64,000 bases of DNA from an uncultured Isosphaeraceae bacterium (GTDB lineage: Bacteria > Planctomycetota > Planctomycetia > Isosphaerales > Isosphaeraceae): the NCBI GenBank assembly GCA_945957605.1, contig CAMFLR010000007.1:124001-188000 (forward strand), written 5' to 3'. The position numbers and the translations under genes are program-made. Each line of letters opens with the position of its first letter. Position 1 is the stretch's first letter. This document shows positions 1 through 64,000 of the stretch, piece after piece. Under the pieces are notes generated by a model. That model was not told the origin of the DNA. It worked only from the letters and a program-made list of their open reading frames with translations, and made no database searches.

Positions 1-161
1 ATCAACTTGCGGTGTTTGGACGCGTGGGGGCTCACCCACTCTCGCTCGACAACCAGCGCAAGATGTACCTGAACGGCGGCCAGCTCTATCGCGTGTCGGA
101 TGACCCGCAAGACCCGGTGTTCCCCGGACCTCGGCCGCTCAACTTGCCGAAAGATCGGTAA
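1..161 (+). CDS. C-terminal end of an unidentified protein (5' truncated)
   Basis: The frame starting at base 3 is open from the window edge to a TAA at 159-161 and encodes about 52 residues ending in ...RPLNLPKDR. The piece is rich in Pro, Asp and Arg, with no cysteine and no recognisable motif. It is taken as a real gene end because a strong terminator hairpin follows 20 bases later. The family cannot be named from this fragment. Confidence 0.5.
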   Translation, partial: QLAVFGRVGAHPLSLDNQRKMYLNGGQLYRVSDDPQDPVFPGPRPLNLPKDR

Positions 162-180
162 TCGTCTCGCAGTAAAAAAC

Positions 181-230
181 AAAACGGCCCGCCAGACTCG
201 AACTGAGTTTGGCGGGCCGTTTTTGTTTTT
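181..230. terminator. Bidirectional rho-independent terminator
   Basis: An 11-bp G+C-rich stem (arms around AACGGCCCGCCA and TGGCGGGCCGTT) closes a loop of about 15 bases. It is followed by a T-rich tail on the plus strand (TTTTTGTTTTT) and flanked by an A-rich run that gives TTTTGTTTTTT on the minus strand. It sits between the convergent ends of the partial plus-strand gene and the minus-strand cytochrome genes, so it can stop transcription both ways. Confidence 0.85.
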
Positions 231-236
231 GCGGTT

Positions 237-300
237 GGGTGCCACTGGCTAAGCCAGTGAGTCTTTGCATTTGGATGCACTGGCATAGCCAGTGGCACCC
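237..300. repeat. REP-like double palindrome
   Basis: The 64 bases form a near-perfect inverted repeat: a left arm GGGTGCCACTGGCTAAGCCA and a right arm ending CATAGCCAGTGGCACCC, around a 20-base centre. Each arm is itself nearly self-complementary (CACTGGCT.AGCCAGTG), so it can fold as one long hairpin or two short ones. No gene overlaps it. I recall similar CCACTGGC..GCCAGTGG elements as dispersed intergenic repeats in planctomycete genomes, but no second copy was noticed in this window. Confidence 0.7.
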
Positions 301-323
301 GAGCTTTCTAAAGAGAAGAAACT

Positions 324-1871
324 CTAATAAGAGAGCAGGGCACCAAGTGCCTTGAGGTCTTCGCGAAGCGCCGCCGGCTTGTAATTGCCGAGATTATTGA
401 GCGCGGCTTCGAGTTGATCCTCAATCTTCTTGTCACGACCCGCCGGAAGATTGAGTCGCAGGCCGGTAGCGATGCGTTCGAGAATCGGCTTGATCTCGGC
501 CTCGTTTTTGGGATCGGGGCCAAGGTCCTGAATAAACGACCAGATCGTCCAGCCAACATGCCGCGCGGCGTCGTAATCAAGATCGTTGTCGGCCGCCTCG
601 GCGACAAGTCGCTTGAGCATGGCCACAACCACCTTACGATCATACTTCGCCGCATCGAGCCGTTTCGTCAGATCGTCGGACCAGGCTGCGTACTTGCTCG
701 CCGCTTCGCCCACGTCTTCAGCGCGACCGAAGGGACGGGCACGAATTGCGTCGTTCAACGTCTTCTCAGCACCCTTCAATTCCTCGAGCAATGGCTTGGC
801 AGCGGGATCGTCGTTGCCGAGTTTCTCGACTCCAAGCAACGCGATGAACAGCGGCCAGCGAGCAACGGGAGGGCGTCCCGGAGCACTCGTGTAACCGCGC
901 TCTTGCCGCCAACTCGGCCGTTCGAGCTCGTGGTGGCAGCTCGCGCAGTCGAAACGAGCATAGTCGGGCCAGACGAGCCCAGGGGCTGAATTCGCGGCCG
1001 ATTCGACGATCTTCGATTCTTCGGCCAGCAAGTGGAGCGACGTCTTCAAAGCGACCGCCGCGCTCACGATTGCGAGCTTGGAGCGTTCGAGATCGTCACC
1101 CGGCGTCAGCTTGTCTTTGAACTCCGGCTTTTCGCTCCTGAGCCACCAGTGGCGCGGAAGCTGGTCGGAAAACGCGGCAACTTCGATGCTCGGCAGCGGC
1201 GGATGGCCGACGGAGTACATCGCGTGCGTGACGACTTTCCCCTCAGCGCTGTTGCCAATATGGCATGAGAGGCACTTCGCCGCCTGGCGGGCGGGGTTGC
1301 CCATGTCGTTCATGCCGAACTCGGCCTTCTGCGCTGCGTTCTTCACACGCCAGCTCGTGTCGAGGTGGGGCGTCAGCCATTGTTCAGCGGCACCGTGGCA
1401 GTTTTCGCAGCTCACGCCGTCAGACGGCTTGAACGCATCGCCTTGCGAAAGCTTCTCGGTCGCGCTCGCCGAATGGCAGCCGAGGCAGCCCGCTTCGGGC
1501 CGCGTTACGTCCAGACCGAGCCGCTTCGCCATCGCCGCACCGCGCTCGCCCTTGAGATTATCAAAGGCAAGCGAATGCTTATCTTTTTCTTTCCAGTAAT
1601 TGAACTCGTTCAGCTTGATGTGCCCGACGGCCTTATTGAAGATCGTCTTCTCGGGCGTGGTTGCGTGGCAATTCGAGCAGAGGTTCGAGCCCAGAAACTT
1701 CGCGTTCGGCACAGCGGCCGCGGCTGGTACCTGGCCTGTGAGCGCACCGGCAATCTGAAGCGGCGAAAGCGCTGCGGGTTCGGGCGGCGCAGCATGAGCA
1801 GGAGCCGCAACCAGCGCGGCTCCTGTCAGGGCAAGCGAAAGAATTCGCATCCGGGTCGATCGTCCGGTCAT
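324..1871 (-). CDS. Secreted five-haem cytochrome c (cytochrome c554-like)
   Basis: The protein is 515 residues with an N-terminal signal peptide (hydrophobic stretch about 9-26, ending Ala-His-Ala). It has five CxxCH haem-binding motifs at about 65-69, 129-133, 155-159, 200-204 and 309-313. The last reads CASCHH, so an extra His is available as a ligand. The spacing of the first four and the W..KDKHS segment between haems 1 and 2 resemble the cytochrome c554 family. It probably carries electrons in the periplasm or cell envelope. The ATG at 1871 is preferred because GAGGA lies eight bases upstream. A TTG at 1889 overlaps the previous stop but has no good ribosome site. It follows the second cytochrome gene by 14 bases, so the two form an operon. 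The partner enzyme is unknown. Confidence 0.85.
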   Translation of the reverse strand: MTGRSTRMRILSLALTGAALVAAPAHAAPPEPAALSPLQIAGALTGQVPAAAAVPNAKFLGSNLCSNCHATTPEKTIFNKAVGHIKLNEFNYWKEKDKHSLAFDNLKGERGAAMAKRLGLDVTRPEAGCLGCHSASATEKLSQGDAFKPSDGVSCENCHGAAEQWLTPHLDTSWRVKNAAQKAEFGMNDMGNPARQAAKCLSCHIGNSAEGKVVTHAMYSVGHPPLPSIEVAAFSDQLPRHWWLRSEKPEFKDKLTPGDDLERSKLAIVSAAVALKTSLHLLAEESKIVESAANSAPGLVWPDYARFDCASCHHELERPSWRQERGYTSAPGRPPVARWPLFIALLGVEKLGNDDPAAKPLLEELKGAEKTLNDAIRARPFGRAEDVGEAASKYAAWSDDLTKRLDAAKYDRKVVVAMLKRLVAEAADNDLDYDAARHVGWTIWSFIQDLGPDPKNEAEIKPILERIATGLRLNLPAGRDKKIEDQLEAALNNLGNYKPAALREDLKALGALLSY

Positions 1872-1885
1872 GTCACGTTCCTCGT

Positions 1886-3319
1886 TCAATGGGGGATGAT
1901 CTCGCGGATGGAACGGAGTTCGCTAGAGACCTTATCGGGAGCATAGTTCGCCGGGCTATCGAGCAACCGGCCAATTTCAGGCTGGTCGATGGGAACGTTC
2001 AGGCTGCCTCGAAGTGCTTCTAGTCTCTCGACGATGCCCGAGTCGAGCCCCTGACCGCCCAGGTCGCCTCGGGCTCGCGTCAGCGCGACGAAGCTCAAAT
2101 AACCACGCGCGGCGGGAGTCCACTCGCTGGCTTGCGGCTTGTCCGTCGATCGTAAGAAGACGGAGAGCAGGCCGTCAACTTCGTTGAGCGTGAACTGCTG
2201 TCGTTCAATGCTCTCGATGAGCGGTCCGATTTCGGTCGATGCCGCCTTCGCCAGCGATGCCACTTCAGTCGCCTTCGGGTTGGGAGTAGCCATCAATCGT
2301 TGAAGTTCGGCGAGCTTGCTGTTCTGGGGCAGGGGAGCACGAACTTCCGCCAACTTCCGGACACCGTCGAGCGTCCAGTCGCCCCACGCGATCGTTCCCG
2401 GCTTCACCCCTTCGCGGGGAAATTCCTGGCGATGGCTCGGCTTTTTGAGGTCGTGATGGCACGAATAGCAGTCGTACTCGGCAAACTCGGGCCAGGGGCC
2501 AGGCTCGCGTCCAACGGTCGACGCTTCAGCGCGGCTCGCGAGCAACTTCAGGCTCGATCGCGTACCGACAGTTTGTCCCAACGCCCAGGCGCGAATCTCG
2601 TAGTCGGGATAGCGTGCCTTGTCTTCTTCGATGCGCCAGTGCTTCGGCTGCTTCGCTTGCTGGTTGGCAAACTCGAATAGCAAGCGCGGGTGGCCGGCGG
2701 CGATCAGGTCGTGGTTCACATCGGCTTGCGGGGTGCCGACGTGACACGTCGCGCACGCTTCCACGCGGTGCGTGAGGTCTTTTGTCGGCGTCATCCCAAA
2801 TTGTTCGTGTTTCTCGCGATCGGAAAGCCCGCGGAACCAGAACGTGGTGTGCGCAGTGAGCCACCGCTCGGCGGGGCCGTGGCACGACTCACAGCCCACA
2901 CCGTCGGCGACGAGTGCTTCCTCGCGATCCACAGACTTGGCGTCGAAGTTCGGGTGGACGTGGCAGCTCAGGCAGGTGGCGTCACGTTCGGGAGCCGAGA
3001 CTTCGAGCGATTCGAGATTACGGAAGTTCTTCTCGATCACCTTCGACCGCTTGTCGAACAGGATGCCATACGCCTTTTTGTGCGGGTCGTAAGCCGACCA
3101 GAAAGCGTATTCCGATCCCTTGAGGTCGAGCGGTTCGCGGCGGCCACCGTGGCAGGCCAAAGCAGCGCACGACCCGGTTCCGACAAATTTAAGCGAGGGT
3201 TCCAGCGGCGCGACGTTTTGAGCGAACGCCGGCTGAATCCACGACGCAATCAAGCCGATCAGGGCGAATACCCAGACCGGCTTTCGAGATTTGCTACTAT
3301 GTAAAGTGGGGATGCACAT
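1886..3319 (-). CDS. Secreted multihaem cytochrome c with one CX4CH motif
   Basis: The protein is 477 residues with a signal peptide (hydrophobic 14-33, cleavage near AFA-QN). Haem motifs are CLSCH 116-120, CESCH 143-147, CATCH 189-193 and CYSCHH 284-288. The position of the first haem instead holds CAALACH at 51-57, a C-x4-CH arrangement. Layout, length and the motif GHPRLLFEFA match a c554-like family. Together with the downstream 515-residue cytochrome it looks like an electron-transfer pair that arose by duplication. The start at 3319 is chosen because the signal peptide begins there and GAGAA lies upstream. The longer reading frame to 3397 would add 26 charged residues before the signal peptide. 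The substrate and redox partner cannot be deduced. Confidence 0.85.
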   Translation of the reverse strand: MCIPTLHSSKSRKPVWVFALIGLIASWIQPAFAQNVAPLEPSLKFVGTGSCAALACHGGRREPLDLKGSEYAFWSAYDPHKKAYGILFDKRSKVIEKNFRNLESLEVSAPERDATCLSCHVHPNFDAKSVDREEALVADGVGCESCHGPAERWLTAHTTFWFRGLSDREKHEQFGMTPTKDLTHRVEACATCHVGTPQADVNHDLIAAGHPRLLFEFANQQAKQPKHWRIEEDKARYPDYEIRAWALGQTVGTRSSLKLLASRAEASTVGREPGPWPEFAEYDCYSCHHDLKKPSHRQEFPREGVKPGTIAWGDWTLDGVRKLAEVRAPLPQNSKLAELQRLMATPNPKATEVASLAKAASTEIGPLIESIERQQFTLNEVDGLLSVFLRSTDKPQASEWTPAARGYLSFVALTRARGDLGGQGLDSGIVERLEALRGSLNVPIDQPEIGRLLDSPANYAPDKVSSELRSIREIIPH

Positions 3320-3516
3320 GACGTTCTCGTCGCGATAATGACGAGCATCCGGGCAAAGCCACGCCCGGCTTCCTTCGTCGAATTTCGGCGCAGTCACGTC
3401 CGTGCACCTTGCATTCTAACACGTAGAAACTGCGGAACAACTAAACGCTGCCGCAAGATAGAGAGATAAGGTAAAGTTGCGGTCAGTTTGACGATTCACG
3501 GCTCGGATGAGGATTC

Positions 3517-4695
3517 ATGCGCATCGTTCATGTCATCACGCGGCTGATTCTGGGCGGGGCGCAAGAGAATACGCTGCTGACGGTCGACGGCCTGCATCAC
3601 CGCCACGGCGACGACGTGACCTTGATCACCGGGCCTGCCGAAGGCCCCGAAGGTGACCTCTTCACGCGCGCCGCCGAACGAGGACTGAAGGTGGAGCTCA
3701 TGCCCGAACTGATTCGGGCCGTTCATCTTCCAACCGATTGGCGCGCGTACTCCAAGCTGCGTGAATCAATCCGCCGGCTAAAACCCGAGGTCGTACATAC
3801 GCATAGCTCCAAGGCCGGGATTGTCGGCCGCGCGGCGGCATGGCACGAACGCGTGCCGGCGGTCGTGCATACGATTCACGGCTTGCCGTTCGGCCCGTCT
3901 GAATCGGCGCTGAAGAATCGGATCTACATCGCATCGGAGCGCTGGGCGGCGAAACGGTGCCACTCGATCGTGAGCGTCTGCGACGCAATGACCGAACAGG
4001 CTTTGGCCGAGGGTGTGGGCCGTCCGGAACAATACCTCACCGTTTATAGCGGGATGGACGTCGATGCTTTTCTAAACCCACCGCGCTCGCGTGAGGAAGT
4101 CCGCCAAGAGCTTGGTCTTCAAGATGATGAGGTTGCCTTTGCGACCGTCGCACGGTTGTTTGAGCGCAAAGGACACGACGACATTCTCGCGGCCGCACCC
4201 GAGATTTTGCGTTCCAATCCCAAGGTGCGTTTCGTCTTTATCGGCGACGGAATCTGGCGTGATCGTCTCATGGCCGAGGCCGAACGCCTCGGTGTGCGCC
4301 AGGCGATTCATTTTGTGGGGCTCGTTCCGCCAGGGCGGATTCCTGAGTTGCTCCAGGCCGTGGACGCGGTGGTTCATCCAAGCCTTCGCGAAGGGTTAGC
4401 GCGAGTGCTTCCGCAGGCGCTTCTCGTCGGTCGGCCAGCGATCAGTTACGACGTCGACGGTGCGCGCGAGGTCGTACTTCCCGACACCGGAATCTTGCTT
4501 CCGCCGCGGTCGATTGAAGGTCTCACGGTTGCGGTGCTTCGACTCGCCGCCGATCCCACGTTGCGACATGAAATGGGGCAAACCGGCCGTGCGCGATTTG
4601 CCCACCAGTTCCGGCACGAGACGATGACCGATCAGCTTCGCTCACTTTACGAGCGTTTGCTCAGCGGCGGATCGCCGCGCCAGGCTCACGCCTGA
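3517..4695 (+). CDS. GT4-family glycosyltransferase
   Basis: This is a 392-residue GT-B fold enzyme of family GT4. It has the N-terminal glycine-rich turn LILGGAQENTL (10-20), the acceptor-domain HTHSSKAG (94-101) and the C-terminal donor site with R213, K218 and the SLREGLARVLPQ stretch (289-300). Family members move a sugar from a nucleotide sugar onto a lipid carrier or glycan in the cytoplasm. The usual E-x7-E pair reads E292 and Q300, so the second glutamate is replaced. A GAGG ribosome site precedes the ATG. The 3' end overlaps the convergent GT39-type gene by 54 bases. It probably serves surface polysaccharide or glycolipid synthesis. The acceptor is unknown. Confidence 0.88.
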   Translation: MRIVHVITRLILGGAQENTLLTVDGLHHRHGDDVTLITGPAEGPEGDLFTRAAERGLKVELMPELIRAVHLPTDWRAYSKLRESIRRLKPEVVHTHSSKAGIVGRAAAWHERVPAVVHTIHGLPFGPSESALKNRIYIASERWAAKRCHSIVSVCDAMTEQALAEGVGRPEQYLTVYSGMDVDAFLNPPRSREEVRQELGLQDDEVAFATVARLFERKGHDDILAAAPEILRSNPKVRFVFIGDGIWRDRLMAEAERLGVRQAIHFVGLVPPGRIPELLQAVDAVVHPSLREGLARVLPQALLVGRPAISYDVDGAREVVLPDTGILLPPRSIEGLTVAVLRLAADPTLRHEMGQTGRARFAHQFRHETMTDQLRSLYERLLSGGSPRQAHA

Positions 4696-6351
4696 CTTCG
4701 GACTGATTCGTGCGATTCGCAATCGCTCGTGTATGCCTTTGTTGATGTTGAACCCTTCAACCGGCTCGAGAATATCGACCTGGAACCGGCCGTCCTCGTC
4801 GAGCGACTTTACCTGAGACGGGTTAATCACGGTGACGAGGTTTTGGCCCCGCGTCAGTAAGTCGGCCATTTGATCCCACTTGCGCATCGTCGGAGCGGTT
4901 CGCTGCATCGCATAGATGATGTTCGGCTCCTGGAACGTTACGAGCACCGGCTTCGTCCGCTCCGCTCTGGCATAGGCCGCCATCTTCTCGCCCACGATGC
5001 GCGACAGGCGATACGGCTCACCTGACGGAACGAACCAGCCGCCGAAGATCGCCATCGCGAGCGCCCAACAGACGATGAGCGTTTGCATCGCCCGAACTGG
5101 CATCGCACTTTGGAAGAGGAACAGCGCATAGAGTGTTCCTGCCGCAACGATGACGGCAAGAGCAACGCTCGGCAGGCGAACGGGACCCGGCAACAACTGC
5201 ACGCCAGCGATCAGCAGCACGACGATGCCAATTCCCATGCCGCCGATCAGGCCCATCGCCAGCCGGCCGAACGTCCAGCGGCGAATTGTGACGACGTCGG
5301 CCGCGACGACCGTGATGAACCATGCGACCAGAATCGCCAGCGCGGGCATCGCGGGGAAGTAGTAATGGATGAGCTTCGTCTTCATCAGTTCGAGCGGCAC
5401 GAGCGGGCCGAGTGCCCAACCGAGAAGGAACCCAAGCGCCGGCGATTGCTTGCGGCGCGACCACGCCGCAACGATGCTCGCCGGCACAATCGCCGACCAG
5501 GGATAGAACATCGCCAGCGTGGACACTGGGTAGTATCCCGGAAAACCGCCATGCTCTTCGAGCTGCGTCGTCATCCGATTGACGAGTTGCGAGCCAACGG
5601 CAAAGCGGAAAAAATCGCCCTGTGTTCGAATGCCGATGTAGAGAAACCACGGAACGGTGATCATCAAGAAGAGCCCGAATCCCCAGCGCCAGCGAAGTCG
5701 TCGCCAGTACGCGGTCGGTCCGCCGAACAACCACGAAGCCAATCCCGCGACCGCGATCAAACTCGGACCAACCGGCCCTTTTGTCAGAAACGCGATCGCA
5801 ACCGCAGCCCAGAATCCAAGTGCGACGCGCATCGAATCTCGCTGACTAAGCGACCATAAACATGCTTGCGCAGTCGCGATCGTGAGTGCAAGCGTTGCAT
5901 CGGTCGTGGCGAGTTTCGACTCGGCAACCATCAGTGGCGAGGTGACGAGCGCGAGTGTTCCCAGCAGTGCTGGCAAGGGGCCAACAAGCTGCCGCGCGAG
6001 CCTCCAACACACGAGCGCTGTCGCCACTCCCGCACAGGCTGAGACGAATCGCAGGCCGAACGGATTGTCGCCAAAGACCGCAGTCGACGCCCCCATGAGC
6101 CAGTAAATTAAAATTGGTTTATGATAGCGGGGCTCACCGTTGAATGTAGGCAACATCCAGTCGCCTTGAGACCTCATCTCGCGGACTGCCACTGCGTAAC
6201 GCGGTTCATCGCGATCCCATAGGCCAGTATGGGTGTTGCCGATGAGATTAAGAGTAAGCGCGACGACAGCGATCAACATCCCATCACGCCAAACTTTACG
6301 ACGATCGTCGGGTGTCGGCGTGGCGACTTCGGGCGAAATGGTCGAGCTCAT
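4642..6351 (-). CDS. GT39/ArnT-type membrane glycosyltransferase
   Basis: The 569-residue polytopic protein has the hallmark DRDEPRYA motif at about 46-53, after the first transmembrane helix, in the first periplasmic loop. This is the catalytic acidic motif of dolichyl/polyprenyl-phosphate-sugar-dependent glycosyltransferases (PMT and ArnT, GT-C fold). About 11-12 hydrophobic segments follow, then a soluble C-terminal tail. Such enzymes transfer a sugar from an undecaprenyl- or decaprenyl-phosphate carrier to lipid A or proteins on the outer face of the inner membrane. The ATG at 6351 is chosen because GGAG lies eight bases ahead of it; an in-frame ATG at 6363 has no ribosome site. Its 3' end overlaps the GT4 gene on the other strand. 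The precise sugar and acceptor are unknown. Confidence 0.85.
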   Translation of the reverse strand: MSSTISPEVATPTPDDRRKVWRDGMLIAVVALTLNLIGNTHTGLWDRDEPRYAVAVREMRSQGDWMLPTFNGEPRYHKPILIYWLMGASTAVFGDNPFGLRFVSACAGVATALVCWRLARQLVGPLPALLGTLALVTSPLMVAESKLATTDATLALTIATAQACLWSLSQRDSMRVALGFWAAVAIAFLTKGPVGPSLIAVAGLASWLFGGPTAYWRRLRWRWGFGLFLMITVPWFLYIGIRTQGDFFRFAVGSQLVNRMTTQLEEHGGFPGYYPVSTLAMFYPWSAIVPASIVAAWSRRKQSPALGFLLGWALGPLVPLELMKTKLIHYYFPAMPALAILVAWFITVVAADVVTIRRWTFGRLAMGLIGGMGIGIVVLLIAGVQLLPGPVRLPSVALAVIVAAGTLYALFLFQSAMPVRAMQTLIVCWALAMAIFGGWFVPSGEPYRLSRIVGEKMAAYARAERTKPVLVTFQEPNIIYAMQRTAPTMRKWDQMADLLTRGQNLVTVINPSQVKSLDEDGRFQVDILEPVEGFNINKGIHERLRIARISPKSGVSLARRSAAEQTLVK

Positions 6352-6551
6352 GATGCGCTCCATCGCGAGGGAGACGGATGGCCTCTTGCCGGTCTCGTGT
6401 AGGCGACTTCCAGAGGAAATTTTGGGTTTATTCGTCTATCGGCCTTTTGGCGAATGTCTAAAAGCGACTATACTACGGGAGGTCGAAAACGTTGAGCCCG
6501 ATTGCGCCGGTGCATGGCTCGACTTTTGGAAACGATCGTCAGAGGAAGTCG

Positions 6552-7874
6552 ATGACTGAGGCCGCCTGCTTGCTCCAGTCGGGTGCATTGTATCGCTTTC
6601 GCGTCGGATTCCGTCCAAACGAAGGTGACGACATCTTTCTCGGAATAAAGCCGGGAGCGTTTTCAGTTTACTTTGGCGACGCGCCTTACTTCCATTTCGA
6701 CCTCGAAGGGCGCTGGCAGCGGGCGCTGATTGAGGGAACTCACTTCCTCAAAAGCTTCGACGGCACGGTTCATTCGCTCGATCGCGTCAGGCGCGGCGAG
6801 AACCTCATTCTCGAACGCAAGCAATTGAGCTTCGCCGATGCGTCGAATCTCGACGATCGTATTCGCCGGATGGCGATCGATCTCCTCGACGACTCCCGAA
6901 GCCGGCTGACAAGCGTCCCCGCGCCGGACGGCACGCCGACGCTGAGCGACGATCAAATCGCCGACCTCCTCGGCCGAATCAGCCACTGGGATCACGCCGC
7001 TTGGTTCTCGCACCGCGAAAAATACCTCTACCACTACGGCATTCTCCCCTTCCTGCCGCCTGAAACCGCCAACCCGATCATCCTACAAGCGAGCCTCGGC
7101 GACGCGACGGGTCGACAGTTCGGCGGTGCATCGGGAACGAGCCACTACCTGCGCTCGTTCGACGAGTTCAAGGTTCACGTTCAGTCAGTCGCGAAGTTGC
7201 TGGGACGCAGAGTTTTGCAGGCCCGCCAGGTTTTCCTCGCCGGTCCCGACGTTCTGCTGCAACCGACCGAGTTGATCATCAAATGGCTCGACGCAATCGC
7301 AGCCGTCTTCCCAATCAGTGCCGATCGTTTGCGACTCCGCGCCCGTGACGTGGACGTTTACTCTGAAACGCCCAGCCTCGAAGGCGTGCACGCGCTGATT
7401 TACGAATTCGACAAGCGACCACCGTTTACTGCCGACGAGTGGACCACGCTTCGAGACAAGCATCTCAGTCGTGTCATTCTCGGGATCGAAACCGGCTCTG
7501 CCAAGCTTCTGAAAACGCTCGGTCGCCGCTGGACGAACACCGATCTCGCCGCCTGGGTCGATTCACTTCCCGAGGCGACCGGTGTCGTCATCCCGGTCGG
7601 CATTGGCGGTAAGGAAGACGCAACGAGCCACGTCGAAGAGACTGTCGCGCTCGTACGAACGCTCAGCCTCAAGCCGAACAGCCTGATTTCGCTCGTCGAC
7701 GTCGAAGACCTCGAAACCGAGTGCCCGCGCGTCGGCACCAAGCCGCTCGGCACTCCGCTTACGGCGGCTGAACTCTCGGCGCAGCGAGCAGAACTGAAGT
7801 CACGACTCGCCGAAGCCGTGTCGGACCGCAAGATCAAGGTGACGACCTACTCGGCCGAAAAACGCTGGCAGTAA
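6552..7874 (+). CDS. Radical-SAM-like protein lacking the cluster cysteines
   Basis: The protein is 440 residues. The region from about 175 to 390 looks like a radical SAM TIM barrel: a strand ending LAGPDVLLQP (229-238), then VILGIETGSAKLLKTLGR (308-325, compare the common LGIESG..LL..LGK) and VIPVGIGG.ED..HVEET (346-364). Where family members carry CxxxCxxC, this protein has SLGDATGRQFGGAS (181-194) with no cysteine. The whole protein has only two cysteines, C6 and C391, neither placed for a cluster. It therefore probably cannot reduce S-adenosylmethionine and may be a scaffold or have another activity. The N-terminal 170 residues are unrecognised. AGAGGA precedes the ATG at 6552. It appears to be a single-gene transcript. 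Confidence 0.6.
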   Translation: MTEAACLLQSGALYRFRVGFRPNEGDDIFLGIKPGAFSVYFGDAPYFHFDLEGRWQRALIEGTHFLKSFDGTVHSLDRVRRGENLILERKQLSFADASNLDDRIRRMAIDLLDDSRSRLTSVPAPDGTPTLSDDQIADLLGRISHWDHAAWFSHREKYLYHYGILPFLPPETANPIILQASLGDATGRQFGGASGTSHYLRSFDEFKVHVQSVAKLLGRRVLQARQVFLAGPDVLLQPTELIIKWLDAIAAVFPISADRLRLRARDVDVYSETPSLEGVHALIYEFDKRPPFTADEWTTLRDKHLSRVILGIETGSAKLLKTLGRRWTNTDLAAWVDSLPEATGVVIPVGIGGKEDATSHVEETVALVRTLSLKPNSLISLVDVEDLETECPRVGTKPLGTPLTAAELSAQRAELKSRLAEAVSDRKIKVTTYSAEKRWQ

Positions 7875-7895
7875 GCCGCGTCTGAACGTCGTTGT

Positions 7896-8666
7896 TCAGA
7901 ATTCGTACGTTTTGCCGAACTCGCCAATTTCCAGGTGAGGGTGGTCGAGTGCGTTCAACTCGCCAATCACCTCGTCGCGCCATCGCGACTTGATGTGAAT
8001 CGCGATGAATCGCGTCCCGCGCGGCATTTTTTCGAGCTCGATCTCAAAGCCCGCTGGCGTCAGGTGTTTCGAGAGTTTCGCCAGGAAGCTCATGCTGTTC
8101 GGGAACGCTGCTTCAAGGAACACGCCCTTCACATTTTGCTTGTGTCGCGCGATGCGCCAGATCTCCTCGGTCGGTCCCGTGTCGGACGGGATGATGACCG
8201 TCGACGTGCCGTCTTCGATGATGTAGCCGACCGTGGGAATCAGGTGGTCGACCGAGATCACCGTGATTTTCACACCGTCGATTTCGATCGACTCGCCCGA
8301 CTCGATCAGGTTCACCTTCATGAACGGCGTCGACGGCGACGACATACCGATGAAGTCGGGCCAGATGCGCCCGTTGAACATGTCTTTCTGCAAGCCATCG
8401 ACCACAGTCTTGCTGGCGTGAAGCGTCACGCAGTCGGGATTTCCGTCGTAGCAATTCTCGAGAAAAATCGGCAGCGACGCCACGTGGTCGATGTGCGTGT
8501 GCGAGATGAAAACGTGACGGACGGGCGTTTGCCCGAGCGCGGGTCGAAAGAATCCAAGACAGCCGGCATCGATAGCGATTGTGTCGTTAATGATGTAAGA
8601 GATCAGGAATTGGTCGTCCCCAACCCCCGCGTCGTTTACCGAGGATGGAACAACCAGAACCTTCAC
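7896..8666 (-). CDS. Metallo-beta-lactamase-fold hydrolase, class II cyclic-nucleotide phosphodiesterase-like
   Basis: The 256-residue protein has the metal-binding motif HTHIDH at 56-61, a later DHLIPTVGY strand and SDTGP, in an order typical of the class II 3',5'-cyclic-nucleotide phosphodiesterases (PDEase_II, yeast PDE1 and Vibrio CpdP). There is no signal peptide, so it would act in the cytoplasm. The likely reaction is hydrolysis of cAMP or cGMP to the 5' nucleotide, but RNase Z-like or general MBL activity cannot be excluded. The start is GTG at 8666 with GGGGAG nine bases upstream. It lies downstream of truA on the same strand with a gap of about 80 bases. Confidence 0.72.
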   Translation of the reverse strand: MKVLVVPSSVNDAGVGDDQFLISYIINDTIAIDAGCLGFFRPALGQTPVRHVFISHTHIDHVASLPIFLENCYDGNPDCVTLHASKTVVDGLQKDMFNGRIWPDFIGMSSPSTPFMKVNLIESGESIEIDGVKITVISVDHLIPTVGYIIEDGTSTVIIPSDTGPTEEIWRIARHKQNVKGVFLEAAFPNSMSFLAKLSKHLTPAGFEIELEKMPRGTRFIAIHIKSRWRDEVIGELNALDHPHLEIGEFGKTYEF

Positions 8667-8745
8667 GACGCAACTCCCCGGAATCCGGATACCTGTTTAC
8701 CCAGCTTACCACGAGTTTTCGCCATATTCGTCAAAAAATTGACGA

Positions 8746-9501
8746 TCAAGTCCGAATTGGCCGGTCGTAGTTGACTCGTGCCAGGAACAAACCTTGAGGT
8801 GGAGCGGTCGGGCCAGCAGCGGCGCGATCCTCCGCGGCAAGAGCCTCTGCAACCCAGCCTTCGGGTCGCTTTCCCAGCCCCACGAGCACAAGTGTACCTG
8901 TGATCGACCTCACCATATTATAGAGAAATCCATCCGCCTCAACCTCGATCCAGACCGTATTTTCATCCGGTCTGGTCACTTCGAGCGACGTGATCGTCCG
9001 CACGCTGCTCGCGCGATTGGGCCAGTTCGTCTCGAAGCTGTGAAAGTCGTGCCGTCCCACCAAAGCCTGCCCAGCCCGGTGCATCGCCGCAACATCTAAC
9101 GGTTGATAGATGTGATCTGCATACCGTCGCCGAAACGGATCGGCAAAGCGCCCGTTGTCGATGACGTAACGGTACATCTTCGACTTCGCATCGAACGTCG
9201 CATGAAACGCTTGCGGCACCTCCGTCGCTTCGAGCACCCGCACATCTTGCGGCAACATCGCGTTGAGTGCCTTGACGAAAACTTCGGGCGTGTGTCGGCT
9301 TGCGGTATAGAAATTCACCACCTGCGCCCGCGCATGAACGCCGGCATCGGTCCGCCCACAGGCGTTCGTGTTGGGTAGCGCGCCGGTCAGTTGCTCGATT
9401 GCTTCTTCTAGGTCTTGCTGAACCGTCCGCTGATCTTTTTGCCGCTGCCAACCCGAAAAATCGGTACCATCATAAGAAAGCACAAGTTTGATATTACGCA
9501 T
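8746..9501 (-). CDS. truA: tRNA pseudouridine(38-40) synthase TruA
   Basis: The 251-residue protein opens with the family signature LSYDGTDFSGWQRQ (8-21) and has the catalytic motif GRTDAGVHA with Asp52 as nucleophile. A C-terminal NMVRSITGTL segment also matches. It converts uridines 38-40 of the tRNA anticodon stem to pseudouridine. The length is normal. The gene starts at ATG 9501, 94 bases after asd on the same strand. No clear Shine-Dalgarno is seen, so coupling or a leaderless start is possible. Confidence 0.95.
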   Translation of the reverse strand: MRNIKLVLSYDGTDFSGWQRQKDQRTVQQDLEEAIEQLTGALPNTNACGRTDAGVHARAQVVNFYTASRHTPEVFVKALNAMLPQDVRVLEATEVPQAFHATFDAKSKMYRYVIDNGRFADPFRRRYADHIYQPLDVAAMHRAGQALVGRHDFHSFETNWPNRASSVRTITSLEVTRPDENTVWIEVEADGFLYNMVRSITGTLVLVGLGKRPEGWVAEALAAEDRAAAGPTAPPQGLFLARVNYDRPIRT

Positions 9502-9595
9502 AAGAATCTAACAACAGATCACACCCATTCATTTGGCGCAATCGGCCCTCGCTTGCGATAGCCCGCAGGCGAGGGCTCGGTCTTCAAAGTTTCAA

Positions 9596-10612
9596 TCAGG
9601 CCGAAACCGCCGTCAGCTTGACGAGCTCTTCAGCGATCTGCACCGCGTTGAGAGCGGCACCCTTGCGAAGGTTGTCGCTCACGCACCAGAAGAGCAGGGC
9701 GTTGGGACGACCCAGGTCCTGGCGGATACGGCCGACGAACACGTCGTCGCGATCTTTCGACGAGTCGGGCAGGGGATACTGCTTGGCCGATGGGTCGTCG
9801 ACCACGGTCAGCCCCGGCTTGCCTTCCCAAACCTCACGCGCCGACTCGGGTGTAATCGGCAACTCGGTCTCGATCAGAATCGACTCGCTGTGGCTGTAGA
9901 GCACGGGAACGCGGACGCACGTCGGGCAGACGTCAATGCTGTCGTCGCCCATGATTTTGCGGGTTTCGAGCACCATCTTCATCTCTTCCTTCGTGTAACC
10001 CGAAGGAAGGAAGTCGTCGATTTGCGGCACGCAGTTGAACGAGATCGGATGCGGGAACTTGCTCGGCTCCGGCACGTCGAGGCCGTTCACCCGAGCGTGC
10101 GTTTGAGCCCACAGTTCACTCATCCCCTTTTGGCCAGCGCCCGATACCGACTGATAGGTCGAAACAATCACGCGCTTGATTTTGAACGCATCGTGCAAGG
10201 GCTTGAGCGCGACGACCATTTGAATCGTCGAGCAGTTCGGGTTGGCGATGATTCCCTTGTGCTTGAGGATGTCGCCGGGATTGACCTCGGGCACAACCAG
10301 CGGCACCTCGGGATCCATCCGCCAGGCGCTCGAGTTATCGACTACCACGGCGCCCGCCTTCGCGGCGATCGGGCTGAATTCGCGGGAAATCGACGCCGGC
10401 GTGCTCGAAAGGACGATGTCGACGCCTTCGAACGCCTCGGGGCAGAGGATCTCGACCGGGTAGGAATCGCCGTTGAAGATCACGCGTTTACCCGCGCTGC
10501 GCTCGGAGGCAAGGAACTTGATCGTGCCGGCGGGGAACTTGCGTTCCTCCAGCAGGCGGATCATCACGTCTCCCACGGCCCCGCTCGCACCCACCACGGC
10601 AACGCTCTTCAC
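9596..10612 (-). CDS. asd: Aspartate-semialdehyde dehydrogenase
   Basis: The 338-residue enzyme has an N-terminal NADP-binding GASGAVG (8-14), the catalytic cysteine in NPNCSTIQ (Cys127) and the QSVSGAG segment. It reduces aspartyl-4-phosphate to aspartate 4-semialdehyde, a precursor of lysine, diaminopimelate, threonine and methionine. The start is GTG at 10612 with AGAGGG about ten bases upstream. The gene order asd-truA-phosphodiesterase on one strand suggests at most loose cotranscription. Every core motif is intact. Confidence 0.95.
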   Translation of the reverse strand: MKSVAVVGASGAVGDVMIRLLEERKFPAGTIKFLASERSAGKRVIFNGDSYPVEILCPEAFEGVDIVLSSTPASISREFSPIAAKAGAVVVDNSSAWRMDPEVPLVVPEVNPGDILKHKGIIANPNCSTIQMVVALKPLHDAFKIKRVIVSTYQSVSGAGQKGMSELWAQTHARVNGLDVPEPSKFPHPISFNCVPQIDDFLPSGYTKEEMKMVLETRKIMGDDSIDVCPTCVRVPVLYSHSESILIETELPITPESAREVWEGKPGLTVVDDPSAKQYPLPDSSKDRDDVFVGRIRQDLGRPNALLFWCVSDNLRKGAALNAVQIAEELVKLTAVSA

Positions 10613-10889
10613 GGCTGAAACCCTCTCCCTCTAGCTACCCAAACACAAATATCCCCCGAGACAAACGCACCGCTGACACCGAACTTGGGACGCGGGTTCG
10701 CGGGGGATAGGGGAAGTTGACCGAATCCCATGATAGAGGATTACCGCCAATTTTTCCAATCCTGGTGCGCAGGCGCATGCTTCGCCCTGTGCAGTGCGGG
10801 GTGAAAATCAGTACAATCCAACAGGGTTCGTCCAAGAAGTCACGCCGGGCGGGGTTGCCAGGCTCGATCTGTCCGTGAGGGGTCGTCCG

Positions 10890-12407
10890 TTGAAAGTTCT
10901 CGTCGTTGGTAAGGGGGGGCGTGAGCACGCCCTCTGCTGGAAGCTCAAGCAATCACCCCGCGTTACCGAGGTCTTCTGCGCTCCTGGGAACGCAGGCACC
11001 CACTTCGACGGTATCCAGAACGTCCCCATCGAAGTTCACGACACCCGCGGCCTCATTCAGTTCGCCAAGCGCGAAGGGATCGGCCTCACCGTCGTCGGCC
11101 CCGAAGAACCGCTCACGCTCGGCATCGTCGACGCCTTCATCAAGGAAGGCTTGCGCATCTTCGGCCCCAGTCGCGCCGCCGCCGAGCTTGAAGGCAGCAA
11201 GGTCTTCGCCAAGGAACTGATGCGCCAGGCCGGCATCCCGACGGCCGACTACCGCCTCTTCCGCTCCGCACCCGACGCCGAACATTATGTGATGTCGCGT
11301 GACGTCTCGTTGCTCGTCCGCTCGAAGGGCCGCTCGACGCTCCGTCACCCGATCCTCTGCCGCACCGCGACCGAAGCCCTCGAAGCGATCGACCGGATCA
11401 TGGATCCGCGCGAGATGCTGTCACCCAACGTCTCGATCGAGATCGAGGAACGCGGCCAACGCGTGCCCTTCGCGACCGCTGCCGAAGCACGCAATTACGT
11501 GCTGGAACGTCCTGTCGGACTCGTCCTCAAGGCCGATGGTCTGGCAGCCGGCAAGGGCGTCTATGTTTGCGACAACATCAAGGAAGCGCTCGACGCGATC
11601 GAGCAGGTGATGGTGCGTCGCGTTTACGGCCGCGCAGGCGATCGGTTGATCATCGAGGAACGGCTCGACGGCCAGGAAACCTCGATCCTCGCCCTGACCG
11701 ACGGCCGGACGATCGTGCCGCTCGTCACCAGCCAGGATCACAAGCGCGCCTACGATAACGACGAAGGCCCGAACACCGGCGGCATGGGAGCCTACTCTCC
11801 TGCCGAGATCGTCACGCCCGAGCTCATGGCGCAGGTTGAAAGCGAGATCCTCGTTCCCGTTGTTCACGCCCTTAAACGGGCCCGACGTCCCTTCCGAGGC
11901 GTGCTTTACGCGGGCCTGATGCTGACGAATCAGGGGCCGAAGGTTCTCGAATTCAACGTCCGCTTCGGCGACCCCGAATGCCAGGCGATTTTCATGCGGC
12001 TTCAGAGCGACTTGCTCGAAGCCCTTGAAGCGGTTGTCGACGAAAAGCTCGACTCGACCGAACTCGTTTGGGACAAGCGGCCAGCGGTGACTGTCGTGAT
12101 GGCGTCCGAGGGCTATCCCGGCCACTACGAGCGCGGGCGCGTGATCAACAACCTCGAAGAAGCCGAGAAGATGAAAGATGTCAAAGTCTTTCATGCCGGG
12201 ACCACGCTTCGAACCGACCCATCGCTGGGCCGCGACGATCGCGCTGTGACGGACGGCGGACGCGTGCTCAACGTGACTGCCGTTGGCGACACGTTTGCCG
12301 ACGCCAAGGCACGGGCCTACGAAGCAGCCGCCACGATTCGCTTCAACGGCGGCTGGTATCGCAAGGATATCGCCGACCGTGCGATCAAGCTCAAGAAGAC
12401 GACCTGA
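10890..12407 (+). CDS. purD: Phosphoribosylamine-glycine ligase with an internal duplication
   Basis: This is GAR synthetase, the second step of purine synthesis, an ATP-grasp enzyme. It has VVGKGGREHAL near the N-terminus, PGNAGT (32-37), VVGPEEPL (68-75), the ATP loop KADGLAAGKGV (214-224) and GGMGAYSP. It has 505 residues where about 425 is usual. The surplus is a block of about 70 residues (roughly 121-190) just before the ATP loop that resembles residues 191-263: AEHYV..R and ARNYV..R, then EALEAI and EALDAI, then IEIEER and LIIEER. The first copy has lost the glycine-rich loop. The start is TTG at 10890 with GAGGGG eight bases upstream; the longer frame from 10794 has no such site. Confidence 0.94.
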   Translation: MKVLVVGKGGREHALCWKLKQSPRVTEVFCAPGNAGTHFDGIQNVPIEVHDTRGLIQFAKREGIGLTVVGPEEPLTLGIVDAFIKEGLRIFGPSRAAAELEGSKVFAKELMRQAGIPTADYRLFRSAPDAEHYVMSRDVSLLVRSKGRSTLRHPILCRTATEALEAIDRIMDPREMLSPNVSIEIEERGQRVPFATAAEARNYVLERPVGLVLKADGLAAGKGVYVCDNIKEALDAIEQVMVRRVYGRAGDRLIIEERLDGQETSILALTDGRTIVPLVTSQDHKRAYDNDEGPNTGGMGAYSPAEIVTPELMAQVESEILVPVVHALKRARRPFRGVLYAGLMLTNQGPKVLEFNVRFGDPECQAIFMRLQSDLLEALEAVVDEKLDSTELVWDKRPAVTVVMASEGYPGHYERGRVINNLEEAEKMKDVKVFHAGTTLRTDPSLGRDDRAVTDGGRVLNVTAVGDTFADAKARAYEAAATIRFNGGWYRKDIADRAIKLKKTT

Positions 12408-12422
12408 TTTGTGGCGGCGCGG

Positions 12423-15400
12423 TTACTTTGAAGTCGCGCCCGCTTTTTTGATCAAGGCCTGGAAATCGCCGCGCGGCCGAAGCGCGGCGAGATCATTATC
12501 AACTGCGGCGAGCTTCCAGTTTGCAAAGCCGCATTGATCGGCCTGCTTCAACGATTCCATCGCCTGATCGGCCAAGCTCTTTGCCGCATCGCCCTTCTCG
12601 CCAGCCGCTTTGAGCGCGAGCAGGCAGGCGATGTTGTAATGCGTCGCGCCAAGTTGGTGTTTCAGTTCCGCAGCCCTGGGATATTTCGTCGCCAGTGCTT
12701 CGCGAATTTCACGGGCGCGAAGTTGCGTTTGGTATGCAACATCACGCTGATTCGAGCGAGATTGCAGCACGCCTAGATTCGTCAGGCCAATGCCAAGCGC
12801 CATCCGGTATTCAGGCTGATCCGGCTGATCGCGTACGAGATGGTCGAGAATCGCCGTCGCCTTGAGATAGGATTCAAGAGCCTCTTTCGGCAGATTTTGC
12901 TCGCTCTGCAATGCACCGATATTGAAGTGGCACGTGGAAAGGTCGCGCTGATATTTGGGCGTCGTTGGATTCGATTCGGCGAGCTTTTCGTAGATCTGCA
13001 ACGCGCGGCGATATGAAGCAATTGCCGCCGTTTTTTGATTCATCGAATCTTGTAATGTACCGATGTTGTTCAATGCCATCGCCAGAGTGCGCTGGTAGTT
13101 TTGTACCGATGGATTGTCCTTGACGAGTTGTTCCAGGATCGAGATCGATCGCTCAAACGCCACCCGTGCCGGTTCGTTTCTCCCCTGTATGCTTTCGAGA
13201 TTTCCAATGTCTTCAAGCACCGCGGCGAGTTCGTTCTGATACTGGCCGATATTGGGAAAGTCATGCGTCAGCATATCAAGGACTTCCTGCGCTCGCCTGT
13301 ATGATGCAAGCGCCTCCGGCACTTTTCCGTCGGTCTGTTCCTGGCTGCCGGTCGTCGCATAACTGTTTGCGAGGTCGACTTGAAAGTTCGTGCGAGCCGG
13401 ATGCTCTTTCGCGAGTTGTTCGCGAATTTTCAACGCCTGTTTCGCACTTTCGGTCGAGGCATCTTTCTGATTCGCCTTGCGCTGTAGCACCGCGAAGTTG
13501 TTCAACGTACTCCCCAGATCGCTGGCAAATTCCGCGTTTTTCGGGTCGCGTGCGTACAGTCGCTCGCTCACCGCGTGGGCGCGTTTAAGAATCTCAAGTG
13601 CTTCGGGAAGCCTTCCCGTGCTCGCAAGCACGTTGCCCAGATTGTTCAGACTTGCGGCAAGCGTGCGGCCGATGTTCGCGTCCTCAGGGCGTGCGCGGGC
13701 GAGCGTTTCGAGAATTCCCACCGATCGAGCATAAACCGCCTGAGCGTTCTCCACTTGCCCCGTCACATTCAATTCGGACGCGTAGTTATTCAGGGTGCCA
13801 GCAAGATCGGTCTCGGGACCGACCGCGCCGGGAGTCGAACGCACCAACAATTCCTGGATTTCCATCGCCCGCTTGAACATGGCCAGCGCCTCGTCGCGCT
13901 TACCCAGGACGCTCGCCATTAGCGCAGTGTTGTTGAGCGTGCTCGCGAGGTTTTTTGCATAACGGGCTTCGTTGGGATTTTCCGCCGTCAGGCGTTCGCG
14001 AATGGCCAGAGATTCCCGGTACGCGGCAAACGCATCAACATGATCGCCGATCTCACGGCTCGTGCGGCCGAGCGAGAATGAGACATCAGCAAGCCGTTCG
14101 AGCGCATCGACGCGATTATCTCCCTCCGCCTGCAACTCGCGCCTTATGTTCCGCGAGAATTCCAGAGGTTCGTGGAGCAGGGTAGTGCGCAGCGGCTTGA
14201 GCGCCAGATCGTCGCGAAGCTGCGGGTTGTCGATCACCGCCTGTTCGAAGCGTTCAATCGCCGAGATCGCCATCGTCTCCCTGCGTTCGGCTCGCTGGCG
14301 GTCATGTTCGGCCGCGGCAGTGGCGCTGCGTTGAGCCAATAGAGCCTGGCCTTCCGAATCAAGCGCATGTCGCACCGCCACGAAAGCAACACTTGAAATC
14401 AAGCTGATCACCGCAAGCGCCGCAACACCGGCAAGCGTCGCCGCGCGATGTCGCCTCGTCCAGCGAGCGGCACGCGCGGTCACCGTTTCCTGATGGGCCG
14501 AAACGGGCTCATCCGCCAGCCAGTGCTCGATCTCTTCAGCAAACGCGCGAGCCGAAGCGTAACGATCGACTGGCTCGAGTTGCATCGCCTTGAGGCAAAT
14601 CGACTCCAGCGGTTTTGGCACAGTAGGATCAACTCGCCGGGGAGTTGGAAAATCACCACGAGGTACGCGTGCAAGCACCGCATCGGCCGGGCCTTCAAAC
14701 GGCGGCTTACCGGTCAGCAACACGTAAAGTGTCGCGCCAAGACTGTAGATGTCACTCGCCGGCCCCAGCGATTCGAGCTTCCCCAACGCCTGTTCCGGAC
14801 TGATAAACCCCGGAGTTCCAAGCGCCGTTCCATGTTGCGTGTCGCTCGATCCCGATCCACTTCCTGGATGCAACAAGGGCTGACCGCTACCCGGCTCGGG
14901 CGATCCCAGCACCTTCGCCAATCCCCAGTCGACGACCAGCGTCTCGCCAAAATCCCCGAGCATGATATTCGCCGGCTTGAGATCGCGATGCAGCACGCCG
15001 CGGCTGTGTGCGTAAGCAATGGTGTTGCAAACGTCGATGAATCGCCCGAGCAATTTGCGAAGCGCGAGCTGGCGTTCGCCAGGCGCGCGTTTCGGGTCGG
15101 CGTCGGCCTCGCGGAAACGCCGGATCGCGTCCTGTAAACTCTCGCCGCGAATGAATCGCATCGCGTAGTACGGCCGACCTGTTCCGTCCTGGCCCAGGCT
15201 ATAAACCGGAACGACGCCAGGATGCTCAAGGCTCCCGGTGATTTCGGCTTCGAGCTGAAATCGCTGCCGGCTCGGTCGGCGATCGGCGTGTTCTTCACGA
15301 ATCTCCTTGAACGCGACCTCACGTCCCAACTCTTTGTCGAGCGCGACCGATACCTTGCCCAACCCGCCCCGCGCGTGTGGCCGAAGAATGCGGAACCGCG

Positions 15401-15785
15401 CGATCGGCGGAAGCTCGGAATCGAGCGGCATTCGCGTCGCCGGAACTTCGTCGTCGAGCAAGGTGTCGACGTGAACGAGGCTCGCTTGAATTTCTGGATC
15501 GGGCAGAATCGAAAGCGCTTCACGGGCCGATTCGACCGAGCTAAGCGCCGCCAGCCCTTTCGCAGCATCTCCATCAAATCGCGCGAGATGGCGAGCGACG
15601 ATTGCGTCCAAAAGCGGAGCCGATTCCGTTTCGATTGCGCCGCGTTCGGACAAAATGCGCGCGAGCGGCCGCGTCCGATCTTCGCACCACGAGTGGAACG
15701 CCGCGATCAGATCCGACTGGTCGATGAAGTGATTCTGAAGCGCAACCAGTCCAAACAGGAGATCGCGGTCGGCAGACGCAGACAT
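12423..15785 (-). CDS. Membrane-anchored Ser/Thr protein kinase with TPR tail
   Basis: The 1120-residue protein has a PknB-like kinase domain at about 131-423: glycine loop RGGLGKV, Lys160 in VAFKE, catalytic HRDLKPAN (266-273), DWG in place of DFG (286-288) and activation segment GTPGFISPEQ. A transmembrane helix lies at about 450-472. About 600 extracytoplasmic residues of TPR units follow, each about 48-50 long, repeating LNNLG and LA.SLNN motifs. The first 130 residues form an unnamed helical domain common ahead of planctomycete kinases. The architecture suggests a sensor with a cytoplasmic kinase and an external protein-binding tail. It converges on purD with a 15-base gap. The substrates are unknown. 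A large paralogous family is typical of this phylum. Confidence 0.93.
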   Translation of the reverse strand: MSASADRDLLFGLVALQNHFIDQSDLIAAFHSWCEDRTRPLARILSERGAIETESAPLLDAIVARHLARFDGDAAKGLAALSSVESAREALSILPDPEIQASLVHVDTLLDDEVPATRMPLDSELPPIARFRILRPHARGGLGKVSVALDKELGREVAFKEIREEHADRRPSRQRFQLEAEITGSLEHPGVVPVYSLGQDGTGRPYYAMRFIRGESLQDAIRRFREADADPKRAPGERQLALRKLLGRFIDVCNTIAYAHSRGVLHRDLKPANIMLGDFGETLVVDWGLAKVLGSPEPGSGQPLLHPGSGSGSSDTQHGTALGTPGFISPEQALGKLESLGPASDIYSLGATLYVLLTGKPPFEGPADAVLARVPRGDFPTPRRVDPTVPKPLESICLKAMQLEPVDRYASARAFAEEIEHWLADEPVSAHQETVTARAARWTRRHRAATLAGVAALAVISLISSVAFVAVRHALDSEGQALLAQRSATAAAEHDRQRAERRETMAISAIERFEQAVIDNPQLRDDLALKPLRTTLLHEPLEFSRNIRRELQAEGDNRVDALERLADVSFSLGRTSREIGDHVDAFAAYRESLAIRERLTAENPNEARYAKNLASTLNNTALMASVLGKRDEALAMFKRAMEIQELLVRSTPGAVGPETDLAGTLNNYASELNVTGQVENAQAVYARSVGILETLARARPEDANIGRTLAASLNNLGNVLASTGRLPEALEILKRAHAVSERLYARDPKNAEFASDLGSTLNNFAVLQRKANQKDASTESAKQALKIREQLAKEHPARTNFQVDLANSYATTGSQEQTDGKVPEALASYRRAQEVLDMLTHDFPNIGQYQNELAAVLEDIGNLESIQGRNEPARVAFERSISILEQLVKDNPSVQNYQRTLAMALNNIGTLQDSMNQKTAAIASYRRALQIYEKLAESNPTTPKYQRDLSTCHFNIGALQSEQNLPKEALESYLKATAILDHLVRDQPDQPEYRMALGIGLTNLGVLQSRSNQRDVAYQTQLRAREIREALATKYPRAAELKHQLGATHYNIACLLALKAAGEKGDAAKSLADQAMESLKQADQCGFANWKLAAVDNDLAALRPRGDFQALIKKAGATSK

Positions 15786-16199
15786 GAACGACGCTCCAGC
15801 CAGCAGGTTTTACCATTCACCCCCGACGATTCTGCCTGGAAACATCCATGCGCGATAGAGGTATGACCTCCAAATCTTTCGAAACGAGAATGTCAGTCAA
15901 CAAGCAACTTGCCATGACCCGAATTGCCTGAGCTCAAGCCTGGAACGCAACCCTTCGTGAAGAGGCCATGAATCGCCGCTTAATTTCTCGTGTAAGCACG
16001 CTTTGTGTTGCTGCCTGTACGAAACAACCATGGCTGTTCGCTTGCATCTTCATAACGACTCGCGCAAACTCGGGTGTCGCCCGATTCAGGGCTTCGGCAC
16101 GCCATTTCTCTCCGCTTTGGTACGCGTTCCCACGCAAGTTCTCGCTGCGTGATGAACGTGATGACGACCTACCCTCTATCTGCTCGAGGTCGCCCGCTC
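15786..16199. other. Intergenic region between divergent genes
   Basis: These 414 bases separate the divergent kinase gene and the zinc-ribbon/TPR gene and should hold both promoters. I see no convincing sigma-70-type pair, no strong hairpin and no reading frame with a good start. The plus-strand frame open from 16074 runs into the downstream gene but lacks a ribosome site, so it is treated as leader. Confidence 0.5.
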
Positions 16200-18725
16200 A
16201 TGCCACACGTTGTCAACGGAATCGGCACCTGGTACTACGGCAAGCGCAACAAGCTGACTGTGAATGGCACATGCGAATCCTGTAACCGCACTGCCGAACT
16301 GACTTCCTACGACACAACCCTCTTCTTCACGATTCTCTTCATCCCGGTCATCCCGCTTGCAAAAAAGCGCGTGCTCAACCAGTGCGGAGCGTGTTCGAAG
16401 CACCGAGTGCTGCGCCTTCGCGACTGGGAAAAGGCCAAGATGATGGACGCCGGCGACTTGCTCGATCAACTCGACCAGGATCGCCACAACCGAAAAGTCG
16501 CACTTGCAGCCGCACAGTTCGCAATCGCTTATCAAGACGAGCCGTTTCTGCTGAGCGTCATCGATTCAATGCAAGGCTCGCTCGCAAACGACGCCGAGCT
16601 GCAGCGCAAAATCGGCGCGGGGTTTGTCTATTTCAGCAACTGGCCCGAGGCCGAGCAGGCGTACCGCAAGGCAATTGAAGTCGAAGACAGGCCCGAAGAT
16701 CGCGAATGGCTGGGCTGGAGCCTGCTCAAGCAAGATCGTCCCGAAGAGGCGATTCCCTATCTCCAGCACATCATCACCGAGCGCAAGTCAGACGTCGCCG
16801 GGCATATCTATTACCTCGCTGCAGGATTTCAGGCACAGGGAGATCACGCGCGGGCACTCGAAGTGATGGACGCGCGCGACGATGCGTTCCCGCAGTGGGC
16901 CAGCGGCAAGGAATATCGCAAGCAGCGCAAGATTTCCGAACGAAACCATGGATCGGCCAAACGTATCCCGTCGAAAATCCTCGCCGATAAACGGTCAGGC
17001 TATCAGCGAGGCGGCTGGTCGTTCAACTTTGCCCAGTTGATTCCGGTTGCGATCATTTCAGCGCTCATTATCGCTTACTTCGGCGCAGCATTCGCCAAAG
17101 GAGCCGCACGAACAGTCTTTCTCGTCAACGGCACGAATGTGGTGTATTCCGTGTCGATCGGTGGCAAGTCATACAAGCTTATTCCTGGCATGCCGACGCG
17201 TGCCAAGGTTCCCGAAGGAGATGTTGCAGTCACATTCGATGACGCGAAACCGGGTCTCGATGCGGTGCAGATGCACATCGAAACCCCTTTCTGGACTCGT
17301 CCGTTCGACAACTTCACATTCATCATCAATCCAGACCGGTCCGCCATTCTCTTGAAACAAACGGTGACGTACGGCGTGGCGCCGCCTTCTGGACCGCCTG
17401 AGGTGCTTTTTGGCACACCAACTTACAGCATCACCGGCATGAACTACGTGTTCGAGGAATTCCCCGCGAAGATGAAGGTGGAAAAAAACTCGCACGTCAC
17501 CAAGACTCGGGTAATACAAGCACCGATTTTTGACGATCCTGCGGAAGTTGTGGAACTCCTGACCGAGCGAGTTCCGCAGCAGGAACAATTTAAATTCTGC
17601 GCGCGTTATCTCGCAATCGACCCCGGCAACACGTGGTTGCTGGGATATGTCGTGCAGATGCTTCCGGAAAAAGACGCGCTCGCGTTCCTTGAAACGCGTC
17701 TCGATACGAAACCGATCCTCGTCGAATGGCACCGCGCCTATCAGACGCTAATGGAACGCGTGCATCCGGAAACCGATCTGCGTCCGCGCTATCAAAAGCT
17801 CGTCAACGACACTCAACGGGATCCCAACGCGATCTATTTGCTCGGCCGCACCGAGCCGGATTTCGATGAATCAGATCGTCTCTATCGCGAGGCGGATAAT
17901 GCCAAGGTGGCGTCGAGCTACCCTGCGGCTGGAATCGGCTCACGAGCGCTCGCCGAAGGCAAATTCAAAGATGCGGTGAAGAGTTTCCAGAAGTCCTTGA
18001 AGTCAGCTCCCAAGGTCTTCATGATCGATCGCAATTACCGCGAAGCGCTACTCGCCGACCGCGATTTTGACACACTGATACCAATCCTCCGCTCTGAGGC
18101 GAACGTTCCCGACAAACACATCCCAGCAATGCTCGAGATGGCTCGCGCCGAAGCCGTACGTGGCAACACGGCCGAGGCGCGAAAGGCTGTCGACGATGTG
18201 ACGAAGGCGATTCCCAACGACCCTCGCGCAGAGGACTCGAAGAAGGCCCTCAAGGCGTTGCTATCCTGCTATTTGAACGACGAACCCGGGTATTTAGCGG
18301 CCTTTGATAGCAAGGAATCGACACTCGAAGCTGCGCTGTTGAAGGGTGATATTGCCGGTGCGGCCGACCGGATCGTCAAAAGCCGCGGCGATGAGACCGC
18401 TCGGATCGGACTCGTGTACCTTGCCGCGAGTCGCGCCGGGAAAAAAGAACTTGCGGAGAAGCAGTGGACATCCTTGCTCGAACGACTTGGCAAGGGCGCG
18501 AGAGACGAACGAATCTTTGCTGACCTTCTTAGCGGCAAAACGCCAAACACGAAGCGCTTGGCGGAGCGCTTGCCGATCTCGACAGCGACCAAACGCGTGC
18601 TTCTCACCGTCCTGGCGCAGCGCCAGCCTTCTCAAGCAAAAGAATTACTTGATCTGGCGGCTCGGCTCAACTATCACCGCGATGCGATCTCGCTCTGCCT
18701 GACACCCTATCTCAAGCCGCTCTGA
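16200..18725 (+). CDS. Zinc-ribbon, TPR and single-helix membrane protein of unknown function
   Basis: The protein is 841 residues. At the N-terminus two CxxC pairs (25-28 and 62-65) flank a hydrophobic segment (about 40-54), forming a zinc-ribbon-like knuckle. TPR-like helices follow at about 130-225 (WPEAEQAYRKAIE, RPEEAIPYLQHI). A transmembrane helix is at 279-298, and a beta-rich domain of about 100 residues comes after it. More TPR-type helices continue to the end. I do not recognise a named family. The arrangement suggests an inner-membrane assembly or scaffold protein. The ATG at 16200 is chosen for the GAGGT upstream and because the zinc ribbon starts right after it. It lies next to a kinase gene whose tail is also TPR, but on the opposite strand. 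Confidence 0.75.
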   Translation: MPHVVNGIGTWYYGKRNKLTVNGTCESCNRTAELTSYDTTLFFTILFIPVIPLAKKRVLNQCGACSKHRVLRLRDWEKAKMMDAGDLLDQLDQDRHNRKVALAAAQFAIAYQDEPFLLSVIDSMQGSLANDAELQRKIGAGFVYFSNWPEAEQAYRKAIEVEDRPEDREWLGWSLLKQDRPEEAIPYLQHIITERKSDVAGHIYYLAAGFQAQGDHARALEVMDARDDAFPQWASGKEYRKQRKISERNHGSAKRIPSKILADKRSGYQRGGWSFNFAQLIPVAIISALIIAYFGAAFAKGAARTVFLVNGTNVVYSVSIGGKSYKLIPGMPTRAKVPEGDVAVTFDDAKPGLDAVQMHIETPFWTRPFDNFTFIINPDRSAILLKQTVTYGVAPPSGPPEVLFGTPTYSITGMNYVFEEFPAKMKVEKNSHVTKTRVIQAPIFDDPAEVVELLTERVPQQEQFKFCARYLAIDPGNTWLLGYVVQMLPEKDALAFLETRLDTKPILVEWHRAYQTLMERVHPETDLRPRYQKLVNDTQRDPNAIYLLGRTEPDFDESDRLYREADNAKVASSYPAAGIGSRALAEGKFKDAVKSFQKSLKSAPKVFMIDRNYREALLADRDFDTLIPILRSEANVPDKHIPAMLEMARAEAVRGNTAEARKAVDDVTKAIPNDPRAEDSKKALKALLSCYLNDEPGYLAAFDSKESTLEAALLKGDIAGAADRIVKSRGDETARIGLVYLAASRAGKKELAEKQWTSLLERLGKGARDERIFADLLSGKTPNTKRLAERLPISTATKRVLLTVLAQRQPSQAKELLDLAARLNYHRDAISLCLTPYLKPL

Positions 18726-18746
18726 GCAAAGGCATTCCAGAAGCGA

Positions 18747-18790
18747 ACAAACCCCGCTTGCGACCAGTTGGTTCGCGAGCGGGGTTTGCT
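18747..18790. terminator. Terminator hairpin
   Basis: A stem of CAAACCCCGCT and AGCGGGGTTTG, extended by a second short helix TGCGA/TTCGCG around the loop, lies 22 bases after the zinc-ribbon/TPR gene. It also lies 29 bases beyond the stop of the convergent LEPR-XLL gene. The T-tract is short, but the position between convergent genes supports bidirectional termination. Confidence 0.7.
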
Positions 18791-18818
18791 GTTTGCTTTC
18801 GCCGTTTTTTCGCCTGAA

Positions 18819-20321
18819 TTACACCCGGTTCTTGAAGTTGAAGTACGGGTGACGAATGCCCGGCAGCTTGCGAGGCGTGAGTGGTCCCTTGAACGGTGCT
18901 TCCGGCACGTTCGGCGGTACCACCGCTCCGCCCGTGATGTGCACCTGCTTCGCGTAGAACGCGACGGTCGGATTCGCCGGCGTTGCCGTCGAGTTGTCGA
19001 TCGTCCCTTCGACGCGAGCCTGGATCTTGCCCAAGGGCAGGGCGAACCCATCGCTGTTGCCGAATGTTCCCGTCGCGTCGGGAGCGTACGACGCAGCAAA
19101 CACCGAGTTCGTGACGTTTCCGGCAACCGTCGCCCGGATCGAGCCACCCGCCTGCGGGGTCGGAGTGGGGATCGACGACGGGTTCGAGTAGGCCGCGGAA
19201 AGCTGCTGGTTGTAACCCGACTGGAAGGTCGAGTCGACCGCGTCGCCACCGAGCTGAATGTTGCCGATCTGGCGTTCCGAGATCACTTCGGAGCCGATCG
19301 CGCCACGGTTCGCCTTCAGGCTGCTGATCGTGTGAGTGAGGATGTGGGACGTGTCGAGCCCCTTGCCGAAGTACAGGTTCTTCGTACCGGCCGGAGCGAT
19401 GACCGAGAGATTGTTCGTCTCGCCACCGATGAACATTTCGTGGATCAGACCGTTCGTGCCCACGAACAGGTTCGTCGCATTCGTTCCGACACGCACCGTG
19501 CCAATCTGGCCGATGACGCCCGACGCTGCGCTTGTGTTCGACTGCACGATCGTGCCGCCCGCCGTCGGGAACGAGCCCGGCGAGAGCGTCGTGTTGCCGT
19601 CGATCTCGTTCGCCTGGAAAATCCCCAGGCGGCCGACGACGGAGAACGTTACACCGTCCTGAGTCGTCGATCCGGTGCTCGAGGTCGCAGCGGCCGCGCT
19701 CGTGATCGACTTGTCGATGATGATTCGGACGCCCGCATACACCGGCGTGCCGATATCGACCTGGAACTGATCGCTCTGGCCGTTGCTGGCCAGGTTCTTC
19801 GTGGGATCTGTGCCAAAGAAAGCAGTCGTGTCGACGCCGCCGAAGCGGAGTGTCGCCGTGCCATCGGGAATCGAAATCCCCGGTTCGGTGCCCGACGAGG
19901 TTGTCGGCGCGGTGGCTGCTGTTAGCCCCAGCCAGAAGCCGGGAATGTCGATCGACAGGAGGCCATTGCCTCCCTGACCGTTCTCACGAGCATTCGCGAC
20001 CTCGACCAGGTTCTGGAAGAAGACGCGTCCATCCCCCTTACCAGAAGGCGTAACGCTTCCCACCAGCCGGGTCGTCAGCGGGTCGGTGCCCGCGATCGTG
20101 ATCGTGTCGATTTCGGTCGGAGACGTCAGCGCCGTCGGGTTACCGTTCGCGTCCGGCTGTTTCGAGACGTGAATGCTCCCGGGGCCGATCAGCTTCAGGG
20201 TCCACGCGTCTCCTTCGGTATTGATCCCGGAGACGACACCCGAGAGCAAGCTCCTGCCCTCGAGACTTTCCGTCGCGGGTCGAATCGCCCGGAACCGCAT
20301 TGGCTTATTCCGCATCGCCAT
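18819..20321 (-). CDS. Surface protein with N-terminal LEPR-XLL-type motif
   Basis: The 500-residue protein opens with a basic stretch and ATESLEGRSLLSG (17-28), matching the planctomycete LEPR-XLL sorting motif that replaces a usual signal peptide at the start of large secreted proteins. The rest is rich in Gly, Thr, Ser, Ala and Asn, with recurring beta-strand phrases such as IGTVRVG, IGNIQLGG and GTIDNS, consistent with a beta-helix or adhesin-like passenger. It has no cysteine and no catalytic motif. The ATG at 20321 has GGGAG nine bases upstream; a longer frame to 20366 lacks a site. The role is probably cell-surface structure. Confidence 0.75.
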   Translation of the reverse strand: MAMRNKPMRFRAIRPATESLEGRSLLSGVVSGINTEGDAWTLKLIGPGSIHVSKQPDANGNPTALTSPTEIDTITIAGTDPLTTRLVGSVTPSGKGDGRVFFQNLVEVANARENGQGGNGLLSIDIPGFWLGLTAATAPTTSSGTEPGISIPDGTATLRFGGVDTTAFFGTDPTKNLASNGQSDQFQVDIGTPVYAGVRIIIDKSITSAAAATSSTGSTTQDGVTFSVVGRLGIFQANEIDGNTTLSPGSFPTAGGTIVQSNTSAASGVIGQIGTVRVGTNATNLFVGTNGLIHEMFIGGETNNLSVIAPAGTKNLYFGKGLDTSHILTHTISSLKANRGAIGSEVISERQIGNIQLGGDAVDSTFQSGYNQQLSAAYSNPSSIPTPTPQAGGSIRATVAGNVTNSVFAASYAPDATGTFGNSDGFALPLGKIQARVEGTIDNSTATPANPTVAFYAKQVHITGGAVVPPNVPEAPFKGPLTPRKLPGIRHPYFNFKNRV

Positions 20322-20625
20322 GGATCGAAGCTCCCAGGGCCTCGGCCGGCCCGCCCATCCTATCACGCCTCGGCCTAACCCGAAGCGCCGGCGAGCTTTT
20401 CGCTTTCATGCTCTCGCCGTCTTCCGTCCGTCGCTAACCCCGGCGTCCCCTGCCGAGGCCACGACTACGGCAGACTCTTTGCCGTACCATCCTTTTCTTT
20501 CGGCCTCTTTCTCGGCAGACTTGAACTAATCGTTAGATTCCGTACGATAATCATAATCCGGATGGATGAATTGTTGCAAGCATGGATGGCAAGGGTTGTT
20601 GAAGCATGATAGGGAGCAGCTTCCG
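20322..20625. promoter_or_regulatory. Divergent intergenic region with a candidate plus-strand promoter
   Basis: A plausible sigma-70-type pair lies at 20521-20526 (TTGAAC) and 20543-20548 (TACGAT), spaced by 16 bases, about 75 bases before the HTH gene. The segment around the -10 is A+T-rich compared with its surroundings. No equally good element is seen for the minus-strand surface-protein gene, whose promoter should also lie here. Confidence 0.4.
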
Positions 20626-21024
20626 ATGGCGAGAGTGAATGCGGGTCGGCGTCGACCTTCTGTGAGTATCACGATGGCGCGGGCGTCGCGGCTCTACCGC
20701 CTCGTGCAGCTTTTGAGCGAACAGCCGAGCGATCGCGACCGGCTCTTGCTGGCGCTCAACGTTGGCCTTCGCACCTTTTATCGCGAGCTCGACCTCCTGA
20801 AGCGCTGCGCGATCAAGATCCAAAGATCCGATCGCTGCTATTCGCTCAAAGTCACGCTCGACGAGGCCCAGGGTAAACTCCCATTCCCAGACCCACAGCT
20901 CAGTTTCGCCGAAATGGCTGAACTTTCGGCTTATAATGGCGAGGCTTCGCGGCGTCTGGCAGCGATGCTCCAGGCCGTCACTTCGCCCGAACGCGGCAAA
21001 CGCGGTCGTACGCGAAAGTCGTGA
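20626..21024 (+). CDS. Small HTH DNA-binding protein (YafY/HTH_11-like)
   Basis: The protein is 132 residues. Residues about 18-70 form a winged helix: RLYRLVQLLSEQP, then a recognition-helix region LNVGLRTFYRELDLLKR and the wing strand YSLKV. This matches the N-terminal DNA-binding domain of WYL/DeoR-like regulators, but the protein stops before any WYL sensor domain. The C-terminus is basic (RGKRGRTRKS). GGGAG lies ten bases before the ATG. It may act as a local transcription factor. It precedes the PSD1/DUF1501 group by 275 bases on the same strand, so control of those genes is possible but unproven. Confidence 0.7.
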   Translation: MARVNAGRRRPSVSITMARASRLYRLVQLLSEQPSDRDRLLLALNVGLRTFYRELDLLKRCAIKIQRSDRCYSLKVTLDEAQGKLPFPDPQLSFAEMAELSAYNGEASRRLAAMLQAVTSPERGKRGRTRKS

Positions 21025-21299
21025 GGTTAGATCGGTAAGTCGCATCGCATTTCTGCAAAATCAGCACCTCTTCGCTATCGTCATTACGAATCTGGTCGAA
21101 ATGAAGCGGCTGGCGCGACGATTTCTATTCGGAATCGACGTCCCAATCGGTTAGTCTGAGGTTCCCCGGTCGCTCCGTGCGTGAACCCTGCCAAACCTCG
21201 CCCCGCGTGAACCCGATGCGCCACACTGTGACGACAACCCCGTGGCGCCGCACGCTTGATCACAATAATTTTATTTATGTTTATTATTTATCGCGAATC

Positions 21300-24200
21300 A
21301 TGACGTGCGTTATTTCGCATCTCACAGCCAGTCGAAACCGGCTGAGATCCCTCGCCCTTGCTCTCATTACCAGCCATCTTGCGACCAACACACTCTTAGC
21401 CGCACCTCCGGATTTCGTGCGAGATGTCCGGCCGATCCTCGAACGCAGTTGCCTCGGTTGCCACGGGCCCGAGAAGGCGAAGAGTGGCTACCGGCTCGAC
21501 GTCCGCGACACAGCCATTCGCGGCGGTGATAGTGGCGAGCCCGCGATCGTCCCACACAAAGCAAGCGAAAGCCGGCTGATCGAGTTCGTCGAGGGCAAGG
21601 ACGAGGCAACGCTGATGCCGCCGCCGAAAAGCGGCAAGCCACGGCTAACGTCCTCCGAAATCGAGATCCTTCGCGCCTGGATCGACGCCGGTCCCGCCTG
21701 GCCCGACAACCTTGCTGGTACGTCGACCAAATCGCAGACGCAATGGTCGCTGAAGCCATTGGTTAAGCCAAGGCTCCCTCTCGCCACCGCAAATCCGATC
21801 GACGCATTCATTCGCGCCGAACTCTCAAACAGAAAAGCATCACCATCGCCCGAGGCCGATCGTCGTACGCTAATCCGTCGCCTCACGTACGACCTCACCG
21901 GTCTACCGCCGACGCCCGAGGAAGTCGACGCGTTCCTTTCCGATAAATCAAACAACGCTTACGACAAACTCGTGACGCGGCTGCTCGACTCACCGCGTTA
22001 TGGTGAACATTGGGCTCGCCACTGGCTCGACGTCGCCCACTATGCCGACACGCACGGCAACGACCACGACTACGCCCGGCCCAACGCCTGGCCATATCGC
22101 GACTACGTCATTCGCGCCTTCAACGACGACAAACCTTACGCTCGATTCGTCCAGGAACAGGTCGCAGGCGACGCTCTCTTTCCCAACGATCCCCACGCAA
22201 TCCCCGCGCTTGGCTTTCTCGCGGCCGGCCCATGGGACGACACCCTGATGGTCACAGTGCGCGACGACTCGTCCGATCATTTCCTCGGCCAGGTGCTCGA
22301 TCGCGACGACATCGTCACGACCGTGATGAGCACGTTTCAGGGCCTGACAATCCACTGCGCTCGTTGTCACAATCACAAGTTCGATCCCATATCTCAGCGC
22401 GAATATTACAGTCTGCAAGCCGTCTTCGCCGGCATCGACCGAGTTGATCGCACCTACGACCGCGACCCTGCCGTATTTACCAAGCGCAAGGAATTGCTCG
22501 CGCAACAACGTGCGATTGCAAAGCGCGATCCAGCAGTGATCAAGTCGCTTGAATCGAAAGACGTGAAAGAGAAGGTCGAACGACTTACACACGAATTCGA
22601 AAATCGCAACCAGACCTGGCAACCTCTCGATGTCGTGAGCGCGACGAACACCAGCGGCGTCGCCACAACCTTCGCACGCCAGCGTGACGGTTCCTGGTTC
22701 GTTGGCGGAGATCGCCCCGAGAAAGATACGTTCATCGTCACCGCGCAGGTGAACGCAAGCGACATCCGCGCCCTGCGTCTCGAAGCCTTGCCCGACGATC
22801 GTCTGCCCGGAAAAGGCCCGGGCCGTTACGACCCTTCGGGTAACATCCACCTCACGGAATTCCGCGTTCAGGCCCAGCCATCGCGCGGCGAAACCCAAGG
22901 TGCGAAGGCCGTCGAATTCGCATCAGCCACTGCCGATCACAGCGACACGAACGACCCCGCGTCAAACGCAATCGACGGCCTGCCGAACACGAATTGGAGC
23001 GTTCACCCGCGTTACGGCGAGCCGCACGAGGCTGTGTTCGAGCTTAAGCAACCGCTCGGTCACGAAGGCGGCACGACGCTCATCATCCGCCTCGAACACA
23101 ACGGAACAACCGGCCATCAACTCGGCCGCTTTCGGCTGAGTTATTGCACGAGCGTAGTTCCCCCCAATAAGCGCCCGCCATTGCCCGCGACGTTCGCTGT
23201 GCTTCTGCGTAAACCCGCATCGCAACGTACCGCCGACGAGCAAAAAGAAATCGCCCTGCGCACCCTCGAAACCGAAGTCGAGCGTGCGCTCCGAACCTTG
23301 CCAACTCCCGAAGCTGTGTACGCCGTTTCGCGCGACTTCAAACCTAACGCCAATTTCAAACCACCGGCGTCACCGCGGCCGATTCACATCTTGCTGCGTG
23401 GCGACCTCAACAAGCCCGGGGAACTTGTCGAGCCCGGCACGCTTTCATGTGTTGAGGGACTCGACGGACGATTGCAAATCAGTGACGCGAACGACGAATC
23501 AACTCGCCGCGCCGCGCTCGCGAAATGGCTCACCGATGACCGCAACGCGCTCACCTGGCGCTGTATCGTGAATCGGGTCTGGCATTATCATTTCGGTCGC
23601 GGAATCTGCGATACGCCCAACGACTTCGGCAAAATGGGCGGCGTTCCCACTCACCCCGAACTCATCGACTGGCTCGCCGCCTGGTTTCGAGACGACGCCA
23701 AGGGTTCGCTCAAGGCATTACACCGGCTCATTGTGACGAGCGAGACATATCGGCAATCGGTCGCGCATCGCCCCGATCTCGTCGCTCGCGACGCCGATAA
23801 TCGCTGGCTCTGGCGCATGAATCGCACGCGCCTGACCGCCGAACAATTGCGTGACAGTTTGCTCCAACTCGGCGGTCGCATCGATCTCAAAATGGGCGGT
23901 CCGCCGGCCGTGCAATTCGTGAATAAGGGCAGCGCAACGTTCATGCCCCTTGGCGGCGCACCGCCGTTTCTCGACTACGACAACTTCGCCCCCGACGCTC
24001 CCGAAAACCAACGCAGAGCCATCTATCGGTTCATTTTCCGCACCGTTGCAGACCCGTTCATGGATGCCCTCGACGCCCCCGATGGCGGAGCCCTCACTCC
24101 CGTTCGCGGCCAGTCGACAACCGTCTTTCAGGCCTTCACGCTGCTGAATCATCCTTTCGTGATTCGTCAGTGCGAACACATCGCCGCCCGCGCCGAACGC

Positions 24201-24365
24201 GAAGCAAAAGGTCGCGATCCCATCGATTCACTCTTCCGCATCGTCCTTCAACGAGCTCCAAAACTCGAAGAACGCAATCAGTTTGCGGCATATACCCGCA
24301 AACACGGCCTCGCCAACGCATGCCATTTTTTGGTGAACAGTAATGAATTTCTCTATTTGGATTAA
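21300..24365 (+). CDS. PSCyt1/DUF1549/DUF1553 protein with inserted discoidin-like domain
   Basis: This is a 1021-residue secreted protein of the planctomycete cytochrome family. A signal peptide covers about 1-34. A PSCyt1 haem domain follows with CLGCHGP (51-57), then DUF1549 (PSCyt2) with LTYDLTGLPPTPEEVDAFL and a second haem motif CARCHNHKFDP, and a C-terminal DUF1553 (PSD1) with NRVWHYHFGRGI and the ending FLVNSNEFLYLD. Between the last two lies a block with EFRVQA and DGLPNTNWSVHP resembling an F5/8-type sugar-binding fold. These proteins are thought to take part in polysaccharide degradation or oxidation in the periplasm. The start at 21300 is set by the signal peptide; it has no clear ribosome site, and an A+T-rich stretch lies directly upstream. 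It is followed six bases later by DUF1501. Confidence 0.9.
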   Translation: MTCVISHLTASRNRLRSLALALITSHLATNTLLAAPPDFVRDVRPILERSCLGCHGPEKAKSGYRLDVRDTAIRGGDSGEPAIVPHKASESRLIEFVEGKDEATLMPPPKSGKPRLTSSEIEILRAWIDAGPAWPDNLAGTSTKSQTQWSLKPLVKPRLPLATANPIDAFIRAELSNRKASPSPEADRRTLIRRLTYDLTGLPPTPEEVDAFLSDKSNNAYDKLVTRLLDSPRYGEHWARHWLDVAHYADTHGNDHDYARPNAWPYRDYVIRAFNDDKPYARFVQEQVAGDALFPNDPHAIPALGFLAAGPWDDTLMVTVRDDSSDHFLGQVLDRDDIVTTVMSTFQGLTIHCARCHNHKFDPISQREYYSLQAVFAGIDRVDRTYDRDPAVFTKRKELLAQQRAIAKRDPAVIKSLESKDVKEKVERLTHEFENRNQTWQPLDVVSATNTSGVATTFARQRDGSWFVGGDRPEKDTFIVTAQVNASDIRALRLEALPDDRLPGKGPGRYDPSGNIHLTEFRVQAQPSRGETQGAKAVEFASATADHSDTNDPASNAIDGLPNTNWSVHPRYGEPHEAVFELKQPLGHEGGTTLIIRLEHNGTTGHQLGRFRLSYCTSVVPPNKRPPLPATFAVLLRKPASQRTADEQKEIALRTLETEVERALRTLPTPEAVYAVSRDFKPNANFKPPASPRPIHILLRGDLNKPGELVEPGTLSCVEGLDGRLQISDANDESTRRAALAKWLTDDRNALTWRCIVNRVWHYHFGRGICDTPNDFGKMGGVPTHPELIDWLAAWFRDDAKGSLKALHRLIVTSETYRQSVAHRPDLVARDADNRWLWRMNRTRLTAEQLRDSLLQLGGRIDLKMGGPPAVQFVNKGSATFMPLGGAPPFLDYDNFAPDAPENQRRAIYRFIFRTVADPFMDALDAPDGGALTPVRGQSTTVFQAFTLLNHPFVIRQCEHIAARAEREAKGRDPIDSLFRIVLQRAPKLEERNQFAAYTRKHGLANACHFLVNSNEFLYLD

Positions 24366-24371
24366 TTGCTC

Positions 24372-25775
24372 ATGAGTGCGCAAATTCATCGACGCGACTT
24401 TCTGAGCACACTCGGCACCGGAATGGGAGGACTCGCGCTCGCATCGCTGCTGGGACAAGACGCATCGGCAAGCGTCGCGTTCGATCATCCGCCGAAGGTA
24501 AAGCGCGTCATCCAGCTTTTTATGACGGGCGGGGCCAGCCAGTGCGATCTCTTCGACTACAAACCCGCGCTCATCGCCAAACACGGCAAGCCGTTTGATC
24601 CCGGTAACGGAGAACGCGTTGAGGCCAGCATCAGCACTCCCGGCGCAATCATGAAAAGCCCATTCAAATGGGCACAGCATGGCCACACCGGCCGCTGGGT
24701 GAGCAGTGTGCTGCCGCACCTCTCCAAGCATGTCGACGACATGACTTTCCTGATGGCAATGCAGTCGAAATCGAACGTCCACGGCCCAGCATCCTATCTC
24801 CAAACAAGCGGATTTATCCTCCCAGGATTCCCCTGCGCAGGCGCGTGGGTCTCCTACGCGCTCGGCAGTCTGGCGGACAACGTTCCCGCCTTCGTCGTGC
24901 TGCCCGATGGTCGCGGCCTGCCTTACAACGGCCGAAGCGCGTTCACCGCCGGCTTCCTCCCCGCCAATCACCAGGGCGCCGTCATCAACGCCTCAGCCCC
25001 GCAGCCGATTACCAATCTCAGGCCGCCGGCGAGTGCAAAACAAATCACACCAGCCAGTCGGGCCGACGGCCTTGAGTTGCTGCGGAAAATGAATCAGCAG
25101 CACGCCAACGATCGGCACGATGACTCGCGACTCACCGCGCGAATCAAAAGCTACGAACTCGCCGCGAAACTTCAACTCGCCGCACCAGATTTACTCGACC
25201 TCGCCGGCGAGTCAGCGGCGACGAAAACCCTCTACGGCTTCGACCAATCCGAAACTGCCGACTTCGGCCGTCGCTGTTTGCTCGCCCGACGAATGATCGA
25301 ACGCGGCGTCCGTTTCGTTCAAGTTTGGAGTGGCCTCGGCGGCGGTTCGGCGAACTGGGATAATCACACGAACATCGAAAAAGAAACCGCCTTCGCCGCG
25401 AAGGGCATGGATCAACCCGCCGCCGCACTCCTCGCCGATCTCAAATCGCGTGGCTTGCTCCAAGACACATTGCTCATCTGGACGACCGAGTTCGGCCGCA
25501 TGCCGTTCAGCCAGGCGAGCGTCGGTCGCGACCACAACGGCGGCACGTTCGTCTCTTGGTTCGCGGGCGCGGGAATCAAGCCAGGTGTCGCGCACGGCCG
25601 CAGCGACGAATGGTCCTGGAAAGCCGTCGAAGGCGTGACGACGACCTACGACTTCCATGCGACAATTCTCCATCTGCTCGGCATCAATCACGAAAAGCTG
25701 AGCGTTCGCCACAGCGGAATTGATCGTCGCCTTACCGACGTGCATGGCCATGTTGTGAAGGAAATTCTCGCGTAG
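24372..25775 (+). CDS. DUF1501 family Tat-exported protein
   Basis: The protein is 467 residues. A twin-arginine signal (HRRDFLSTLGTGMGGLALASLL, residues about 7-28) is followed by the DUF1501 fold: KRVIQLFMTGGASQCDLFDYKP, GFILPGFPCAGAWVSYALGS, RRCLLARRMIERGVRFVQVW and TTEFGRMPF.....GRDHN. The family belongs to the alkaline phosphatase/sulfatase-like superfamily and nearly always follows a PSD1 gene. That is the case here, with a gap of six bases. The pair is exported separately (Sec for PSD1, Tat for DUF1501) and probably acts as a complex. The biochemical activity is not established. Confidence 0.92.
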   Translation: MSAQIHRRDFLSTLGTGMGGLALASLLGQDASASVAFDHPPKVKRVIQLFMTGGASQCDLFDYKPALIAKHGKPFDPGNGERVEASISTPGAIMKSPFKWAQHGHTGRWVSSVLPHLSKHVDDMTFLMAMQSKSNVHGPASYLQTSGFILPGFPCAGAWVSYALGSLADNVPAFVVLPDGRGLPYNGRSAFTAGFLPANHQGAVINASAPQPITNLRPPASAKQITPASRADGLELLRKMNQQHANDRHDDSRLTARIKSYELAAKLQLAAPDLLDLAGESAATKTLYGFDQSETADFGRRCLLARRMIERGVRFVQVWSGLGGGSANWDNHTNIEKETAFAAKGMDQPAAALLADLKSRGLLQDTLLIWTTEFGRMPFSQASVGRDHNGGTFVSWFAGAGIKPGVAHGRSDEWSWKAVEGVTTTYDFHATILHLLGINHEKLSVRHSGIDRRLTDVHGHVVKEILA

Positions 25776-25820
25776 ACTGCGTTCAATTCCGTTGATTCAA
25801 TCACCAACAGGAATGGCCCG

Positions 25821-27308
25821 ATGAAACGCATCGCGCTGACGCTCGCTTCGGTTTTAGCGCTCTTTCATACGATTCGCGCAGACGAACCGCGTCCGCCAAT
25901 ATTTGCCGATCGCACCGATGTCGGCAGCGTTCTCCATCCCGGTTCAACAAAGTTCGATGCGGCCGAGCAGTCGTACACTCTCACCGGCAGCGGCGCCAAC
26001 ATGTGGTTCGCGACCGACGCATTCCACTTCGCTTGGACGAAAGCGTCGGGTGATCTTTCACTCGCTGCAACGGTTGGCTTTGCCGGAAAAGGAGTCGACC
26101 CCCACCGCAAAGCCTGCCTGATGATCCGCCAGTCGCTCGACGCCGATTCCGCGTATGTCGATGCGGCAATTCACGGCGACGGACTTACGTCGCTGCAATT
26201 TCGCGATGTGAAGGGTGCTAATACACACGAGGTTCAGGCCAACGTATCGGCACCCAAACGAGTTCGACTGACGAAGCGCGGCAAGTACACGACGCTCGAC
26301 TTCGCCGGCGATGACGGCAAGTTCCAGTTCTCTGGCGCAGCCACGAAAATCGAATTCACCGAGCCGTTCTACCTCGGCCTCGGCGTGTGCTCGCACAATG
26401 CAAACGTGGTCGAGACCGCGGTATTCGAGAAGATTGAATTGATCTCGCCGCTTCCGGCCGCAATTGGCAAACCAACGCTCTACAGCACACTCGAAACCCA
26501 ATCGCTCGCCTCAACCGATCGCCGCGTGGTGTATGTCACACCGACTCGCATCGAAGCGCCAAACTGGCTTCGCGACGGGAAGACGCTACTCTATAACAGC
26601 GGCGGCCGTATCCACACGATCCCTGCAACCGGCGGCACGCCGACCGTGCTCGACACCGGCTTCGCCATTCGCTGCAATAACGATCACGGCCTATCGCCCG
26701 ACGGCAAAATGCTCGCGATTAGCGACCATTCGCAAGGCCAACAGAAATCGCTGATTTACACGTTGCCCATCACCGGAGGAACGCCGAAGTTGATCACCCC
26801 GGTTGGACCATCCTACTGGCACGGTTGGTCGCCTGACGGTCAAACGCTCGCGTACTGTGCCGAGCGTAATGGTGAGTTTGACATCTACACGATTCCCGCA
26901 TCCGGCGGCGCGGAAACGCGTCTCACAACCGCAAAGGGCCTTGATGACGGTCCCGAATATTCGCCCGACGCTCGATTCATTTACTTCAACTCAACGCGCA
27001 CCGGCCTGATGCAAATCTGGCGTATGAAGGCTGACGGTAGCGAGCAAGAACCGGTTACGACCGACGAGCAAAACAATTGGTTTCCGCACCTGTCGCCCGA
27101 CGGCAAAACCATGGTCTTCTTGACCTATGATAAAGATGTCACCGGTCATCCTGAGAACAAAGACGTTCAACTTCGTCGTATGAATCTCGCGACGAAGAAA
27201 ATCGACGTTCTTGCGCGTCTATTCGGCGGGCAGGGGACAATCAACGTGCCTTGCTTTTCGCCGGATGGCAAGAAAATCGCGTTCGTCACCTATCAACTCG
27301 TCCCTTGA
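25821..27308 (+). CDS. Secreted PD40/TolB-like propeller protein
   Basis: The protein is 495 residues with a signal peptide (1-20, IRA-DE). The N-terminal half to about 215 is a jelly-roll-like domain resembling DUF1349 (GVDPHRKACLMIRQSLDADS). The C-terminal half has at least five PD40/WD40-like blades of the TolB type (LSPDGKMLAISD, WSPDGQTLAYCAERNGEFDIYTIP, SPDARFIYFNSTRTG, LSPDGKTMVFLTYD, FSPDGKKIAFVTYQ). It lies 45 bases after DUF1501 in the same direction and is likely cotranscribed. I infer glycan or peptide binding in the periplasm. It is not the Pal-associated TolB. Confidence 0.85.
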   Translation: MKRIALTLASVLALFHTIRADEPRPPIFADRTDVGSVLHPGSTKFDAAEQSYTLTGSGANMWFATDAFHFAWTKASGDLSLAATVGFAGKGVDPHRKACLMIRQSLDADSAYVDAAIHGDGLTSLQFRDVKGANTHEVQANVSAPKRVRLTKRGKYTTLDFAGDDGKFQFSGAATKIEFTEPFYLGLGVCSHNANVVETAVFEKIELISPLPAAIGKPTLYSTLETQSLASTDRRVVYVTPTRIEAPNWLRDGKTLLYNSGGRIHTIPATGGTPTVLDTGFAIRCNNDHGLSPDGKMLAISDHSQGQQKSLIYTLPITGGTPKLITPVGPSYWHGWSPDGQTLAYCAERNGEFDIYTIPASGGAETRLTTAKGLDDGPEYSPDARFIYFNSTRTGLMQIWRMKADGSEQEPVTTDEQNNWFPHLSPDGKTMVFLTYDKDVTGHPENKDVQLRRMNLATKKIDVLARLFGGQGTINVPCFSPDGKKIAFVTYQLVP

Positions 27309-27396
27309 AACGATTGCACCTCGCGAGCGAAACGTTACGATACGTGGCCGGCAACTGAGGCGCTCTCCCACCATTTCCGCGCGAGGGTTACGACAC

Positions 27397-28152
27397 ATGA
27401 AGTGCATCTGCGCGACGCTGAGCCTGGCTGCATGCCTGGCGATTTCAGCATATGCCGACGGCGCGAAGGACGAAGGATTCGCTTCGCTGACCGACGGCAA
27501 AACGCTCAATGGGTGGCACATCAGCGCGAAGAGCGGCCACAGCGGGACGAGCAAGCACAAATCGGGCGGGCGCTGGGTGATTGAAGACGGCGCGATCATC
27601 GGCAGTCAGGATATTCCCGGCAACGGCGGAATTCTGCTCACCGATGATGAGTACGGCGATTTCGAGGTCGCGCTCGAGATGAACAACGACTTCGGCCCCG
27701 ATAGCGGCCTTTTCCTGCGTTCCACCGAGGACGGCAAGTGCTATCAGGCGATGATCGACTACCACTCGGGCGGCAACGTGATGGGCATTTACGGCGAAGG
27801 GCTTGGCGGCAAGCCTCACTTGCGCAATTACCAATTTAAAGATCGCCCCGAGAGCATCGAGGTGCTCGAAGAAGTCGGCGGTGTCAAAACTCCGACGCCG
27901 TTCCCGCTTACCGTGGAAAAATGGCCGAATTTCTGGAAGCACGGCCAGTGGAATGAGCTTCGCGCACGCGTCGTCGGCAATCCGCCGCACATCACAACGT
28001 GGATCAACGGCGTGAAAATCATGGAGTGGACCGAAACCGAGAAACGTCTGCCCGACAAGGGCCGCATCGGCGTTCAGGTTCACGGCGGCGGCGATTTCAC
28101 CAAGCAATTCGTGCGCTATCGCAACGTCCGCGTGAAACCGATTAAGAATTAA
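27397..28152 (+). CDS. DUF1080 (3-keto-disaccharide hydrolase domain) secreted protein
   Basis: The 251-residue protein has a signal peptide (1-20, AYA-DG) followed by one DUF1080 domain with its usual opening FASLTDGKTLNGWH, the central GDFEVALEMNNDFGPDSGLFLRS-type strands, and a closing GRIGVQVHGG....FVRYRNVRVKPI. The fold is concanavalin/laminarin-like, and members are linked to hydrolysis of 3-keto sugars or glycan binding. GAGGGT lies ten bases before the ATG at 27397. The overlapping long frame from 27211 is not used. It fits the preceding PSD1/DUF1501 group as an exported carbohydrate enzyme. Confidence 0.88.
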   Translation: MKCICATLSLAACLAISAYADGAKDEGFASLTDGKTLNGWHISAKSGHSGTSKHKSGGRWVIEDGAIIGSQDIPGNGGILLTDDEYGDFEVALEMNNDFGPDSGLFLRSTEDGKCYQAMIDYHSGGNVMGIYGEGLGGKPHLRNYQFKDRPESIEVLEEVGGVKTPTPFPLTVEKWPNFWKHGQWNELRARVVGNPPHITTWINGVKIMEWTETEKRLPDKGRIGVQVHGGGDFTKQFVRYRNVRVKPIKN

Positions 28153-28172
28153 GCACGCGAAACATCATCTAG

Positions 28173-28206
28173 ACGGTCGACGTGCCTCTTGGACGCGTCG
28201 ACCGTT
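28173..28206 (+). terminator. Terminator after the DUF1080 gene
   Basis: A perfect 10-bp stem (ACGGTCGACG and CGTCGACCGT) with a 13-base loop starts 20 bases after the stop codon and is followed by TTTC. The U-tract is weak. The hairpin separates the secreted-protein group from the next SDR gene. Confidence 0.6.
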
Positions 28207-28237
28207 TCGCTCCGAACCCGAATGCAGGAACGATTGA

Positions 28238-29047
28238 ATGGATCTCGAACTCAAAGGGCACGTCGCGTTGATTGTCGGTGGCGCCAGCGGAATTGGTCTG
28301 GCAGTGGCCCGTAAGTTCGCTCAGGAAGGCGCGAATGTTGCACTGTGGGATCGCAGCGAATCCACCGTTGAAGTCGCGCGCGAGCTTTGCGCTGAGTTTG
28401 GCGTTCAAACGTATGGACAGTCGGTCGACGTTACCGATGAACTCGCCGTTCGCGCCGCGAATGACGCGACGGAGCAGGGGCTTGGTCCGGTCGATCATCT
28501 CGTGCACGCCGCAGCAATTGGCTCGGGCAAGTTTGGCTTTCCGTTCACGAATCTCGCGCCCAGCGATTGGCCCCGGGTTCTACAAATCAACATCATGGGG
28601 ATGACGAACATCGCCCACGTCGTCGCGCCAAATATGAGCGAACGCAAGCGCGGCACAATGGTCTTCATCGCTTCAGTGGCCGGTCAAATCGGCTCGCAAA
28701 CCGACCCGCCCTACAGCGCCTCGAAAGCAGCGAACATCAACTTCGCACAATGCCTCGCAAAAGACCTCGCCGCCAACGGGATTCGCGTAAATACCGTTTG
28801 CCCCGGCATGGTGCAAACTCCGCTCAATCGGTCAGTCTGGCAAGCGTGGCACGACCAGGCCGACGCCGCCGATCGCCTGACTTACGACATCTGGGCCGAA
28901 CGCAAGATCAAATCGGTCGTACCACTCGGAAAGTGGCAAACGCCTGAATCGATTGCCGATATGATCGTCTTTCTCTCGTCGGCACGCACCGAGCACGTCA
29001 CCGGTCAAACAATCAACGTCGATGGCGGTTTCGTGATGCACTGGTGA
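28238..29047 (+). CDS. Short-chain dehydrogenase/reductase
   Basis: This is a 269-residue classical SDR with the cofactor loop VGGASGIG (13-20) and catalytic Ser146, Tyr159 and Lys163 (ASVAGQ...YSASK). The C-terminal GQTINVDGGFVMHW is typical of family members that oxidise sugars, polyols or acyl groups in the cytoplasm. No acidic residue directly identifies NAD or NADP preference, though WDRSES after the second strand suggests NAD. It sits just after a terminator and converges on the next gene with a gap of one base. The substrate is unknown. Confidence 0.9.
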   Translation: MDLELKGHVALIVGGASGIGLAVARKFAQEGANVALWDRSESTVEVARELCAEFGVQTYGQSVDVTDELAVRAANDATEQGLGPVDHLVHAAAIGSGKFGFPFTNLAPSDWPRVLQINIMGMTNIAHVVAPNMSERKRGTMVFIASVAGQIGSQTDPPYSASKAANINFAQCLAKDLAANGIRVNTVCPGMVQTPLNRSVWQAWHDQADAADRLTYDIWAERKIKSVVPLGKWQTPESIADMIVFLSSARTEHVTGQTINVDGGFVMHW

Positions 29048-29048
29048 T

Positions 29049-30503
29049 TCAAAACTCCGTCTCGTACTTTTGCGTTTCCTTGCGGCGAATCTCCGCCGTT
29101 TTGGTTTCCAGTACGGTCCAGATGTTGTTCACATTCACTGAGATCATCGCATCAGCCTGGCGGCGGAGCATCGTGGCGTTGGCTTCGATATCGTTGTAGT
29201 AGCCGTAGCCGGCGCCCGAATTCGCAGAGTTGGTGGCCTGGGTATATCTCTGGTTGGCGCGAGTTTGCATGTTCACGTTGCGCACACTTCGCAGAGCCGA
29301 CGAAACGAACGTGCCATATTCGAGCATGTCTTCATCAACGTTGAGAATCGGCAACCGATCGATCTGTAGCGCATAGCGATCGACCCAAACGCTCATATGG
29401 TAGCCCTGATTGCCCCTGGCCTTGGACCGGAGGTCGTCAATCATCCGGACGACCTCGTCGTAGTATTTCTTGCTCGCCTTCTCGGCGGTCAATTGTTTGT
29501 CAAACTGGCTCGGGTCGGGCGGTACTTCCTTGCCGTTGGGTACAGTGCTTGTGGGAATCGCAACGAATCCGGCCAGAAGTGGCAAGGAATTCAAGCCTAA
29601 CCGCCCCTCGAGCCGGACCGATTTCCCCACCACCGACATCCGCCACTCACGCATTTCCGGCAAACTGATTCCCTGTTCTTCGAGCGCTTCGAGAATGAGC
29701 TGCCGGCCGTATTGCCGAATCGGCGATGCATCGAGGGCGAAATCTGCCTGGAGCTTGGTGTCGACCGCGCTGTTGAAGTTGGCTACGAGGGTGATTCCTC
29801 GCAGGCTCGCCAGAATGTTTGCATACGCCTCAAGATCGACTTCCTTTTCTCGCAGCGAAACGCTATCGCGCAGTCGCGATTTCACTTGTGGAATCGCCAG
29901 CAGATTTGAAGTGTCGCAAGCCAGAACATAATGAGCGCGTGCTTCGTCTCTGAACGCATTTCCCAGGTAGGTCGACAGAGCAGCGGACTTGCGAGTATTG
30001 GTGGTACTCAACCACTGCGCCAGTTCCTGACGATTTGCCGGAAACATAATCGCCAAGGCCTGTGGCGCAATTGACGCCACATACGCATTTCGCGGCAAAT
30101 ACGCGGTTTCCACGCCTTCTACTGTGTCGACATAACCACCATCGAGCTTCGCAATCGACGCGACCGAGTTTTCCTGCGAACTCGACACCATTCCAATATC
30201 CCACGCCGACTTGAGTTGATTCGTCCAATCGACCTTGGATGCGAATACAAGCGTTCGTGCGTCGGTTGGAATGGCCAATCCTGCGCGAGTTTTGGCTTCC
30301 TGCTTTGCCGCCCATTCCTCCCGCCGGCCGATCACACTATCGAGAATCGGCTGCACATGAACGCGCACCACAACGTTCGCTGACGACGGAACGCGGCGAA
30401 TCAGATCATCGTCAGTTTGAGCCTGTGCAACCGCCACCGCTTGGAAAATGAGACCAAAAGCAGCCAGAATTCGCCTTATGTTCGATCGTTTAATCATGTT
30501 CAT
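29049..30503 (-). CDS. Secreted protein of unknown function
   Basis: The 484-residue protein starts with a signal peptide (MNMIKRSNIRRILAAFGLIF... ending VAQAQ). No known domain is recognised. It has alternating strands and helices, a DARTLVFASKVDW segment, many short hydrophobic beta-strands and a C-terminal Tyr/Asn/Ala-rich coiled region (about 410-484). It has very few cysteines. The ATG at 30503 has AGAG upstream; longer starts lack hydrophobic leaders. It may be a planctomycete-restricted periplasmic protein. It lies downstream of the YTV-like gene on the same strand, after a terminator. Confidence 0.65.
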   Translation of the reverse strand: MNMIKRSNIRRILAAFGLIFQAVAVAQAQTDDDLIRRVPSSANVVVRVHVQPILDSVIGRREEWAAKQEAKTRAGLAIPTDARTLVFASKVDWTNQLKSAWDIGMVSSSQENSVASIAKLDGGYVDTVEGVETAYLPRNAYVASIAPQALAIMFPANRQELAQWLSTTNTRKSAALSTYLGNAFRDEARAHYVLACDTSNLLAIPQVKSRLRDSVSLREKEVDLEAYANILASLRGITLVANFNSAVDTKLQADFALDASPIRQYGRQLILEALEEQGISLPEMREWRMSVVGKSVRLEGRLGLNSLPLLAGFVAIPTSTVPNGKEVPPDPSQFDKQLTAEKASKKYYDEVVRMIDDLRSKARGNQGYHMSVWVDRYALQIDRLPILNVDEDMLEYGTFVSSALRSVRNVNMQTRANQRYTQATNSANSGAGYGYYNDIEANATMLRRQADAMISVNVNNIWTVLETKTAEIRRKETQKYETEF

Positions 30504-30616
30504 GGCAACTCTCATTGAGCAAAACCTGTCACGATCGTGCGGAAGACAAGAACGAGTTTCCATCAGACCGATTCACATTGTCGTGAGCAAGCACAAAGTG
30601 CGGAATGACCAAAAAG

Positions 30617-30649
30617 AAAAGACCCCCGAGTAAAACTCAGGGGTCTTTC
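30617..30649 (-). terminator. Terminator of the YTV-like gene
   Basis: The stem GAAAGACCCC..GAG with CTC.GGGGTCTTT (one bulged base) and loop TTTTA is followed on the minus strand by TCTTTTTGG. It lies about 30 bases downstream of the YTV-like gene stop. Confidence 0.8.
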
Positions 30650-30679
30650 GTTTGGAACGCGAATTCCGCGAAGAGCCAA

Positions 30680-31813
30680 TTAGCTCTGTGGCGAGGCCTG
30701 GCCCGAGGCGACCTGGCTCGTCGGCGCGGCGGCCGGAACCCAAACGGTCTGCGTGCAGGCAACCTGGCGCGTCACCTGGCGAGGAACGCAACGGGTGACG
30801 TTGACGGGAACCTGTTCCTGAACCATCACCGGCACCTTGCGCGTGCAAGTTTCGGTGACTTGCCGGCACTTCATCTGGTAGATGGTCACGGGAACCTGCT
30901 CGGTCACGGTGTGCGGCACCTGGCGGGTGCAGGTCTGCGCCACAACCTTCGGCGTCACCACGCACTCGTAAACGGTGCGCTGCTGCGGCACCATTTCGCA
31001 GGTCGTCACGGGAACCTGAATGTTCTTCTGTTCCGGGACCATCCGGGTAACCTGCACGGGCACCTGGCGGGTCTGGCGTTCGGGAACGCACAGGACGCTC
31101 TGCACCGGCACCTGGCGAGTCTTCGTGACGGGCACCTGGCGGGCGACGTTAACCGTCCGCACAACCTGGCGCGGCACGCGAACCGTGCTTTGGGCACTCG
31201 CGGCGGCACCCTGGCCGCTCGGCGCGGGGGCGTCTTCCCAAACCGTTTCGCAAACCTGGCGCGACTCGTTCACGGTTTCGCATTCGGTATAGCACTCGGT
31301 GCGATAGCTCGTCTGCGGAACCTGCTTCATCACGGTGTAGCACTGCGTCTGCATCACCGTGTCGACGACCGGCTTGCAAACCGTCACCACGCGATCCTGC
31401 ATCACGGTCTTCGGCTGGGGCACCATCACCGTCACCGTCTTCGGCACGCGGGTGTACTCGCACACCGTCCGGTTCACAGTGAACGTTTCGGTGGTGAATT
31501 CGGTGCGGCAGCGAGTCTGCGTGACGGTCACAGGTACGCGATCGACCACCGTACGAGTCGCCGGCACCTGTTCGGTCTTCCAGTCGGTCCGGCAACGGTT
31601 CTGCATCACGGTTTCGGTAACACGATCAAACACCGTGTCGACGACCGTTTTGTAGGTCGTCACCTGCTGCGGCACAAGCGCCGGGGCACATGCCGGTGTG
31701 GGGGCCGGGCAGGTCGGCTTGTGACACACATGGCAGGCTTCGGCGCTAACCGCCCAGCCCATACCCAGCGACGCAATTGCCGCACCAATCATGAAACGCT
31801 GTACACTACGCAT
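30680..31813 (-). CDS. Secreted Val/Thr/Cys-rich repeat protein (YTV-like)
   Basis: The 377-residue protein has a signal peptide (1-24, VSA-EA). Almost the whole mature part is degenerate repeats of about 14-20 residues with phrases such as VPVTVTQTRC, RQVPVTKTRQVPV, RVPRQVVRTV and KVPVMVQEQVPV. Cysteines recur about once per repeat. An Ala/Gly/Ser linker near 190-205 splits it in two. The pattern matches the planctomycete YTV family, thought to be secreted envelope proteins, possibly disulfide-crosslinked. A short Cys-rich segment (CHVCHKPTC) follows the signal peptide. GAGGAAAACGG lies before the ATG. The repeats leave long open frames on the other strand, which are artefacts. Confidence 0.8.
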   Translation of the reverse strand: MRSVQRFMIGAAIASLGMGWAVSAEACHVCHKPTCPAPTPACAPALVPQQVTTYKTVVDTVFDRVTETVMQNRCRTDWKTEQVPATRTVVDRVPVTVTQTRCRTEFTTETFTVNRTVCEYTRVPKTVTVMVPQPKTVMQDRVVTVCKPVVDTVMQTQCYTVMKQVPQTSYRTECYTECETVNESRQVCETVWEDAPAPSGQGAAASAQSTVRVPRQVVRTVNVARQVPVTKTRQVPVQSVLCVPERQTRQVPVQVTRMVPEQKNIQVPVTTCEMVPQQRTVYECVVTPKVVAQTCTRQVPHTVTEQVPVTIYQMKCRQVTETCTRKVPVMVQEQVPVNVTRCVPRQVTRQVACTQTVWVPAAAPTSQVASGQASPQS

Positions 31814-31887
31814 GGCGATCCGTTTTCCTCAACGAGGTCCATCAAGAGAGTGGGTCTACCTCTAATGGGTGCGACCGTAACCGACCT

Positions 31888-31915
31888 AGCATACGCGTTA
31901 AACTCGGCGCATCAA
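31888..31915 (-). promoter_or_regulatory. Candidate promoter of the YTV-like gene
   Basis: Minus-strand TTGATG (31910-31915) and TATGCT (31888-31893) are spaced by 16 bases. They lie about 75 bases before the ATG of the YTV-like gene. The -10 is imperfect. Confidence 0.35.
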
Positions 31916-32026
31916 TCCCTTCATCCCCAAATCTCCTAATCAGACATCCGGGAACGGCCGGTATTTTCTTCGCCAACGCAAGAAGTTACGTCATTCTACC
32001 TAAACTGTGACTTGAAATGACCGGCG

Positions 32027-32977
32027 TTATCGTGCTCGCGCCCGCGCCAAGCGAAAGCCCAACCCTGATCCCCGATCGTCGACATTCCCCCACGCCCGAG
32101 AAGTCGCCACGCAAAGGGACGCCGGATTATGCCAGCAACCACCGCGGTACGAGCGCTTCGCGGAGTTGGGCGACTCTTCGGGATCGACACCGCCTCCAGG
32201 AGTTGCAAGGTATCCATCGCGACACCACTCCCAGACATTGCCATGCATGTCACAAAGTCCCCAGGCATTCGCGGGGTATTTTCCCGCGGCAGTTGTCTCG
32301 TGAAGATTGGGGCCGGGAGGCGTCGCTTTCGAGCCGTCGAAGTTCGCTTGCTCGCTGGTCATCGTGTCAGCAAATTCTGTCTTCGTCGTCGTTCCTGCGC
32401 GGCACGCAAACTCCCATTCCGCCTCAGTCGGCAGGCGATAAATCCAGCCTACTTCCAATCGCCCCGCTTCGCGTTCGCTCGTCGTTAGCTTCTGGCAAAA
32501 CTCCTCAGCTTCGGTATGGCTCACGAAGTAAATCGGGTGATTGGAGCCTTCGCCCACATGGTCGCGCATCGTGCCATCACCCACCGGACGCGGCTGATCA
32601 GGGTCTTTCGCGCGTTGCTCACGTAACGACAACCCCGTCACCCGCATCCACTGCGCCTGAGTTACTTCGAATTTCCCCAACCAGTAACCGTGCGTGAGTT
32701 CGACGTCCACCAAACTTCGAGCAGGCCCCATTCGGTACTTTCCAGGCGGACACCAGCAGAATTTCATGTTGAGCGCGTTGTCATCCCGTTCTCGCCCCGC
32801 ACGGGCAGACTCGGTCGGATCGATCTCCATCAAGGGCCCGACGGCCACCGATTGCTTCACGCTTGGTTGGACGGTAGCGACTTCTCTCGTCTGCTTGCGC
32901 GACAGGATTGTGATCGCAACGATTCCAATCGCCGCACCAATCACCGCGAACTGAACCCAGCGATTTATTAGAGGCAT
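32027..32977 (-). CDS. Formylglycine-generating-enzyme-like (SUMF1) membrane-anchored protein
   Basis: The 316-residue protein has an N-terminal transmembrane or signal anchor (about 10-26) and then a full FGE-sulfatase fold: MKFCWCPPGKYRMG, GYWLGKFEVTQAQWMRVTG, YRLPTEAEWEFACRAGT, LCDMHGNVWEWCRDGY and YRGGCWHN..LC..T.R. In true FGEs two cysteines in the last block bind copper and oxidise a sulfatase cysteine to formylglycine. Here that block is GGCWHN, so the classical site is not preserved and the protein may have another role, as many planctomycete paralogs do. The ATG at 32977 is preferred over a GTG at 32989; both have weak ribosome sites. Confidence 0.85.
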   Translation of the reverse strand: MPLINRWVQFAVIGAAIGIVAITILSRKQTREVATVQPSVKQSVAVGPLMEIDPTESARAGRERDDNALNMKFCWCPPGKYRMGPARSLVDVELTHGYWLGKFEVTQAQWMRVTGLSLREQRAKDPDQPRPVGDGTMRDHVGEGSNHPIYFVSHTEAEEFCQKLTTSEREAGRLEVGWIYRLPTEAEWEFACRAGTTTKTEFADTMTSEQANFDGSKATPPGPNLHETTAAGKYPANAWGLCDMHGNVWEWCRDGYLATPGGGVDPEESPNSAKRSYRGGCWHNPASLCVATSRAWGNVDDRGSGLGFRLARARAR

Positions 32978-33180
32978 CGGTTCGCTCACTTCATAAGCGA
33001 ATGATCAAGGCCGGAATTTCTTGACGTCGTCATGGTAGCCTGCATCTGTGGCATATGCCGCATTCGCGCGAAATTCATCGATTTATCAAGCATGCGCGAG
33101 TAGGAATCGGCATAATATTCATCCCTCTCAATTGTATCTAGCCTCCGTTTCATCCTTCCGCCCTGCAGGAACTGCAATTC

Positions 33181-34596
33181 ATGTTTATCCGCCGATGCTA
33201 TTTGCGATTGAGTATTGCCTTGTTCGCGCTCGCGACGATTGCCGGGCCTGCGCGGGCAGACGATCCTTTTCTTGTGAAGCCCTATGTGCAGATTGGCGAG
33301 AAGCCGACCTCGAGCCAAATGCAAGTGCTCTGGCATGCGGCCGATGCAGATGAAGACTGGCAGCTCGAACGTCAGGCGAAGGATGGATCCTGGAAGCGCG
33401 AAGCGGCTCCAACCATGCGTCGGGTGGCGGTTTCGGGAATCGCCCCGCACCGCGTCTATCAGGCAACCCTTACCGATCTGACGGCGGGCGAAAAAGTCGC
33501 CTATCGCGTGCTCGCAGCCGGAAAACCCCTCTTTTCCGGTGAAACTCAGGGCCTCAAGACAGCCAATCAATCAAGTCGCTATGTCATTATGGGTGATTGT
33601 GGCGCGGGTTCGAACGAACAAAAGCCAATCGCGAGGCGCATCTTCGAATCGAAGCCCGACATGGTCGTGATTACGGGCGATATCGTTTACAGCTCCGGTC
33701 GGATTTCAGAATACCGCGACCGTTTCTGGCCGATCTACAACGCCGACACCCCAAGCGATCGTGGCGCTCCGCTCATCCGTTCGATTCCCTTTGTCGGCGC
33801 TCCCGGCAACCACGACACCGAGTCGCGTGACCTCGATCGTTTTCCCGACGCGCTCGCCTACTTCCTCTACTGGAACCAGCCGCGCAACGGTCCTGCCGGG
33901 CGCGTAGGTGGACCGTTTTTTCCGACCTTGAAAGGCTCGGAGACGAATCAAAAAGCGTTTCTGTCAGCCGCTGGGTCAGCATTTCCAAATATGGCGAATT
34001 TTTCGTTTGATGTCGCCAACGTGCACTGGACGATCCTCGACTCGAACTCGTACACCGACTGGACGAGCGACGAATTGAAGAACTGGGTCGCGGCCGACCT
34101 CGCTGCGGCAAAATCTGCCGATTGGCGATTCGTCGCCTTCCACCACCCTGGCTTCAATTCATCGAAAGCGCACTTCGAGCAACAGCACATGCGTTTGCTC
34201 GCGCCGATCTTTGAAGCGGGCAAAGTCGATGTTGTTTACGCCGGTCACGTCCACAACTACCAGCGGTCGTTCCCTTTGACATTCGTTCCCGACGCTCAAG
34301 GAAAGGTCGCCCCGCGAGGCCGATTGGTCGCAGGGAAATGGAACCTCGATAAGACTTTTGACGGCAAGTCCGACACCACGCCCAACGGCGTGATCTATCT
34401 CGTCACGGGCGCAGGCGGCCAGAAGCTCTACAATCCCGAGCAGCAGGACGATCGGCCAAGCTGGCAAGAATTCACAACAAAGTTCATCTCAAAAGTGCAT
34501 TCGTTCACACTGACCGACATCGATGCCAAAACCGCCACAATTCGTCAACTCACAGCCGACGGCACGGAGCTCGATCGAATCGTGATTACAAAATGA
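33181..34596 (+). CDS. Secreted purple-acid-phosphatase-like metallophosphoesterase
   Basis: The 471-residue protein has a signal peptide (1-26, ARA-DD). An N-terminal fibronectin-type fold is about 30-125. The metallophosphoesterase domain shows all five blocks: GDCG (138-141), GDIVY (166-170), GNHD (209-212), HHPGF and GHVHNYQR. These ligate a two-metal centre, and the enzyme would hydrolyse phosphomonoesters or diesters in the periplasm. AGGA lies about ten bases before the ATG. It stands alone, with divergent and convergent neighbours. The substrate is not evident. Confidence 0.9.
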   Translation: MFIRRCYLRLSIALFALATIAGPARADDPFLVKPYVQIGEKPTSSQMQVLWHAADADEDWQLERQAKDGSWKREAAPTMRRVAVSGIAPHRVYQATLTDLTAGEKVAYRVLAAGKPLFSGETQGLKTANQSSRYVIMGDCGAGSNEQKPIARRIFESKPDMVVITGDIVYSSGRISEYRDRFWPIYNADTPSDRGAPLIRSIPFVGAPGNHDTESRDLDRFPDALAYFLYWNQPRNGPAGRVGGPFFPTLKGSETNQKAFLSAAGSAFPNMANFSFDVANVHWTILDSNSYTDWTSDELKNWVAADLAAAKSADWRFVAFHHPGFNSSKAHFEQQHMRLLAPIFEAGKVDVVYAGHVHNYQRSFPLTFVPDAQGKVAPRGRLVAGKWNLDKTFDGKSDTTPNGVIYLVTGAGGQKLYNPEQQDDRPSWQEFTTKFISKVHSFTLTDIDAKTATIRQLTADGTELDRIVITK

Positions 34597-34614
34597 ATTG
34601 ACAACCGAAATGCA

Positions 34615-34646
34615 ACCGCGCCAGGGCGACTATGTCCTGGCGTGGT
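34615..34646 (+). terminator. Hairpin after the metallophosphoesterase gene
   Basis: An 11-bp stem (ACCGCGCCAGG with CCTGGCGTGGT, one G-T pair) and a 10-base loop start 18 bases after the stop. There is no U-tract, so it may be a U-less terminator or an RNA-stabilising 3' end. Confidence 0.4.
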
Positions 34647-34798
34647 CGCGATCTGATCAACGGCGGTCTGCTTCAAGCGAAGCGTTTTCACGTCACGTTT
34701 CTGCTTCGTGAAAAGCTCGTTGTGCTAAGAAACGTACCTCGAATGCATCCGCGTCGAGTTCAGCTTGGGGCAGAGGAGTATTCGACGGCTCTGCCAAT

Positions 34799-36451
34799 TC
34801 ATGGAGTCAAAACAGAACTTGTTCCAGATCGTTGGTTGTTCGGATTGGCGTTCTCATTTCCCGACAATGGCTTCGAGTCCGCCGGCAGTTTTCCGTGCGG
34901 AAGGCGAACTCGGTCGGTAACTTTCACGAAGTCGAGTGGACGTTCGGAGAAGGAATAGTAACTCTCTTCAGGCAACATCGGCGATTTCGTACCGAAGAGT
35001 ATGTTAAAAACAGCGCGAAACGTGTTCACGGGAGTAATCGTCTGATTCAGGCCGTCGTATCGGTGTCCCGGAATATAGTAAGCATTAAGAATGCTCATGC
35101 GTTCGTGGTGATCGGTCGCGTCGACGTTCATGACGTCAAAATGCAATCCCGAGCCGTGGTCGGATTGAAGCATGATGACCGGCGGTTTGGCCGAGTTAGC
35201 GAGAATCTCGTCAATCACCTTGTCGACTCGGCTGATCAGATACGCGGCCTGCGCACGATAGCCCTTAACATAGGTTGCCTCGTCGCCGTAGTACCGGAGA
35301 TAAATATCGCCATCGCTCTGGCGATAGGGAATCTGGTGCGGACTAACGTCCTCGCCGTTCTCGCCGAAGACAAACGGCGGGTGAGGAGACACCATGTGTG
35401 CGAAAACAAACTTCGGCCCCGGCATTTTTGCCACGAGCGGCAGCTTGCTCAGCGTGAAATTGGTCCGCATCCGAAAGGCGGAATACTCGTCGCCCTGCTC
35501 CTGGCTGGCGAAGAATCGCAAGACCGAATTCGACACGATCAGACGATGAAATTCGCTTGAGTACGAGTAGGGTGAGAGGTAGAGATCAACCGCCGGTTGG
35601 TCCGTAGGGTCGTAGCCGGTCGAAAACGTGATGAGACGGTATCCCAGCGGTTTCAAAGACTTGTACGCTGCATTATTTGTGAAATAGCCGGGAGTAATCT
35701 GCTCCCACGCGCCTCCCGTTTCTTGTCGCCGGTGATAGACGCCATTGAGCGACGAAGATAGAGAGAGCATCGTCCCGCAATAGTTTGAAGTGCTCTCACG
35801 GGCGATATAAAAACCGCGTTTCTCAAGGCTCTTGAGAAACGGTTCGAGGTCGTAATTGAAGTTTTCCTTGAGCACATCTGCGCGAGCAAAGGCGTCGAGA
35901 ATGATGTAGTAAATGTCGGGGCGATCGTCGGTCTGGGGAAGTTCGGCGATCGCTGGAGGCGACGGCGCGTTTTCCGACGTCGTCAATTTCGGTTTGCTTT
36001 GGGCGAGAGTGATCAAAGGAAGAGTGACCAGAATCATCGAAAACAGGTTGAGAAAAGACGTCATTCGTTTGCGATCGGGGATTGCTCGCTCTAGGAAATA
36101 TCCCGCGGTGAAGTAGAGCGCGACTCCTGGAATGCACGCCCAAACACTTTCGCCCGACGGTGTGTATCGGACCCAAAAGGAAGTAATATAAATGATGATT
36201 TCTGTCGCAATTCCCGGCAGATAGTCAATCGTGTAAAAGGTGATGATCGCGACGAGAGTCCAGTAACCCGCGCGATCCGGGTCTTTGAACAGAAATCGGT
36301 GGATCAGCCAGACCAAGGTGACCACCGCCAAAACGATGAGCGACGGTAAGACAACTTCGCTTGCGGCAACCTCTTGAGCATTACGAGCGTAAAGCGAAAA
36401 CAGCGGGGCCAATGCAAAAAAGAAGGGGAAAATCACAGGCTTTTCGCTCAT
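34799..36451 (-). CDS. Membrane protein with sulfatase/alkaline-phosphatase-fold domain
   Basis: The 550-residue protein has about five transmembrane helices in the first 170 residues and then an extracytoplasmic domain. That domain opens DIYYIILDAFARADVL, has a STSNYCGTMLSLSSSLNGVYH segment, FVFAHMVSPHPPFVF and MLQSDHGSGL, the metal-binding pattern of the sulfatase/phosphoglycerol-transferase superfamily. By analogy with LTA-synthase and EptA-type enzymes it may transfer phosphoglycerol or phosphoethanolamine, or release or add a group on surface glycans. The exact nucleophile is uncertain. The ATG at 36451 is chosen for GGAG upstream and because it begins the first membrane helix. It lies 600 bases downstream of the sulfotransferase operon on the same strand. 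Confidence 0.8.
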   Translation of the reverse strand: MSEKPVIFPFFFALAPLFSLYARNAQEVAASEVVLPSLIVLAVVTLVWLIHRFLFKDPDRAGYWTLVAIITFYTIDYLPGIATEIIIYITSFWVRYTPSGESVWACIPGVALYFTAGYFLERAIPDRKRMTSFLNLFSMILVTLPLITLAQSKPKLTTSENAPSPPAIAELPQTDDRPDIYYIILDAFARADVLKENFNYDLEPFLKSLEKRGFYIARESTSNYCGTMLSLSSSLNGVYHRRQETGGAWEQITPGYFTNNAAYKSLKPLGYRLITFSTGYDPTDQPAVDLYLSPYSYSSEFHRLIVSNSVLRFFASQEQGDEYSAFRMRTNFTLSKLPLVAKMPGPKFVFAHMVSPHPPFVFGENGEDVSPHQIPYRQSDGDIYLRYYGDEATYVKGYRAQAAYLISRVDKVIDEILANSAKPPVIMLQSDHGSGLHFDVMNVDATDHHERMSILNAYYIPGHRYDGLNQTITPVNTFRAVFNILFGTKSPMLPEESYYSFSERPLDFVKVTDRVRLPHGKLPADSKPLSGNENANPNNQRSGTSSVLTP

Positions 36452-37054
36452 CGTTGCTCGCTCCGCTCCATACCATTCCGCGAACCATGCAGTCGCGTTT
36501 ATCGAACCAAAAAGCGACGAAACTCGAAGCGATTCTGAAACGCCATCAGACGCCACGCTGGGATTGGTCGTAACTCCGTCCCAGGGCGCACGCCGACCCA
36601 GGTACCCGAGCGGGTATCTCTACGCGTCGGTTTGACGGTTAAACCCTGACGGCCAATGGCCCCAATGCATTCATGCCTTGGATGTCGCATGAATTCGGGA
36701 TCATAATTCTGAATTGGCGTCAAAACTGATCGGCTTGGCCCAAGTCTTCTCGTCTAGATTCCCGAGCGGCGTCTTTGAATGAACGTTAAGCATAACCCGT
36801 GATCGAGTTGTGGCATCGCGGTTGTTGCGAACGCGTTGCGTGGCTGGGGCTTCACGTGATTATTTCACGCTACAGGTAGCTCGGCAGAAAGACGCCTGTA
36901 CCCATTCGGGCTTCACGAATGGGAGAGCTTCGTCCGTGCTCTCGAGTGGGACCGAGCCGAGCTTTGTATGCGGACATAGCGCAGCGAACACCTCTCTCAA
37001 TAGAAGAGGTGCTTAGTAATGTGTATGTCTTTGCGTACTGCGATTCGTCGGCAG
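36452..37054. other. Gene-free region with dense inverted repeats
   Basis: These 603 bases separate the sulfotransferase gene and the membrane sulfatase-fold gene, both on the minus strand. No frame of believable coding character is present. A hairpin ATTCATGC/GCATGAAT lies near 36669-36694. The right part, 36855-37011, is exceptionally rich in exact stems and is listed separately. Confidence 0.6.
36855..37011. ncRNA. Candidate structured RNA with pseudoknot topology
   Basis: Perfect helices read on the plus strand are: CGTGA/TCACG (855-859 and 865-869, counted from 36000), TACAGG/CCTGTA (871-876 and 895-900), AGCTCGGC/GCCGAGCT (878-885 and 956-963), CCCATTCG/CGAATGGG (901-908 and 916-923), AGAGC/GCTCT (924-928 and 938-942), TGCG/CGCA (969-972 and 980-983), and CACCTCT/AGAGGTG (989-995 and 37005-37011). 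The second and third helices cross, giving a pseudoknot or two mutually exclusive folds. The third helix encloses two hairpins that abut with no gap. No known RNA family is recognised. Either strand could be transcribed. It is not coding. Confidence 0.45.
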
Positions 37055-37981
37055 TTACGCGATGATTGATTTGTAGTCAAACACGTCAAGATATTGCCAG
37101 GCGCGGTCGCGAACGGCCGCTTGTTCTTCGGCCGAAAGTTCGCGAGCCGTGGCGAGGTTTTGCTCGGGAGTCGCACGCCGAATCGTGCCCCAGGGATAGA
37201 TTTCTTCGAGCGGTGTACCATTCCACGATGGAGTGCGGAGCGAGTCAGCAGCTTCGAGACCCAGTGATTCGCAAAGCTTGCCAAGTGTCTGGAAAGGGTC
37301 GCGCATGACGTCTTCGACTCGAATAATGTGCATCCGGTCGGGGAATTTCTGCTTCGCCAGCAGCGCGTGGTACTGGTTAAGTGTCCAGCCCCCCAGATAG
37401 TGGCTCAGCGAGAGAGGCACGGGCCGCTTTTTCGTGTCGGCATAAGCAGACCAGGGATTGCGAACGATGTGCAAGAAGTGCGCAGTGGGTAGTTCGGTCA
37501 GGATCGCCTGAGCATCGACGGCCAGGATCGGGCTGTAACCAACGTAAACCGATTCCCGCCCGGTGCGTCTGTAGTCTTTCCACGCATCAAAGGTGGCGCG
37601 AAAAAAGGCGTTTACATTCTTGGCCCGTGATCGGCCTGAGGCCTGAATGAAACCTTCGTAAAGCTTGCAACGTTCGTCGTCGGAGAAGTCAAAAGGCGAG
37701 TTGCGAAACTTGCTGACCGCCGGCGTCCGGGCGCGCACTTTGCATTCTTCGTCGATGATCGCCTTGTAATCCTGGTAAGGAGTGGCGTCGAGGGCGAAGA
37801 CGGGCCAGCGGTACTTCACAGGGAAGAAGGACGAAAGTTCGTCGATGACCAGCCGCGTGCCGAGTTGCGACTCGAACGGGTAAACGAACATCTGGGGATG
37901 CCCGTCGAAGAACCGATGCGTGGTGTTGCCACCGTTCTCGTACATCGCACCGATCATCAGAAGCCGGCTGTCATCGCTCAT
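37055..37981 (-). CDS. Sulfotransferase
   Basis: The 308-residue soluble protein has a PAPS-binding 5' loop GAMYENGGNTTHRFF (11-25, a variant of the SGTT loop) and the 3'-phosphate loop HIVRNPWSAY (171-180). The middle helices carry DAWKDYRRTGRES. Such enzymes transfer sulfate from PAPS to sugars or lipids in the cytoplasm. The ATG at 37981 overlaps the preceding TGA (ATGA), so translation is coupled to the TIGR03032 gene. It closes the polysaccharide operon and suggests the surface sugar is sulfated. The acceptor is unknown. Confidence 0.85.
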   Translation of the reverse strand: MSDDSRLLMIGAMYENGGNTTHRFFDGHPQMFVYPFESQLGTRLVIDELSSFFPVKYRWPVFALDATPYQDYKAIIDEECKVRARTPAVSKFRNSPFDFSDDERCKLYEGFIQASGRSRAKNVNAFFRATFDAWKDYRRTGRESVYVGYSPILAVDAQAILTELPTAHFLHIVRNPWSAYADTKKRPVPLSLSHYLGGWTLNQYHALLAKQKFPDRMHIIRVEDVMRDPFQTLGKLCESLGLEAADSLRTPSWNGTPLEEIYPWGTIRRATPEQNLATARELSAEEQAAVRDRAWQYLDVFDYKSIIA

Positions 37982-39186
37982 GAATTTTTCGCCGTCGTGA
38001 ATGCGTAGAACAATTGTTTGGTGCGTGTTGGCCGCTTCCGATTAGCGAGCCAGGGAAAGCCACTTGTGATGGCTTGCGGAAGCCAGTCGATCGCGAAAAT
38101 CTGATTTCCCCACGGCCAGATCATGCTGCCTCGCACTTTTCCCGTCTTCATGTCGATCGCATGCAGTCCGCAGACGCTCGAATCGACATCCAGTCCGGGC
38201 GCGTACGAACGAAAACGCGGCAAAACCCGGGACGTGCCAACGAAGGCGAAATCGCCGTGGAACGAAAGCCCTCGCGTCCAGCCCGGCAGTTTGACAACCA
38301 GTTCGTAGCGGTCATCGCGAATCAGCCCGACTTCGCCATACCCACTATTATCAACCCAGACCACGCCCTGATTCAAGCGTGCTGAGTGAGGCCTGGTCAA
38401 CCCGCCTGCAACCGGCTCGCGCGTCTTTCCTGAGAAGATGACTCCCGTGCGATCGACGGGAAACTTGAGGTGTCCCGGTCGATAACGCGTGATTCGATCA
38501 GCCGAGGCTGAAAAAAACGATCCCGCCAGGTCTGATCCAGCCGCGATTGAATTGAGCTGAAGATGATTTCGACCAAAGATGGGACCATCCGCCTGCTCGA
38601 TGCACCTGGGCCACCAAACCCGCGATGCGCCGCCCAGTTCATCGAAGCGTACGATGGAGTTTTCGCCAACCGCGTTGCCATGAAGCGCGTCGCCGATGAG
38701 AGCCAGGTCATGAAGGTAGAGACAGCCCGGGAAAAACCGCGAGCGTATCGGAACAAGATCGCCGGCGACGTCGGGTTCGGGCATGTCGAGCCGATTCCGG
38801 AATCCCGATATCGGCGCAAGGTCGAACACCTGATTCGGATTACGACTCGAGGCGATATGCACGATATTTCGCTTGCGATCCGCAACCAAACCCGAGGGAT
38901 GGGGCAATGTCATGTAGGAGATGCGTCGCGTCGATCCGTCGGCGTTCAAAGCCAAAACGAGATGCTCGTATTCTCGTGTGATGAGAAGAGTCGCTTTTGA
39001 CTCGGCAACGACACTCCACCAGTCGCCCTTAACCCGATACTCAAACAGACGCGGATCGATATCTCCAGCCTCTCCCCACTGTGCCACGACCTGGGCCTGG
39101 TCTCTCCATTCGTGGTGATGCTGGCTCGCGAAGGCTTCGCGTTGCTGCTCGCGATCGGCGTTTTTATCGCGCTTGGATTCGCTCAC
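37978..39186 (-). CDS. TIGR03032/DUF4915 family protein
   Basis: The 402-residue soluble protein resembles the TIGR03032 (DUF4915) family of conserved hypotheticals, by its repeated propeller-like strands and phrases such as GRNHLQLNSI, GLTRPHSAR, VWVDNSGYGEVG and LPGWTRGLSF. The function is unknown. GTG at 39186 overlaps the TGA of the upstream GT2 (GTGA), with GAG just upstream, and the next gene overlaps by ATGA. The longer frame to 39324 overlaps the GT2 gene and is rejected. Its place between a glycosyltransferase and a sulfotransferase suggests a role in glycan assembly or modification. Confidence 0.8.
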   Translation of the reverse strand: MSESKRDKNADREQQREAFASQHHHEWRDQAQVVAQWGEAGDIDPRLFEYRVKGDWWSVVAESKATLLITREYEHLVLALNADGSTRRISYMTLPHPSGLVADRKRNIVHIASSRNPNQVFDLAPISGFRNRLDMPEPDVAGDLVPIRSRFFPGCLYLHDLALIGDALHGNAVGENSIVRFDELGGASRVWWPRCIEQADGPIFGRNHLQLNSIAAGSDLAGSFFSASADRITRYRPGHLKFPVDRTGVIFSGKTREPVAGGLTRPHSARLNQGVVWVDNSGYGEVGLIRDDRYELVVKLPGWTRGLSFHGDFAFVGTSRVLPRFRSYAPGLDVDSSVCGLHAIDMKTGKVRGSMIWPWGNQIFAIDWLPQAITSGFPWLANRKRPTRTKQLFYAFTTAKNS

Positions 39187-39854
39187 GCGTCTCGTTGTCT
39201 CCACATGCGGAACGCCCCGGAATAGAGTTTCCAGGCCGTTTTCAATCGCGTGGTTGACTCTCCACCATGTCGCGGCTGCGAAGGAAGTGCGAACTCCTGG
39301 ACGGGATAACCCTCGCGGCGGCAAATCGACATGAATTCCAGGTCGATCAAATCGTCACCGCGCGATAGTGCGAGCAACCTGGAGAATTGACGAGGAAAGA
39401 TCTTGGGAGTTCCATTGACGTCGCGGCTCGAAATGCCAAACAAGACCCGACTCTCCCAATTGTAGAGCGTCGAACCTAGTCTCCGTAGCGGAGTACGCGC
39501 CGTTCGCCTGGCCTTCGTAACCCTCTCGGGTTCGAGGAGCGCAGCCAAAACGAGAAGTGCAAGTTGATCGGCCGGAGTTCGTGCTGAGTTGGTGTAGGCC
39601 AGCAAATCTCCCCTGGCTTCACGCAACCCTAGCTTGACCGCCAACCCCCAACCGCCTGCCGCACTATTGATGGCACGCACCGACGCATATCGATTTTCCA
39701 GCGCCGCGCAAATCGCAGGAGAATCGTCACGGCAGCCATTTGTGACAAGCAGCAGTTCGTGTGGACATGCGATTCGCGCGAGGGCCGATTCGTAACCCGC
39801 GACAACCGCCTCAATATGATCGGCCTGGTTGTAGACGGGAAGGACGATTGACAC
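39183..39854 (-). CDS. GT2-family glycosyltransferase
   Basis: The 223-residue protein starts SIVLPVYNQADHIEAVV, the classic GT-A N-terminus, with LLVTNGCRDDSP as the substitute for VDDGSxD and LLAYTNSART where a DxD would be expected (no Asp pair). It lacks transmembrane segments. It is shorter than many GT2 enzymes and the metal motif is weak, so activity is uncertain. The start is GTG at 39854, 54 bases after the epimerase-GT2 stop; an in-frame CTG lies just upstream. The 3' end overlaps the TIGR03032 gene by GTGA. Confidence 0.8.
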   Translation of the reverse strand: MSIVLPVYNQADHIEAVVAGYESALARIACPHELLLVTNGCRDDSPAICAALENRYASVRAINSAAGGWGLAVKLGLREARGDLLAYTNSARTPADQLALLVLAALLEPERVTKARRTARTPLRRLGSTLYNWESRVLFGISSRDVNGTPKIFPRQFSRLLALSRGDDLIDLEFMSICRREGYPVQEFALPSQPRHGGESTTRLKTAWKLYSGAFRMWRQRDA

Positions 39855-39908
39855 CAGGTCGCCCGAATGTGGCGAGTTTTCCGAGGAGGACGATGAACCG
39901 CTGATGCG

Positions 39909-41894
39909 TTAGCCCTCCCCGGAGATCAAGTCGGCGGCGGCGGGACGAATCTCGCCGTCTCGAATGAAGGTTCGGCGAATGAAGTGAGGTCGACGCTTGA
40001 CCTCCTCGAAAACCCGGCCCACGTATTCACCCACAAGCCCGATTGCAAAGGCATTCACTGCGCCGAAGAAAAGCACGACGAGCAGGACCGTGGTAATACC
40101 CGAAACGGATCGCTCCGGATAAAGAATGCGCACTACAAACTGGGCCAGACCGAGGAAAACTGAAAGAATCAGCAGGCCAAACCCTGACAGGCTCAGGATT
40201 GTAAGTGGCGTGTTGCTGAACGACAAGAGATTGTGCTTCGCCCGGCGCAGCCTCTGCCGAAGCCGATTACGGCGTTTGGGAGCAACTCGGCTCGCGGATT
40301 GATAAGGCACACCCGTCTGTTTGAAACCAGCGAAGGCGCGCACGCCCGGCAAGAAGAGGTCGCGCTCCGGGAAATGCAGTAAAGCGCGGACGACCTGCCG
40401 GTCCATCAAGCAGAATTCACCAGCATCGTGGGGAATCGAAACGTACGAAAATACGTCGAACACTTTGTGTAAAAAGCGTCGCGCTAGCGCCAGGCCCATA
40501 GGAAGCGGGTCGAGGCCGCGCGTGCCATAAACAACGTCATACCCGTCGCGCCAGCACGCGACAAACTGCTCGATCAGTTCCGGCGGTTCGCTGAGACCGG
40601 TGGTGAGCAGTACGCACGAGTTCTTCGTTGCGACTTCCATCCCGCTCCGAAATGCCGCTTGCTTACCAAACCCGCGCGAATGGCAAATCCCCAACACACG
40701 CCGATCATTCCGCGAAAGTTTGCGAATGACTTCGGCAACTGCGGGCGCCTCTCCCTCGTCGACAAAAATGATCTCGTGGTCGATGTTCAGCTTGCCGAAA
40801 ACGGCTTTGACTCGGTCGTAGGTCTCGGTAAGACCGCTCCCATCGTCGACGCACGCCACCACCGCGCTTACACTATGTCGCGTATCAAGCCCGTAGAGCT
40901 TGGAGCTCTTCTGGTAAGCGTCCTTGTCCGGAAGCGCGCGATACCACTCCGCCGTCCGAGTCAGCCCGTCGCGAATCGCAATTTTCGGCTGCCAGCCGAG
41001 TCGGTTGTGAGCCCGGTCGATGTTGGCATACCAATCGGTAACGTCCCAGCCTCGGGCGGGCATTGTAAACCGAGCCGGCTCGTCGATACCGAAGAGGTCA
41101 CGAGAAATCTCCGCGAGATCGCCGATCGTCGTTTTGATACCCGTGCCAATGTTGAACGAACTGCCGTAATCGTCTTCCCTAAGATTGAGAGCGGCGTCGA
41201 TAAAGGCTTCACACGCGTCGTCGACATAAAGAAAATCGCGCGAAACTTGAGGGTTGACGAACTCGGGGTATTTTCCCTCGACACCATGTCGGACCAGATT
41301 GGGAATGAGTCGCGACGAATCTTCCAGCGGACCATAAACCGAATAGAGCCGAAGGTTGACGCAAGGCAACTTGTGCTTTCGCCCGTGGTAGTGCAACAAA
41401 TTTGCGACGGCGACCTTGGAAACAGCATACGGACTATTCGGCGCGGGCAATGCATCCTCGACCGGCCCGGCCGCGTTGTCACCATATTCCGATGAACTTC
41501 CCGCATGGACGTAACAAGCGAGCGTCGACTTATCCAACCGGTCGATGACACGCGTGGCTAGGTTAAAGTTGGTTTGATAGATCAACGCGCTGTCAGTTTC
41601 GAATGAATAGGCGCCATAGGCAACGCAATCGAAGATGGTTCGAGGCTTGGTCGATTGCAGCACCTGATCGAGATGCGAGTCGATTAGCAAGTCGCCGACC
41701 AGGATCGACTGGCTCGGCAAGCCCTTGAGACGCCAGGCGGGAAGGCGAGTCGTTGTGCCGTAAACATCGGCACGTTCCGCAAGAAGGGCACGAAAAAGCG
41801 CAGCACCGACGAACCCGCTGGCACCCGTGACAAGGATCGGTCCGTGTAGCCGTTTAATTTTCTGCCCAAGTGTGGATTCTTCGCTAGGAGACAC
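39909..41894 (-). CDS. Fusion of NAD-dependent sugar epimerase/dehydratase and membrane GT2
   Basis: The 661-residue protein has an extended SDR at about 17-320 with the Rossmann loop TGASGFVG (23-30), SSSEYG and the catalytic YAVSK. A linker leads to a GT2 domain at about 345-560 and two transmembrane helices near 575-640, as in DPM1/GtrB polyprenyl-phosphate sugar synthases. In the GT2 part the usual VDDGS reads VDEGE and the DADLQDPPE motif reads TTGLSEPPE, so the DxD aspartates are absent. The fusion suggests that a nucleotide sugar is modified and passed on at the membrane. The start is GTG at 41894 with TGAGG six bases upstream; a TTG at 41906 is the alternative. Confidence 0.85.
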   Translation of the reverse strand: MSPSEESTLGQKIKRLHGPILVTGASGFVGAALFRALLAERADVYGTTTRLPAWRLKGLPSQSILVGDLLIDSHLDQVLQSTKPRTIFDCVAYGAYSFETDSALIYQTNFNLATRVIDRLDKSTLACYVHAGSSSEYGDNAAGPVEDALPAPNSPYAVSKVAVANLLHYHGRKHKLPCVNLRLYSVYGPLEDSSRLIPNLVRHGVEGKYPEFVNPQVSRDFLYVDDACEAFIDAALNLREDDYGSSFNIGTGIKTTIGDLAEISRDLFGIDEPARFTMPARGWDVTDWYANIDRAHNRLGWQPKIAIRDGLTRTAEWYRALPDKDAYQKSSKLYGLDTRHSVSAVVACVDDGSGLTETYDRVKAVFGKLNIDHEIIFVDEGEAPAVAEVIRKLSRNDRRVLGICHSRGFGKQAAFRSGMEVATKNSCVLLTTGLSEPPELIEQFVACWRDGYDVVYGTRGLDPLPMGLALARRFLHKVFDVFSYVSIPHDAGEFCLMDRQVVRALLHFPERDLFLPGVRAFAGFKQTGVPYQSASRVAPKRRNRLRQRLRRAKHNLLSFSNTPLTILSLSGFGLLILSVFLGLAQFVVRILYPERSVSGITTVLLVVLFFGAVNAFAIGLVGEYVGRVFEEVKRRPHFIRRTFIRDGEIRPAAADLISGEG

Positions 41895-41924
41895 GCGCGG
41901 CCTCAACGGAGAGAATTTGGTTGA

Positions 41925-42830
41925 TCAATACCGGCGTTGCAATTCCGTAAGGACCGATTCCGCGTCAAGTCCGCACTCGCGACGATGGAACTGCTGTGAC
42001 CCGTAGCGACCGCTGACGTATCCGAGCGCGGTTCGATGAACGAACCGGCGGGGCGATTTCTCGCGAGCAAGGAAATAAAGCGCAAGCGACGAGCCAACAC
42101 TACCGGCCGCGACGTGTTCTTCAACCACCATCAAAGAGTCGCATCGGTTGACATCGGTCAGAAATTCCGGCGGTGGATCGGGGAAAGGAAGCTCGCTCAG
42201 TACCCAGATATTGGGGCGCACGCTCGGTTCGAGGTCGAGCGCTGCTCCAAGAATCGGACCTACCAAGGGCCCTGCGACGAGCAAACACGGTCCATCTCCC
42301 TGCAAGAGACGACGCCAGGGGGCATACGCCGGGACATTAAATTTAGCAGGGCGTTCAGAAAGTCCTAGCCGCAAATACGCAGGATGCGTTTCAGTGAATA
42401 AGTGTGCAACGATCGGCTGCACATCGTCACTAAATGCCGGAATGAACACTTTAAGATTTGGTAGTGTGAGCAATGCACCATAATCGCCGATGGCATGGTG
42501 TGTGCCGCCCATCACGCCATAGCCATAGCCGCCGCCGTTGCCAACCAGCACAACCGGCAGGTCGTGCATGCAAACGTCGTTGCGAATTTGCTCGAACGGC
42601 CTGGCGTAAATGAAAGGGGCGATGCTGTAAGCCCAGGGCCGCATTCCCGCTTTCGCGAGACCAGCGGCCACACCTACCATATTCTGTTCGGCCACGCCCG
42701 CGTTGATGAAACGAGGACCAAGCGCGTCGCGCAGCGGCTCGAGCGCCATGAAGCCCAGGTCGCCCGTCAAAAAAACAAAATCGGCGCGGCCGGCCTCGGC
42801 TATGAGCGACTCGCGGAAGACGGTTCGCAC
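41925..42830 (-). CDS. Transketolase C-terminal half (pyrimidine-binding subunit)
   Basis: The 301-residue protein corresponds to the pyrimidine and C-terminal domains of transketolase: FLTGDLGFMALEPLRDALGPRFINAGVAEQNMVGVAAGLA with the catalytic Glu in AEQN, and a GGYGYGVMGGTHHAIGDYGAL segment. The frame overlaps the N-terminal half by 31 bases, so the two subunits are translated together. Split transketolases in glycan clusters often make branched or unusual sugars by transferring a two-carbon unit. The start is ATG 42830. Confidence 0.88.
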   Translation of the reverse strand: MRTVFRESLIAEAGRADFVFLTGDLGFMALEPLRDALGPRFINAGVAEQNMVGVAAGLAKAGMRPWAYSIAPFIYARPFEQIRNDVCMHDLPVVLVGNGGGYGYGVMGGTHHAIGDYGALLTLPNLKVFIPAFSDDVQPIVAHLFTETHPAYLRLGLSERPAKFNVPAYAPWRRLLQGDGPCLLVAGPLVGPILGAALDLEPSVRPNIWVLSELPFPDPPPEFLTDVNRCDSLMVVEEHVAAGSVGSSLALYFLAREKSPRRFVHRTALGYVSGRYGSQQFHRRECGLDAESVLTELQRRY

Positions 42831-43600
42831 GACCGCTCAACCTCCCGGACAGCTTGGTGGTACTGCTCTTCTGTCATCGGGAGATAGTGCCATTCAAGGC
42901 GATCTTCCATGAACGACACGCCACACCCTTTTACGGTCCGAGCGATGACCACGCCTCCCTGACGCTGAAGCACGTGACAAAGCGCGTCGTGATCGTGTCC
43001 CTCGATTTCCGCCACATCGAAACCGTACCCCGCGAACTTGGCTGCGAGCGGTTCGAGGTTGAAAACTTCGGACGTCCGGCCGAACCCTTGCAAGCCATTC
43101 GCATCGACAATGATTAACAAGTTATCGAGCTTTTGCGCGGCGACAAATGCCAGCGCTTCCCAGCAAGACCCTTCGTTCCATTCGCCGTCCGATGTGAGGC
43201 AAACCACGCGGCCTGCTTCGCCCTTTAATTTCTTGCTTAGCGCGATCCCGGCCGAGAGCGAAAGTCCGTGCCCCAAGCTACCCGTCGCAAACGGAATGGT
43301 CGGAATGCCGGCCGGCGGGGGATGGCCGCTCAAAAGCGTATCGTCTTTATGGAACTGGCGGAGATCGTCGTCTGACAGTAATCCAAGCGTAAAAAGCGTA
43401 ACATAGAGGGCGCCGGCCGCGTGACCTTTTGAAAGAACAAATACGTCTTCTTGTTTTAAACTTCTATGATATGCGCACAGCAAAATGTCGAGAGCCGAAA
43501 GGTTTCCGCCGAGATGCCCGACCCTGCTCTCAAAATGCATCCGGAGCAGCCGCACCCGGGCGTCGCTCACCAGCAATGAGAAGGATCGATCGTCAGTCAT
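42800..43600 (-). CDS. Transketolase N-terminal half (TPP-binding subunit)
   Basis: The 266-residue protein has SKGH (57-60), the TGSLGHGLS motif (106-114) and the TPP/magnesium motif SDGEWNEGSCWEA (137-149), with NGLQGFG after it. It binds thiamine diphosphate and works with the downstream half. ATG at 43600 with GGAAGC upstream. It starts 115 bases after the membrane-protein stop on the same strand. Nearest functional analogues are transketolase-like enzymes of surface-sugar pathways, not the central-metabolism enzyme, which is a single chain. Confidence 0.88.
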   Translation of the reverse strand: MTDDRSFSLLVSDARVRLLRMHFESRVGHLGGNLSALDILLCAYHRSLKQEDVFVLSKGHAAGALYVTLFTLGLLSDDDLRQFHKDDTLLSGHPPPAGIPTIPFATGSLGHGLSLSAGIALSKKLKGEAGRVVCLTSDGEWNEGSCWEALAFVAAQKLDNLLIIVDANGLQGFGRTSEVFNLEPLAAKFAGYGFDVAEIEGHDHDALCHVLQRQGGVVIARTVKGCGVSFMEDRLEWHYLPMTEEQYHQAVREVERSCEPSSASRS

Positions 43601-43715
43601 TCAACAGCTTCCGTCGAATAGCAAGCTTACCAAGCAATCATCGCATTGCATTATGGCAGCGCGAATGCTGCCTCGCGAGCCAGCATCGGAATTTTCCCGG
43701 ATTGGAACAGGCCTA

Positions 43716-45470
43716 TCAAGGAACGAGGAGCGTGATGGCGTCGATCTTGAATTCGCACTTCTGATTATCAGGCTGAATGCGGAACTCATAGACATCATCG
43801 TCAATCCACACCGTCGTTTCCTTGCCATCACCGGTGGGCATGTACCAATTGGAGTACAGTTGAGCATCGGTGTATTCGCGCTGTCCAGGACGCCTCCAGC
43901 CCAGTTTGAATCGAGCCGGAGCCCCTTGTTTGTTCGAGTGCGAGTAACGGATACGAATGCCCGCGACTGGCCTGGGCTCGGGTAAACGAAACGTGATCTG
44001 GGGATCGACGTTCTCGACGTGCGCCGTACCATTTTCCCAGCGCACGAACTGAAGGGAACTGGGCTCAACCGGTACGGGGATCTGCTTCAACACAGGATCT
44101 TCCCTGAGGTACTGAAACGGACCGACCTTCTTTTCGCGGAGCTTGGGCAAGAGCTCAGTCAGATAGTCATGACTCGGAAGCAAAAACGGCGTGTACCGGG
44201 CGGCAATTCGAAAGGGGGGCTGGCCCGATCGAATATCGCGAATCAACGCCTCATTTCGGGTGGCGGCATCACGCGCCTGGTCGAGACCGCCCATTGCATT
44301 GGGCCAGGCGATCACCAAGAGAACGGCCGCGAGCACGTTTGGCAAGAAGTAACGCGCAATCGGCGGCCCATACAAACGAAGCCCGAGCGCGATCCAGCAC
44401 CAAAGCGGAACGGCGATCGTGACGTAGCGATCCTGAAACCCCGCCATTTCGCCAGCCCAGCCGCGTCCCCAGGCCACCGCCGCCGCCAGGCCAAGCGGCG
44501 CGGTCAAGAACGCCAGGAACCCAAGCACTCGAGGTCGCTCACCCGGCAGTGCGGCGTAAGATCGTCCCAGCCAAACCAAGGTCATTGCCACCAGGATGAT
44601 CGTGAACGCACCCACCCACGGCCAAAACTGCGCTGCGGTCATTCCCAAGCCTCCGCTCAGGAATTGCACTCCAGCTCTTGCACTTTCAAGTAACCTGTGT
44701 TCAGTCTCCGGATGGATTCCCTTCTGGAAATTGCGGAAGTACAGAACCGTCGCCAGCAGGCCCGGCATTGACGAAGCGACAATGATTGCCGCGTTGATGC
44801 GACGCTTTGTTTCCGTCGAACGCAATTCGCTCCAGGCTCGCGCGGAAAGCCAAAACGCCAGGCCCGGAACATACATCAAGCCAGTCCCACCGCAGTGAGG
44901 CAGCAAGGCCATCGCAATCGCGACGAAAACCGTTTCAGTCAAAGGAGGCCACTCGGGCCGTCGCGCGATGGGAATCAAGCACGCGAGCCCAAGACTCGTC
45001 CCCAACACGTGCGAAAGCATACTGGCCCATAGCACATCGCCAGCGTGCCCAAGGTGAAGCAAAAGTAGCGGGAAAATGATGTCGGATAAGCGAAGGCCGC
45101 CTGGAAGTCGGGACGAAAGGCGAATTAACGCGGCAGCGAGCGCCGAAAGGAGTGCGAGGTCGATATACATCCCCGCGCGGACGTCGTTTCCGGAGAGATG
45201 TTCCGAGACAACCAGAATGAACTTCGATAGACCAATTCGATGCTCGTTATGCTGAGCCCAAAGCCAATCCAGGGTGACCGGCGTAACTCCTATCACGTAG
45301 TCCACAAGTGCATAGTCGTCGCCGCGAGGCACATTGGCTGAATACTTGGCGACAATCGCCAGCAAAGCGACCGTGAGAATCAACCAGACGCCCCACACAA
45401 ACATCTTGCAACCGGGCTCGGACGGCTCCGGGCCAGGGGCCTGCGCTGAATGTCCCAGGCTTCGGGGCAT
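43716..45470 (-). CDS. Polytopic membrane protein, possible GT-C glycosyltransferase
   Basis: The 584-residue protein has about ten transmembrane helices from residue 25 to 390 and a soluble beta-rich C-terminal domain (about 440-584). After the first helix an acidic pair occurs in PRGDDYALVDY, the position of the catalytic acids in GT-C enzymes, and H-N-E-H-R follows (WAQHNEHRIG). The family is not recognised with certainty. The C-terminal part resembles a carbohydrate-binding jelly roll. The ATG at 45470 has GGAG seven bases upstream; an in-frame TTG lies at 45485. It is the first gene of the polysaccharide operon. Confidence 0.72.
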   Translation of the reverse strand: MPRSLGHSAQAPGPEPSEPGCKMFVWGVWLILTVALLAIVAKYSANVPRGDDYALVDYVIGVTPVTLDWLWAQHNEHRIGLSKFILVVSEHLSGNDVRAGMYIDLALLSALAAALIRLSSRLPGGLRLSDIIFPLLLLHLGHAGDVLWASMLSHVLGTSLGLACLIPIARRPEWPPLTETVFVAIAMALLPHCGGTGLMYVPGLAFWLSARAWSELRSTETKRRINAAIIVASSMPGLLATVLYFRNFQKGIHPETEHRLLESARAGVQFLSGGLGMTAAQFWPWVGAFTIILVAMTLVWLGRSYAALPGERPRVLGFLAFLTAPLGLAAAVAWGRGWAGEMAGFQDRYVTIAVPLWCWIALGLRLYGPPIARYFLPNVLAAVLLVIAWPNAMGGLDQARDAATRNEALIRDIRSGQPPFRIAARYTPFLLPSHDYLTELLPKLREKKVGPFQYLREDPVLKQIPVPVEPSSLQFVRWENGTAHVENVDPQITFRLPEPRPVAGIRIRYSHSNKQGAPARFKLGWRRPGQREYTDAQLYSNWYMPTGDGKETTVWIDDDVYEFRIQPDNQKCEFKIDAITLLVP

Positions 45471-45749
45471 CCCAGGTCTCCGCAAATCGAAAACGCCGCA
45501 ACAACAATACGGACAGAACAGCGACTAGTTTGTCGGTTTCGCGCCGTGGTTGCAATCAGGAGACACCACCACATCATCTGAAGAGACTTGGAGTGTGTCT
45601 GTGAATTTCCTAAAGCAATGAAAAACCGTTCAACATGCTTCATTGTCCGATTTGAATATGGACGCAAGCTCTCTCATCGCCGCGATTTTCGACAGCGAAA
45701 CGGTCAAAAACCGATGAAGTCGTTGGCGTGCTTGGTTGCGACGTCAGGA

Positions 45750-46505
45750 TCAGACGATCACTATCTCGATGCCAATTTGCTTCAGCCCCTGAAGGAAGTC
45801 GAGGGACGCCCCGCTGTCTGTTATGAGATGCGTGACTCGTCCAGTCGGCATCAGGCTGAACGGAGACACCGTGCCGAGCTTCTCGCTGGCCGCGACAATA
45901 ACGACGCGTGCCGCGTACTCGACCATCGCACGTTTCACCTCGGCTTCCTCCGCGTCGATAAGCGTAACGCCCGCCTCGAGATGAACCGCCGACACGCCCA
46001 AAACGCAGGTATCAGGCCGGATCATTCGATAGGCATCGACGGCCTCACTCCCAACGGTCACTCTGGCCGGTTTGAAAAGTCGGCCGCCGACGACGCGACA
46101 CTCCACCGCCGGATGTTCGGAGAGTGCCTGTGCGGTCGAAAGACTGTGCGTGATCACTGTCAAATGGCAGTCCGCTGGGATTCGCCTGGCGACTTCTACG
46201 CAGGTTGTGCCTCCGTCGAGCAAAACGACTTCTCCGGATTGCAACAGCGTGGCTGCTGCCAAGCCGATCCGCTGTTTCACTTCAGCCGATTCCTTCTCAC
46301 GCTCGGCGAATTGGATGGAAGTCCGCGAGCGGGGCAGGGCACCCCCATGCACGCGCTGCAAAAGTCCGGTCTTATCCAACTCGCGAAGGTCGCGACGGAC
46401 CGTGTCTTCCGATACCCCCATCCGTTTCGCCGCTTCAGTCGACAGGATTTTTCCTTCGGATTCCAGTATCAGTAATAGTTGACGCTTGCGCTCGGCAGTC
46501 AGCAT
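45750..46505 (-). CDS. DeoR/GlpR-family transcriptional repressor
   Basis: The 251-residue protein has a DeoR-type winged helix at about 20-56 (STEAAKRMGVSEDTVRRDLREL...VHGGA) and a C-terminal sugar-phosphate-sensing DeoRC domain with LLDGGTTCVEVARRI and VGSEAVDAYRMI. Family members repress sugar-uptake or catabolic genes until a sugar phosphate binds. It is divergent from the MFS-HAD gene and shares a 177-base regulatory region with repeated operator-like motifs. The ATG at 46505 has GGGGAG nine bases upstream. Autoregulation is likely. Confidence 0.92.
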   Translation of the reverse strand: MLTAERKRQLLLILESEGKILSTEAAKRMGVSEDTVRRDLRELDKTGLLQRVHGGALPRSRTSIQFAEREKESAEVKQRIGLAAATLLQSGEVVLLDGGTTCVEVARRIPADCHLTVITHSLSTAQALSEHPAVECRVVGGRLFKPARVTVGSEAVDAYRMIRPDTCVLGVSAVHLEAGVTLIDAEEAEVKRAMVEYAARVVIVAASEKLGTVSPFSLMPTGRVTHLITDSGASLDFLQGLKQIGIEIVIV

Positions 46506-46545
46506 AGATGAAGTCTCCCCTTACTCACATCATCTTAATTGATCT

Positions 46546-46584
46546 TGCACGAAATTCCTCACATTTACCGTGATCTGCGTGAAA
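46546..46584. promoter_or_regulatory. Two operator-like motifs upstream (copies 1 and 2)
   Basis: TGCACGAAA at 46546-46554 and TGCGTGAAA at 46576-46584, both on the plus strand, have starts spaced 30 bases apart. Each is preceded by GATCT or GATC and followed by an A/T and CC. They lie between the DeoR gene and its likely promoter, and upstream of the MFS-HAD -35. Confidence 0.55.
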
Positions 46585-46598
46585 ATCCAAGACTTGGC

Positions 46599-46626
46599 TT
46601 GATTTGAGCTAGGTTGAACCTATAAT
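46599..46626 (+). promoter_or_regulatory. Promoter of the MFS-HAD gene
   Basis: TTGATT (46599-46604) and a perfect TATAAT (46621-46626) are separated by 16 bases. It is the best sigma-70-like promoter in the window. The start site should be near 46633, 50 bases before the ATG at 46683, which has GGGAAGG nine bases upstream. Confidence 0.7.
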
Positions 46627-46643
46627 CCAGGAGGAACAAGAAA

Positions 46644-46662
46644 TTTCACGCAGTTTCGTGCA
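46644..46662. promoter_or_regulatory. Two operator-like motifs downstream of the promoter (copies 3 and 4)
   Basis: TTTCACGCA at 46644-46652 and TTTCGTGCA at 46654-46662 are the reverse complements of TGCGTGAAA and TGCACGAAA, with starts ten bases apart. They lie inside the probable 5' leader, so a bound repressor would block transcription and could loop to copies 1 and 2. Confidence 0.55.
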
Positions 46663-46682
46663 GATTCGGGAAGGCGACCGGG

Positions 46683-48785
46683 ATGTCTTCGAGCATCGAA
46701 CAAGCCGCGGCGACCGATGCAGCCGCTTCAAGACCGGCTCGGTGGGCCGCATATGCGATGTTCGCGGTCGATGGGCTAGGTTTTGGTCCGTGGGCGGCGC
46801 ATTTACCGGCATTCAAGGTGTCGCTAGGCCTGAGTGACGGTGGCCTGAGCGTCCCATTGTTCGCGATGGTGATCGGTAGCCTTGTGGCGATGCCAATTGC
46901 CGGACGCCTGACATTTCGTCTGGGGAGTCGGCGAGTCCTCTTGATCGCCGCCACCCAATACAGTGCATCCGTGTCCCTCATCGCGTTGACGGTCACTCTC
47001 GGCGCCGGGCTTGCCGCGTTCACTGTTGCAGCGTTCCTGTTTGGGGCGGTCAAGGCGACGATCGACGTTTCTGCCAATGCCCAGGCTGTGGGCATTGAGC
47101 GGGAGACGTCGCGGCCAATCCTGTCCCGTTGCCACGGTTGCTGGAGCCTCGGCTCGCTCATCGGCGCCGGTGGCGCTGCTCTCGCACTGCGGTTCGGCTC
47201 GCCCCCGCTGCTGACGATGTGCCTGACAAGCTTACTGCTTCTGACACTGACTGTGGCCTCAGCGCCCTGCCTGCGGTCTAGCGACGAGATGAAGTCAAGC
47301 GACGCCCCAACGGCATCAAAGGGATCTCTCTGGCCAACCGGCCGGCTCCTACCTTTGGGAATCCTGGCATTCCTCGGCCTGTTCTGTGAAGGCTCCGTGG
47401 CCGACTGGTCAGCGGTCTATCTCGCGGGTCACGTGGGCGTGCCGGCAGCTTCGGCAGCACTCGGCTTTGCCGCATACATGACCGCGATGACACTCACGAG
47501 GTTTCTTGGGGACCGCCTGATCGGTCGTCTGGGACCAGCGGCGGTGTTGAAAAGCGGCGGGCTGCTCGTAGCGATCGGCCTGGGCGGAGCGCTGCTCGCG
47601 CGATCTCTGCCACTGGCGATGACTGGCTTTGCGCTCGCGGGCATTGGTCTCGCAAACGCCGTCCCCGTGATATTCCGGTCTGCTGGAACTGGGCACGATC
47701 CGGGTGGTGCAATCGCGTCTGTCTCGACGCTCGGCTACCTCGGGTTCCTTGCCGGTCCGCCCGTGATCGGCTTGCTCGCGGAGGCCGTGGGACTACCATT
47801 CGCGCTCCTGTTGGTCGTCGCTTTCGGCCTCACCATAGCGGTTGCAGCGGGCACCGCGTTGGGTTCCGCGAACGAACGCGAGACATCGCAACAAACTGCC
47901 ACTGCACCGACACAACTCATCCGCCGCGAGGGCGGAGATTACGATCCAAGAACAAAGGATACGAAACCTATGGGTGAGACGACATTTCCTTATGTGCTGG
48001 CGGCGATCGATATCGACGACACGCTGGTTGGACATGACAAGCGGATCGGCCGCGCTAATCGCAACGCAGTGAAAAGGCTCCGCGACTTGGGTTGCCGTGT
48101 CATTCTGGCCTCAGGCCGAAGACACGCGAACATGTTGCCCTACTGCGAGGAACTTCAACTCGACGGCTACGTCGTAAGCAGTCAAGGGGCGCGCGTTGAG
48201 CCCATCGTCGGTGGCGAAGTCCTCTATCGCGCTTACCTCGCGCCGGACGTGACCTCGACACTCATCGTCGAAGGGCTGGCACGCGGATACACGGTGCTGC
48301 TCTTCTTGCCAGAAGGAGTGTTTGCTCAGACCGAGACCAAGTGGGTCGACGCTTACCGCACCGAAAGCAATGATCCGGTGACGATTGTCGATCTCAGCGT
48401 TCTCGACGGTCGGTGCGCGGAGAAGGTGATCTGGGGCGGTGAGCCAGCGGATATCGCTGTGACCAGGGACGAAGAGGCCGCTCGCTACGAAGAGCAATTA
48501 TCTGTGGTAGTGACGAGCGACTGGTCCTTGGAGTTTGCGGCATTCGACGCGAACAAGGCGGCAGGCGTCGCGGCCGTGGCTTCAGCGATCGGCGTTCCAC
48601 GCGAACAGGTGATCGCTTTCGGCGATGGGAACAATGACGTCCCACTGCTCGAATGGGCTGGCCTGGGAGTGGCCATGCCTCACGGACGTCGAGCAGCCCA
48701 TGAGGCGGCTGACCTGATCGGGCCCGACGGTGATCCAGAGTCGGCTCTCGCTCGTGCTGTCGATTCAATCGTCGCACGTTATTGA
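46683..48785 (+). CDS. MFS transporter fused to a Cof-type HAD phosphatase
   Basis: The 700-residue protein has about 12 membrane helices at residues 15-400, with the usual MFS loop GRLTFRLGSRR, then a polar linker (about 400-430) and a Cof/HAD-IIB phosphatase at about 430-700: IDIDDTL near 441, SGRR, and GDGNNDVPLLE near 648. The transporter would take up a sugar, and the phosphatase would act on a sugar phosphate in the cytoplasm. The frame is continuous, with no stop between the parts. An ATG at 47970, preceded by AAAGGA, could start the phosphatase alone. Regulation by the divergent DeoR protein is likely. Confidence 0.85.
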   Translation: MSSSIEQAAATDAAASRPARWAAYAMFAVDGLGFGPWAAHLPAFKVSLGLSDGGLSVPLFAMVIGSLVAMPIAGRLTFRLGSRRVLLIAATQYSASVSLIALTVTLGAGLAAFTVAAFLFGAVKATIDVSANAQAVGIERETSRPILSRCHGCWSLGSLIGAGGAALALRFGSPPLLTMCLTSLLLLTLTVASAPCLRSSDEMKSSDAPTASKGSLWPTGRLLPLGILAFLGLFCEGSVADWSAVYLAGHVGVPAASAALGFAAYMTAMTLTRFLGDRLIGRLGPAAVLKSGGLLVAIGLGGALLARSLPLAMTGFALAGIGLANAVPVIFRSAGTGHDPGGAIASVSTLGYLGFLAGPPVIGLLAEAVGLPFALLLVVAFGLTIAVAAGTALGSANERETSQQTATAPTQLIRREGGDYDPRTKDTKPMGETTFPYVLAAIDIDDTLVGHDKRIGRANRNAVKRLRDLGCRVILASGRRHANMLPYCEELQLDGYVVSSQGARVEPIVGGEVLYRAYLAPDVTSTLIVEGLARGYTVLLFLPEGVFAQTETKWVDAYRTESNDPVTIVDLSVLDGRCAEKVIWGGEPADIAVTRDEEAARYEEQLSVVVTSDWSLEFAAFDANKAAGVAAVASAIGVPREQVIAFGDGNNDVPLLEWAGLGVAMPHGRRAAHEAADLIGPDGDPESALARAVDSIVARY

Positions 48786-49250
48786 TCAGTAAGGGGCTCC
48801 GCCAACAACTGGGCGAAACTCAATTTCCCGTACTTCCATAGGTTTCTTTAGAGCCGCTAGACGTTTCAACTGTCATCGCACTCGGGTGGTCAAGTCGATC
48901 GCCGACTCGAGATGCGGCGACATTACAGAGATTGAAACGGATTCATTATCACGAGCAATCGCGGCATCCTCTCATGCTTCGAGCGTTCGTGAGGGTTGTC
49001 TGTCCTGTTCTGAAGCAACACCGTTCGTGATATTTGCGCTCCAATTGACGACAATTGTGTCCGATGTCATCAACCCAAAAGTGATTCTCCCGTATGATGC
49101 CTGCTTCACTCAGGGGGCCGGTGACTGCACGGCGCGGCACTCTTAAAACTCCTCATTTTTGCCCAATGGATCGTTCACGCATCGACTGCAGAAACGCGGC
49201 CTTGGTGGGGGTTCAGCGGAAGAGCGGAGATCAAAGCGGGCAGAGCTTGA

Positions 49251-49566
49251 TGTGAGCAATCAGAACCATTGATTAAAGATCGACGTTGTTGTTGTTTGAT
49301 GCGAGCGAGTGTTTGTTGGTGAAGAACTGATCAAAATGTGCTTTAAAGTAGATCAAGCACAGCCAGGACTTCGTCTACGATCGGAAGTCGAACTTTCTGC
49401 TGTCATTAAAGGAACCACAAACTCTATTCGTATTGGAAGTGTCTCCTGGAAAAGTCCCAAGCAGCTTTTTGGCAAAGTCTTGTGGTAATTGTTGTTGCTG
49501 GAAAACTCTTTAGATTAGGTGGATAATATAAAAAATGCTATTGTGAGCAATAAAAACCGATTGAAT
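49251..49566. repeat. Imperfect direct repeat pair
   Basis: TGTGAGCAATCAGAACCATT followed by GATT (from 49251) and TGTGAGCAATAAAAACCGAT followed by TGAAT (from 49542) share 19 or more of 24 positions, allowing one base of offset. They flank a segment of about 290 bases. They could be remnants of element ends or regulatory sites. Confidence 0.4.
49336..49488 (+). CDS. Possible 50-residue small protein
   Basis: An ATG frame ends in TAA at 49486-49488. The product is MCFKVDQAQPGLRLRSEVEL... ending SWKSPKQLFGKVLW, with a plausible amphipathic composition. No homologue is recognised, and no strong ribosome site is seen (the sequence before the ATG is GAACTGATCAAA). It lies in the A+T-richer region between the two direct repeats. 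It is listed because it would be missed by length cut-offs, but support is weak. Confidence 0.2.
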   Translation: MCFKVDQAQPGLRLRSEVELSAVIKGTTNSIRIGSVSWKSPKQLFGKVLW

Positions 49567-49892
49567 TTGTCTCACGCAAAGTCAAAATCCGTCGACCAAC
49601 TCCGAAGCGTTTTCCGGTTAGACCGCCTGGCGCTTCAAAATACGTTTAATCGGCGATCATTTTCAGGCTTTCACATCCGGTCACGCGGCTCAAGCTGACG
49701 ACATTCTGCGTGAACATTTGCGAGACGTGAGTTCATGGAATTCCGGAAATTTTCTGTCAGAATATGCCCCGCTACGTTTTAGGTAGCTGTCGTGTCGGAT
49801 AAAATCGGAAAGATTCCGGTCGTGCGATTGATCCAATGCTTCGACATGCGAAGACATCCTTGTCTATCGCTTTGGCTCTTAATGAGTTCATA

Positions 49893-52886
49893 ATGGGACG
49901 TCTATTCTCATCGATCCACCTGCTTCTTGTGATCGCGAGCTTGGTAAGCGCCCGGGAAATCGCTCGCGCCGATGACGCTGCTCCCAAAACACGCGGTTCG
50001 AGCACTTCCCCTTCGTTTCCAGAGGCGGTCCGGCCGCTCTTGGAATCGAAGTGCTTCAGGTGCCACGGCGGTTCGACTATCAAGGCGGAACTTGACCTTA
50101 GCACTCTTCACGGGATGAAGAAGGGTGGCGAGTCCGGCCCCGTCATTGTCCCGGGCGACCCCGGGCAAAGCCTACTTTACGAAAAGATCCATAAAGGCGA
50201 GATGCCACCGGGCAAGAACGATCGCCTTGATGTCACAGAGGTCGACATCATCAAGCGTTGGATCGAATCGGGCGCCAAAACCGGTCCGGAGTCTGAAGAA
50301 GCGTCGCAAGTGGCGATCAACCAACACGATGTTCTGCCCATTTTGCTCAGACATTGCACGTACTGTCATGGTCCACGGCAGAAAGAGGGAAATCTCGACC
50401 TGACCACGCGCGCTGGAATGCTGCGAGGCGGTAAGTCGGGGCCGGCTCTGGTTCCTGGAAGTCCAGACCAGAGTCTGATGATCAAACGGATGCGACTGGG
50501 ACAAATGCCTCCACCTAAGCTGCTCGTCGAAGGAAGCGTGAAGCCGGCCGACGCGGGCGAGACCGAAATTCTTGCGAAGTGGATCGCGAACGGGGCGCCG
50601 GAGGCCGCGATCGCGCCCGACGTTGCGAGCACGACGCCGGACCCTCTCGTTAGCGATAAGGATCGCGAGTTTTGGGCGTTCAAATCGCCCAAACCTGTGA
50701 GCCTTCCCGTCGTTTCCGCCAGGAATCGTGTAAGAAACCCGATCGACTCCTTTATCCTGCAAAAGCTCGAAGCCAAGGGGCTTTCGCTTGCCACTGAAGC
50801 GGATCGGATGATCTTGCTTCGCCGGGCCTATTTCGATTTGACCGGGCTCCCTCCCGAGCCAGCGGAGATCGAGCGGTTCCGGAATGATATCGCTCCCGGA
50901 GCCTATGAACGATTGATCGATCGGCTGCTTGCTTCTCCACGCTATGGCGAGCGCTGGGGACGCTACTGGCTCGACCTGGCGGGCTACGCCGATTCCGAAG
51001 GCAAGCGCGAACAAGACTTGCCACGCCCTCAAGCTTGGCGATATCGCGACTATGTCATCAAATCACTCAACAGCGACAAGCCGTACGATCGTTTTTTGAG
51101 AGAGCAACTCGCGGGCGACGAGCTTGCCGACTACGAACATGCTCCGGAAATCACCGAGGAACTTGCCGACAATCTGATCGCCACCGGCTTCCTGCGCATG
51201 GCTCCCGACGCGACATGGGCCAACATCACCGGTTACGCTACGGACCGGCTCGACGTCATTGCCGATGAAATCGATATCCTGGGATCGGCCGTCATGGGGC
51301 TGACCATGAAATGCGCCCGGTGCCACAGTCACAAATTCGACCCCATCCCGCATCGAGACTATTATCGGCTTTTAGCCATATTCAAAGGGGCATACGACGA
51401 ATACGACTGGCTCAGGCCGGATGTGCGTCAAGGGCTGGGGCCGATCAGCCTGGACATCCGCGGCGGCCGGCTTCTCCCTCAAGTCACTTCCGCCGAGCGC
51501 CACACGTGGGAGGCAAACGAGGAGCGGATCACGCGAGAAGCTTCAACGATCCGGGCCAAACTAGAATCCAAGCAAAATGTTCTCATTGCGAAATATCTTG
51601 AAAAGAGATTGGGGGATCTGCCTGCGGTCTTGCGAGATGACTTGAAAGCCATGCTGGCAACACCCGCTGAGAAACGTGACGCGATTCAGAAATATCTGGC
51701 CACCAAGTTCGAGAAGGAGCTTCGGATCGACCGCACTGCGCTCAAAGCGATCGACGCGGCATTCAAGCAAGAATCCGATCAGGCTGATGCAAAACTAACA
51801 GCCCTTGAAGCAAAACGCCAGGAAGCCCCCAAGATCCAGGCACTCTGGGATCGTGGTGCTCCGTCACCGACTTACATTTACAAACGCGGTGATTTGAACA
51901 CTCCTGGACGTTTGGTTGGTCCAGGAGTTCCTTCGATGTTGACTGATGGCAAGACCCCGTTTGACGTCAAGCCGCCCTGGCCAGGCGCGAAGTCGACAGG
52001 TCGTCGCCTGGCGTTTGCAAATTGGATCACTCGTCCGGATCATCCACTCACTGCGCGAGTCGCTGTAAACCGACTGTGGCAACACCATTTTGGCAAGGGG
52101 ATCGTCAAATCGACTGGCAATTTTGGCAAAGCTGGAATTCCACCCACCCACCCCGAATTGCTCGACTGGCTCGCGCAGGAGTTTGTCAAAGGCGGCTGGA
52201 AGTCCAAAGCAATTCACCGCCTGATCATGACGAGTGCCACTTACCGACAGAGTTCAAGCGTGACGGCCGAGCAGACAAAACTCGACACAGATAACGCGCT
52301 GTACTCACGGATGCCCCTCGTTCGCCTCGACGCCGAGGCGCTCTATGACACACTCCTCCTGATTTCGGGCCGACTCGACGACAAGCAATTCGGGCCTGCC
52401 GACCCGGTTGAGGTTCGGTCTGACGGTCTAGTCACTCCCAAAGGGACACGTCAGGGCTGGCGGCGGATGATTTATGTGCGACAATCTCGCAAGCAAATTC
52501 CCACCCACCTTGAAAACTTCGACTATCCCCAGATGAATCCGAATTGCATCGAGCGCCGCGATTCGATCGTGGCGCCACAGGCACTTGAACTCATGAACGC
52601 GGGGATGGTCCACGAGTTGGGTGGACAGTTCGCCAAACGTTTAGAGCGCGAAGCTGGCAAAACCCGCGCCGCACAAATCGATCGTGCCTATCTCATCGCA
52701 TTGTCTCGGCTTCCCAGCGATGAAGAGCGGCAAATCGGCCTGGAGGCTCTGGATCGATTGACCAAGCAGTGGACCCAAACGCTCGCGGCCTCTGGAAAGC
52801 CCGATCCCGGTCTCGCTGCCGAGAAATCACTGGCGACCTATTGTCATGCGATTATGAACAGCGCCGGGCTTCTCTATATTGATTAG
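49893..52886 (+). CDS. PSCyt1/DUF1549/DUF1553 protein with two N-terminal haem-type motifs
   Basis: The 997-residue protein has a signal peptide (about 1-25), two tandem PSCyt1-type units (CFRCHGG near 54 and CTYCHGP near 155, each followed by MPP and WI..GA segments), then DUF1549 with [14 protein letters not shown] and [11 protein letters not shown], and DUF1553 with [12 protein letters not shown] and the ending ...[10 protein letters not shown]. It differs from the 21300 protein by the extra haem unit and by having no inserted discoidin-like block. It probably works with the DUF1501 protein 17 bases downstream in the periplasm. The ATG at 49893 is chosen for the signal peptide. Confidence 0.9.
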
Positions 52887-52903
52887 CCCTGGAGGCAAGA
52901 GCG

Positions 52904-54343
52904 ATGGCGGAGTCGACGCAGGTCAATCGAAGAAGCTTCTTTCAAAGGGCGTCGACGGGGCTCCACGGAGCAGCGCTCGCCTATTTGCTCGCCGGGGAAG
53001 CTCGGGCAGATGCGTCCGCTTCGCCTCATCTCGATTTGAAGCCGCGTTCTCCGCACTTTGAACCAAAAGCCCGCTCTGTCATTCATCTCTTCATGAATGG
53101 CGGTCCCAGTCAGATGGATCTGTTTGATCCCAAGCCGATGCTCGACAGGCATCACGGCGAATCTTATGTCGATAAAATCTCCGGAGAGCTTGAATTTGTA
53201 AAAGACGCTGGCGCGTTGATGCGAAGTCCGTACAAGTTCAAGCAATTCGGCAAGTGTGGAGCCCCTGTTTCCGAGGTGATGCCGCACCTCGCCGGCGTGG
53301 TGGACGATCTCGCGTTCATTCGATCTATGTACACCACGAACCTGACTCATGAACCGGCAGTTTACCTGATTCAGTCGGGGAAAATGGGACCAGGCCGACC
53401 GACGCTGGGTGCCTGGGTCGTCTATGGTCTGGGCAGCGAGAATCAAAATCTGCCGGCCTACGTCGTACTCGACGACCCCAAAGGAATGCCTGTTAATGGT
53501 GTCGAGAACTGGGAAGCCGGCTTCTTGCCGCCGAATTTTCAAGGCACACGATTTCGTTCCACCGGTTCGCCCATCTTGAACCTGAAAGACGACGCAAACC
53601 GGCCCAATGAGATTGTGGGCATGGAACGCGATCTTTTGAGTCGACTCGATCAGATCCACAAGCAAGCTCGCCCGCGACAACCAAGCCTGGATGCCAGAAT
53701 CGCCAGCTATGGACTGGCCGCGCGAATGCAGTTGGAAGCGACCGACGCGCTCGACATTTCAAAGGAGAGTCAAGAGACGCGCGATCTGTATGGCATCGGC
53801 CGCGAGCCGACCGACTCCTACGGGCGCCGTTGTTTGATTGCCCGTCGTCTCGTGGAGCGTGGCGTGCGTTTTGTGCAACTCTACATCAATGCACAGATCT
53901 GGGACACGCATACATCACTGTCCAGCGACCTCAAGACGGCATGCGATCGGACGGATCAACCTGTCGCCGCTCTTCTAAAGGACCTGAAGCGACGCGGGCT
54001 GCTTGATAGTACACTCGTCGTCTGGGGAGGTGAGTTCGGGCGGCTGCCGATCGCTCAGCTTCCTCCCGATAAGAATGAGAAACGTGCCGGCCGCGATCAC
54101 AACAAAAACGCCTTTTGCACCTGGATGGCTGGTGCGGGTATCAAGGGTGGCACAACCCACGGCGCGACGGATGAACTTGGCCTGAATGCCGTCGAGAATC
54201 GCGTGAGCGTCGCTGATTGGCACGCGACCATTCTTCATCTTCTAGGCCTTCATCACGAGCAGCTTTTTATCGATCTCAACGGCCTCAAGGAAAAGCTCAC
54301 CGGCGTAAACGGGGCGAGAATCGTCAAGGAGATCTTGTCGTGA
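52904..54343 (+). CDS. DUF1501 family Tat-exported protein
   Basis: The 479-residue protein has a Tat signal NRRSFFQRASTGLHGAAL (8-25) and the DUF1501 blocks SVIHLFMNGGPSQMDLFDPKP, RRCLIARRLVERGVRFVQLY and WGGEFGRLP...GRDHNKNAF. GGAGG lies close before the ATG. It is the second DUF1501 of the window and follows its PSD1 partner directly. The stop overlaps the next start by GTGA, so translation is coupled to the lactonase. The activity is unproven. Confidence 0.92.
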   Translation: MAESTQVNRRSFFQRASTGLHGAALAYLLAGEARADASASPHLDLKPRSPHFEPKARSVIHLFMNGGPSQMDLFDPKPMLDRHHGESYVDKISGELEFVKDAGALMRSPYKFKQFGKCGAPVSEVMPHLAGVVDDLAFIRSMYTTNLTHEPAVYLIQSGKMGPGRPTLGAWVVYGLGSENQNLPAYVVLDDPKGMPVNGVENWEAGFLPPNFQGTRFRSTGSPILNLKDDANRPNEIVGMERDLLSRLDQIHKQARPRQPSLDARIASYGLAARMQLEATDALDISKESQETRDLYGIGREPTDSYGRRCLIARRLVERGVRFVQLYINAQIWDTHTSLSSDLKTACDRTDQPVAALLKDLKRRGLLDSTLVVWGGEFGRLPIAQLPPDKNEKRAGRDHNKNAFCTWMAGAGIKGGTTHGATDELGLNAVENRVSVADWHATILHLLGLHHEQLFIDLNGLKEKLTGVNGARIVKEILS

Positions 54344-55395
54344 GAGTACCTCGAACCATTATCCTGTCCGCTCTCTGGTTGGTGACATCGGTTTCGCCCG
54401 TGCTCGCCGGCGATCCCATCTTTGCCGAAGGCGCAAAACTCGAACAGATCTACGCGCGTCAGGTGAAGCTTAACAGCGGCTTGACCGAAGGGCCGGCCGT
54501 CGCCCCTGATGGTAGCGTCTATTTCACCGACATGCCGTTCGGCAAGGACAACGGTCTGATCGTTCGTTACGACCCGAAGACAAAAAGCACGACACTCTTT
54601 ACCGACAATGCGTTCAAATCCAACGGCCTTGCCTTCGATCGAGACGGCAATCTGCTGTCGTGTGACGGTGCCGATGGTGGTGGCCGTTGCGTGCGGCGCT
54701 GGAACTTGAAGAGCGGGCAAAGCGAAATTCTGGCGGATCGATATCAAGGAAAGAGGCTTAACTCACCCAACGATCTCTGCGTTGACCTGAAATCGCGGAT
54801 CTACTTTACCGACCCGCGCTATGGCGGCCTTGAACCCCGCGAACTAGCTCGCGAAGCCGTCTATCGGGTGGAACGCGATGGAACCGTTGTCGAGGTCACA
54901 CACGACGTCGAGAAGCCGAATGGTCTGGCTCTCAGTCCAGACCAGCACACGCTCTATGTTGGCGATCACAACAACGGCGGCAACCGTCTCTCGCCTAACG
55001 ACCCCGAGCCGAAGCGTGGGGCGATGAAGGTTTACGCCTTTCCGCTTGATGACCGCGGATTGGTGAACGGTGAGCGAAAAACGCTCGTCGACTTTGGGAA
55101 GGAAAATGGCTGCGACGGCATGCGAGTCGACTCCAGCGGGAATCTTTACCTCGCGGTGCGAAGTCTTGCTCGGCCAGGAATCCTCGTCATAGATCCCGCA
55201 GGAAAGGAGCTAGCCTTCCTTCCCACGGGACCACAGGGGCAAACGGGTCTGTTTGAGGAATGGAAGGGTATTCCGAGCAATGTGGAGTTCGGAATCGGTG
55301 ATGATTCACACACGCTTTATGTCACAGTCGACAAAAGTCTGAATCGCATCCAAGTCAAGACAACCGGATTTCATCCTCATCTGTCCGGAAAGTGA
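54340..55395 (+). CDS. Secreted SMP-30/gluconolactonase-type protein
   Basis: The 351-residue protein has a signal peptide (1-23, VLA-GD). It is a six-bladed propeller of the SMP-30/gluconolactonase/LRE type, with LTEGPAVAPDGSVYFTDM, LNSPNDLCVDLKSRIYFTDPRYG, KPNGLALSPDQHTLYVGDH and NGCDGMRVDSSGNLY. Conserved Glu, Asn and Asp positions of the metal site are present. It likely opens a sugar lactone. The start is GTG at 54340, overlapping the DUF1501 stop, with AAGGAG nine bases upstream. The longer frame from 54217 has no leader. Confidence 0.88.
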   Translation: MRVPRTIILSALWLVTSVSPVLAGDPIFAEGAKLEQIYARQVKLNSGLTEGPAVAPDGSVYFTDMPFGKDNGLIVRYDPKTKSTTLFTDNAFKSNGLAFDRDGNLLSCDGADGGGRCVRRWNLKSGQSEILADRYQGKRLNSPNDLCVDLKSRIYFTDPRYGGLEPRELAREAVYRVERDGTVVEVTHDVEKPNGLALSPDQHTLYVGDHNNGGNRLSPNDPEPKRGAMKVYAFPLDDRGLVNGERKTLVDFGKENGCDGMRVDSSGNLYLAVRSLARPGILVIDPAGKELAFLPTGPQGQTGLFEEWKGIPSNVEFGIGDDSHTLYVTVDKSLNRIQVKTTGFHPHLSGK

Positions 55396-56753
55396 TCAGG
55401 TGTATGGAAGTTTTTGAGACAGCGTCAGGACAGGACGGATCAACAGTCCAGGTCTCGCCCAAGGGCCAAGAAGCCGGCCGCCTGCGCGACCTTTCCCCTC
55501 AGCAATGGAAGTCGGGGATTGCAGCCTGGCTGGGTTGGCTATTCGATGGCCTGGACATGCACCTGTATGTTCTCGTCGCTGCCCCGTTCGTCGCGGAGCT
55601 GATTGGAGCGACAACGGAGAAGGATCCGAGGGTGGGCTTCTATAGCTCCTGGATTCAGGCGGCATTTCTCTTCGGCTGGGCGATGGGCGGGGCGTTCTTC
55701 GGCCGGCTTGCGGATCGACTCGGTCGAAGCCGTTCCTTGATGCTGACGATCCTCACCTACGCGCTTTTCACGGGGCTTTCGTTCTTTGCGCAAGCTTGGT
55801 GGCAGTTGTTGATCTTTCGTTTCCTTGCCGCGTTAGGAATCGGCGGCGAGTGGGCTGTGGGAGCGTCATTGCTCTCTGAAACCTGGCCGCGCCGCTGGCG
55901 TCCCTGGATGGCCGCAGTGCTGCAGACGGGCGTCAACATCGGTGTGATGCTCGCCAGCCTGACGATCATTCTCCTGGCCGATCTCCCGGAACGAAGTGTG
56001 TTCCTGGTCGGTGTCTTGCCTGCATTCCTCGTCCTTTGGATCCGGCGCGCGGTTCCCGAGCCACAGGAGTGGCACGACGCCAAGCAAAAGTCGCTCCACG
56101 ACCAGCCCGGCTTTGCGGAGCTATTCCGAGGATCCATCCGCCGAACCACAGTGCTCACGATCCTTGTCTGTTCGCTTGCTCTCACTGCGCACTGGGCATT
56201 CTTGTTCTGGTACTTGCAACACCTCCGCAACCTACCGGACCTCAGCCAGTGGACAGATACGGCGAAAAACCAACTCGCCGGCAAGGTTCACTGGATGGTG
56301 ATGATCATCTCCGTGGTGGGCAATTTCTTCGCCGCCGCGCTGGCACGATGGGTAGGCTACCGACGCGCCATCACCATCCTTTGCGCGGGCTATTTCACAG
56401 CGATGATGGTGACCTACGGCACGGCGAGAACCTACCAAAACCTCTTTCTCGGTTTGGCGGCGATCGGCATTTGCCAGGGAGTGTTCGCGCTCTTCACCAT
56501 GTATTTGCCCCCGCTTTTCCCCACGCTCTTAAGAACCACTGGCGCTGGGTTTTGCTACAACATTGGCCGTATTGCGGCTGGGCTCGGGACGGTATTTTTT
56601 GGGCTCTTCTCCAAGGTGGGTGACTACAGGATTGCGCTGCTCAGTGCAGGCGTCCTTTTCCTGCCAGCGGCGGCCATTGCCTGGATGCTGCCCGACCTTC
56701 CCGAGGAGTCAATCATTGGTCCAGTCGCCAACGGAGTCGAGTCATGCGAGTAG
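55392..56753 (+). CDS. MFS transporter (sugar-acid/aromatic-acid type)
   Basis: The 453-residue protein has 12 predicted helices. It has the family signature WLGWLFDGLDMHLYVLVAAPF (about 47-67), the loop FGRLADRLGRSR and GGEWAVGASLLSETW. It resembles the aromatic-acid/sialic-acid type of proton symporters and would import the substrate, probably an acid made from the surface sugar. The start is GTG at 55392, overlapping the lactonase stop by four bases; an ATG at 55404 is the alternative. It is part of the PSD1-lactonase operon. Confidence 0.88.
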   Translation: MIRCMEVFETASGQDGSTVQVSPKGQEAGRLRDLSPQQWKSGIAAWLGWLFDGLDMHLYVLVAAPFVAELIGATTEKDPRVGFYSSWIQAAFLFGWAMGGAFFGRLADRLGRSRSLMLTILTYALFTGLSFFAQAWWQLLIFRFLAALGIGGEWAVGASLLSETWPRRWRPWMAAVLQTGVNIGVMLASLTIILLADLPERSVFLVGVLPAFLVLWIRRAVPEPQEWHDAKQKSLHDQPGFAELFRGSIRRTTVLTILVCSLALTAHWAFLFWYLQHLRNLPDLSQWTDTAKNQLAGKVHWMVMIISVVGNFFAAALARWVGYRRAITILCAGYFTAMMVTYGTARTYQNLFLGLAAIGICQGVFALFTMYLPPLFPTLLRTTGAGFCYNIGRIAAGLGTVFFGLFSKVGDYRIALLSAGVLFLPAAAIAWMLPDLPEESIIGPVANGVESCE

Positions 56754-57763
56754 AGAATCCTGGTGAGATCACCCATCGTTCGTGTGAAGATTTCGGCTTC
56801 AAGGCCGACGCCACGTGGGCGAAGCTGCCGTTAGGGTGGACCTGGCTCGAAGCGACATCGGTGGCGGTCAACTTGTCTGACCAGGTGATTGTGTTCAGTC
56901 GTAGCGACCATCCCGTCATGGTCTTTGAAAGAGACGGCTCGTTTGTCCGGGCGTGGGGAGAAGGCCTCTTTCGGCGTCCTCACGGCGTTTTCGTTGGCCC
57001 CGATGACTCCGTGTACTGCATCGACGACCTTGGCCACACCGTCCGCAAGTTCAGCCCATCGGGCGAACTCCTTTTGACGTTGGGTGTGGACGGCCAAGCG
57101 TCGGATTCAGGAGCCACAAGTATTGATTACCGCACGATCGTTCGGTCGGCTCCTCCATTCCACTTTCCGACAAACGTCGCGCTCTCAGCCAAGGGTGAGA
57201 TTTACGTCAGCGACGGCTACGGCAATGCACGGATCCACAAGTTTTCGCCTCAGGGGGAACTTCTTTTCTCCTGGGGTGATCCGGGCGCGGGGCCAGGTCA
57301 GTTCCACGTGCCTCACGGTATCGCCGTGGACGGACAGGGGCAGGTTTACGTGGCCGATCGCGAGAACAGCCGCATCCAAATTTTTACGGAAAATGGAGAG
57401 TATGTCACGCAGTGGAACGACGTGGCGAGGCCGTGTCAGGTCTTTATCGATACACAAAATTATGTTTATGTAGCAGAGTTGGGGTTCCTGTCGGGCATGT
57501 GGCCTGGTACGACCGCCCCAGAGGGAGCGACGGGTGGACGCGTGAGCATCTTCGATCGCAACGGTGATCTCAAAGCCCGTTGGGGCGGCGGGCAAAACCC
57601 TTGCGCGGCGGGTGACTTTTACGCGCCGCACGACATCTGCGTCGATTCGCACGGCGACATCTACGTGGCCGAGGTAACCATGTCCGCGGGTGGAAACCGT
57701 GGCCTGGTCCCGCCGTCCTGCCACAGCCTTCAAAAGTTCGTTAAGGTCGCGCCGACATCATAG
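56744..57763 (+). CDS. NHL-repeat propeller protein (peptidylglycine-lyase-like)
   Basis: The 339-residue protein has NHL-type blades, for instance FRRPHGVFVGPDDSVYCIDD, HFPTNVALSAKGEIYVSDGYG and FHVPHGIAVDGQGQVYVADREN. The blade order resembles bacterial peptidyl-alpha-hydroxyglycine amidating lyase-like proteins. No signal peptide is seen, so it may be cytoplasmic. It overlaps the MFS gene by 10 bases, with GGAG before the ATG. Its role in the operon is unclear. Confidence 0.82.
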   Translation: MRVENPGEITHRSCEDFGFKADATWAKLPLGWTWLEATSVAVNLSDQVIVFSRSDHPVMVFERDGSFVRAWGEGLFRRPHGVFVGPDDSVYCIDDLGHTVRKFSPSGELLLTLGVDGQASDSGATSIDYRTIVRSAPPFHFPTNVALSAKGEIYVSDGYGNARIHKFSPQGELLFSWGDPGAGPGQFHVPHGIAVDGQGQVYVADRENSRIQIFTENGEYVTQWNDVARPCQVFIDTQNYVYVAELGFLSGMWPGTTAPEGATGGRVSIFDRNGDLKARWGGGQNPCAAGDFYAPHDICVDSHGDIYVAEVTMSAGGNRGLVPPSCHSLQKFVKVAPTS

Positions 57764-57827
57764 AACTCCACCCCAAGAATCGTTAGTTCGACCAAGGAAA
57801 AGGCGAGACTAAGAGGACAATCGAGCG

Positions 57828-58919
57828 ATGAAAGCCTGGCAATTCTACGGTTTCAACGATTTGCGAATGGACGACATTCCGGTGCCTGCATGTTTGCCCG
57901 GACACGTTCTGGTCGAGCCCCTTTGCGTGCAACCCAGCGTCACCGAAGCGCAGTTGGCGTACGGCATTCCGACTCTCGCGTTCGACCGCGTCAAACGTAG
58001 GCTGGAAACCGAAGCGCCGGTTCAACTCTTTGGACATGAGTTTTGTGCGCGCATCGTCGAAATCGGGGCAGGCGTTACTCGATTTAAAGTCGGCGACCGA
58101 GTCGCAGCGCGGGCGAAGTTGCCGTGCGGACGTTGCTCACTCTGTCGCTCCGAACGAAGCGACCTGTGTCGCAAGGGGCCGGTGATTGGCTTTGATCTTC
58201 CGGGTTGCTTCTCCGAAATTGCTATTCTTCCGGAAATCGCGCTTGTGAAGGTCGACGAACGGATTTCCGATAGCGAAGCGGCTTGCCTTCAGTCGCTCAG
58301 TGACAGTGTCGCCGCGGTTGAGACTGCCCAACTGCGCATGGGCGACACGGTGGTGATTCTGGGCCAGGGAAGCATGGGCCTGGAGTGTTTGCAAATCGCG
58401 CGACTGAGCGGTGCAGGTATGATCATTACTGTCGATGTTCGTCCCGAGGCGTGCGAGATTTCACGAACACTTGGGGCCGATCATGCCTTGAATGCCCGCA
58501 CATGTGAAATCGTGCCGACGATTCTTGAATTGACGGGTGGCAACGGAGCGGATGTCGTTTTTGAATGCGCGGGTGGAAGCCCCAAGCAGGGGCTTGCGGG
58601 AAACCAGACCGTCACACAGGCACTCGACGTGGTTCGATCGGGGGGGAAGATTGTCGGAGTTTCCTGGTTCGGGGGTCCATTGCTGCTGGATATCGATCTC
58701 TTCCGCGAGCGCAGCCTTCGCTATATATTCCCTGATATCAGCACACAGGCACACCTTGAGCACACGGTCAGACTCGTCGCGACTGGACGTGTCAACATGC
58801 AAGCGACCGTCACTCATGTTCTCGACGGGATCGACTCCGTTCCGCGGGCGTTTGAGATCACGGCAAATAAAGGCACTTACAAGGCGATCAACCCCGCCCA
58901 GGTCATGATGCGTGCCTGA
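57828..58919 (+). CDS. Zinc-dependent alcohol dehydrogenase (MDR family)
   Basis: The 363-residue protein has the catalytic-zinc His/Glu in GHEF, a Cys in the PLCVQPSVTE loop, the structural-zinc cysteines CGRCSLC....DLC and the nucleotide loop GQGSMGLECLQIA. It is a medium-chain dehydrogenase of the threonine/sorbitol-dehydrogenase type. It would oxidise an alcohol or sugar with NAD(P). It lies 64 bases after the NHL gene. Its stop TGA abuts the opposite gene's stop, making TGATCA. Confidence 0.9.
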   Translation: MKAWQFYGFNDLRMDDIPVPACLPGHVLVEPLCVQPSVTEAQLAYGIPTLAFDRVKRRLETEAPVQLFGHEFCARIVEIGAGVTRFKVGDRVAARAKLPCGRCSLCRSERSDLCRKGPVIGFDLPGCFSEIAILPEIALVKVDERISDSEAACLQSLSDSVAAVETAQLRMGDTVVILGQGSMGLECLQIARLSGAGMIITVDVRPEACEISRTLGADHALNARTCEIVPTILELTGGNGADVVFECAGGSPKQGLAGNQTVTQALDVVRSGGKIVGVSWFGGPLLLDIDLFRERSLRYIFPDISTQAHLEHTVRLVATGRVNMQATVTHVLDGIDSVPRAFEITANKGTYKAINPAQVMMRA

Positions 58920-59681
58920 TCAAACCCGGCAGAGGAGCCCGCCGTCGACGACCAGGGTGGTACCGGTGATGTAACGGCCGGCCTCGCTGGCGAGGAGCAG
59001 CGCAGGTCCCACCAACTCATCGGGGTCGCCAAAGCGGCCGAGGACGGTCCGCTCAGCGATGGCGGCCCTCTGAGCTTCTGTGAAGACGGCTGCGGGCAGA
59101 TCGGTCATGAACGGCCCGGGAGCGAGACAATTGACTGTGATTCCGTCGTGGCCGAGTTCGATCGCGCTTGCGCGGGTCAAACCCATCAGACCCGCCTTCG
59201 TGGCTGAGTAAACCGCCCGGCCGCCCGTCGAGACGAAGCCCATGATCGAGCCGAGGTGGATGATCCGCCCCCAGCGGTTCTCGCGCATCGCAGGACTGAG
59301 CGCTCGTGTCAGGGCCATCCCTGCGCCGAGATTTAGTTCGACGAGCCGGTCCCAGTCCTCGTCTTTGATCTGCTCGACCGGCTGAGGCGTATTGCTGCCA
59401 GCGTTGTTAATCAGGATGTCGACCCGGCCGAAAGCCGCCTGCGCCTCGCGGGCGAGCCGCTCGGCCTCGTCGCGTCGTGAGAGGTCCGCGACGATCCATT
59501 TGACTCGCGTCTTGGCGCCAAGGATTTCGGCGGTCGCTTTCAATTCGTGTTCAGTCCGACTGGCGATCACGAGATCGGCGCCGGCTTCAGCAAATCCCAG
59601 AGCGATCGCCTTGCCCAAGCCCTTGCTTCCGCCCGTTACCAGACCCACTCGTCCCGTAAGGTCGAACCGTGTTCCGATCAT
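58920..59681 (-). CDS. Short-chain dehydrogenase (gluconate/2-deoxygluconate dehydrogenase-like)
   Basis: The 253-residue classical SDR has TGGSKGLG (16-23), NNAGSN, Ser in LGSIMGF, YSATKAG and a PGPFMTD segment, with [11 protein letters not shown] at the end. It is most like 2-deoxy-D-gluconate 3-dehydrogenase or gluconate 5-dehydrogenase. It starts at ATG 59681. It converges on the Zn-ADH and is transcribed in the same direction as the Spinster-like transporter, about 110 bases downstream of it. Confidence 0.9.
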
Positions 59682-59793
59682 CGCGACAATTCCTCGTCAC
59701 TCGCCTGGAATATCCCGACGAGATTGTATCGTCCGAACTGAACTGGCGTGAGCCTGGTGAGTTTCTCCCTACTGTTCTCAAACGCACCAGGCG

Positions 59794-61221
59794 CTACGCT
59801 GCTGATTCGTTCCCCGTTTGCGCAAATTCCGAACTCAGATGGTACTCCACGCTGCGCCGGTAGGGCTTTAGTCCAAACCAGAGGAAAAGGATGGCGAGAG
59901 AATCCGCCACGACGCCGACCACGAGCAGAGAGCGGTCCACTGCGGCGGGATTCTGGAACACCTTATCCGTTAGGATCGCCACGGCCGTCGGTCCGAGACC
60001 CATGCCGATCAGGTTGATCACGAAGAGGTACAAGGCGGTGGCCTGGGCTCGCATCGGGTTGGGTGTCATTCGCTGAATGGCTGCGGGGGAAAGGCCGAAA
60101 GGGATGCTGCCGAAGAAGACAGCAGGCATCAGGAACACCGCCGCCAAGGTTGCGTCTGTCATCAGCGGGTAGAGGATTCCGAACGGCAGCCATGCGACTG
60201 CGGAGAGCCACGTGAGCCACAATTCACCATCAGTCCGCCCGCGGCTACGGAGGTGATCTGCCAGACGGCCTCCGGCTATGATCCCCAGCGTTCCGGCAAT
60301 ACCCACGATCGAGCCGAAGACCATTCCAATCTGGCCAGGCGCCCAGCCGTGCTTCCGGCCGAAAAACGTGGGAACCCAGCCGCTCATGCCGTACGACGAG
60401 ACAGTCAGGCACGCGACGCCCACGTTGAGACAGACAAGAGTCGTGCGGTTCCGTTTCAGGTAGTCCCAAACCTCTGTCATCGTCGCCGGTGCGACAGTGC
60501 TGCCGGCATGTCCTGCCGCGCGGGCGCCTCGGCGAGCAGGTTCGCGCACGGTGGCGATGACGAGGAGCGACACGAGCAGGCCCGGTAGCCCGACCACGAG
60601 AAAGATCAACTGCCAGGCATGAATCTGCCCGAAGAGCGGCAGCACGAATTGCTCCCGGCCAGACGCAAATTTGACGACAAGCCCACCCAAGAAGAAAGCC
60701 AGCCCGGAGCCAACGTAGATTCCCATTGAGTAAACGCTGATCGCCGTGGCACGACGCTCCGGCCGGAAATAGTCGGCAATCAAAGAATAGGCTGCCGGCG
60801 ATAGGCTTGCCTCACCCACACCCACTCCCATCCGCAAAAGGGCAAGCTCCACGTATCTCCGCGCGAGGCCGCATCCGGCGGTCAAGAGGCTCCATAGAGC
60901 GACCCCCACGGCAATGATCGCGCGACGGCTGCGCGAGTCGGCCAGCCGCCCCAGCGGAATGCCGAAGAGCGTGTAAAAGACCGCGAAGCTAAAGCCCATG
61001 AGCAGGCTCATCTGCGTGTCGTTGATGTCGAGGTCGCGCTCGATCGGGCCGACGAGCAGGTTCAGGATCTGGCGATCGATGAACGAGAAGACGTATGCCA
61101 GCGTGAGCACGCCGACGACGTACCAGGAGTACTGCACCGGCGGATAAGCAGCCTCTTCCCCAGATGTGATCCTGTCACCCGAGGTTGTCGGTGCGGCAGT
61201 TCGGTCGATCCCGCTTTGCAT
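59794..61221 (-). CDS. Spinster-like MFS transporter
   Basis: The 475-residue protein has 12 helices. Its signature is [22 protein letters not shown], then [10 protein letters not shown] and [15 protein letters not shown], typical of the Spinster-homologue branch of the MFS. These carry sphingolipid-type or organic-acid substrates, and here the substrate is not known. It starts at ATG 61221. It diverges from the acyl-CoA dehydrogenase gene, and no strong promoter elements were identified between them. Confidence 0.88.
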
Positions 61222-61399
61222 GGCATTCCCCTTGAACCTGCGGGACGAAAAACGTCCGAGCCATCACCGTAACAGGCGGCTCATGGTCAGTCGACCTCCT
61301 GGCAAATCTCTTTCCTCGCCGCGCGCGATTGCTTCCGAACGGGGCTCCGATAGAATGCACCCTCCCGAACCATTTCGGACGCATCGGGGAGCGACGGTC

Positions 61400-62599
61400 A
61401 TGATATTCACACCCTCAGCCAGGGCCGCCGATCTCCTCGAACGCCTGACGGGCTTCATGGCGGAGCACGTCTACCCCAACGAGTCGAACTACCACGAGCA
61501 AATCAGCGAAGAACGCTGGCGTCCTCCGCCGATCGTCGAGGAGCTCAAGTCGCGAGCTCGCGAGGCAGGACTCTGGAACCTGTTTCTGCCGGGTGAAGCA
61601 CCGGGCGCAGGCCTGACGAATCTGGAATACGCGCCGCTCTGCGAGGTGATGGGACGCACCCCTTGGGCGCCAGAAGTATTCAACTGCTCGGCTCCCGACA
61701 CAGGGAACATGGAGGTCCTGGCCCGGTACGGTAGCCCTGATCAGCAACAGCGCTGGCTCGTCCCGCTGCTGGCAGGCGAGATCCGCTCTTGCTTCGCCAT
61801 GACCGAGCCGGACGTCGCCTCATCCGACGCAACCAACATCCGTGCGCGAATCGAACGCGTCGGCGATGAATACATCCTGAACGGGCGCAAGTGGTGGACA
61901 TCGGGGGCGGGTGACCCGCGGTGCAAAGTCGCAATCTTCATGGGAAAGACCGACCCGGATGCGCCCACGCACCGGCAGCAGTCGATGGTGCTGGTACCGA
62001 TCCCCACGCCCGGCTTGACCATCGGCCGAATGCTGACGGTATTCGGCTACGACGACGCCCCCCACGGCCACGCCGAGGTCGTGTTCGAGAACGTGCGCGT
62101 ACCGGCGTCGAACCTGATTCTCGGCGAAGGGCGCGGTTTCGAGATCGCGCAGGGGCGGCTCGGGCCAGGACGGGTCCATCACTGTATGAGACTGATCGGC
62201 CTGGCCGAGCGCTGCCTGGAGGCGATGTGCCGTCGCGTCCAGTCGCGTGTCGCCTTCGGCCGTCCGCTCGCAGATCAGGGGACGATCCGGGCGGATATCG
62301 CGGAATCGCGGATCGAGATCGAGCAAGCGCGTCTGCTGGTCCTGAAGGCTGCACACCTGATGGACACCAACGGCAACCAGGCGGCCCGCGCCGAGATCGC
62401 CATGATCAAAGTGGTGGCGCCGAATGTCGCCTTGCGCGTCATCGATCGCGCCATCCAAACGCACGGCGGCGCGGGGGTGAGCGGCGACTTCGGGTTAGCC
62501 TACGCCTGGGCATTGTCGCGGACACTTCGGCTGGCTGACGGGCCCGACGAGGTCCATCGTGAGACCATCGCCAAGCTCGAACTGCGACGGTACGGTTGA
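61400..62599 (+). CDS. Acyl-CoA dehydrogenase
   Basis: The 399-residue flavoprotein has [17 protein letters not shown] (FAD/substrate loop), [14 protein letters not shown], the [11 protein letters not shown] motif and the closing [12 protein letters not shown], all typical of the ACAD10/11-like branch. It oxidises acyl-CoA to enoyl-CoA. The ATG at 61400 has GGGGAG nine bases upstream; the longer frame from 61166 is leader. It lies 13 bases ahead of the next SDR, so the two are cotranscribed. Confidence 0.92.
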
Positions 62600-62612
62600 T
62601 GGAGGCGAAGGG

Positions 62613-63389
62613 ATGCAGTTGAAGGACCAGGTGGCCGTTGTGACGGGAGGCGGCGGCGGGATCGGTGCGGCCCTCTGTCGGCGCTTCGCCGCAGAGGGTG
62701 CTCGCGGCGTGGAGGTGGCTGATCGTGATGCCGAAGCTGCCCATCGAGTGGCGGCGGAGTGCGGCGGTTTGGCGGTCGAAGGCGACGTGGCTGTCGAGGC
62801 CGATATAGTCCACCTCGTGGAGCAGGCAACCGCGAAATTCGGCCCCATCGACCTGTTCTGTTCCAACGCTGGCATCTCCGCCACGGGAGGCGTCGAAGCC
62901 GCCGACTCCGAGTGGCAACGGACCTGGGACGTGAATGTCATGGCCCATGTCCACGCCGCGCGGGCGGTCTTACCTGGCATGTTAGCTCGTGGCCGGGGCT
63001 ACCTTCTGCAAACAGCCTCGGCGGCAGGGCTTTTGACGCAGCTCGGTTCGGCTCCCTACGCTGTCACGAAGCACGCCGCTGTGGCATTGGCGGAGTGGCT
63101 GGCCGTGACACATCGCGCGGCAGGAATCAAGGTGTCGTGCCTTTGCCCGCTCGGCGTCGAGACCGACATGCTGCGCCAGGTTGAAGGCGGTATCGGGGCC
63201 ATGCTCCGGGCCGATGCGCTGACGCCCGAGGCCGTGGCCGAAGCCGTGATAGCAGGACTGGCGGAAGAGCGTTTTCTGATCTTGCCTCATCCACAAGTGG
63301 CTGAATATTTTTGCAACAAAGCAAATGACTACGAACGCTGGCTTCGTGGGATGCGCCGCCTCCAGGAGAAATTCGGAGGAGTACCGTGA
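62613..63389 (+). CDS. Short-chain dehydrogenase
   Basis: The 258-residue SDR has TGGGGGIG (11-18), the CSNAGIS strand and the catalytic YAVTK with Ser upstream. GGAGG lies seven bases before ATG 62613. It follows the acyl-CoA dehydrogenase and overlaps the histidine phosphatase by GTGA. It may oxidise a hydroxyacyl-CoA, by association. Confidence 0.9.
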
Positions 63390-64000
63390 GCATCCTCGCG
63401 CTCGTGCGCCACGCCCAGGCGTCGTTTTTTTCTGACGATTACGACCAGCTCACGCCGGCCGGTGAAGCGCAGGCTCAACGGCTTGGGGACTATTGGGCTG
63501 CCCGCGGTGATGTCTTCACCGAGGTGTTCGTTGGGCCGAGACGGCGCCATCAGCAGACTGCGAACCTCGTCGGCGAAGCGTTCCGTCGCTCCGGGCTCCA
63601 GTGGCCGGAGCCGATCGTGCTGCGAGAGCTGGACGAGTACGACCTCGACGGCATTCTCACCCGCCTGGTCCCCGCCCTCGCTCTCGAGAACCCGGCTTTC
63701 GAGCGACTGGTGGCCTTGCACCGCCTCGGCGTCGGGGACATCGAGCGGACGCGAACGTTTCAGCGGATGTTCGAGGTTCTTCTGGCGCACTGGCAGACCG
63801 ACGCCAGGCTGGAGGGGTTGGAGTCTTGGACGGAGTTTCGCGAGCGCGTCGCACTCGGTTTGCAGCGGGTGACGGAAGTGGATGGTCGTGGACGTCGGGC
63901 GGTGGCCTTCACGTCGGGGGGGTACATCGGCACGGCAATAGCTCAAGTGCTCGGAGCACCCGACCGAACCGCGCTGGAGTTGAGCTGGCGCCTTCGAAAC
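63386..64000 (+). CDS. Histidine phosphatase family protein (3' truncated)
   Basis: The reading frame is open to the window edge (205 codons seen). It starts with [14 protein letters not shown], giving RHAQ at 8-11 in place of the usual RHG, and a later [11 protein letters not shown] (catalytic Arg/His patch). The family is phosphoglycerate-mutase/SixA-like. GTG at 63386 overlaps the preceding TGA, with GGAGGAG upstream. It is the last gene of the acyl-CoA module within the window. Confidence 0.88.

Follow-up and report, generated by a model that had tools for sequence, protein, structure and literature searches.

Gene content and layout of the operon

Within the window, i.e. the whole 64,000-nucleotide stretch of planctomycete DNA that was analysed, seven minus-strand genes were retrieved, as an earlier note on this DNA had described:

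37055-37981, minus strand: sulfotransferase-fold protein (ST-like; PF13469, 47 bits, profile positions 91-215 only)
37978-39186, minus strand: DUF4915/TIGR03032 protein of a divergent subfamily (DUF4915; PF16261, 165 bits)
39183-39854, minus strand: small soluble GT2-fold protein (GT2; PF00535, 38 bits)
39909-41906, minus strand: SDR of the NAD epimerase/ketoreductase type fused to a GtrB/PgfS-like GT2 with C-terminal membrane helices (SDR::GtrB; PF01370, 151 bits, and PF00535, 38 bits)
41925-42830, minus strand: C-half of a split transketolase (TKC; PF02779, 77 bits; PDB 6yaj, E 1.2e-29)
42800-43600, minus strand: N-half of the split transketolase, thiamine diphosphate (ThDP) binding (TKN; PF00456, 80 bits; PDB 6yak N-chain, E 4e-50)
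43716-45485, minus strand: polytopic membrane protein without Pfam or NCBIfam match (DDY and HNEHR in the first loop)

All reading frames of the operon are intact. The tight packing that had been described holds at three junctions, where the overlaps (ATGA at 37981/37978, GTGA at 39186/39183 and 31 bases at 42830/42800) agree exactly with the description; at the three remaining junctions the genes lie 54, 18 and 115 bases apart. A promoter-like match in the 115-base gap upstream of TKN is at chance level only. The TIGR03032 match of one gene scores far under the cut-off (93 vs 251 bits), its match to PF16261 being clear. Canonical members of the DUF4915 family have mixed neighbours, and no mention of DUF4915 or TIGR03032 was found in openly licensed PMC papers. 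A separate full-length housekeeping transketolase (35 % identical) is encoded elsewhere in the window genome (G000:C1:955780), and the split pair is therefore extra to central metabolism.

The membrane protein carries first-loop motifs (DDY and HNEHR) that we take to point to a GT-C enzyme. Its predicted model (pLDDT 45) has low confidence in the transmembrane part and is too weak for fold claims except for a C-terminal beta-sandwich (residues about 467-589) resembling CBM6/35/86. In a genome of the same family (G030), the homologue is 53 % identical and a 2.3 kb gene on the opposite strand lies between it and TKN. Because of this separation and of the lack of a family match, the membrane protein is the weakest and a loose member of the cluster.

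Conservation in relatives and a multi-phylum cassette

Hereafter, cassette refers to TKN-TKC-SDR::GtrB and trio to GT2-DUF4915-ST. The earlier note had proposed to look for the same gene order in other planctomycetes, and this order (TKN, TKC, SDR::GtrB, GT2, DUF4915, ST) is indeed shared by two of them, both Isosphaeraceae; the claim of a single operon is likewise supported. In G030, the six genes from TKN to ST follow the window order at 70-86 % identity, the GtrB domain (75 %) and the SDR domain (78 %) being about equally conserved. In G025, the six genes are split over two contigs that overlap at their ends by 126 identical bases within the fusion gene, and the window order is therefore implied. 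Cassette and trio are also both present in G016, on different contigs, the trio (L150) sitting behind an unrelated reading frame. Other arrangements were found in an Armatimonadota contig (L115; GT2-DUF4915-ST-TKN-TKC-SDR::GtrB), in G222 (TKN-TKC-GT2-DUF4915-ST, without the fusion) and in G076 and G005, where an ST homologue (50-57 %) occurs with an SDR and a split transketolase. A search of 99 relatives places the ST subfamily in six genomes, that of the window included, with no further match at E <= 1e-15; the full-length divergent DUF4915 subfamily is restricted to the window genome, G030, G016 and G025, i.e. to the bearers of both cassette and trio. All six ST-subfamily genomes encode a split transketolase of the glycan type, as do G222 and the Armatimonadota contig (8/8 found).

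A search with a TKN profile yielded 80 named loci, which form the sample for the cassette counts. They belong to Planctomycetota, Acidobacteriota, Myxococcota, Pseudomonadota, Actinomycetota (Mycobacterium), Armatimonadota, Verrucomicrobiota and further phyla. The order TKN-TKC-SDR is found in 73 of the 80 loci and SDR and GtrB share a single reading frame in 67, several of the remaining loci being interrupted by contig ends. The median distance from the TKN stop to the TKC start is -4 bases. Genes that recur nearby encode methyltransferases of two families (in 38 and 22 loci), GtrA (in 13 loci) and polytopic proteins 500-800 residues long. Phyla are intermixed in the cassette tree, which is consistent with passage of the cassette between lineages; a plasmid search returned one Methylobacterium record, carrying no annotation.

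No matching description of the cassette was found in openly licensed PMC papers. The seven-gene combination had been presented as unrecognised, and its arrangement does seem undescribed, but the novel unit is the multi-phylum cassette and not the seven-gene set. The operon consists of ordinary parts in an apparently undescribed arrangement, apparently a variant of surface glycosylation of the GtrA/GtrB/GT-C type. It shares with these three-component systems a GtrB/PgfS-like polyprenyl-phosphate sugar transferase, and GtrA and polytopic proteins adjoin many cassette loci. Unlike in those systems, the cassette GtrB is fused to an SDR with a split transketolase upstream; furthermore, the window GtrB has lost its DxD motif and no GtrA was found beside the window operon. 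Two features are unusual, namely a transketolase acceptor site unlike that of metabolic enzymes and an accessory trio that is present exactly where the GtrB active site has been lost.

Active-site residues

The equivalents of H26, H66, H100, D155, N185, E411 and H473 of E. coli TktA are conserved in 78/78 aligned cassette members, Gly154, replaced by Ser, being the exception among the aligned catalytic and ThDP/Mg residues (His261 and Arg358 fall in alignment gaps and were left out of the comparison). The acceptor site is altered: the equivalent of His461, a phosphate contact in TktA, is Gly in all 78, and at the Asp469 position 75 members have Met and three have Gln (Gly and Met in the window). 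The metabolic-type split transketolases of L052, L055 and L056 retain both His and Asp, and both are lost in the split transketolases of other glycan-type clusters. The same distinction separates the cassette from the metabolic split transketolase of Carboxydothermus (PDB 6yaj/6yak), the closest solved structure for both window chains, in which the 6yaj chain retains a GEDG motif with the Asp469 equivalent. That the split transketolase, present besides the housekeeping enzyme, belongs to surface-glycan modules is supported, and the altered site fits an acceptor other than an ordinary aldose phosphate.

The SDR domain possesses the extended SDR epimerase/reductase motifs (GxxGxxG as GASGFVG, YxxxK as YAVSK). 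The Asp-Glu that follows Thr in dehydratases is absent (SSSEYG in the window; GSSSEYG or GTSSEYG across the cassette family) and, since SSSEYG stands where dehydratases have T-D-E, the domain was classified as epimerase or reductase type. The GtrB domain matches NF047588 (PgfS) at 178 bits, under the equivalog cut-off of 500, and the sll0501 GtrB structure in PDB (E 1e-44). Its DxD motif is lost in the window (TTGLSEPP). The motif, of the DGDLQDPP type, is kept in 62/62 fusions without the trio; one or both Asp are lost in 5/5 trio-bearing fusions (TTG in the window, TAS in L058, GAN in L057, SGS in L130/L151, DGG in L115). This corresponds to about three changes on the tree, and an independent-pairs test gave 2-3 pairs, too few for significance; the Fisher value for the coincidence takes no account of relatedness. 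From this distribution, the trio may have replaced the GtrB function.

The small GT2 displays a conserved TNxART in place of DxD, shared across phyla, and V(T/P/S)N in place of VDDGS; it could be a metal-independent transferase, or else a non-catalytic protein. The claim that the glycosyltransferases of the operon transfer sugars is weakened, both GT2 domains being devoid of the DxD metal/nucleotide motif.

In the ST-like protein, the phosphosulfate loop (K/R-S-G-T, as in PRSGTT) is replaced by YENGGNTT, invariant in eight homologues, and its ENGGNTT core is conserved across phyla. The 3'-phosphate-site Arg is retained, and the residue eight after it, usually Ser, is Asp. The AlphaFold model (pLDDT 46) is too weak for a fold claim, its top Foldseek matches being sulfotransferases. 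The protein is a sulfotransferase relative, with PAPS sulfate transfer only putative.

Proposed pathway and alternatives

We consider, with a probability of roughly 55 %, that the operon represents a form, particular to this lineage, of a surface-glycan cassette that is widespread and makes a transketolase-branched or chain-extended sugar. TKN and TKC would form one ThDP enzyme moving a two-carbon ketol unit, whose acceptor would probably be a keto group on a nucleotide-activated sugar; the product, branched or with a longer chain, would then be reduced or epimerised by the fused SDR. In the cassette's ancestral form, the GtrB part of the fusion would put this sugar on polyprenyl phosphate, to be flipped and then transferred by a GT-C enzyme. 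In the window lineage, whose GtrB lacks DxD, transfer and modification probably passed to GT2, DUF4915 and the sulfotransferase-fold protein. Among the points against this reading, the operon encodes neither a nucleotidyltransferase nor a dehydratase, the SDR, being devoid of the dehydratase Asp-Glu, would not supply the source of the keto group, and the loss of DxD makes the final transfer step doubtful in the window organism.

Two-carbon transfer to a keto-sugar is our best guess because of the altered acceptor site and of complete or near-complete sets of genes for a CDP-3,6-dideoxy-4-ketohexose in two related planctomycete split-transketolase clusters, one (L044) with RfbF (glucose-1-phosphate cytidylyltransferase), RfbG (CDP-glucose 4,6-dehydratase) and RfbH above cut-offs, the other (L046) with RfbF (cytidylyltransferase) and RfbH; a branched sugar is plausible. 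We take such enzymes to make CDP-4-keto-3,6-dideoxyhexose. YerE attaches two carbons to a keto-sugar of this type in yersiniose biosynthesis (PMC12247030), a pathway that likewise combines a ThDP enzyme with a keto-sugar and whose RfbF/G/H-type genes have counterparts adjoining related split transketolases. However, YerE belongs to the decarboxylase class of ThDP enzymes, unlike transketolase, and a CDP-dideoxyhexose acceptor was rejected for the window organism, in whose genome neither RfbF nor RfbH scores above cut-off; its acceptor is therefore unlikely to be a CDP-sugar of these enzymes and probably differs. For miharamycin and amipurimycin, split transketolases have been proposed to branch keto-sugars, never tested in vitro according to a 2025 review (PMC12247030); these are Streptomyces nucleoside antibiotics, not surface glycans, likened here by description and not by sequence. 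In Actinoplanes missouriensis, genes for both transketolase halves lie inside the wps-2 exopolysaccharide cluster, where deletion was without phenotype (PMC13390465); that cluster is of the Wzx/Wzy type with aminotransferases, and the passages on it mention no SDR::GtrB fusion.

Ordinary transketolase chemistry, for which the catalytic residues are intact, would suffice if the split enzyme made or remodelled a sugar phosphate precursor without branches, such as a longer ketose or aldose phosphate, that was subsequently activated and polymerised. We regard this as doubtful, because the phosphate site is changed family-wide (H461 to Gly, D469 to Met/Gln), unlike in metabolic split transketolases, and no nucleotidyltransferase family that could activate such a phosphate recurs beside the cassette. 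If the surface sugar were both branched and sulfated, as the earlier note proposed, the last gene would encode a sulfotransferase that uses PAPS and acts on the transketolase-derived sugar. The likely sulfotransferase fold (PF13469, and the matches of the predicted model), the retained Arg, the APS kinases encoded in the genome and the constant occurrence of the ST subfamily in genomes with a glycan-type split transketolase speak in its favour. Sulfation is nevertheless weakened by the missing canonical loop with its invariant replacement and by the Asp eight residues after the Arg; several other sulfotransferase matches of the same genome keep intact PRSGT/S loops (L001-L003, L007/L008), PRSGTT among them, and we hold this proposal to be unlikely.

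If the GtrB domain, the small GT2 and the ST-like protein were catalytically dead scaffolds in a decaying remnant of the cassette, the missing DxD motifs of the two GT2 domains and the missing P-loop of the ST-like protein would also be expected. This appears improbable, given that every reading frame is intact, that identity to G030 outside the membrane protein remains at 70-86 %, with GtrB conserved about as well as SDR, and that the replacement motifs ENGGNTT and TNxART persist across phyla. Bolder, and rather speculative, is the proposal that the sugar made by the multi-phylum cassette is branched by transketolase and built on a polyprenyl carrier, and that the GtrB active site was repeatedly lost where the trio was gained, the trio acting by non-canonical chemistry, i.e. 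a metal-independent TNxART GT2 and a sulfotransferase-fold enzyme that does without the standard PAPS loop.

The exact coincidence between the trio and DxD loss predicts that one has taken over the function of the other, and draws attention to active-site variants of GT2 and sulfotransferase proteins that are conserved and apparently undescribed. Two-carbon branching by transketolase has so far been proposed from gene clusters, without in vitro test according to the 2025 review (PMC12247030). The cassette is small, well conserved and present in cultured or named bacteria (Achromobacter, Rhizobium, Dyella, Mycobacterium asiaticum), which would make such branching directly testable.

Sulfation-related genes outside the operon

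Two such regions lie in the genome that carries the window:

34799-36556 (window), minus strand, the operon's own: membrane protein with a weak match to a sulfatase-family domain (PF00884, 25.8 bits)
G000:C19:3358-17014 (same genome): APS kinase gene near a canonical PRSGTT sulfotransferase gene

The former gene lies downstream of the operon, at a distance of about 500 bases. The latter region, with another sulfotransferase match about 11 kb off, is a sulfation locus of a more conventional kind than the window operon. Elsewhere in the window, a plus-strand open frame of 444 codons (30605-31939) runs antisense to a repetitive minus-strand gene of 377 codons (30680-31813).

Cassette genes on a plasmid and the cassette in mycobacteria

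Cassette genes were also found on a Methylobacterium aquaticum plasmid typed as mobilizable:

pMaq22A_1p (L159), 809811-812629: TKC and SDR::GtrB genes

Three Mycobacterium loci (L064, L072 and L073, M. asiaticum among them) carry the cassette with an adjoining methyltransferase gene.

Other split transketolases

L045:6716-8409: second TKN/TKC pair of another Isosphaeraceae genome (G030)
L044:3625-11551: split transketolase and CDP-sugar gene cluster
L046:2652-11254: split transketolase and CDP-sugar gene cluster

The SKGH and SDG/N motifs of TKN and the GVAEQN motif of TKC are gone from the G030 pair, a degenerate transketolase-like pair that may be non-catalytic. In L044 and L046, CDP-3,6-dideoxy-4-ketohexose genes (RfbF/G/H-type) adjoin the split transketolase genes, together with PgfS-like GT2 and aminotransferase-fold genes; both are possibly clusters for a yersiniose-like branched sugar, in which transketolase would substitute for YerE.
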